NCBI GenBank assembly: GCA_013151865.1
Contig: JAADHN010000170.1
Span: 1 to 32,636 of the forward strand
From: Kiritimatiellota bacterium
GTDB lineage: Bacteria > Verrucomicrobiota > Lentisphaeria > Oligosphaerales > JAADHN01
DNA length: 32,636 nucleotides
Reading direction: 5' to 3'
Below are positions 1-32,636 of the stretch, one piece after another. The notes under the pieces are model-generated. The model made no database searches and was not told the origin of the DNA. It saw only the letters and a list, made by a program, of their open reading frames with translations. Position numbers and translations under genes: made by a program. The number at the start of each line of letters is the position of its first letter. The stretch's first letter is position 1.

Positions 1-1190
1 GGCGGCAGGGTGACGTCCGCGCCGGGAGGCGCCAGGATTTCTTTGGTAATTGCGAGATCGAACCTGCCGTCGGGCGCCGGAACGGCGAGCAATCGGGTGC
101 CGCCGCCGGTCTTGTCGTGGGATGCCAGGTAGAGCCCGCCTTTCGCGCCGGAGAGGTCGAGCCACCCCATCACACCGCGTCCGGGCCAGGTTGTCCGACA
201 GCCGTCCGAGTGCCAGGCATTCCGCACAGTGCGCCCACCCACATGCGGGTCTGTCAGGGTCAGCTCCTCGAGCTTGCCGGAGGGGCGCACCCCGTACAAC
301 GTCGGGAGCGCCGCCGCCGTGATCGGCCGTTTGCCGCGATTCCGAAGCACGCCGTCGAACTGCGCCGCTCCGTCCGGGGTCAACGCGATCCGGACCTCCA
401 TTCGGATCGCCGTATCTTTGCCTGCGAACACCAAGCGCGCCTCGCGCGGCGCCCGCACATCGAGACGTTCCAGGCGGAAGCGGTCGAATGAGAGGCGCTC
501 GAAACCGGCCCCGTCTGCAGAAAGGCGTTCCAGGCGGAATAGGGGCATCCGCCGGCCCGGGACCGCGAGCGTTGTATTTGTGGCGCGATCCAAGATGCCG
601 CACACCGCGCCGGTGTCACGGCAGAGCAGCAGGCGCAGGGGACCGCCTTCGAGTGTTACTTGTCGATCCGGGGCGGCGGCGCCGAGGGTCGGGCGTTCCT
701 CGAGTTCCACGGCAAAGTCGTCCACGAAAAACTCCGTGGGGGCGTTGTGCTGGCTGATCCAAATGCGGTACAGCCCCTTGCGCGGCGCCCGGAAGGTCAG
801 GTCCGCATGCGTCCAGTCCGTGCCGTCCAGCACCCACCGCCGCATGAAATAGGTGGGGCCGACACCCACCACCAGATCCCGTCCGCCCCGGGATCGAAAC
901 CAGAACGAGATGTGCAGAGCGTCTCCGGCTCGGAAGCGGCCCAGGTCTCGAGAAACGCCTTCGTAGTTGCCGCCCATGGTGTTGCGGTTGTCCGTGACCA
1001 CCCGGAGCGCGCGTTTCCCGCTCCGGGCGAACATCGTTTTCTCGACGGTTATGGGTGTGCCGTAGCTGTGCCACGGTCCAAGTCCGGATTGTTCCATGTC
1101 CCCGTCCTCGATGCGGATTTCGCGCGCGGACCCCGCGGCGAGCACCAGGAACAAACCGACCGGCACAAGGACAGTCGGATACCTTTTCAT
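1..1190 (-). CDS. Secreted carbohydrate-active protein, N-terminal part (runs off left edge)
   Basis: The reading frame starts with ATG at 1190, after an AGGAAG ribosome site, and stays open to the window edge, giving 396 residues without a stop. It begins with a clear signal peptide (MKRYPTVLVPVGLFLVLAAG), so the product is exported. Residues about 25-165 look like a carbohydrate-binding beta-sandwich: DGDMEQSGLGPWHSYGTP, GKRALRVVTDN, ADLTFRAPRKGLYRIWI and FFVDDFAVEL are typical of CBM4/9-type modules. From about residue 170 a second beta-rich domain starts (LEGGPLRLLLCRDTGAVCGI), resembling the N-terminal sandwich of large glycoside hydrolases such as DUF6259 proteins. The catalytic part would lie outside the window, so the activity cannot be named. 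It lies 147 bp downstream of the toroid-protein gene on the same strand and could be transcribed with it. Confidence 0.8.
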   Translation of the reverse strand, partial: MKRYPTVLVPVGLFLVLAAGSAREIRIEDGDMEQSGLGPWHSYGTPITVEKTMFARSGKRALRVVTDNRNTMGGNYEGVSRDLGRFRAGDALHISFWFRSRGGRDLVVGVGPTYFMRRWVLDGTDWTHADLTFRAPRKGLYRIWISQHNAPTEFFVDDFAVELEERPTLGAAAPDRQVTLEGGPLRLLLCRDTGAVCGILDRATNTTLAVPGRRMPLFRLERLSADGAGFERLSFDRFRLERLDVRAPREARLVFAGKDTAIRMEVRIALTPDGAAQFDGVLRNRGKRPITAAALPTLYGVRPSGKLEELTLTDPHVGGRTVRNAWHSDGCRTTWPGRGVMGWLDLSGAKGGLYLASHDKTGGGTRLLAVPAPDGRFDLAITKEILAPPGADVTLP

Positions 1191-1337
1191 GTTGTGCTTC
1201 CTTTTCTGTTTTGTGTCTCGTCGGGCAGCGTAAAGTCGTCCGTGTCGTATCTTCCCGGACGTCGGCGGGTGCGCTGCTCGGCGCCCGCGCACGGTCCTGC
1301 CGCTTCCGACGTTCCGTCGCAGTTCATCCTCTTTCTT

Positions 1338-2336
1338 TCAAGTACGGACGTTTGTGAATTCGGTTGCCCCGTTGAGCCACATGTGGCCGACGCCGATCCA
1401 GCGGCACGCAGGGGTCAGGGGGGTCGGAATCATCCCGGCCATAACCAGGGTCGCAATGTGAAAATAACAGGCATCCGCCTCGGAAGGCTTGCCGTCGCCC
1501 AAATGGTTGAAGCCGCCGTCCTTGTTCCAGCAGGAATCCAGAATCCACTCCCCGGCGCGACGCAGGGCCTTTTTGTACTGTTCCGAGTTGTCGCTCAACG
1601 TTCGGATGACCACGCCGGCATTGAAAGTGCCGTGCACCCCGCCGCCGGTCCAACCGCCGTCTTTCTCCTGCATCCGCATGAACCACTCCAAAATGAGGTC
1701 CGCCTCCGGCAGTGGGCGCCCCGTGTACTTATAGGTCCGCATGGCATGGAACGTCATGGGGTTCATCAAGGAGAAGGGGTAGGGCGTCGTTTGAATGAAC
1801 CAGCCGGTCAGCGAGTCCCGGCGGCTTGCATAAAGGGCGGTCAGGTGCGCGGCGACGTCGGCGGGGATCGGTTCGTCGAGCAGGTCGTAGCATCCTGCGA
1901 CCATGTCCGGTGCGTACGAGTAGCAATGTGCCGGGTCGTCGAATCTCAGTTCCAGCCCATGCTTGCGCAGGAACGGAAGCGGGTCGTATCGAGGCTTCCC
2001 GCCAAGAGCGCGCAGACCGCGAAGACTTTTCCAGGTCGAGTGCGCGGGATACCAACGCGGTGCACAACGGGCGTCCAGCGGCCGGTAGTATCCTTCAAGA
2101 GTCTGGCGCGCATTGATGAACTCGATGGTCTGAGTCCGGTTCGGGTGTTCGATGCCGAGGGTCAGCAGCAATTCCGCCACATACGCCGCGGCCGAAGTAT
2201 CGTTGTAGAGACAGTCGGAAATCCCCAGGTAGCCGCCGCGCGTCGAGGCCCGCCAAGTTCCGTCTTTGCCCTGCAGAGCGAGCAGGTAGTCGATCATTCT
2301 TCGAATGTCCTCGGGGGACAGGCGCGGTTCCGTCAT
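1338..2336 (-). CDS. Prenyltransferase/squalene-oxidase repeat protein (alpha/alpha toroid)
   Basis: This 332-residue protein starts at ATG 2336, with an AAGGAGA ribosome site 8 bases upstream. The frame extends another 105 codons upstream, but that part is low-complexity and unlike protein. It has no signal peptide and is probably cytosolic. Three copies of a Gly/Trp-rich motif stand out: LQGKDGTWR at 21-29, MQEKDGGWTGGG at 212-223 and CWNKDGGFNH at 259-268. They match the QW-like repeats of the prenyltransferase/squalene-hopene cyclase toroid family. The DxDD motif of class II cyclases is not evident and the protein is about half the length of squalene-hopene cyclase, so I do not call it a cyclase. 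Family members of this size are common beside secreted glycan enzymes in PVC genomes and mostly have no assigned activity. It may be transcribed with the gene ending at 1. Confidence 0.75.
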   Translation of the reverse strand: MTEPRLSPEDIRRMIDYLLALQGKDGTWRASTRGGYLGISDCLYNDTSAAAYVAELLLTLGIEHPNRTQTIEFINARQTLEGYYRPLDARCAPRWYPAHSTWKSLRGLRALGGKPRYDPLPFLRKHGLELRFDDPAHCYSYAPDMVAGCYDLLDEPIPADVAAHLTALYASRRDSLTGWFIQTTPYPFSLMNPMTFHAMRTYKYTGRPLPEADLILEWFMRMQEKDGGWTGGGVHGTFNAGVVIRTLSDNSEQYKKALRRAGEWILDSCWNKDGGFNHLGDGKPSEADACYFHIATLVMAGMIPTPLTPACRWIGVGHMWLNGATEFTNVRT

Positions 2337-2827
2337 TGCCGGGATCTCCTTCGTACGACTGGACCTGTACGGCTGCTCGGCCTTCCAGACCCCACTTGAT
2401 AGGACAACAGATGGATGCCGCGCAGGTCCGGCAAAACAGGAGGATGGTTGCGGCCCACAACAGCATCGGTCCCCGTCTGCCTGCAACGCGCAGTCAAGCG
2501 CTCCCGGTGGGGGAAAGTTTTCCGAAGAACAGGATGTTGCCGGTCGTTTTCCTCCCTGCCGCCACTTCAGGCGGCCCGTCTCACCTTCGGATCGGCTCTC
2601 TCCCAGACCCCGATCCAAAAACTTCATTGGCTGTTCGGATAACGCCGGCAACCGGCATCAACCAGGTTTCCGTACACTTCTTCAGCTTGTCTGTCCTCTC
2701 GTTTCCGAGTCTCGTGTGCGTCGTGGTGGGATCCCCCCGTCTTCTCGCCCGTGCGAGCACAGGTTCCACGCATACACCAGGTATTCTCCTCCTGCTTGCG
2801 CGTGTTCTCTGTCCCGATCAGGGTGGA
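2337..2827. other. Intergenic gap, 491 bp, nothing recognised
   Basis: This lies between two minus-strand genes. Open frames crossing it give Arg/Pro/Ser-rich translations without family signatures. The only element I can defend is the ribosome site of the left gene at its very edge. No convincing -35/-10 pair, hairpin with T-run or RNA gene was found by eye, although the promoter of the toroid gene may well lie here. Confidence 0.5.
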
Positions 2828-5731
2828 TCAGCGGGCCGTTGCATTCAGGGCCGCAACCAGTTCCGCGATACTGTCGGCGAGGCGGCGGCGAAGGGCGTGA
2901 TAGGCATCGTTGTCCAAATCTTTGCGAAACTCGGTTTGGACCGGGGAATCCTCGGCGAGCACGACTTCGAGTGTGGACCGGGCTTTGCGCGCCAAACCCG
3001 CGGTCCGCGGATCCTGCGCGGCTTGCTCGGCGAAGTATTTGAGAGTGGCGATATACCGCATGTCGTCGACGCCTTCGCGGATGCCTTCCCAATCGGTTGT
3101 GGGGATGGGATCTCCGTTTGGGCCGGGGTAAGCGGCGCACCAGTCCCGCGCCGCGCCGTCGAAATCGTTGAACGGATCGCCCGTCGGATACTGGTAATGC
3201 CAATAATACATGGCTTCGGCGGGACGAATGTAGAAACCGAACCCGCTGGACGAGCGCGTCTTGCGCGGATCGTTGAGGTAAGCCGAACCGTATCGCATGT
3301 AACGCTTGCCGCGTGCCAGGAGTTTCTTTTCCTGCTCCGGGGTGTACACGATGTTGCCGCACCAGATGTCGAACGTGTCGCCCCATTTCTCGCCCGCCTT
3401 GTAATTGTTGACCGTGATGTAGCTGACGGCCCCCGGGACGCGGCGAATCAAGGCGCACTCGTCATGCGCCTTCCGGCCGCGGTCTTCGCTGTTGCCGATT
3501 TCGTCCACCGGATAGAACAGCAATTGCGGCGTGTCCGGACGCGTCGAAATCGCCTGCAACCGGCGGACGCCCTCCACGTACAGGGCATCGTATTCCTCTT
3601 GCTTACGTCCCGGGTAAAGGCGGCGGATGTGCGACATGAGCCGGCCCATCTCGAATGGGATGGGCCCGCGGACGCCGAGCCGGTGCAGATCCCGAAGCAA
3701 GGCCAGAAGGTCCGCGGCGTCAAGCAGGAGTTTTCCGTTGCGGTCCCGAAGCTTGGGGAAAGTGCGCCCTATGGCGACGGCGGTGACGCCGTGCGCCAGC
3801 ATATCCCGGACCTGTTTGCGCCGGACATCCGGAGGCGCATCGTCGCGCCAGTACATTCCAATCGGTCGCTTGTTCGGCCGCAGCCGGAACGGCAAGACCT
3901 CGACGGAGAACGGCAGGTTTTTTTTGCCGGCGTTCGAAGTGCGGAGCGTCAACGTGCCGCGGTAAACGCCCGGCGCCGTGCCGGCAGGCACGTGCACAAT
4001 CAGCCAAAACTCCTTGGTCTCGTTTGCGGGTACGTTTACGCTGGAACGATGTTCGAGCAATTCCGGCATGACGCACCATTCCGTGCTCCAACTGCTGCCC
4101 AGGCGTTGCGGCCAGCACCGGACGACGCGGACGTCGACAGTCGTCGCCGGCAGGCGTGCAGCCTTCGGACCGACGAGATCGGATACCTGGCAAGCGGTCC
4201 CGCGGAGTTCGCGCAATGCCCGCAGGGCCACGGCGACCGGCTCGTATTCGTCGGGGCAGGCGAAACACGCGAGCGCTCGGCTCAGGTCTTTGGGCCGCGG
4301 AACGCTGTTCGGGTAGATGTTGGTCATCCAATTGGGCACGAACACGACGAAACCGCGGGCCCTGTCCGCCGCCGCGACGGGCGGCATGGCGGCTGTCTCG
4401 GTGTGGGGGCGTTCGATAAACACCTCGCGGAAACGCTCGTCGCGTTCGCGCTCGATGGCGGCTTCGATCTGGGCAAGTTTCTTGTTTGCGAAAGCCTGCT
4501 GGCCTGCGTCGTTGAAAGGCAGGATCACGAGGCCGTCGACCAGGAAACCGCAACGCGCCGGGTCCGGATCCCTGGCGTCGAACGTGATGTCGAGGCGTCC
4601 GCCGCGAACGTCCACGTCGAACGTCTGCGCGGTCCGTAAAGTTGTCGGCATGACGCAACGCTCGACGACCCTGCGCCCGCCGACCTCGATCCACCAGGGC
4701 TGGAGGCCCGGACGGCCGTACTGCATGTCTCCGTGCCAGGTGCGGACCCGATAGCGCCCGTCGGGCAAATCGACGCGGAACGTCTGACGCACCTGTGTAT
4801 GGTAGTAGCGCGCCGTCATCACGAAATCACGGTACAGGCTGTCGCAGAACGTGGCTTTGCCTTTTGCACGGTCGCGTTCATGCAGGCCGGGAACTGTCTT
4901 GCTGGCCGGGCCGAAGTTGCTTGCCGTGACGGGGTTGCCGTTGCGATATGGGACCCAGCCGTATCCTTGTTCCGCAGTGTACCGCGTCGCATTCGACACA
5001 GGCGTGAAGTTCGCAAACGCCGGGGCTTCGGCCGGACCGAAATCGTAGGCATACCATTCGAGGGTGCCTTCAAAGATGGATTTGCCTTGCCGACTCCGTC
5101 GGGGGCGGGGTTTGGCCATGAGGTTTTCCGGTGCGGGCTCCCCCCAGATTTCCACTTCCGAAAACGTGATGTATTGCTTACCCCGGGCCAGGGTGAAACG
5201 GAGTCGCAGTCGATCCGTCACGAGGTCGAGATCGTCGAACGTGTTCCAGTCTTTGTGGGCCCGCAGTTCCGCGACTTTGAGAAGGTCGGGAAACTCGAGG
5301 GGATTGTCGTCGCGAAAAAGCTCGATGTCCTCCGTGCCGTGTGGGCCGCTTTCCAACAGGCGGACCCGCACCCGACGTATACGGTAGGGCTTCTTGAGAT
5401 CGAACACGACGGAGCCTCGAGCGCGGTTGCGCCAGTAGGAATACGGCGGCGGCTTGCGTTTCCAGGAAAAGGTCGTGTCGCCATTGGTAAGGCGGCCCGT
5501 GCCGAAGGGGATGGGGCCGGTCAGTCTCGGTTCGCTGGCGAACGCCGGACGCGGCATGTATGTGCCGCCGGTGCGCAGGATGGGGGCATTCGCGTAGGTG
5601 CGGTCCCGGTTCGCGGAGTTCGTGAGCCCGTTCTCCGTCAGCAAGCGCAGTTCCACACTCCAAACGGAGGCCGCCGCACACACGCCGCACATCGTCGCAA
5701 AGGCGCGGGAGACTGTTCGTTTTCGGTTCAT
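2828..5731 (-). CDS. DUF4091 (GH123-like) secreted glycoside hydrolase with discoidin- and malectin-like modules
   Basis: A 967-residue exported protein. I start it at ATG 5731 because GAGG lies six bases upstream; a GTG four codons earlier would place the ribosome site inside the gene. Residues 1-26 are a signal peptide. Residues about 30-200 read as an F5/8-type-C (discoidin) module (SVVFDLKKPYRIRRVRVRLL, ITFSEVEIWGE). Residues about 222-405 look like a malectin/galactose-binding module (YAYDFGPAEAPAFANFTPV, YRVRTWHGDM, FLVDGLVILPF). A beta-sandwich follows (about 455-615: TKEFWLIVHVPAGTAPGVYRG), then a TIM-barrel part. The barrel has FYPVDE with an Asp-Glu pair at 743-744, equivalent to the substrate-assisted catalytic pair of GH20/GH123, and the DUF4091 signature DWEGIREGVDDMRY at 880-893. 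An N-acetyl-hexosaminidase-like activity is the natural guess by family, but substrate is unproven. Confidence 0.88.
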   Translation of the reverse strand: MNRKRTVSRAFATMCGVCAAASVWSVELRLLTENGLTNSANRDRTYANAPILRTGGTYMPRPAFASEPRLTGPIPFGTGRLTNGDTTFSWKRKPPPYSYWRNRARGSVVFDLKKPYRIRRVRVRLLESGPHGTEDIELFRDDNPLEFPDLLKVAELRAHKDWNTFDDLDLVTDRLRLRFTLARGKQYITFSEVEIWGEPAPENLMAKPRPRRSRQGKSIFEGTLEWYAYDFGPAEAPAFANFTPVSNATRYTAEQGYGWVPYRNGNPVTASNFGPASKTVPGLHERDRAKGKATFCDSLYRDFVMTARYYHTQVRQTFRVDLPDGRYRVRTWHGDMQYGRPGLQPWWIEVGGRRVVERCVMPTTLRTAQTFDVDVRGGRLDITFDARDPDPARCGFLVDGLVILPFNDAGQQAFANKKLAQIEAAIERERDERFREVFIERPHTETAAMPPVAAADRARGFVVFVPNWMTNIYPNSVPRPKDLSRALACFACPDEYEPVAVALRALRELRGTACQVSDLVGPKAARLPATTVDVRVVRCWPQRLGSSWSTEWCVMPELLEHRSSVNVPANETKEFWLIVHVPAGTAPGVYRGTLTLRTSNAGKKNLPFSVEVLPFRLRPNKRPIGMYWRDDAPPDVRRKQVRDMLAHGVTAVAIGRTFPKLRDRNGKLLLDAADLLALLRDLHRLGVRGPIPFEMGRLMSHIRRLYPGRKQEEYDALYVEGVRRLQAISTRPDTPQLLFYPVDEIGNSEDRGRKAHDECALIRRVPGAVSYITVNNYKAGEKWGDTFDIWCGNIVYTPEQEKKLLARGKRYMRYGSAYLNDPRKTRSSSGFGFYIRPAEAMYYWHYQYPTGDPFNDFDGAARDWCAAYPGPNGDPIPTTDWEGIREGVDDMRYIATLKYFAEQAAQDPRTAGLARKARSTLEVVLAEDSPVQTEFRKDLDNDAYHALRRRLADSIAELVAALNATAR

Positions 5732-6032
5732 GGCGTCCCTCACGGGAATTCAATCGCATTTCGGTCGGATTGCCGATCTCTCGCGACAGCCCGGAGCCCG
5801 GCCGACCCCAGTCCCGGCAGGACGGTCCGGACAATTCCGACTGTACTGGGTTTTCGGCTCCCCGGCAAACGGGCGTATTTCTCCCCTCCTGTGGAACCGG
5901 CGTCCCGCCGTTTTCGTTGAGTCCGCGGCGCCGCAGGCTGCACCGATCCCCGCGCAGGTTCGCCGTGAAAAAAAAACGAAAGTTGCGCCGTGCAGCCCCC
6001 GTCGGCAAGCGGTTTTATCTCTCGTTGTCTTT
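5732..6032. other. Intergenic gap, 301 bp, nothing recognised
   Basis: This is the upstream region of the DUF4091 gene and downstream of the thioesterase gene, both on the minus strand. On the minus strand it contains TTGCCG and TACAGT separated by 17 bases, which is too weak to call a promoter. There is a run of nine A (plus strand) near 5968-5976. No RNA gene or short coding frame is convincing. Confidence 0.45.
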
Positions 6033-6449
6033 TCACGCGGCGGCAGACTGTTGCCGGCGCACAGTGGGAAGGGGGCACTTCAGGCCCGTTTCGTCGACCC
6101 GCACAAATGTGACTCGGGTCGAGAACACCCACTTTTCCTCGACCGCTCCCGGTTCGTCGGCATAGACTTCGACGCTGTACCGCGCCGACGTCGTCCCCTG
6201 TCCCTGCATGACGATGTGGAAGCGCAGGATCGAGCCGGGGAGCACGCGCCGCTTGAAGGCGATGTCGTTCATGGCGACTGTAACGAGGGTGCAGCCCGGA
6301 AACTCGCGGGAAGCAGTGATCCAGGCGAACTCGTCCACCCACTTCAGCATGGCTCCGCCGAACAGGTAGCCGTGGTGGTTCAGGTGCTCGGGGCGTACCA
6401 GGGTAAAAGTATCCACAGTGCCGGACTCCTCTCGGGTCGAAACGTCCAT
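6033..6449 (-). CDS. Acyl-CoA thioesterase, hot-dog fold (YciA/BACH type)
   Basis: This 138-residue cytosolic protein has the length and N-terminal pattern of single-domain hot-dog thioesterases that hydrolyse acyl-CoA to free acid and CoA. The segment HLNHHGYLFGGAMLKWVDEF (22-41) carries the family core: Asn and Gly before FGG, then a central helix with the catalytic Asp (WVDE). The later strand VAMNDIAFKRRVLPGS (59-74) matches the second conserved block (usually D.I.F..pv..Gd). The start at 6449 is preceded only by a weak purine-rich GAGTGG; no better start exists. It stands alone, 232 bp from the heparinase gene and 301 bp from the DUF4091 gene, both on the same strand. A direct role in glycan breakdown is not obvious; housekeeping lipid or CoA turnover is as likely. 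Confidence 0.9.
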   Translation of the reverse strand: MDVSTREESGTVDTFTLVRPEHLNHHGYLFGGAMLKWVDEFAWITASREFPGCTLVTVAMNDIAFKRRVLPGSILRFHIVMQGQGTTSARYSVEVYADEPGAVEEKWVFSTRVTFVRVDETGLKCPLPTVRRQQSAAA

Positions 6450-6681
6450 TTCGCCACTCAGTCACAGTGCGGACAAGTCCTGATGTGGTTCCGCGCGGTT
6501 TGGCGTGCCATGTTCCCGGCGGACCGGTTTACGGGAAAGCGAAAAGACACCAACGACGGCTGCGGTGCAGGACTCCGCCGCACCCCGTGACTTTCAAGCG
6601 AGAGGCGTTTCGCTTGGACGCCAGAGCCGCTTCCCGCCGATAGACTCACGCCGTGAACGTCGGTCCGCTGGGTTGGGTCGC

Positions 6682-9600
6682 TCACTGCAGGACCAGTTCG
6701 CACAAACCGAGATAATATCCCCCGGATTCGGGAGCTTTTCCGCTGACGGCAAAGCGGATGCGGTGTCGGCCCGGGCTCAGGCGGATCGCCCCGAGGTCGA
6801 CGCGACCGGCGGCCTTTCGTGTGCCAGGCGCGTACAGATTCACCGGCGCACCCACCGACTGGCCGTCAATGCTCACTTTGGCGATGCCGTATGTCTCGTG
6901 CATGGTGAAAACGAGCCGGACGTTCCATGTGCCGGACCGCGGCACGTCGAACCCGAATTCGACCCAATCTCCCGGCTTCCGGGCACGGTAGAACCGGGTG
7001 TCGAGCGAGCCGATCCATTTGACCAAGCGTCCGCTGCTTGCCGTCACGTCGAACTCGCGGAAGGACAAGACGATGCCCCGCGTGGTAAAGCGAACCGGGA
7101 TTTCGGTGGTGTGAAACGCCCGGTCGCCGACGGTCACCCGCAGGTTGTAGTCCGCCGGTTTCAAACGGGTCGGCAGCCGACAGACGAGGCGCCACATGTC
7201 CGGACCGACTTCCGGGGCCCGAGCCGCGGCGACCGAGATTGAAAGCGTTCGCCCGCCGCCTTCGAGGCGGGCACGGATTCTCTCGACGTCCAGCACACGG
7301 TCTTCGCGCACGAGCAGATCCAGACGGTGCGGACTCCGCAAGTATCCCGGTTCGGAGCCCGGAAGCGATTTCCCGTCCGGCCCCAGCACGGCGATCGCCC
7401 GGGGGGGCGCCCGGTCGCGCTCGATGGGCGCCGGCGTTACCACAATCTGTGCCGAACGAGTGCGGACGGCGTCGAAGGAGACGCCCAACGAAGCACCGGC
7501 CCGTACCGCCGGTTCGATTTTCGTCCAAGGCCCTTTGCCGGCGCGACGATAGAGTGCGCCGGCGGTGCGGGCCGCCACGCGGAGCCCGCGGGCACTGCCG
7601 CGGAGTTCGCACACGCCGTTGTCGCGGAATTCGGCCAAGGCCCAGGGGACGACTCGAAAGCGTTGCCCGGCGCGAGCGCGAACGATGGGGTCTTCGGCGA
7701 GCCGGACACGGGCGCCCCGGCCCCCGGTCGGCATCTCCACGGAGGCGATCCGATACGCGCCGTCGTCGACCTCCCCGATCACCAAGTAATCCCCGGCCAG
7801 GCGTTCCCCAAGCGGCAGCGGTACGTCCACGTCGAAAGTGGCCGGCGACGTCCGGACGGCTTCGATCGTGCCGGTGACGGGCGGCGTGCATTGCAGTTCG
7901 GCGCTGCCGGACCGTACGGATGTGCCGCCCTGCAGCCAAAGCCGAGTGAGGCGGCCGGCGGCGTTCCATTCGACGACGGCGGACCGCGCCCGAACCATGA
8001 GTGGTTCGGGAGCGCCCAGCACGCGGACGCCGGCCCGTGCGGCGGCGTCCGAGGCAAACACGACGACCGCGCTTTCGTTGACGCCGGCGGAAAACCGGAC
8101 CTCAAGCGCGGCGACATCGCCCTTCTCGGAACGTGTCTTCAGGCGGCGCACGATGGGGGGCGGCGTGTTCCCGCGGAACGCTTGGGCGACACTCAGAAAG
8201 CGACTTGCCGGACCGGGATGCCGGAGCAGGACGACATGCAGGTCGCGTTCGGCAAACGGCGTGTGCCGGTTTCTCAATCCGGGGGCCGTGGCACAGACGA
8301 GCCGCGACTCGGGTTCCGGAAGCAGTACCAGGTGGAGACCGGGCAGGTCCTTTCGCCGGTCGGTCCAGGTACATGCAAACGGCGCGTCGCCTGTCCGTGC
8401 GCTGCGAAGTTCGCGCATCCAGCGGTAGCCGGTTTCGGGTTTCCCCAGCTTCTTGGCGGCAATGGACTCGAAGCCCAGCGAAGGCGGCGTGAAACGGTCG
8501 CCGCCGGCGTGGAAGGCATACTGATGGTCCGTGCCGCCGCGGACCTCGAAACAGTCCAGGAGCAAACGGCGGCCGGGACCGTGATCGAGGAGGATGACTC
8601 GACGGCGGTAGACGTCCGTGACGCCCTCGTAAACCCTTGGCGCCGCGGCGTCCACCGCGAGGATGGGCCCCTCTCCGCACAAGGCGCCGAGTGTGCCGGC
8701 GGCGGGCCCGGGCGACTTGCCGTCGACAATGACATGGTTGTGGGCCGCAGCCGAGTGCATCCACGGGAGGTTGGGGTGACCCCAGCCCAGGTAGCCGAGG
8801 TCGGTGACCAGCTCGCGTCCGAAATCGTACCAGATAATGTTGAGCCGGTCGTCGTGGCCGTGACCGCCGCCTTGGGGACCGTAATCCAGAAACAGGGCCG
8901 CATCCCCTTCCGCGGACTCGGTCCGGAGAATCGCCCAGCCGATGCCGGGCTCGACCCGACTGCCGTCGGAGGGGGAGCGCGGAACGACGGAGCCGCGACC
9001 GAGTACGGGGTCGCGTCGGAACAGGGCATACACGTCCCCGGTACGCCCGAAGTCGTCTCCCCAGGCCCAGGCAAGCAAGGCCCGATTCTCCGGGGTCGGA
9101 CGCCAGAACGCGGCGGTTTCAGCCAGGCGTCGGGGATAGCGCGCCTGCCGGACGGAATCGTTGGTCGGCGGCAGGGACCCGTCAGGCATGACGCACCGGG
9201 CCAGAGCCACGGGGACCTTGCGGATCAGCGGGTCGTCGGTGAGCCGGCCGAGGCGCGGAGCAATGTCGTCCGGCACGCGCCAGCCCCGCAGGGCTTCGGG
9301 AATGGCGGGTAATTGCAGGATGCTCATCAATTCGTAAGAAGGCGAAGCCTCGTACCAATGGCCGTCGCGTCGGAAGTACTTGTCCAGAAACGAAAGAAAA
9401 CCGTCCGGCGGTTCCACGGCCCAGCGAACCACCTCCGGATTGCCCAAGAGTCGCCCCACCAAAATGGCGGAGGCCATGGCCGTGATGCCGTCGTTGATGC
9501 AGGTGCCGCGGGGGCTGACCGCGACCATCAGGCGGGCGAATTCGCGAAAACAGCCTTCCTCGATTCGGGAGCGATCTCCGTCGGTGTAAAGCCCACTGTT

Positions 9601-10851
9601 CACGGTCAGGTCGTACGCCGCGGCCAGTTGCATGAAAGTGAGTTCGTCGCTGTATTTCCAGCCACTGAGCTTGCCGGCCTGGAGCCGATTGTAATCGGCG
9701 TAAACACGCCGCCAATCGTGCGGAAGGTAATGAGGGTATACCTCGGCCAGGCGCAGCAGCGTGCGGCGGACGGCCTCCGCGTAGCGTTTTTCGCCGGTGA
9801 GGGCGTAAACCATGCCCGACGCCCCGAGAGAAGCCAGACGACTCAGCCGCACATAACGCAAGTGACCGCTGAGGCGATAAATGCCGGAACGCGCCGAACC
9901 GTACGAATTCGAAGGTTTGCCTTCGTAGTACGGGATGCGTTGCGTGCCGCCCACCGGGTCGGGGAAGTCCTGCACACGGTCCTCGGTCAATTTCGGGTCC
10001 GGCCAAACAAAGCCGCACTTACGGCAGACCAATTTGTTCGGAGACGCGTGCCAGGCGAAACGCCAGCCTGCGCCGCATTTCGGGCAATCCACGACGCGGA
10101 ACGGGGTGAGATCGGGAATCCAAAAGGAGAGTTCGTCCGGCGGCAGGTCCACCCAGAATGCAGCGCGGCGGCGCAGGTCGTCCAGCACGTTTCGGGCCCA
10201 GGCGTGACGTTTGAGGTTTTCCTTGGCGCGGGCGATGTCCGCAGCCCGATACAGGCCGCAGGGATATCGAACGACTGCAGGCGGGCGCAGCTTGCGGACG
10301 CGCCATTGCTGACTGCGGCCTTTGCGTACGGCGATATCGTCGAACCAGCCGACCGTTCGGTTGGTGCTGGCGCTGTAAAACAACACGGTGAGCGTAACGG
10401 CCTCCGGGGGAGCCACAGCGGTTGCGCGCCGTTGTTCCCATGCACCGGTCCCGGGCGAGCCGAACGACCGGGCCTCGATGCGTTTGCGGCCGGAGTTCCA
10501 GAACTCCAGGTAAAGCGACGCCGACATGCCTCGTTCGCCGAAGTACCACCAATCGACCCGATAGCGAGCGTTCGGCTCGATCACGAGGTGCGGACTCCGC
10601 AGGCCCGCCGCATCTTTGGCACTGTTGTCTTCGATGCGAAGCGCAAACCGACCGGAGTGCGCGTGTGCGGAATCCGGTCGGAGTCCCCCGGACTTCGAGA
10701 ACCAAGTCCAACCTTTGGGGAGATTCTCGGCGCGTCCCATCGCCTCGAAATCTTCGGCGAACAGGGCCGGGGAGGCGGCCGCGGCGGCAGGCAGAGCGGC
10801 GGGAAGCATCGTGCAGGCGAGGGCGACGACGAAAGTTCGAGCGACGGGCAT
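6682..10851 (-). CDS. Heparinase II/III-like secreted polysaccharide lyase-like protein, multidomain
   Basis: A 1389-residue exported protein. The start at ATG 10851 has GGAGG six bases upstream and opens a signal peptide (MPVARTFVVALACTMLPAAL); 24 in-frame codons further upstream are not used. Residues about 30-180 form a CBM4/9-like module (LFAEDFEAMGRAENLPKGWT, VGWFDDIAVRKG). A zinc-ribbon-like pair, CPKC (256-259) and CRKC (276-279), sits in the alpha-toroid part. The toroid contains YEASPSY (500-506), resembling the catalytic-Tyr region of heparinase II and alginate lyases. The beta-sandwich part has the hallmark GPQGGGHGHDDRLN (658-671) and AAHNHVIVDGKSP (702-714). A C-terminal galactose-binding-like module (about 1235-1389: GTWNVRLVFTMHETYGIAKV, YLGLCELVL) ends the protein. 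The family cleaves uronic-acid polysaccharides by beta-elimination in the periplasm or outside. The position where an Asn-His pair is expected reads CINDG (451-455), so activity is uncertain. Confidence 0.88.
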   Translation of the reverse strand: MPVARTFVVALACTMLPAALPAAAAASPALFAEDFEAMGRAENLPKGWTWFSKSGGLRPDSAHAHSGRFALRIEDNSAKDAAGLRSPHLVIEPNARYRVDWWYFGERGMSASLYLEFWNSGRKRIEARSFGSPGTGAWEQRRATAVAPPEAVTLTVLFYSASTNRTVGWFDDIAVRKGRSQQWRVRKLRPPAVVRYPCGLYRAADIARAKENLKRHAWARNVLDDLRRRAAFWVDLPPDELSFWIPDLTPFRVVDCPKCGAGWRFAWHASPNKLVCRKCGFVWPDPKLTEDRVQDFPDPVGGTQRIPYYEGKPSNSYGSARSGIYRLSGHLRYVRLSRLASLGASGMVYALTGEKRYAEAVRRTLLRLAEVYPHYLPHDWRRVYADYNRLQAGKLSGWKYSDELTFMQLAAAYDLTVNSGLYTDGDRSRIEEGCFREFARLMVAVSPRGTCINDGITAMASAILVGRLLGNPEVVRWAVEPPDGFLSFLDKYFRRDGHWYEASPSYELMSILQLPAIPEALRGWRVPDDIAPRLGRLTDDPLIRKVPVALARCVMPDGSLPPTNDSVRQARYPRRLAETAAFWRPTPENRALLAWAWGDDFGRTGDVYALFRRDPVLGRGSVVPRSPSDGSRVEPGIGWAILRTESAEGDAALFLDYGPQGGGHGHDDRLNIIWYDFGRELVTDLGYLGWGHPNLPWMHSAAAHNHVIVDGKSPGPAAGTLGALCGEGPILAVDAAAPRVYEGVTDVYRRRVILLDHGPGRRLLLDCFEVRGGTDHQYAFHAGGDRFTPPSLGFESIAAKKLGKPETGYRWMRELRSARTGDAPFACTWTDRRKDLPGLHLVLLPEPESRLVCATAPGLRNRHTPFAERDLHVVLLRHPGPASRFLSVAQAFRGNTPPPIVRRLKTRSEKGDVAALEVRFSAGVNESAVVVFASDAAARAGVRVLGAPEPLMVRARSAVVEWNAAGRLTRLWLQGGTSVRSGSAELQCTPPVTGTIEAVRTSPATFDVDVPLPLGERLAGDYLVIGEVDDGAYRIASVEMPTGGRGARVRLAEDPIVRARAGQRFRVVPWALAEFRDNGVCELRGSARGLRVAARTAGALYRRAGKGPWTKIEPAVRAGASLGVSFDAVRTRSAQIVVTPAPIERDRAPPRAIAVLGPDGKSLPGSEPGYLRSPHRLDLLVREDRVLDVERIRARLEGGGRTLSISVAAARAPEVGPDMWRLVCRLPTRLKPADYNLRVTVGDRAFHTTEIPVRFTTRGIVLSFREFDVTASSGRLVKWIGSLDTRFYRARKPGDWVEFGFDVPRSGTWNVRLVFTMHETYGIAKVSIDGQSVGAPVNLYAPGTRKAAGRVDLGAIRLSPGRHRIRFAVSGKAPESGGYYLGLCELVLQ

Positions 10852-10938
10852 ACAAAGCCTCCGGCATCGGACCGTGGTCCGGAGAACTAATTGAAAAAGG
10901 GACCGGCGGTATTTGCCTGGCATACCATAGCCGTCGGA

Positions 10939-10953
10939 GGGGCGATTCGCCCC
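10939..10953. repeat. Short GC-rich inverted repeat upstream of heparinase-like gene
   Basis: GGGGCGATTCGCCCC has 7-base arms around a single T. It lies about 90 bases upstream of the heparinase-like start and about 80 bases downstream of the beta-helix gene's stop. There is no T-run on either side, so it is not a standard intrinsic terminator. It could be an RNA hairpin or an operator, or chance in GC-rich DNA. Confidence 0.3.
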
Positions 10954-11033
10954 GTCAGTCGCTCGAATGGGCCGCTCGAGCCCGACTGGCGGGGACGCAA
11001 ACAGCGGCAGTCATCCTCAGAATCCTCGGGAGA

Positions 11034-14000
11034 TCAGGGGCTCGGCAGGCGAAGCCGTCCGGCAGCGGACACCTTCCAGGAGGGCCCCCGCGTACCGACC
11101 CAGATGATCCATTGCTTCCTCGAGCGGTGGTATACGCCCAGGTTGAACGGAATCTCGCCTGTTTCGGAGGGGGCAATGCCCAACGCCTTCAACGGCAGAC
11201 GCCACTCGCCATGCCAGTCGTTCTTTCCGATGCTCGATTTGAAAGCAACAGCCCGTTCCAGGCGTTTTGCATCGGCGGCGGACGCCCCCGCCTCGGCGCT
11301 GCTCTCGTATTGTCCTCCGGCAAATCCATGCACGACCCAGACGACCGGTTTCCCGTCCGGCGACCGGCCGCGGATGCAGACTTCCGCTCCATCGTCTCGG
11401 GTCCATTCGGCGCCCTTCGAAACTGACGCGGACCCCTCGACGGGAACGGCGACGTGCACGTAGAGATTGTCCTTGTCGGCCGCGACGTAAGCACGGCAGG
11501 GCTCGCCCTCGATGGGAATACCCGACGGAGACTGTCGCAGAAGCAAGGCCGTTTTCGGCCACTCGCCGTTTGAGGCGCGTCCGTCGATGACCGGCGCTTG
11601 GGGCATCCGTGCCGCTCGAACGGTCGGAAAAACCTGCGATGCTCCGACACCGGTCCCGGCGGTTGGGAACACGAGGCGCCCGCCGCGGGTCGGGTCCCAC
11701 GTCTTTCCCAAGGCCCCGGCCAGTTGAAGGTACTCGCCGTCCTCGGCGCGCCAGACTGTGACGTTCGCGGGCAAAAACACGCCTTTCCCCGGCGTGAAAC
11801 GCAGCACAGCGAGGGGAAGTCGCCATTCGCATCGCCAGACTTTCTTGTCCACGGTCGCGGCGTACGCTGCGCCTTTTTTCAGGGCGGCGGCCTCGGCGGG
11901 AGAAGCCCCTCCGTCGGTCACGCTGCGCCATTGACCGTCCGCGAATCCCCGAAGCACATAGACCACCGCTGTGCCGTCCCGGCGTCGGCCTTGCAGGGCG
12001 ATCTCGACGCCTTCGTCACGCCCCCAGACATGCCCGATTCTCCGTTTTTCCGGGAACATGAACACGACGTTCACGGCGATGTACAAGTTTGCGGAGTCCG
12101 CACAGAACTTGGCAAGCACCGGGGCGCCGCGACCGAGACGGCGGTCGGGACGCTCGCGAATACCCGCGCCGCCCGGCGGCCATTCGCCGCCGCCAATGCG
12201 CCCGTCGATCACCGGCGGTCGGGTTGCATGCGCCACGTTTACGCGCCGGGGGTTCTTGTCCGCGGGCTGCGGGGGGCGCGGCAATGCAGCCGAGAGGGCC
12301 GGCCCCGCCTCGCCGTCGCGAACGATCAGGTTGTCCTTCCATTGGGCGATGGCGTCGGGGTCCGTGACCTTGAGTTCGCCCTTGAGCTGGAAGATATTGC
12401 CGGTCACTTGGAACCCGGCGCTCCGCTGAAACGACAAAACCATGTCGCCGTCAGCCACGAACGTGTTGTTGCGCAGGGAGCAATTACGCGTCATGTGGTT
12501 GTGGCTCGGGCGCGCGATGCCGATAGACAAATTGTTCTCGACGACGCAGTCGAGGCATTTTTCGTCCAGGTAATAGGCGGAGACGCCGTACCCTTTGCCC
12601 TGACTGACGATGTCGCGCGTCACATTGCGGCGGACGACCGCGTTCTTTGCCCCGCCGAGATAGATCGCGGCCCCGTCGTGCAATTCGAGCATGCATCGAT
12701 AAAGCACGTTTTCCTCGATCACCGGAGCGTTTCCGCTCACCGTCATGCCGGAGTAGGAAGTATCGTGGATCACATTGCGGCGAACGACGTACGTGCTGTC
12801 GCGCCCGCCGGCGCTCAATCCGACTGCGCTCGGGTAGATCAGACCCACGTGATGGATGCGGTTTCCGGAAACGATCCCCGAGCCCCCTCCCACCCGGCAG
12901 CCGCCCGCGCCGAGATGGTGGATTCGGCATTCCTCGATCCGGACCTTTCGGCTTCCCCATTCGCGGATGCCGTATCCCGCCACATTCCGCACCTCGACGT
13001 GCTCGATCCGGACGTTATTACTCCAGAAAAGGTCAAGGGCGCCGTGGAAGCGGAAGGCCCCGAACCCGCCAGATTTGCACGGCGTTGTCGTGGCGCTTAC
13101 GGTCATGTCCCGGATCGTAACATCGCGCACCGCGTTTTTCCGACTGCCCTCGACGCGGATGACCGTCTCCACTTTCGGCGCCACCGCCCGCGCCTTTCGC
13201 ATGTCCTCGCCCGGCAGCGGCCAGTAGACCACAACGCCCCGGTCTCGGTCCAGGTACCATTGTCCGGGATGCTTCATGCCTTCCCGCACGTTCCAGACCA
13301 CGTAGGTGTCGACCCCGAACGCTCCCGGCGGGTGGGTGCAGGGGCTCGAGAACGTCAGTGTGCGGTTGGTGGTGTCGATGGTTGCGAGTCCGACCATGGA
13401 CTCATCCCACATGTGGTAAACCGTGACCTCCGCGTTGCGGACATTGAGCCAGGGGCCCAGGTCGCCTTCGCGATAGCGCAGGGTGGTCAGTTCTTGTCGG
13501 GTCGGCTTACGTTCCCAGCCGCCCCCCGCGCTGCTCATCCAACGCACGGGAAAACGCGACAAGTGCCGGAACCGTCCTTTTTCCGGCAGTCGCGCCCGAG
13601 GGCAAAGATGGTCGTTGACCACCAGGGCGCGAAAGTCCCAGGTCCCCTCCTTGACCCCGGGCGCGCCGGCGGCCCAAAAGCGTTCGCCGTCCGGTCGCCA
13701 GCCGGTGAGACGCACCCCGCCGTACAGGATGGTCTTGCCCATGCCCGCACCCGTGATGGTCAGGTCGTTGTCCCGGACGTCCACGACCTGCTTGTTCTTG
13801 AAATAATAGCGGCCGGGGGCAAGGACGATCCTGCGAGGCTTGCCTGCCGCCGCCTTGCGGCCGGCTTCGAGCGCGGCGGTCAGCGTCGCTTTCGGGCCGT
13901 TCCTCTGACCATCATAGGTTGCGGCCGTACCGGACCAGTCGTCGTTGCCCCCGGGCGCGACGTACCACGTGGACACGGGTCGTGTTCCTGCCGGCGCACA

Positions 14001-14066
14001 AACCACGGACGCGGCTCCGAGCAGGACGACGGATGCGAGCAAGTGGGGTCTTCCATAACCGGTCAT
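11034..14066 (-). CDS. Secreted right-handed parallel beta-helix protein with two C-terminal CBM9-like domains
   Basis: A 1010-residue exported protein. ATG 14066 is preceded by GGAGG eight bases away and opens a signal peptide (MTGYGRPHLLASVVLLGAAS). An alternative ATG at 14162 overlaps the stop of the previous gene but would put 32 non-signal residues in front. Residues about 32-50 (STWYVAPGGNDDWSGTAA) are the usual opening of secreted beta-helix proteins. Coils follow to about 600, with runs such as VRIEHVEVRNVAGYGIREWG, VRIEECRIHHLGAGGCRVGG and YVVRRNVIHDTSYSGMTVSG, typical of pectate-lyase-like and epimerase-like folds. Two tandem CBM9-like domains occupy about 617-800 (PPVIDGRIGGGEWPP, LYIAVNV, RDEGVEIAL) and 824-1010 (APVIDGRASNGEWPK, LYVHVAV, RDDGAEVCI). 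The fold is secure; lyase, hydrolase or epimerase activity cannot be chosen. It is 92 bp downstream of the giant GH-like gene and likely cotranscribed. Confidence 0.88.
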   Translation of the reverse strand: MTGYGRPHLLASVVLLGAASVVCAPAGTRPVSTWYVAPGGNDDWSGTAATYDGQRNGPKATLTAALEAGRKAAAGKPRRIVLAPGRYYFKNKQVVDVRDNDLTITGAGMGKTILYGGVRLTGWRPDGERFWAAGAPGVKEGTWDFRALVVNDHLCPRARLPEKGRFRHLSRFPVRWMSSAGGGWERKPTRQELTTLRYREGDLGPWLNVRNAEVTVYHMWDESMVGLATIDTTNRTLTFSSPCTHPPGAFGVDTYVVWNVREGMKHPGQWYLDRDRGVVVYWPLPGEDMRKARAVAPKVETVIRVEGSRKNAVRDVTIRDMTVSATTTPCKSGGFGAFRFHGALDLFWSNNVRIEHVEVRNVAGYGIREWGSRKVRIEECRIHHLGAGGCRVGGGSGIVSGNRIHHVGLIYPSAVGLSAGGRDSTYVVRRNVIHDTSYSGMTVSGNAPVIEENVLYRCMLELHDGAAIYLGGAKNAVVRRNVTRDIVSQGKGYGVSAYYLDEKCLDCVVENNLSIGIARPSHNHMTRNCSLRNNTFVADGDMVLSFQRSAGFQVTGNIFQLKGELKVTDPDAIAQWKDNLIVRDGEAGPALSAALPRPPQPADKNPRRVNVAHATRPPVIDGRIGGGEWPPGGAGIRERPDRRLGRGAPVLAKFCADSANLYIAVNVVFMFPEKRRIGHVWGRDEGVEIALQGRRRDGTAVVYVLRGFADGQWRSVTDGGASPAEAAALKKGAAYAATVDKKVWRCEWRLPLAVLRFTPGKGVFLPANVTVWRAEDGEYLQLAGALGKTWDPTRGGRLVFPTAGTGVGASQVFPTVRAARMPQAPVIDGRASNGEWPKTALLLRQSPSGIPIEGEPCRAYVAADKDNLYVHVAVPVEGSASVSKGAEWTRDDGAEVCIRGRSPDGKPVVWVVHGFAGGQYESSAEAGASAADAKRLERAVAFKSSIGKNDWHGEWRLPLKALGIAPSETGEIPFNLGVYHRSRKQWIIWVGTRGPSWKVSAAGRLRLPSP

Positions 14067-14158
14067 GTGCGTGTCCTCCAGAACGGGTCGCGTCCGCCAT
14101 CGGCGCCCGGGGCGGGGGAAGCGACTGTCCGCGGACGGCTGTGTTTGGAACTCGCTGT

Positions 14159-17100
14159 TCATGGCCCATCGGGCAAATCGGTTGAGGGGAGAAAATCGAA
14201 CCGCACGCCGCCTTCGTGGCGCACCCCTTCGAAGATTCCCCGGCGCAGGCGGACGGCCCGCTCGATGAACCGTAGGGCAGAAAAGTTCCGCAGAGCAACG
14301 CGGTCGCCCCCTTCCGCTCGCATGTCGATGCGCAGATCCTCTGCACCGATCTGAACGCGCAGCATAAACCGGAAATGGCGGGAGCGGGCAGTGACCGGTA
14401 CCCGTACCCGCAACCCCGGCAGTTCGATGCCGTGGTGAAATACGCGAAAGAGAAGTGCGCCGTCAGCGTTTGTTGCGGACTCCGCAAGCCCCGAAAACTC
14501 GAACACATCGGCCGGGTCCACGGTCTCGAACGGCCCGAATGCGACCGGGGTCTTGCCGACGGTCATGGCGGACGCGGTCGGCAACACGCTCACATCCACG
14601 TGTGCATGGAACGGCGTGACGTAAACGCGTCCGTCCCACCTGCCGTCCGCCTTCACACTTTTCAGCAGGCCGGTTCGTCCGGGACCGACTCCGATGCTCA
14701 CGACCTCGACAGGCGTGTCCCCGTCCCGGAAACTCCGGACCTGTCCCACGCCGCCGGCGACTCCGGGGCGGGGCAGGTCGCGGCGAACCAGCCGATGCAA
14801 TGCTTTGGCCAGGGCCGCGTTGAATCCACGGTCGTGTGTTTTCGGCCAATTCATGCAATGAATGAATTGTACGCCGTTGCCGTGAAGGTACGCGAGCTGT
14901 TTGAAGGCAAGCTCCACATTCGGCGTCAGGGAATGGTACTCCCCGATAACCATGTTGTCGAAGCCGGAGCTGTGCGGGCCCTGCACACAGTTCCGTCGGC
15001 GTTCGAACCAAACCCCGTATCGCGTGAAGCCGAACCCGACGCCTGCCGTCAGTTCCCAATCGATGGGGGTAATGCGTTGCGCCGGCTGGCTGAAGGCCGT
15101 CAGACTGCCCACCGCGTAAAGATCGGGGATTTGGTGGCACTTGATCAATTCCGGAGGGACACCGGCGAGCAGGGCTTCACGATAGGTTCCGGCCACCACC
15201 CGATCGATGATGTGCGCCAGAAACCGCATCCAGCTCCGGTAGAAGGGGTTGTTCGCGGAATAGGCGTCCCAGGCGCCGCGGTCGAGATTGCGGGGAGCGT
15301 CGAATGCACGGGCGGTGAACGGCGTGCGGAATCGCCGATTGATGTTTTCGAGCGTTCCGTAAAGGGACAAAAGGTGTCGGCAGAAAGCGCGGATCATGGC
15401 AGGATTGTAGTCGCCGTGAGTATCCGGGCTTTCAGCGTTGATTTCCATCTCGTGATTGGGTTCGACGGCGACCACGTTGTCGGGCGCGGACCGCAGGCGA
15501 CCGACCAATTTGCGCAAGAACACGCGTTGGGGAAAGACGTACATCGCCCTGACGGCGTCGAGTCCGGGAGCGTACGTGCCGGAAACAAACGACTTGGTCC
15601 GTCCGAATTCGCCGTAAGTGCCCGGGTTGTTTTCGCGATCCAGCAAGACGTATTTGGGTAGACCGGTTTCCGCGTCGCGAGCGGCCGCCCACTTCTGTGC
15701 CATCGCGTAAAACCAACGATGCGAGAAGCAGGGCTCGTAGCACACCGGCGGGTCCGCGGCCAGCCGGTTCAGGGTGGCCTGCACCCGGCGCTCCCATTCG
15801 GGGCCGGCCCAATACGTTGCGTCGGTGCGGGAGAAATCCGGATCGGCGGCGCGCGGACTGCCGAAGTCCGTCCGAATATGTGCGAAGCGGGCGTGCCGAG
15901 TATATCGACCTTCGGGGATGTTCGCATATGCCCCTGCGCCGGCGAACCAAAACAGGTTTTCGCGCCGTCCGACGTCGATTGTCGTGCAGCGTCCCGTCTC
16001 GGTCGTCCGATAAACTTTCGAGAACATCGAACCGGCCCCGCACCCGACCAACCTCTCGGGGGCGAACGGGTCGGGAAAAACGGCCGTGCAATCGGGGGGC
16101 AGTCCCGCTGGAATTCGTGTCCGCGTCCCGTTGTCCGGGGTCAGGATTGCGACTTTCGGGGTCCCGGCCCGGTACGCGATCAATCGTGCCCCCGGCGGAG
16201 ATGCGCCGGGGAGGGCGGGTTGCGTCGCAAGGTGCAAGCGGGCGTCGCCGGCGGTCGAATCGCGTTCACCCAGTGTGAGACGTTTGACGACGCGCCCGGA
16301 TGGAGTATAAATCAGGATCTCGGTCGGGGTCGGAACGGTCGGGGTCGACGATGCCAGGGCGAACTCGTCACCCGGGGTCCCCGTTAGAAAATCTCCTGCC
16401 GCGATTGTGAAGGGCGGATCAAGGGGACCGAGAACGTCGAAGGTGCAGCGCAGATTGCCGTACCGGTTGAAGACGCGGACCTCGCGCACGGTGGTGCTCC
16501 GCAACGGGGCCGTGACGATGAAGACACGGCCGGCTTCGTCGGTCCCGACCTGAACGTCGACCCCGCCGCGAACACCGGCCGGATATGCCAGGAACTGAAT
16601 CTCGCAGATGCCGTACCTGTTCAACAGTCGGACAATGGTGTGGTTTTTCGCGGCTGCTCCCTCGCTCACGGCCATGGCCGGAGGCAGCGATGCTGCAGGT
16701 GGGACGCGCGGCGCATACCGCCGCAGCTCGGATGCCAAGTCGAGGTCTCGCCCTAAAACCGCGACCGTCGTAATACCGCTCCCGTCGGCGAAGCCGTATA
16801 CAGCCGACAGCGTCCCGTTCGCATCGCGGTCCAAGAGGGCAGGGGCGATCCGGCGGGCGTCGACCGCCTGTTGCAGCGCGCGCCGACGCCGGGCCGCCGC
16901 GGTGCGGCGTGCTTTTGCCGCCTTTTCTTCCGCCGCGGTCCTGGCGCGCAACCGGACACGCCGAACCTGCAGTGTCACGTCGGATTGATTGCCGAAGTCG
17001 AGCCGAAAATACTTGAACGTCCCGGCCCACCGTTTCTCCGCTGCTGCGGCGAGGTCGAACGAGAAGGTCCGCCAAGTCGTGCTCGGGGGAACGGGACCGC

Positions 17101-17455
17101 TGGAGGCATGCCTGAGGCCGCCGAACGGACGGCCCCAGAAAACCTCCAGGAACGCCAGTCCCTTCGGGCATTGATATTCGAAGCTGAGCACAGGAAAGCG
17201 CCGGGTGTCGACGGCGGGCACGGTCCGTCGGCACAGCACATAAGGGTCGCTGCCAGTGGTCTGGATTTCCCAGCCGTCCGCCGAAGATGCACTGATCCGC
17301 ATGTCGTGCATCGTTTCGCCAAGAACGAGAGGGACTTCGGCCGTGACGGTTGGTGCCGCAAGAAACAGCAGTGTCGTTCCGACGAGCCATGTCCGAAGGG
17401 TCGGACCGAATCCGGGATCGAGCGGAACGGACGGGGTCGAGGTAGTGCCGGGCAT
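14159..17455 (-). CDS. Giant modular secreted glycoside hydrolase-like protein (clan GH-A/GH42-like barrel)
   Basis: A 1098-residue protein starting at ATG 17455 with GGAG six bases upstream. A long n-region precedes a hydrophobic export segment (TWLVGTTLLFLAAPTVTA, residues 22-39). Residues about 40-170 form a jelly-roll-like module (RRFPVLSFEYQCPKGLAFLE, FKYFRLDFGN). A charged Ala/Arg-rich helix follows at about 172-200. Residues about 200-510 look like a beta-propeller with FG-GAP/PQQ-type blades (ALLDRDANGTLSAVYGFADG, IAAGDFLTGTPGDEFALASS). The rest is a TIM-barrel region: AVEPNHEMEI at 663-672 (acid/base candidates Glu665 or Glu669), then LLSLYGTLENINRRFRTPF, which resembles the GH42/GH35 segment where a Trp-Gly-Thr strand follows the acid/base. 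MVIGEYHSL has Glu839, placed like a GH-A nucleophile. The specific GH family is not certain. It begins the minus-strand island and is divergent from the nucleotidyltransferase gene. Confidence 0.78.
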   Translation of the reverse strand: MPGTTSTPSVPLDPGFGPTLRTWLVGTTLLFLAAPTVTAEVPLVLGETMHDMRISASSADGWEIQTTGSDPYVLCRRTVPAVDTRRFPVLSFEYQCPKGLAFLEVFWGRPFGGLRHASSGPVPPSTTWRTFSFDLAAAAEKRWAGTFKYFRLDFGNQSDVTLQVRRVRLRARTAAEEKAAKARRTAAARRRRALQQAVDARRIAPALLDRDANGTLSAVYGFADGSGITTVAVLGRDLDLASELRRYAPRVPPAASLPPAMAVSEGAAAKNHTIVRLLNRYGICEIQFLAYPAGVRGGVDVQVGTDEAGRVFIVTAPLRSTTVREVRVFNRYGNLRCTFDVLGPLDPPFTIAAGDFLTGTPGDEFALASSTPTVPTPTEILIYTPSGRVVKRLTLGERDSTAGDARLHLATQPALPGASPPGARLIAYRAGTPKVAILTPDNGTRTRIPAGLPPDCTAVFPDPFAPERLVGCGAGSMFSKVYRTTETGRCTTIDVGRRENLFWFAGAGAYANIPEGRYTRHARFAHIRTDFGSPRAADPDFSRTDATYWAGPEWERRVQATLNRLAADPPVCYEPCFSHRWFYAMAQKWAAARDAETGLPKYVLLDRENNPGTYGEFGRTKSFVSGTYAPGLDAVRAMYVFPQRVFLRKLVGRLRSAPDNVVAVEPNHEMEINAESPDTHGDYNPAMIRAFCRHLLSLYGTLENINRRFRTPFTARAFDAPRNLDRGAWDAYSANNPFYRSWMRFLAHIIDRVVAGTYREALLAGVPPELIKCHQIPDLYAVGSLTAFSQPAQRITPIDWELTAGVGFGFTRYGVWFERRRNCVQGPHSSGFDNMVIGEYHSLTPNVELAFKQLAYLHGNGVQFIHCMNWPKTHDRGFNAALAKALHRLVRRDLPRPGVAGGVGQVRSFRDGDTPVEVVSIGVGPGRTGLLKSVKADGRWDGRVYVTPFHAHVDVSVLPTASAMTVGKTPVAFGPFETVDPADVFEFSGLAESATNADGALLFRVFHHGIELPGLRVRVPVTARSRHFRFMLRVQIGAEDLRIDMRAEGGDRVALRNFSALRFIERAVRLRRGIFEGVRHEGGVRFDFLPSTDLPDGP

Positions 17456-17754
17456 GGTTTTCTCCAGCGACTCCGGCTCAGCCGGGGGGAAACGCTTTTC
17501 CGACAACTGATCGGTCTTGAGGGGCAAACGGGCGAGACGGCCGCCTTCAAGCGCGTTGTTCTGCCCAGACGCCATGCCCGGGGGGGCCCTCGCCACGCCT
17601 GACCGGTTGCTTTTTCAGGACGGAGCGGAATGCAACTTCGACGGTCCGACAGTACTTTACCATGCGAAGCCGCTCGGTGCAGGCGCGCCCCCTCGCAACG
17701 TCGCAACGCGCGCGGCTCGGTCGGGCGTCGGTTTGCCAAAAGGGAAGAACCGCC
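17456..17754. other. Divergent intergenic region, 299 bp
   Basis: This separates the first gene of the minus-strand glycan island from the plus-strand nucleotidyltransferase gene, so promoters for both should be here. I see the two ribosome sites at its edges (GGAG on minus near 17463; AGGGAAG on plus near 17741-17747). I found no pair of -35/-10 boxes good enough to annotate and no palindromic operator. Confidence 0.5.
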
Positions 17755-19143
17755 ATGAGTAGAAGCGATGTCGCCGTCGCCGTGCTTGCCGCCGGACGCG
17801 GCAGTCGGATTTGGCCCTATGCCACCGTCCGGCAGAAATGTGCGATGCCGGTGGCCAATCGCCCGCTGATCGCCCGAATCGTTGACGAACTCGCCGCGTG
17901 CGGGCTCCGCAATATCCGCGTGGTGGTCGGGCACTGTGCCGGATCGGTCCGGGCGGCACTCACGGACCTTCGGGACACTGTGACGTACGTCGAGCAGTCC
18001 GTCCCTTCGGGAACGGCTGATGCGGCCCTGTGCGCGCTGTATGACCAGACCGCGGAGATCCTGCTGATCGTGTACGGGGACGTATTGGTGACTCGGCGCG
18101 ACCTCGCCGCAGTACTCGATCCGGTCGAGGCGGGCGATGCCGAAGCGTCCGTCCTGGTCGCTCCCTTGGGCCGGGAACGCCCGGGAGACTGGATATCAGC
18201 CCGGGTGGAAGACGGGGCCCTGACAGGCGTCGAGGGACATTCCGGCGATGGGGCATGGCGGATCGGCGGGGTTTTCGCCATTCGCCGCGTCCATTTGCAC
18301 TATCTTGAAGACAATCCCGGCGTCATGACGTCGGTCCCGGTGGGCGGTATGCCGCCCGCCGAGGCGGAATTGGCCGAATCGATCAGCCGGATGATCGGGG
18401 ATGGGGTTGCCGTGGCCGCCGCAAAGGCCGGGCCGACATTCGTGGATTTGGACAAGCCCTGGCATATTCTGGGGGCTTCACGGCAAGCGATCGCGCTGGC
18501 GTTCGAATCAGTGGCGGAAGACGTCGTCCCGTCGACCTGCCGGATTCACGACGGCGCCGAGATCAACGGTCGCCTGATCTTGGGCGAGAACGTGGTCATT
18601 GGCAACCGAGTGGTCGTCAAAGACGGCTTGATTGCCGCCGCCGCCGCCCGCATCACCAACGGCGCGATCTTGGGGGCGGGTGCGGTCGTGGGCCGCGAAG
18701 CCGCCGTGCGCGACTATTGCGCCCTGAGCGAGTGCGCGGTGGTCGGCGACCACGGGATCGTCGCCCACGGTGCGGAGTTCGCGGGCGTCATGTTTGACCG
18801 TGCTTACTTGTATCATTACTGTGAAATCTCCGGCGTGCTCGGCAGTGCAGTGGATATCGGCGCCGCCACGGTGTGCGGCACTCTGCGGTTCGACGACGGC
18901 GTCACGCCGCACCGAATCAAAGGACGGCGGGAGTGCCCGCCTTACGGGGCCAATGCATCCTATCTCGGAGATTACACGCGGACCGGCGTCAATGCCATGC
19001 TGATGCCCGGCGTTAAAGTGGGGTGTTACTCGTGCGTCGGTCCAGGGGTGGTTCTATACGACGACTTGGCGGAACGCAAAGTGGTGCTGGTGCGTCAGGA
19101 ACTGGAATTCCGCGACTGGGGCCCGGAGAAATATGGCTGGTGA
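17755..19143 (+). CDS. GlmU-like sugar-1-phosphate nucleotidyltransferase with left-handed beta-helix domain
   Basis: A 462-residue cytosolic protein starting at ATG 17755 after AGGGAAG. The N-terminal half is a nucleotidyltransferase. LAAGRGSRIWP (11-21) with a downstream Lys (Lys28 in RQKCAMPVANRPLI) is the signature for NTP and sugar-phosphate binding, and YGDVLV (about 103-108) supplies the metal-binding Asp. From about residue 255 the sequence has hexapeptide-like repeats (ILGENVVIGNRVVVKDG, ILGAGAVVGREAAVRDY, TGVNAMLMPGVKVGCYSCVG) that build a left-handed beta-helix, as in GlmU and archaeal bifunctional nucleotidyl/acetyltransferases. It should activate a sugar-1-phosphate, perhaps an amino sugar, with UTP or dTTP, and may acetylate it. 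Whether it is the housekeeping GlmU is not clear, because the signature has Ser where GlmU has Thr and no glm genes are adjacent. It is convergent with an aminotransferase gene, 460 bp away. Confidence 0.85.
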   Translation: MSRSDVAVAVLAAGRGSRIWPYATVRQKCAMPVANRPLIARIVDELAACGLRNIRVVVGHCAGSVRAALTDLRDTVTYVEQSVPSGTADAALCALYDQTAEILLIVYGDVLVTRRDLAAVLDPVEAGDAEASVLVAPLGRERPGDWISARVEDGALTGVEGHSGDGAWRIGGVFAIRRVHLHYLEDNPGVMTSVPVGGMPPAEAELAESISRMIGDGVAVAAAKAGPTFVDLDKPWHILGASRQAIALAFESVAEDVVPSTCRIHDGAEINGRLILGENVVIGNRVVVKDGLIAAAAARITNGAILGAGAVVGREAAVRDYCALSECAVVGDHGIVAHGAEFAGVMFDRAYLYHYCEISGVLGSAVDIGAATVCGTLRFDDGVTPHRIKGRRECPPYGANASYLGDYTRTGVNAMLMPGVKVGCYSCVGPGVVLYDDLAERKVVLVRQELEFRDWGPEKYGW

Positions 19144-19603
19144 GAAGCTGTAACCGGCTGAACCGCACTGTGATGTGCTGCCATGGTTCGTCCCGGCATC
19201 TGTTTGCGACCGAAGCGTCCGAACAGAACCGCGGATGAACACAGATGGACGCGGATGGGGGCGCCGTAGTGGGACCTGCGCCTCGGTGTTTTTCTCGGAA
19301 GCGGTTTGCGTCGACTTTATCTGCGTGTATCTGCGTGCATCTGCGGTTAAAAAAGAAGAGGACCGCGGATGAACCCTGATGGGCACGGATGGGGGCGCCG
19401 TAGTGGAAACGGCGAGCCACCGTTTTTTGGATCGGGCCGAGGCGGCGCATCGACTCCGTGCATCGCTCGGGTTGTCGACCTTCGGGCCCTGGATCGCTAT
19501 CGGGATCGAGTGCGTTCGGAAGGGGCGAGAAGACGATGCACACAGAACCCGCTGCCGAGCGTGCAGGCAGGGCTGGATGGGGCCAGGCCTTCCGGCAACC
19601 CGC
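19144..19603. other. Convergent intergenic region carrying a repeat element
   Basis: This 460-bp gap lies between the ends of two convergent genes. Its centre (19229-19406) is occupied by direct and inverted copies of a short repeat, listed separately. I see no coding frame with family features and no hairpin with a T-run for either gene; the folded repeat itself could help end transcription. Confidence 0.6.
19229..19406. repeat. Intergenic repeat: two direct 44-bp copies and one inverted copy
   Basis: Bases 19229-19272 and 19363-19406 are direct copies (ccgcggatgaac..., ending gggggcgccgtagtgg) identical at 40 of 44 positions without gaps, 134 bases apart. Bases 19319-19346 (atctgcgtgtat...) are an inverted copy: the reverse complement matches the first 28 bases of copy one at 22 of 28 positions. 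Each copy has an internal period of about 10 bases (cgcggatgaa, cacagatgga, cgcggatggg). The first direct copy and the inverted copy could fold into a long imperfect stem. Repeats of this flavour are, to my recollection, dispersed between genes in many environmental bacterial genomes. Confidence 0.85.
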
Positions 19604-20857
19604 TCATTCCTCCAGACGCCGCAAAGCGTCGCGGTTCCGATACAGCTTGCGAAAAGCGCCTGCGATTGCATCGAGTACAGGCGGCGGTTGGAGGAGCCAC
19701 TGGTGGGGGATACCGATGGAGCGGGTCGAGAGGTCCTCGGCAATGGCGCAGCACTCGCCCATCTTGTCCGCGCCGGTCGGGACCATGCGCCAGTTTTCGG
19801 GAGCGACGTTCCAGAGCGGATGTCGATACACCGTGCCGTACAGTGGCCCCGTGGGGAGGCCTTCCGCGGCAAGGGCTCGGATGATCGCGGCCTGGGAAGC
19901 CCCTGCCAATTCCTCGGGCTGAAAAGTGACGACCAGCCTGTAATAGGCCTGGGGGTCGGCGCGGCGTCCGGGGCTTTGGACGCGAACGCCGGGGATTTCT
20001 TCCAGGCCGGCCCGGAGGTATTCCGCGGCCACGGCCCGCCGGGCCGTGTTTCGGCGGAGCGTGCGCATTTGTCCCAGCAGGATCACGGCCTGGAATTCCG
20101 TGGCCCGGTAGTTGCGACAGACGAAGCCAGGCGGCGAGTAGCGTTGTCCCGGTTCAAGGCGGGGGCGGGGGCCGGGCGGATAACCGATGTGCTTGTAACG
20201 ATAGAGGCGGGAGGCCAACTCCTCGTCGTCGGTAATCACCGCACCGCCTTCGCCGCAGGCCAGGGGTTTGCTCTCCTGGAAGCTGAATGACCCAATCCGC
20301 CCCAGGGTTCCTGCACCGTTCCCGGCCCAGGCCCCACCGTGGGCGTGGGCGCAATCCTCGATGATGGACAGGTTGCGTCGAGTCGCAACGCCCTGCAGGG
20401 CGTCCAGGTCTGCCATGGCCCCATAGAGATGTACCGGGATGATGGCCCGGGTTTGGGGAGTGATTGCGGCTTCGACCTGGACCGGGTCCATACATAACGT
20501 TTCCGGATCCACATCCACGAAGACCGGTTTGGCCCCGACGTAGACCACGGCGGCCGCAGTGGCAACCCAGGTGATGGCCGGCACGATCACTTCGTCTCCG
20601 CGCCCGATGCCGAGGACATAGAGGGCGGCTTCGAGAGTCACGGTCCCGTTCATCATGAAAACGCAGTGTTTCGCGCCCTGAAAAGCTGCGAACTTCGCAC
20701 AGAACAGCTTTTCTTGCGGGCCGTTGAACGACCAGTACTGCTGCCGGTAGAGTCGCAACAGCTCGCGCTCGGTGCTCCGATAGCGAGGCGGCCATTGAAC
20801 GGGCTTGACCTTCCCAAGTGCGGGTGCCCCCCCCAGAGCGGCAAGTACTTCTGCCAT
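19604..20857 (-). CDS. DegT/DnrJ/EryC1/StrS family PLP aminotransferase
   Basis: A 417-residue cytosolic enzyme starting at ATG 20857 with AAGGA nine bases upstream; 78 further in-frame codons upstream lack family features. It has the full set of sugar-aminotransferase landmarks: NGTVTLEAAL (70-79), DEVIVPAITWVATAAAV (88-104), FVDVDPETLCMDP (113-125), VHLYGAMADLDAL (142-154) and IEDCAHAHGG (166-175). The PLP lysine is Lys197 in FSFQESKPLACGEGG (191-205). The family transfers an amino group, usually from glutamate, to a keto sugar-nucleotide or keto-cyclitol. No dehydratase or dehydrogenase that would make the keto substrate is in the window. The related gene at 25251-26513 is a second, clearly diverged copy. 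It lies 243 bp downstream of the MurC-like gene on the same strand and may share its transcript. Confidence 0.93.
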   Translation of the reverse strand: MAEVLAALGGAPALGKVKPVQWPPRYRSTERELLRLYRQQYWSFNGPQEKLFCAKFAAFQGAKHCVFMMNGTVTLEAALYVLGIGRGDEVIVPAITWVATAAAVVYVGAKPVFVDVDPETLCMDPVQVEAAITPQTRAIIPVHLYGAMADLDALQGVATRRNLSIIEDCAHAHGGAWAGNGAGTLGRIGSFSFQESKPLACGEGGAVITDDEELASRLYRYKHIGYPPGPRPRLEPGQRYSPPGFVCRNYRATEFQAVILLGQMRTLRRNTARRAVAAEYLRAGLEEIPGVRVQSPGRRADPQAYYRLVVTFQPEELAGASQAAIIRALAAEGLPTGPLYGTVYRHPLWNVAPENWRMVPTGADKMGECCAIAEDLSTRSIGIPHQWLLQPPPVLDAIAGAFRKLYRNRDALRRLEE

Positions 20858-21100
20858 GATACATGTCCTTTTTGTAATCCGATCCGGCGCGTCCATCCCG
20901 ATTTTTGCCGTGTGCTTCGGGTGCGCGATTTTCTGGGTGGATGGTTGATGGCGGAAAGGTGCGAACTCGTATTTCGGACGTCGGAATACTCTCGATCTTG
21001 GCGGTATTTCATCGCGCATGATGGCGGGAAATGCAATTCGAACACTTTCCTTTGCCGGTTTCCCGTTCTCATCGGAACCTGCACCGTCCACCCGGCGACG

Positions 21101-22555
21101 TCAAGTCGTCCCGGGGCTGGCCGGTCGCGCTGCAACGAACGTGCGTGCCCAGTCGGGCAGGGACGGATCGCGAGCCCCCATGATCAACACCGCGCCCCGG
21201 GGGGAGCGTTCGGAGCGAATCAGTTCGCCGGCCGTTTTGCGATCCGGGACGGCCGATACGGGTGCGCCGCGAGCGGCCGCATCGGCCGCGACCTCGTCTG
21301 CGGTAGGCGAAAAAGAAGCGGTCCCGCCTGCATAATAAACCGGCAGAAAAACAAAAACGTCCCGGGAACGAAGGGTCGTGGCGAGCATTCGGACCAGGGC
21401 CTCGCGCATGAATCCAAGCGGACCGAAGCCGTGGGGCTGGAATACTGCCAGCAGGCGGTCCGGCGCCAGTTCCCGGGCGGTTTCGAGCGCGCAGCGGATT
21501 TTCTCGACATTGTGGGCGTAATCTACGATAACGGGCGTCCCCTTGGGGGTAACACCCACCTTCTCGAAACGGCGACGGACGCCGCGGAAAGCTGCCAATG
21601 CCGTTCGAACGGTTTCCCGGTCCAGGTTGTGTCCCAGCGCCGCGTTGAGGATTGCGAACACCGCACAGGCGTTTTCGGCGGAGTGACGCCCGAACTGTCG
21701 GGCGGCGAAGTCGCCGAACCCGGGGAGAGCGAATGTCACGCCCGTCGACGTGGTCCGGCACCGTACCGGTCCGGGCAGGTGGTGCACCCCCACGGTTTGT
21801 CCCGTCCGCCCCCCGAAATACAAGGTCCGCTGGTGGGGTTTGCCGGGGTTGATCGAACCGGCGAGATCAGCGTGCAGCACAACCTTTCCAGTGGTGTTGC
21901 AGGCGAATCGGGAAAAGAGTGCTGCGAGTCGGTCGCGACTGTGATGGTCGGTGCCCATATTGAGGACCACGCCGATGTCGGGATGAAAGGCGACGAGACT
22001 GCCGTCGCTTTCGTCTGTTTCGTACACGATCCACTCCGGAGCGGGATCTGCAGCGAAGTTTCCGGGACCAAGTTCGGTTTCGAACTCGATGACATAACCG
22101 CCGGTCAGCATTAATACGGACCGACCCAGGAGCTTGAGGGCGGATGCGGTCCAGGCGGTTACCGAGGTCTTTCCGGCGGAACCGGCTATTGCGATCTGTT
22201 TGCCCGGGAGACGGTCGAGCACCGAGGCAAGCGCGGCAGCCCGACCGAATACCGGGATGTCGCCGGCGGCAGCCAGGTCCGGATTGCCGGGCTCGATGGC
22301 CGCGGAGCACACCATGGCCCGCGGGCGAGCTGCGGCGACGACCGTGCCGTCCTGTTCGCCCACTATGATCCCCCGGGCGCGCAAACACCGGTACAGATGG
22401 TCCCGCCCCGGGCCGCTCAATTCCCGATCGCTGCCGGTGACGGCATACCCGACGGCGCACAGCAGTTGCGCCAGGCCGCTCATGCCGATCCCACCGATTC
22501 CCACCAAATGAATCGGCCCGGGCGGCGCTGGAAATACCGGCGGGACGTGTGCCAT
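21101..22555 (-). CDS. MurC-like Mur ligase family protein, atypical motifs
   Basis: A 484-residue cytosolic ATP-dependent ligase. The start at ATG 22555 begins right before the family N-terminus; GGAG lies 12 bases upstream, a somewhat long spacing. The N-terminal domain reads IHLVGIGGIGMSGLAQLL (15-32) and VCSAAIEPGNPDLAAA (82-97), closest to MurC, which binds UDP-MurNAc. The P-loop is GSAGKTS (125-131) instead of MurC's GTHGKTT. The middle domain has YETDESDGS (178-186) and NMGTDHHSRD (199-208), as in MurC but with the insert after DH shortened. The C-terminal domain has VDYAHNVEKI (344-353), more like MurE/FolC than MurC's DDYGHHPTE, and FQPHGFGPLGFM (372-383) where MurC has FQPHRFTRT. 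It is therefore a Mur ligase that probably joins an amino acid or peptide to a UDP-sugar-like acceptor. Cell-wall murC is possible but these changes favour a paralogue. Confidence 0.85.
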   Translation of the reverse strand: MAHVPPVFPAPPGPIHLVGIGGIGMSGLAQLLCAVGYAVTGSDRELSGPGRDHLYRCLRARGIIVGEQDGTVVAAARPRAMVCSAAIEPGNPDLAAAGDIPVFGRAAALASVLDRLPGKQIAIAGSAGKTSVTAWTASALKLLGRSVLMLTGGYVIEFETELGPGNFAADPAPEWIVYETDESDGSLVAFHPDIGVVLNMGTDHHSRDRLAALFSRFACNTTGKVVLHADLAGSINPGKPHQRTLYFGGRTGQTVGVHHLPGPVRCRTTSTGVTFALPGFGDFAARQFGRHSAENACAVFAILNAALGHNLDRETVRTALAAFRGVRRRFEKVGVTPKGTPVIVDYAHNVEKIRCALETARELAPDRLLAVFQPHGFGPLGFMREALVRMLATTLRSRDVFVFLPVYYAGGTASFSPTADEVAADAAARGAPVSAVPDRKTAGELIRSERSPRGAVLIMGARDPSLPDWARTFVAARPASPGTT

Positions 22556-23331
22556 GTTGCGCTGATTCTCCAAACACGTGACATCGGGACCGATGTCGCT
22601 TCTCCGCAGCGGCAGGCCCCGTCGGTTCCGCCAAGATCTGGCGGATTCTCGGCCACGCCCGGCCCCGGACGAAGGCCGAACGGCCCCAGGCATGTCGTCG
22701 CGTGCCGGGGAAACGACGGGCGGTCCCGGAATTGTCGGCGTCCCGGCCTGAATACTGCATGAGCCATCTGCTGCGATGCGCCTCTCCCACGATTCCAAAA
22801 GATTGCCGCCGTTCACCGACCGAGACGGTGTTTCAACACGGCCGCGGCCGGCGTTCGACGCAATGACTTGAATCCGTATAAGCAGCGCCCTCTCGCCACG
22901 AAGTTCATGAATTCATCAGGTCAGAGATCCGGATTGAGGGCAAAAGTACCGCGGGCGGCGGCAATTTCCATTCGAATACCGGCAACTCCGGAGCGCTGCG
23001 GCCAGGCGGCGGCACTCCCGTTCGCGGAGGACGGCGCGTCCGAGTCGCGGGGCGGTGCGGCGGGAGGCCGGTTCCGGGGAACGCGGCCCGGGCAGGACAG
23101 TGCACTTGGAGGCCGGCGTCTCGGCCGTTTGCCCCGCGAGATTGACCGGCTGCGCGTCCGACCGCCTGCGTGTTGAAAGTGGCGGGACAGCGTGGTATTC
23201 TGCCAAACACTCCACAGTCCATGTCGGTGCGTTTTGGCCCGGGGCGAGAGGGCAGCGGTCGGGAGGGGCGCCCGGGCCATGAATCGAGCTTCTTCATTGT
23301 CGTCGGTGTTCATTGCAGGGAGAACGGACTC
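22556..23331. other. Divergent intergenic region, 776 bp, largest gap in the window
   Basis: This lies between the minus-strand MurC-like gene and the plus-strand isomerase-like gene. All open frames through it translate into Arg/Pro/Gly-rich sequence without any domain, signal peptide or transmembrane segment. The right part holds a good promoter candidate (23173-23201). A small palindrome atgaattcat is at 22907-22916. No tRNA-like or riboswitch-like fold was recognised by eye. Confidence 0.5.
23173..23201 (+). promoter_or_regulatory. Candidate sigma70 promoter for isomerase-like gene
   Basis: TTGAAA (23173-23178) and TATTCT (23196-23201) are separated by exactly 17 bases. Each matches five of six consensus positions. 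Transcription would start near 23208 and give a leader of about 125 bases before ATG 23332. The same TTGAAA box is seen in the other candidate at 30384. Confidence 0.5.
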
Positions 23332-24141
23332 ATGAAAGTCGGCGTGACCCAACTGATTGCCCCACGCGAATGGTCCATGATCGAGTTTTTCGAGAAAACA
23401 TCCGCCACAGGATATGAGGCCGTCGAACTGGCGTGCCGAGACGAAGGGGAATTGACTCCGGATACGTCCGACTCGGACCTTGCGGAAATCGCGGCCCGTG
23501 CCCGGGAGGCGGGGCTCGAGTTGAACTCGATGACCCACGGCCATTCCCGCGCCAAGGCGAATCTGTTGGCGGCCGGTGCGGCACAGCGCTATGGTATCGA
23601 ACGGACGCGCAAGGCGTTGGAACAGGCGGCAAAACTCGGTATCCGTTGCACGCTGCACACTCTCGGGACGCTCTCCGCGGATGTGGGGTACGGCGAGGCG
23701 TACGCCAACGGTGTCTGCGCGTTGCAGGAGCTGGCGGTCGACGCCGAGCGTTTAGACGTTGCCATTGCGGTCGAGTTTGTTTGGAACGGATTCCTGTTCA
23801 GCCCGTTGGAAATGAAACGGTTCCTGGACGATGTCGGTAGTTCGCACGTGGGGTTCTATTTCGACCCCGGCAATATGGCTGTCTTTCATTACCCGCAACA
23901 TTGGGTGCATGAACTCCGGAACCACATCAAGCGCGTTCACCTGAAGGATTGGACGGGGCGGGCCTTGAACGGAGGCTGGCGTCCCCTGCTCGAAGGCGCC
24001 GTGGATTTCGAGGCCGTGATGCGGGAACTGCGCGCCGCAGGATACGACGGAGCCCTCATCAGTGAGGTCGCCTTGGGGTTGGCCCCGCTCGAGGATACGG
24101 CGGCTGCCATTCGGCGGATCATGGAGATGGGCCGGAGTTGA
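23332..24141 (+). CDS. Sugar phosphate isomerase/epimerase-like protein (xylose isomerase-like TIM barrel)
   Basis: A 269-residue cytosolic protein starting at ATG 23332 with GGGAG nine bases upstream. It is a single TIM barrel of the AP-endonuclease-2/xylose-isomerase-like superfamily. Metal-ligand candidates are in their usual places: Glu138 in AVEFVWNG, Asp168 in FYFDPGN, His193 in RVHLKDW, and Glu235 in ISEVALG near the end. The FDPGN followed by HLKDW spacing is typical of the sugar epimerase/inosose-dehydratase-like group. Such enzymes isomerise or dehydrate sugars and cyclitols; the exact substrate cannot be told. The next gene is 107 bp downstream on the same strand and probably in the same transcript. 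Its position among aminotransferase and nucleotidyltransferase genes suggests that it supplies or removes a sugar or inositol intermediate. Confidence 0.87.
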   Translation: MKVGVTQLIAPREWSMIEFFEKTSATGYEAVELACRDEGELTPDTSDSDLAEIAARAREAGLELNSMTHGHSRAKANLLAAGAAQRYGIERTRKALEQAAKLGIRCTLHTLGTLSADVGYGEAYANGVCALQELAVDAERLDVAIAVEFVWNGFLFSPLEMKRFLDDVGSSHVGFYFDPGNMAVFHYPQHWVHELRNHIKRVHLKDWTGRALNGGWRPLLEGAVDFEAVMRELRAAGYDGALISEVALGLAPLEDTAAAIRRIMEMGRS

Positions 24142-24248
24142 AAAAAACCGGCGCAAGCCGGAGTCGGTGGCGGAGGGGGTTGTCGGTGCACCCACGAACG
24201 GCCCGGCAAACGCGCGAAGTTCACATCAAGGCAAGAAAGGGCGAACGC

Positions 24249-24959
24249 ATGAGAAAGACACCGCGTTTAATCGGGTTGGCAGCGGGGGTGTTATTGGGGT
24301 TTGCTGCGGGAGCGCGGGCGGAGTTTCCCGTGCAGTTGTCGCTTACGCCGGATGTGGCGTTGCGACCGGACTCGGAATCGATCCAAGGGGTGCGCCTGGG
24401 CGTCTGGAGCCGCAACAAAGACGTCAGCGGTCTCGATCTTGGGATCATCCAGGGGACACGGGGCGACTTTCTCGGGCTGGGTGTGGCGATAGTCAATTTG
24501 GTTGACGGCGACTCGGCGGGACTGCAGTGGGGTGCCTACGGCTACAGCCGCGTGCGGGGGAGCTTCAAAGGGCTCTTGGGCGGCATTGTTTCGCGCGTCG
24601 GAGGCGATTGCCGCGGTGTGCAGGTCGGCTGGGTGACGCTGTGCGACGGCTCGGCCATGGGCTGGATCGACGGTCTTTACGCCCAAGTGGGGGGCGATTT
24701 TCGCGGACTGCAGACCGGGATCATAACCTACTGCAAGGGCGAAGCCAAGGGTTTCACACTGGGCGGGTTCAATCGAAATGACCGGCGGAGTGCCGGCCTG
24801 ACAGTCGGCTTTGTCAATTATACCGTGGACGCCAAGGGGGTGCAGTTGGGATTCGTGAACGTGACCGACCGCCTCGATGGTCTGCAGATCGGACTTTGGA
24901 ACCAAGTCAATCAAGGCGCGGAGTTCAAGGTCCTTCCACTGGCGAACTGGGCGTTCTGA
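24249..24959 (+). CDS. Secreted protein with about eleven 14-15 residue repeats (LA_2272-like surface repeats)
   Basis: A 236-residue protein starting at ATG 24249, with AAAGGGCG upstream and a typical signal peptide (MRKTPRLIGLAAGVLLGFAAG, cleavage near ARA-E). From about residue 57 the rest is a chain of roughly eleven repeats of 14-15 residues with a pattern like G-hydrophobic-x-hydrophobic-G followed by a variable turn. Examples are SGLDLGIIQGTRGDF, KGLLGGIVSRVGGDC, RGLQTGIITYCKGEA, KGVQLGFVNVTDRL and DGLQIGLWNQVNQG. This resembles the repeats named after Leptospira LA_2272 surface proteins. A beta-solenoid or outer-membrane location is inferred from the repeat pattern and signal peptide. 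It ends in an aromatic residue (PLANWAF), as outer-membrane proteins often do. No catalytic residues are suggested. It follows the isomerase-like gene by 107 bp. Confidence 0.75.
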   Translation: MRKTPRLIGLAAGVLLGFAAGARAEFPVQLSLTPDVALRPDSESIQGVRLGVWSRNKDVSGLDLGIIQGTRGDFLGLGVAIVNLVDGDSAGLQWGAYGYSRVRGSFKGLLGGIVSRVGGDCRGVQVGWVTLCDGSAMGWIDGLYAQVGGDFRGLQTGIITYCKGEAKGFTLGGFNRNDRRSAGLTVGFVNYTVDAKGVQLGFVNVTDRLDGLQIGLWNQVNQGAEFKVLPLANWAF

Positions 24960-25250
24960 CCGAAAACGTGATTTGCGGCAGAGATCCGGGGTTTGTCAGT
25001 CCCCAGGACTGTCTTGCGGACGACGGCCGGTTCGCCGGCGCTTCGAATTGATTCGATACGGCCCGGGTGTGGGTGAAGGACCATGGCGCCGTGCCTCCAA
25101 GTTTGGGCACAGGTTGCACGGTGGAGTCGGCGTCATTTTGCCCCGGGTCATCCGCGAGCATCGAAGCGAGATGCAGCACGCCGCGGATGGCTCACGAATC
25201 GTTCGGGCGGACGGCGCCCTGGCTGCCGACCGGTTTTCCGGCAGCGTTTC
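24960..25250. other. Convergent intergenic region, 291 bp, nothing recognised
   Basis: This lies between the ends of the repeat-protein gene and the second aminotransferase gene. No T-run hairpin, repeat or coding frame was convincing. Confidence 0.45.
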
Positions 25251-26513
25251 TCACCTGAGGCGGTCGGCTTGGCGTCGGACTTTGCCGATGGCCTCGAGAA
25301 TGAGGTCCATGTCCGAGACATCCCCGAGGAACACGGTGTGCGGCAAGGCCAGGGCTTCCTGCTTGAACAATCGTTCCGCGGTGGGGCAGGAGGTTCGGGT
25401 GTAGTCCACCGTCTTACCGTACAGCGGGCAGCGGATTGGACAGCCGGTTCGGCCGAAGTTCATGGACTGGAAGAGCGGATTGCGGTAGATGGGCATACCG
25501 TGTCCGCCGGCGCGTACCGGGACGCCTTCGGCCTGCACGGCCTCGATGAAGCGCGCCATGGGCACTCCGGCGAACTTCTCTTGCTCGTAATGGAAGTTCC
25601 AGTAATAGAATCCCCACCGGGTCACACGCGGATCGCGTCGGATGGCGCGAACTCCGTCGATTGCCTCGAATCCGCGAGCGAGATACGTGCTGTTTCGCTC
25701 CCGTGTCTCGGTCTGCTCGTCGAGACGCTTGAGCTGTTCCAGAAGCACTGCAGCTTGCCATTCTGTCATGCGCAGGTTTGAAGCCACCCGGTGGAATTCG
25801 TAAAACGGGCGGTTCGAGATTCTGCCTATGTGATGAAACGAGAAGGCTTTCTCCGCCAATTCCCGAGTGTCCGTCAAGACGATGCCGCCTTCGCCGGCGG
25901 TCAAGGTCTTGCCCATCTGAAAGCTGAAGGCGCCCATGTCGCCGATGGCGCCGACACGCCGTCCTTTCCACTCCGAGCCGTGGGCGTGGGCGGCGTCTTC
26001 GACGACGGCGATCTTGCGGCGGCCGGCGATTTCGGTGATGCGATCCATGTCTGCCGGGTAGCCGCCGTTGTGGACCACCACCGCAGCCCGGGTCTTGTCC
26101 GTGATCGCGGCTTCCATGGCCGCCGGGTCGATATTGAGCGTCTCGAGATCCACGTCCACGAAGACCGGGACGGCATTCACCAGCGCGATGGCCGTGGCGC
26201 TGGCCACAAACGTGAGGGCCGGAACCAGCACTTCGTCGCCAGCCTCGACTCCCACGGACTTGAGCGCACATTCGAGGGCTGCAGTGCCATTGGTCACCGC
26301 CACGCCGAACTTCGCATCCTGATACGCGGCGAAAGCGTCTTCGAACTGCCCAACTTTCGAGGCTTTGGCGTCCGGATATCCCCCACGCCACCAAATGCCG
26401 GAATGGAGTGTTTCGATCAGGGCCTTTTCCTCTTCCCGACCATAAACGGGCCATTTCTTGCCCAACGGCCGGTCCACGACCTTCGATCCGCCCTGCAAGG
26501 CCAGCGTCTGCAT
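25251..26513 (-). CDS. DegT/DnrJ/EryC1/StrS family PLP aminotransferase (second copy)
   Basis: A 420-residue cytosolic enzyme starting at ATG 26513, with a textbook AGGAGG seven bases upstream. It opens with LALQGGSKVVDRPLGKKWPVY, the common start of this group. Landmarks are NGTAALECAL (75-84), DEVLVPALTFVASATAI (93-109), FVDVDLETLNIDP (118-130) and VEDAAHAHGS (171-180). The PLP lysine is Lys202 in AFSFQMGKTLTAGEGG (195-210), and a Tyr/Cys-rich C-terminal block follows. The segment that is usually VHLYG.PADMD is VHNGGYPADMD (147-157), a noticeable change near the cofactor and substrate loop. The closest named relatives by pattern are the StsC/AHBA-synthase-like aminotransferases of amino-cyclitol and amino-sugar pathways. 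The next minus-strand gene upstream is 451 bp away, so it probably has its own promoter. Confidence 0.93.
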   Translation of the reverse strand: MQTLALQGGSKVVDRPLGKKWPVYGREEEKALIETLHSGIWWRGGYPDAKASKVGQFEDAFAAYQDAKFGVAVTNGTAALECALKSVGVEAGDEVLVPALTFVASATAIALVNAVPVFVDVDLETLNIDPAAMEAAITDKTRAAVVVHNGGYPADMDRITEIAGRRKIAVVEDAAHAHGSEWKGRRVGAIGDMGAFSFQMGKTLTAGEGGIVLTDTRELAEKAFSFHHIGRISNRPFYEFHRVASNLRMTEWQAAVLLEQLKRLDEQTETRERNSTYLARGFEAIDGVRAIRRDPRVTRWGFYYWNFHYEQEKFAGVPMARFIEAVQAEGVPVRAGGHGMPIYRNPLFQSMNFGRTGCPIRCPLYGKTVDYTRTSCPTAERLFKQEALALPHTVFLGDVSDMDLILEAIGKVRRQADRLR

Positions 26514-26964
26514 TCGAGTGCCTCCTTTTCTCTTGTTCGAACAAGCTGCAACCGGTTCCTGGGCAGCGGAGAGGGACCGCCTGGAGGCCGCAATGCGTTC
26601 TCGATTGACGAGCGTCCCGACCGCTTCGGCCCCAGCCACTTCTTCAGTGTACTCGCCCGGCCGGCGAATACCATCGTCGGGGCGAAGCGCGTGGCAAGAC
26701 TGTTTTATTTTTACCTCCGAGGACGCCGAAAGCGGCTCGGACGGTCCCCGGCCGAGAAGCAATGCGGACCGAGCTGCTCCACATGGCCTGCCGGGAAACG
26801 CTGCGATCAGGAGAATGAAACAGCCCTGACCGCGTCCCGGACTTCGGCTTCGAAGACTCCATTCCGCCAGTTTCCGGTGTCCTTCCGAACTCTTTCGAGA
26901 CTCCCGTGAGACGACTCGGAAACGAGCTCGATGCGGTCCGGTTTGGTTTTTGCGGCCGACCGGC
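26514..26964. other. Intergenic gap, 451 bp, leader of the second aminotransferase
   Basis: This lies upstream of the minus-strand aminotransferase. It contains a 14-bp palindrome close to the ribosome site (26532-26545) and an A/T-rich patch around 26696-26712. No coding frame with recognisable features is present. A promoter for the aminotransferase is expected here but I could not choose one. Confidence 0.5.
26532..26545. promoter_or_regulatory. Perfect 14-bp palindrome next to aminotransferase ribosome site
   Basis: CTTGTTCGAACAAG is a perfect inverted repeat centred 26 bases upstream of ATG 26513. It lies just behind the AGGAGG site, so a protein bound here, or an mRNA hairpin, could affect expression. 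TGTTC/GAACA half-sites recall LexA-type boxes, but without the usual four-base spacer. Confidence 0.4.
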
Positions 26965-28110
26965 TCATTGCGCCTCGGGTGGTGTCGGCGTCGCCCTTGT
27001 CGCCGGGCGCCGGAGCAAGCCGCGACGGACGGCTTGCCAGTAGGCGAGTTCGAGCGAGACCAGCGGCGGGGCGTACCAGGCGGATGCGACCGGGAAGTCG
27101 ACGAGCATTCTGCAGAGAGGGCCGATGACCTGCCGTGCCTGTTCATCGGTCCCCACGAGGAGGATGGCCGCGACGGCTTCGATGGGAATACGGATGCCAT
27201 TGAGCACCAAGCGCCGGTCGTTCAGTTTCTGGGTGATCGGGCGTGAGTCCCGTCGGAACAGATCGAAGCCCGTGACCTGGGGAAGACAGGCGGCGGCGAT
27301 TTCGGCGCCGGCGCGTCGGTACACCTCGAGGTGCTCCGGTCGGGTGTCCCAGCGGCAGAGAAGCTCGACGCTCAGGGCGGATTGGATCAGGACCCAGCTC
27401 TGGAACTTTTCGAAATGCCGCAGCGCCCCGAGCCTGGGGGCGGTCGCGGCCTCCAATTCCTTGCGCCACAAAGGATCGCCGGTGACTGCGGCACCGGCGG
27501 CCAACATGCCGAGCAGGCGCTCGGCCCGAGTGGGACGGACGTCTGCCAAACGCCCGTAGGTGCTCCGTGTCCTGCCGTCGGCCCGGGTGATCTGCCAGCC
27601 GTCGCGGCGCAGACGGGTCAGAACATCGCGGAATGCCCGAGCAACGTTTTTCTGCTCGGGTGGCGTGGCTAGAGAACTGTCGGCAAACAGGGCAAGGCCA
27701 TAGAAGAATGCGGTGTATTGGTCGACCGATGGATCTCCGCGAAAAGTCTTCATGTCCGGTTCCATCCCACGGGCTAGGAAGCCGGGTTCGACGGCGGCGG
27801 CATTTAACAAAAGACCGGCAAGCACTTGACGGGCGAGCGCCGCGGTTTCGGTGTCGCCGGTGATCTCAAACGCCTTGCTCAGGCAGCCGAGATAAACTCC
27901 GCCGTAAAGCGTGGCGTCTTCCAACGGGTCGCCCCGGCCCAGACGGGTGAGCAGCAGACCGCGACGCGGCGCGACAAAGTCGTGCTCGAGTCGATTGCGA
28001 AGCGTCCGGACTCGGTCGTAGAGTGCGCGGCTGTCGCGTGTCGCGCTGTCCGCTCGGGCTGCCGCGGCAAACGCCAACAGTCCGCTCAAGACTGCGTATT
28101 TCAATCTCAC
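26965..28110 (-). CDS. Secreted protein of unknown function, helical-toroid-like
   Basis: A 381-residue protein that starts with GTG at 28110, inside the stop codon of the previous gene (GTGA overlap), so the two are translationally coupled. GGAGG lies 12 bases upstream. A signal peptide is clear (MRLKYAVLSGLLAFAAAARA). The mature part is rich in amphipathic helices with regularly spaced blocks such as ATLYGGVYLGCLSKAFEITG, VDQYTAFFYGLALFADS and GMLAAGAAVTGDPLWRKELE. This recalls alpha/alpha-barrel proteins, but I do not recognise a family and see no catalytic motif. A Pro/Thr-rich tail ends it (RRPATRATPTPPEAQ). Coupling to a glycosidase-like gene suggests a related substrate or a partner role. 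Function is left open. Confidence 0.75.
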   Translation of the reverse strand: MRLKYAVLSGLLAFAAAARADSATRDSRALYDRVRTLRNRLEHDFVAPRRGLLLTRLGRGDPLEDATLYGGVYLGCLSKAFEITGDTETAALARQVLAGLLLNAAAVEPGFLARGMEPDMKTFRGDPSVDQYTAFFYGLALFADSSLATPPEQKNVARAFRDVLTRLRRDGWQITRADGRTRSTYGRLADVRPTRAERLLGMLAAGAAVTGDPLWRKELEAATAPRLGALRHFEKFQSWVLIQSALSVELLCRWDTRPEHLEVYRRAGAEIAAACLPQVTGFDLFRRDSRPITQKLNDRRLVLNGIRIPIEAVAAILLVGTDEQARQVIGPLCRMLVDFPVASAWYAPPLVSLELAYWQAVRRGLLRRPATRATPTPPEAQ

Positions 28111-29141
28111 TGCCCTGTTTGGCCTCCTGTTGCGACGCTCCGGACGATCTTTCCCACTTCCCGGACCACTTGTCGCTCCGCCGCGTCGAATTGGTCGAAC
28201 AGACGCCTGCGGCGCATGTCAAAGGAACGCCGGGGTTTGCTCTCGGCCCGATCTTTCTGGTCCCCGTTGTGGAAGCACCAACCGGCCGCACCCCCTGCCA
28301 GGGCGGCACGCAGGTCCGCCAGGAATGCGTCGGCAGGCGGCTCCCAGCGGCGTGGGCGGAACCCACGCCGGAACGGTTCCTGGTAGTGAATGGGAACGAG
28401 CCGATGCAACTCTCGACACCACGCGAGATCACGACGCGTCCGGGGCTCCGTCTGGCCGGGGGACTTCCTATTGCGCGGGCGGTGCGGAGCGACGAAGTCC
28501 AAGCGCGCTTCCTCCAAGTATGCGCGCAAAGTGTCCCGGTCCATGTCGCCCGCATGAGACGCTGTCACGAGTCGTCTCGGGTCGAGGCGTTTGACCGCGT
28601 CGCGCAACTTTCCGAGTTCCGGGATGCTCACGAATCGCTTGTCTCGAATGTTGCGTTCGTTGGCCAAGTCGAAATACCAGTTGCGAAAGGGCTCGAGGGC
28701 CGTGGTCAGGGCTCGAACCGCTCGCAGATGCGCCTCGAAAGTCGGCAGCCGCGGCGCACCGTTGATCCCATTGCCCCGCGAAAACGTGATGTCCACGATC
28801 ATACCGCGGCGGTCGCACTCTGCCACGAGCCATTTCAAGCGATCCAGGTATGGTTCGCGCACCTGGCCTTGTTCGTCGACCGCCGAGACATCGTTTCCGA
28901 AGGCGTTCCACGTGGCCCACACTCGAATCCAGTTGAAGCCCGACTCCCGCATGTCGTTCAGGTCGGCGACAATGAACTTCCGACGGGCCCCCAATGCACC
29001 GTAATAACTGATGCCCAGCAGGAACCGGGGGACGCCGTCGATGGTGAATCGTTCCCGCCTTGTGCCCAGTTCCGTTCCGAACGCGCCGGCGCACGCCATG
29101 ATTCCAACAGCGGCCGGCCAGAATCGCTGCATGGGTCGCAT
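28107..29141 (-). CDS. Secreted GH5-like (clan GH-A) glycosidase
   Basis: A 344-residue exported protein. Three ATGs lie close together (29147, 29141, 29132). I chose 29141 because GAGG is then eight bases upstream; the first ATG would leave only two. A signal peptide follows (MQRFWPAAVGIMACAGAFG). The mature protein begins RFTIDGVPRFLLGISYYGAL, the usual first strand of cellulase-like barrels, then GFNWIRVWATWNAFG and WLVAECDRRGMIVDITFSRG. The acid/base is Glu152 in WYFDLANERNI and the nucleophile candidate is Glu235 in IHYQEPFRRG; WCFHNGD lies near the end of the barrel. This supports a retaining GH-A hydrolase of the GH5/cellulase type, with substrate unknown. Its stop overlaps the start of the next gene by four bases. 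Confidence 0.82.
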   Translation of the reverse strand: MRPMQRFWPAAVGIMACAGAFGTELGTRRERFTIDGVPRFLLGISYYGALGARRKFIVADLNDMRESGFNWIRVWATWNAFGNDVSAVDEQGQVREPYLDRLKWLVAECDRRGMIVDITFSRGNGINGAPRLPTFEAHLRAVRALTTALEPFRNWYFDLANERNIRDKRFVSIPELGKLRDAVKRLDPRRLVTASHAGDMDRDTLRAYLEEARLDFVAPHRPRNRKSPGQTEPRTRRDLAWCRELHRLVPIHYQEPFRRGFRPRRWEPPADAFLADLRAALAGGAAGWCFHNGDQKDRAESKPRRSFDMRRRRLFDQFDAAERQVVREVGKIVRSVATGGQTGQ

Positions 29142-29277
29142 TCTCATGCCCTCGTATTGCGTGACTTCGATTCGGAGGTGCGCCGGCGGCAGGCGCCTGT
29201 TTGCTCTCGAGGGCCTTGCAACGCAACACCCGCTCGATGATCGCGTGCGAGAGAGAGTGCCGACGCAACCGGTTTCG

Positions 29278-29295
29278 TCCGCCCCCGGGGGCGGA
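29278..29295 (-). terminator. Perfect GC palindrome one base after LysM gene stop
   Basis: TCCGCCCCCGGGGGCGGA (18 bp, perfect) begins one base downstream of the TGA at 29299-29297. It can fold into a hairpin of about seven pairs with a four-base loop. The T-run of an intrinsic terminator is missing, so it may only protect or delimit the transcript. The glycosidase gene follows about 135 bases later on the same strand. Confidence 0.35.
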
Positions 29296-29296
29296 A

Positions 29297-30109
29297 TCAG
29301 GGGTTTTTCATGATTTCGGAGCGCGGCGGCAGCCGGAGGCGCATGCCCGGCGCCAGCCGGTCGCTGCCGTGGAGTACGGCCGAATTGGCGTCGCGGAGCT
29401 TTCCCCAGTAGCGCGACGTCCCGTAGTATTTGCGGGAAATGCGGCTCAACGTGTCCCCTTCCCGAACCACGTACACCCGAACCTCGGACGCCGGGACCGT
29501 GCTCGCCGCCGAGGGCGAAGTCGGGCCGGGAGGCTTCGGCGCGGTGCGTTGCCGTCGGGGCGTGGGGGCCGCAGTTGCGGACGTCAGCATACGGAGTTCG
29601 CCGCGCAACGCCAAGACCTCGGTGTTCAGTTCTTTAATCCGTTGAGCCAGGCGCTTTTCGCGTTCGGTGATGCGGGCCGCGGACTCCGGTCCGCCGCCGG
29701 GGCGTTGTTCCGGGACGACACCCGGGTGTTGTGCGGCGAGTTCGCGGAGCAGATTCACTTCGGCCCGAGATCGCCACTGCCGGACCAAAGCGGCGTTATC
29801 GGCCTTCGGACGTTTGGTGAGGTAAGCCCGATAATGCAGTACGGCCCGCAGGGGATCGTCGAGATGGTCTTCATACAGGGTGGCAAGCTGGAGGTCCGCC
29901 CCGGCCGAGGCCGGACTCAGCCGGAGACATTTCTCGAGGGCCTCGGCCGCCTCGGCATATCGGTCCTGTTTTCGTAACTGGAGGCCGCGTACATAGTACG
30001 GGTTTCGTTCGTCCACCAGGGCGCGGGAGCGGTTGCAGGCAGGAAGCAACGTGGCGCACGCTGGCAGCATAACCCATAATAGGTTGCTTCTCGTACGTCG
30101 TCGGCGCAT
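29297..30109 (-). CDS. Lipoprotein with TPR, coiled coil and C-terminal LysM domain
   Basis: A 270-residue protein starting at ATG 30109 with AGGA upstream. The N-terminus is Arg-rich and then has two LPAC boxes (Cys18 and Cys25); Cys25, after LLPAC, is the likely lipidated residue. Residues about 37-100 form TPR-like helices (YYVRGLQLRKQDRYAEAAEA, GADLQLATLYEDHLDDP). Residues about 145-172 are a coiled coil (ITEREKRLAQRIKELNTEVL). A Pro/Thr/Ala linker follows. The LysM domain spans about 211-261 (RVYVVREGDTLSRISRKYYG, then WGKLRDANSAVLHGSDRLAP), which binds N-acetylglucosamine-containing glycans such as peptidoglycan. It is probably an envelope protein anchoring something to the wall. It is divergent from the DctP gene. 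Confidence 0.87.
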   Translation of the reverse strand: MRRRRTRSNLLWVMLPACATLLPACNRSRALVDERNPYYVRGLQLRKQDRYAEAAEALEKCLRLSPASAGADLQLATLYEDHLDDPLRAVLHYRAYLTKRPKADNAALVRQWRSRAEVNLLRELAAQHPGVVPEQRPGGGPESAARITEREKRLAQRIKELNTEVLALRGELRMLTSATAAPTPRRQRTAPKPPGPTSPSAASTVPASEVRVYVVREGDTLSRISRKYYGTSRYWGKLRDANSAVLHGSDRLAPGMRLRLPPRSEIMKNP

Positions 30110-30540
30110 ATCGGATCCTTTCCGAACCAAATGAAGGCCAAACCGGCGACCCGGTCGGTCCCGGACGCCGGGGGGCGATCCGCTCCCCGCTCGACCCGTG
30201 AAAGCACGGGGCCGCGGTTGACACGACGAGCGGAACGACCGTGCTGCCGAGCCCGCGACTGGGGAAGCGCGGAATACAGGGACGAGGGCGGCGCCCGAAC
30301 ACGGGAAGGCACGACCGGTCCCAACCAGGACCGCGCAACGGACCTTGCCGTCCACGGGCGGACAATGTCCGCTCGGCACAGGTTTGAAAATACTGGCCGG
30401 AAAGATAGAATGCCAATTATGGAACGCCGGAAGTGCGATCGACGATTGCCATGGAGAACGCTTTGCCGGACCGAATGCGGCAAACGGTCGCCGTGGAGAA
30501 GCGGATGGCAAGCAGGGGTCGAGAATCGCTGGAGGAGCCG
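30110..30540. other. Divergent intergenic region, 431 bp
   Basis: This lies between the LysM lipoprotein gene (minus) and the DctP gene (plus). The right third carries the promoter candidate at 30384-30411. The rest has only Arg-rich open frames without family features. An in-frame upstream ATG at 30433 exists for the DctP gene, but it would place charged residues before the export signal and is not used. Confidence 0.5.
30384..30411 (+). promoter_or_regulatory. Candidate sigma70 promoter for DctP-like gene
   Basis: TTGAAA (30384-30389) and TAGAAT (30406-30411) are 16 bases apart, each one base off consensus. The start would be near 30418, leaving a leader of about 120 bases before ATG 30541. 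Confidence 0.5.
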
Positions 30541-31596
30541 ATGCGACTGTTTTGGAACACGCGGGCGTCTTGGGCTGCGGCCGTCTTGGCGGCATGCGGG
30601 GTGCTGTTGTGGACCGGGTGCGGCGGCGGAGCGGGTCCGACCGTGATCCGACTCAGCCACATCACCAGTCCGGGCTCGACGTGGGACAAGGGTGCGCACA
30701 AGTTCGCAGAGCTGCTCGAGGAGCGCAGTCGCGGACGGTTCCAGGTGCGGGTTTACGCCGGGGCCCAACTGGCCCAGCACAATCAGAAGACCGAGCTGCA
30801 GCAGCTGTGCAGCGGGGCGATCGAAATGACCCTGCATTCGCCGATCATTCTGGCCTTGTTCCTCGACCCCCGATTCGATGCGTTCAGCCTGCCGTGGCTG
30901 TTTCCGGACCACGCAGTTGCCAATGCCGTGTGCGACGGTCCCTTCGGCAAACGGGCGTTGGGGTGGCTGGAAGAAAACGGGATCCACGGAATCGCCTTCG
31001 GAGTCAATGGGTTTCGGCAGTTGACCAATTCCGTTCGGGCGGTAACCCGCCCCGAGGACTTGAAAGGGATGAAAGTGCGCGTGGCCGGCACCGACCTGTT
31101 TCGGGCCGTGTTCGCCGCGTTCGGCGCCAACCCGACCACCATGAACTTCGGCGAAGTATTCACCGCGCTCGAGCAGGGGACGATCAGCGCCCAGGAAAAC
31201 CCGTTGTCCATCATCTATTCGAGCAAGTTCTACGAAGTGCAAACGTACTGCACCATTTGGAACTATGCGTACGATCCCTTGATCTTGACCTACAACAAAA
31301 CGCTTTGGGAGAAGCTCTCTCCCGAAGATCGGGCGCTCATCACTCGATGCGGCAAGGATGCGATGGACTACGAGCGCGACTTGGTTCAAAGGGAAGACCG
31401 GGAACTGATCGAGACCCTCCGGAAAAAAGGTATGGATGTGCAGGTCCTCGATGCACCCCGGAAACAACTATTCCGGGAGAGGTGCGCCGGGGTCTATCGA
31501 CAGTTTGCCCCGCGCATTGGCCCGGCCATCGTCCAGGCGATTCAGGCGGCCGTCGAGACGGCCCGGCAATCCGGCGCCGGGTCGGGACCGGACTGA
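30541..31596 (+). CDS. TRAP transporter solute-binding lipoprotein (DctP family)
   Basis: A 351-residue exported protein starting at ATG 30541 with GGAGGA just upstream. The signal segment contains two cysteines (VLAACGVLLWTGCGGG); either could be lipidated, and a lipoprotein is likely. The mature protein starts TVIRLSHITSPGSTWDKGAH, as in DctP proteins, followed by GRFQVRVYAGAQLAQHNQKT. The ligand-binding core has GMKVRVAGTDLFRAVFAAFG, whose Arg normally holds the substrate carboxylate, then NFGEVFTALEQGTISAQENP, the usual helix-strand hinge. LILTYNKTLWEKLSPEDRAL matches the late family block. It should capture an organic acid, perhaps a sugar acid or uronate, in the periplasm. No DctQ or DctM membrane subunit is next to it; the following gene encodes a prepilin peptidase. 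Confidence 0.92.
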   Translation: MRLFWNTRASWAAAVLAACGVLLWTGCGGGAGPTVIRLSHITSPGSTWDKGAHKFAELLEERSRGRFQVRVYAGAQLAQHNQKTELQQLCSGAIEMTLHSPIILALFLDPRFDAFSLPWLFPDHAVANAVCDGPFGKRALGWLEENGIHGIAFGVNGFRQLTNSVRAVTRPEDLKGMKVRVAGTDLFRAVFAAFGANPTTMNFGEVFTALEQGTISAQENPLSIIYSSKFYEVQTYCTIWNYAYDPLILTYNKTLWEKLSPEDRALITRCGKDAMDYERDLVQREDRELIETLRKKGMDVQVLDAPRKQLFRERCAGVYRQFAPRIGPAIVQAIQAAVETARQSGAGSGPD

Positions 31597-31697
31597 GCAC
31601 GGGCACGGCCCGGCAAGATGGGGCTCGACCGGGACAATTGGGCAATCACGGCCCGCACGCGCTTCCGAACGCTTCTTCATAATCGAGGATTCTTTCA

Positions 31698-32636
31698 ATG
31701 CCGATCCGGGATTTTGTCGAACAGGCTTTTCCGCTGTTGACGGTGTTTGCGTTCGTGTTCGGCGCGTGCATCGGCAGCTTCCTGAATGTTTGCATTTGGC
31801 GGTTGCCCCGCGGGGAGTCCCTGGTGCATCCCGGCAGTCATTGCCCTCGGTGCGGCCACGAGATTTGTCCGTGGGAAAACATTCCGCTTGTGAGTTGGGT
31901 CCTGCTGCGCGGACGCTGCAGTTCGTGTGGGCTGCCCATTTCGGTCCGGTATCCTTTGGTCGAGGGCGCGACCGCACTCCTTTTCGTCCTGCTGTGGCTC
32001 CGAGTCTATTTCACGGGGCTGCCGTTGGCCGTGCTTCCCGGCTACTTCGTTCTGGGCGCGGTCCTGCTTGCGGCTGCCGTCATCGACTCCGAGCATACAT
32101 TGATTCCGGACGCCCTCACCTTATTCGGGCTCGCCGGGGCGGTCGTGCTGGCCGTACTGTTGCCGGAGAGCCACCCGCTGGCGGGAGGCCCGGGCGGAAT
32201 GGCGTGTCCGGAACATTTTTGGTCGCTGGCGGTGCTTGATCTGCTGCGCGGACAGTGGCCGAACCTGGCCGGCGTGCCGCGGGTCGGCGCCCTGTTGGAT
32301 GCCGTGCTCGGGGGATTGGTCGGGATGGCGTCCCTGTGGGCGATTCGGGAACTGGCACGCATCTTTTGGGGCAGTGTGCAGCGGCGTCCCGAACAGGCGC
32401 CCACCATCGTGTTGACGAAGGAAGGGGCCCGGATCGGCGATTCGCCGACGCGGACGTGGCGGGAGATACTGCAGCTCGGAAATCGCACCTTTTCCGTCGT
32501 GGTCCGGGGAGCGCGCGCGTGTTTTACGGATGAGGCCGGCGTTCGGGAGACAGAGGAGATTCCCGAGGGCGAGGAACGGCGCGTGGTGGTGCGCTCCGGT
32601 GTCGTGCAATTCGGTGCAACGAGCCGTCCCTTGGCG
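31698..32636 (+). CDS. Prepilin peptidase (A24 family), cut by right edge
   Basis: The frame starts at ATG 31698 (GAGG nine bases upstream) and is open to the window end, giving 313 residues. It is an inner-membrane aspartic protease that cleaves and N-methylates type IV pilin-like leader peptides. FGACIGSFLNVCIWRLPRGE (21-40) is the classic start. The cytoplasmic zinc motif has Cys49, Cys52, Cys74 and Cys77 (CPRC, CSSC). The first catalytic Asp is Asp130 in AVIDSEHTLIPD (127-138). The second (GxGD) is not reached. Instead, after a membrane segment at about 203-222, more than 85 mostly hydrophilic residues continue (TWREILQLGNRTFSVVVRGA, GEERRVVVRSGVVQFG), an insert before the second motif. 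It is 101 bp downstream of the DctP gene, in the same direction. Confidence 0.9.
   Translation, partial: MPIRDFVEQAFPLLTVFAFVFGACIGSFLNVCIWRLPRGESLVHPGSHCPRCGHEICPWENIPLVSWVLLRGRCSSCGLPISVRYPLVEGATALLFVLLWLRVYFTGLPLAVLPGYFVLGAVLLAAAVIDSEHTLIPDALTLFGLAGAVVLAVLLPESHPLAGGPGGMACPEHFWSLAVLDLLRGQWPNLAGVPRVGALLDAVLGGLVGMASLWAIRELARIFWGSVQRRPEQAPTIVLTKEGARIGDSPTRTWREILQLGNRTFSVVVRGARACFTDEAGVRETEEIPEGEERRVVVRSGVVQFGATSRPLA

Follow-up and report, generated by a model that had tools for sequence, protein, structure and literature searches.

A MurC-related ligase family of Lentisphaeria with an altered acceptor site, probably acting as an Mpl-type murein peptide ligase

The window analyzed here is a stretch of 32,636 nucleotides, contig JAADHN010000170.1 of a bacterium recorded as Kiritimatiellota and placed by GTDB in the Lentisphaeria. 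It carries an intact open reading frame on the minus strand, with its ATG at 22555 and its stop at 21101, which was assigned to a MurC-like ligase by means of the reading frame, an AlphaFold2 model, and a fold match in the PDB. The gene, its main motifs, and its neighbor are the following.

22568..22571, minus strand: GGAG, a likely ribosome-binding site, 12 bases 5' of the ligase ATG (from reading the sequence)
21101..22555, minus strand: coding sequence of the MurC-like ligase, 484 amino acids
22217..22516, minus strand: N-terminal UDP-binding domain, residues 14 to 113, with the glycine loop, GSD, S84, and R105
22166..22183, minus strand: P-loop GSAGKT, residues 125 to 130
21509..21523, minus strand: DYAHN, residues 345 to 349, followed by the invariant K352
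21419..21439, minus strand: QPHGFGP, residues 373 to 379, where G and P replace the arginines (R377 and R380 in Haemophilus influenzae numbering) that hold the alanine carboxylate in MurC
21167..21178, minus strand: GARD, residues 460 to 463, with the new invariant R462
19604..20905, minus strand: DegT/DnrJ/EryC1 aminotransferase adjoining the ligase, outside the conserved system

A scan for promoters and terminators gave nothing above shuffled sequence.

The window ligase is a complete Mur ligase with the MurC fold. Mur_ligase, Mur_ligase_M, and Mur_ligase_C were found in this order, each above its Pfam gathering score, and the AlphaFold2 model was confident (pLDDT 93.0, pTM 0.93). Its closest PDB folds were those of MurC (TM about 0.80), including a MurC complex with UDP-MurNAc-Ala (UMA) and ANP; the Mpl structure 3hn7 gave a TM of 0.66. 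The best NCBIfam score was obtained with the MurC model TIGR01082, at 217.5 bits against an equivalog cut-off of 335.1. The models of Mpl (TIGR01081; 60.1 bits, equivalog cut-off 388.7), MurE (59.3 bits, cut-off 257.3), MurF (36 bits, cut-off 288.6), and FolC (25.5 bits, cut-off 163) all scored lower. Current profile models misfile this enzyme.

The first-pass annotation had allowed that the protein could simply be the MurC of its lineage, should it be the only one in the genome and group with the true MurC of related bacteria. A second, canonical murC was found at G000:C157 of the same genome, in the form of a MurC-Ddl fusion of 1115 amino acids with the motifs GSHGKTT, EDYAHHPTEL, and FQPHRF and a TIGR01082 score of 306 bits over two pieces. 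Because of this canonical copy, the window ligase is not the lineage's MurC; it is a paralogue of MurC that looks functional and whose acceptor site is altered. At L008:5377-8724, canonical MurC is fused to Ddl with about 170 residues between the two parts, which may be a MurB remnant. The window's genome also encodes MurD, MurE, MurF, FolC, MurA, and MurG. The ligase resembles MurE in its DYAH and MurF in its GSxGKTS, and the canonical forms of both, like that of FolC, are encoded in the same genome. A replacement of MurE was rejected for this genome, whose MurE scores 447 bits, and for most relatives, since they too have a MurE above the cut-off.

Some match to the ligase was obtained in 59 of the 60 related genomes searched, part of these being canonical MurC; orthologues score far above such matches when full length, or occur as fragments at contig ends. 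The ligase clade is present in most of the Lentisphaeria genomes searched. A scan of a genome collection gave 62 loci, nearly all from Lentisphaerota and some labeled Kiritimatiellota or Verrucomicrobia, and as far as seen, the family is restricted to Lentisphaeria and a few records under those two labels. One match from Pelagibacteraceae (L100) was rejected as an ordinary MurC. In our trees, the family formed a single clade with support of 100/100, apart from the MurC proteins of Lentisphaeria, other MurC, and Mpl, and so the window protein does not group with the MurC of related bacteria. Free trees placed proteobacterial Mpl away from the family with weak support. An approximately unbiased (AU) test did not reject a joint clade of the family and Mpl (p-AU 0.785), so that an origin of the family separate from that of Mpl is no longer claimed; the constrained tree even outscored the quick free tree. 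We found no description of this family in the open-access literature.

We compared the active sites of 48 family members with those of 19 Lentisphaeria MurC. The residues believed to bind L-Ala in H. influenzae MurC are Tyr346, His348, His376, Arg377, and Arg380 (PMC3060825). At the MurC positions R377, H349, and E352, all 48 members carry G, N, and K, respectively, and 47 of the 48 carry P at R380, while R, H, E, and R are kept at R377, H349, E352, and R380 in all 19 MurC. Y346 (as Y or F), H348, and H376 of the L-Ala site are still present in the family. Similarly, a C-terminal glycine of MurC and Mpl is R462 in 48 of 48 members. The P-loop reads GS[CA]GK[TS] or GT[CS]GKS where MurC and Mpl have GTHGKT, and the D-YxHHPTE of MurC at the Y346 site is DYAHN plus K352 in the window ligase. 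The changes are not due to chance, since those at R377, H349, E352, and R380 are invariant or nearly so over 48 members and the MurC residues there are kept in 19 of 19 MurC. The changes listed by the first-pass annotation (GSAGKTS, here residues 125 to 131; DYAHN; FQPHGFGPLGF, residues 372 to 382; and a short stretch after DH, with a 5-residue gap compared to the MDTYQ of E. coli MurC) are all present, and its view of a MurC-like protein with changed amino acid contacts is in good agreement with the H. influenzae L-Ala site.

Residues on the other side of the reaction are preserved. P-loop K129, E179, D181-D184, R105, and H348 are invariant in the family; the UDP/MurNAc side (glycine loop, GSD, S84, A86, R105, and E179-D184) is MurC-like and nearly invariant, and the EADESD acid cluster of MurC is kept. 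The ligase thus shares with MurC (TIGR01082; 1p3d, 2f00) the three-domain fold, the catalytic lysine, and the Mg-binding and most UDP-MurNAc residues, and differs from it at R377, R380, H349, E352, and the P-loop histidine and by its separate clade. Judged from the alignment, the donor side of the family is still MurC-like and the acceptor side is rebuilt. The loss of the site for the carboxylate of free alanine suggests that the acceptor is a peptide: R377 and R380 would be dispensable because the first carboxylate of a peptide acceptor sits in an amide and is not free. The new K352 and R462 may help to hold this peptide. The change of the P-loop histidine to C, A, or S is left unexplained by such a role. 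It could be argued that the enzyme is of MurC type and acts on a free amino acid, given that MurC is its nearest match in overall fold and in the first two domains (N-terminal and central) and that the MurC profile scores best. We regard this as unlikely, as both carboxylate arginines are gone across the family.

The first-pass annotation had further proposed that the ligase aminoacylates another UDP-sugar or a uronate, giving an uncommon envelope building block. Here, the recognition of an altered acceptor stood, and the proposed donor did not. The adjoining sugar aminotransferase that it had pointed out is real, and at 17662-19143 the window also encodes a bifunctional enzyme of archaeal GlmU type (sugar-1-phosphate nucleotidylyltransferase/acetyltransferase), with a score below cut-off. 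In addition, the residue by which E. coli MurC contacts uracil, H71, corresponds to D69 in the window ligase and to Asp or Asn in nearly all family members, which would fit another nucleotide sugar. The MurNAc and Mg-side residues are nevertheless kept, which speaks against action on another UDP-sugar. Moreover, DegT genes occur in only 2 of 73 longer ligase loci, at least 4.9 kb away; because this neighbor is not conserved, the aminotransferase was rejected as a sugar-pathway partner. As the conserved context of the ligase is peptidoglycan, we consider action on another UDP-sugar highly improbable.

Indeed, the conserved neighbors of the ligase are division and wall-peptide genes. Within the window, no mur, fts, or ddl gene lies nearby, as noted in the first pass. 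In nine loci of relatives (L043, L050, L051, L065, L070, L080, L086, L098, and L126/L210), ftsI is directly upstream of the ligase, with rsmH and mraZ also present at several of them; this place after ftsI is that of murE in E. coli. In the genomes G049, G053, and G058 of family f12, which are close relatives of one another, a double Opp-type ATPase is directly upstream, and the two reading frames overlap or lie at most about 10 bases apart. The gene order in G053 is oppA-oppB-oppC-oppDF-ligase-Peptidase_S66. The transporter parts share 37 to 49% identity with OppA-D of E. coli, and RefSeq labels the E. coli permease and ATPase subunits as a murein tripeptide/oligopeptide transporter. The sole NCBIfam match of the LdcA-like Peptidase_S66 is muramoyltetrapeptide carboxypeptidase, with 208.8 bits (cut-off 378). 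This link to peptide import and trimming comes from relatives (the Opp ATPase in three f12 genomes, the LdcA-like enzyme in one), and the window ligase itself does not adjoin recycling genes in its own genome. An enzyme for free amino acids would leave the Opp and LdcA neighbors unexplained. Other genes around the ligase include a TPR-LysM protein about 7 kb away in the window (29297-30595, minus strand), with TPR lipoproteins of similar appearance close to the ligase at the loci L205 and L209, and, in G013, the diaminopimelate epimerase DapF (L209:12697-13632) at a distance of about 4 kb.

Together, these data lead us to propose that the ligase, as a member of a family related to MurC, is probably a murein peptide ligase of the Mpl type, joining a tripeptide to UDP-MurNAc. 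Mpl (TIGR01081; E. coli mpl; Psychrobacter arcticus 3hn7) is a Mur ligase that joins peptide to UDP-MurNAc, and we infer the same activity and substrates for the ligase. R377, the arginine of the MurC alanine site, is missing in both, being S in Mpl and G in the ligase, and together with Opp and LdcA the ligase would make up the recycling route known from E. coli. We do not claim membership in Mpl, since both the Mpl model and the Mpl motifs failed; the likeness is one of context and logic. The Mpl motifs EPRSN, SNGG, SGP, and FAHH and the GTFM glycine loop are missing from the ligase, which has the family's own motifs QPHG[FY]xP, DYAHNxxK, and GARD instead and in which R105 and S84 are as in MurC. 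Furthermore, a profile search of the 60 relatives gave no Mpl above the cut-off.

In the proposed route, an Opp-like importer would bring in peptide released from the wall, and an LdcA-like enzyme would trim it to the tripeptide. The ligase would then activate the lactyl carboxylate of UDP-MurNAc with ATP for attack by the amino end of the peptide, as in established Mur ligase chemistry, and the resulting UDP-MurNAc-tripeptide would pass to MurF. A single peptide ligase could in this way bypass MurC, MurD, and MurE together. UDP-MurNAc would come from MurA and MurB or, where MurA is missing, perhaps by way of an NTP_transferase-APH fusion described below.

The distribution of these enzymes in a sister genus of the same order (g23: G024, G025, G036, G037, and G041) and in G026 bears on this proposal. 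Profile searches gave no canonical MurC and no MurD in the five g23 genomes or in G026. MurA is absent from g23, where the only matches, of about 50 to 70 bits, were taken for AroA, and is kept in G026. MurE is absent from these genomes or reduced to a form that has lost the N-terminal domain and carries another residue in place of the P-loop lysine. All six are drafts, 85 to 93% complete, and MurC, MurD, and canonical MurE are missing from every one of them. They keep the ligase along with MurF and MurG, as well as at least four matches to penicillin-binding proteins (transpeptidases), and Ddl is above the cut-off in all but G037 (four of the five g23 genomes). Conversely, no ligase orthologue was seen in f3 (G002, G010, and G016), G005, or G012, most of which have MurC. 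The ligase and MurC are thus doubly dissociated. Joint loss of MurC, MurD, and MurE with retention of the ligase is not explained by an enzyme for free amino acids. It could fit a stem-building ligase that works with MurF and the divergent MraY on a modified wall polymer, where it would add a nonstandard residue or begin a shortened stem: the ligase is kept with MurF, MurG, penicillin-binding proteins, and a divergent MraY where MurA, MurC, and MurD are missing, and its place in the dcw cluster is murE-like. However, most carriers of the ligase also have MurC and MurE, the operon with Opp and LdcA points to imported peptide, and the absence of the ligase from several relatives makes it dispensable. 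We therefore give this explanation very little weight.

If the ligase is a murein peptide ligase, it could be the sole entry to the wall stem in g23, with MurNAc and stem peptide obtained from outside or by recycling and a cross-linked wall built from salvaged parts, an extension that we put forward only tentatively. An organism with penicillin-binding proteins and MurF but without MurA, MurC, and MurD should need supplied muropeptides, which makes g23 a sharp test case. MurNAc auxotrophy has a precedent in Tannerella forsythia (PMC5790795), and g23 would, if this holds, extend auxotrophy of that type to the peptide itself. As side observations, g23 and G026 may be muropeptide scavengers, and an OppD-like ATPase follows murF in G036 and G037. 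The MurE-like proteins L154, L156, and L160 (G036, G026, and G037) have about 400 amino acids, no UDP-binding domain, a preserved DNPR motif, and the P-loop GTKGTTTTT, in which the lysine is lost. L164 (G041:C153) and L168 (G036:C10) are second MurF-like proteins of about 500 amino acids, below the MurF cut-off, with the P-loop GSIGKTTTK.

Most of what is known about the direct reuse of wall peptide concerns Mpl. If this family does the job of Mpl, peptide reuse has been overlooked across an entire class, the enzyme responsible being scored as no more than a weak MurC. According to a Caulobacter study of 2026 (PMC13046382), homologues of Mpl and LdcA are missing from many species, in which the peptide may be broken down instead.

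An NTP_transferase-APH fusion with MurU-like and AmgK-like parts occurs throughout the order (L247-L257; L250, at G000:C55, in the window's genome) and is a possible source of UDP-MurNAc. The copy in the window's genome scores 95 bits for MurU and 60 bits for AmgK, both below cut-off, and fares slightly better on the mannose-1-phosphate guanylyltransferase model than on MurU, which weakens MurU as proof of MurNAc salvage. MraY also differs in this order. It exceeds the NCBIfam cut-off in none of the same-order genomes, most of which have a divergent MraY-like protein of about 75 to 100 bits (in the window's genome, G000:C71:4457-5578, L200, with the motif NATNCSDGVDGLAG), and canonical MraY is present in nearly all genomes of the class outside the order.
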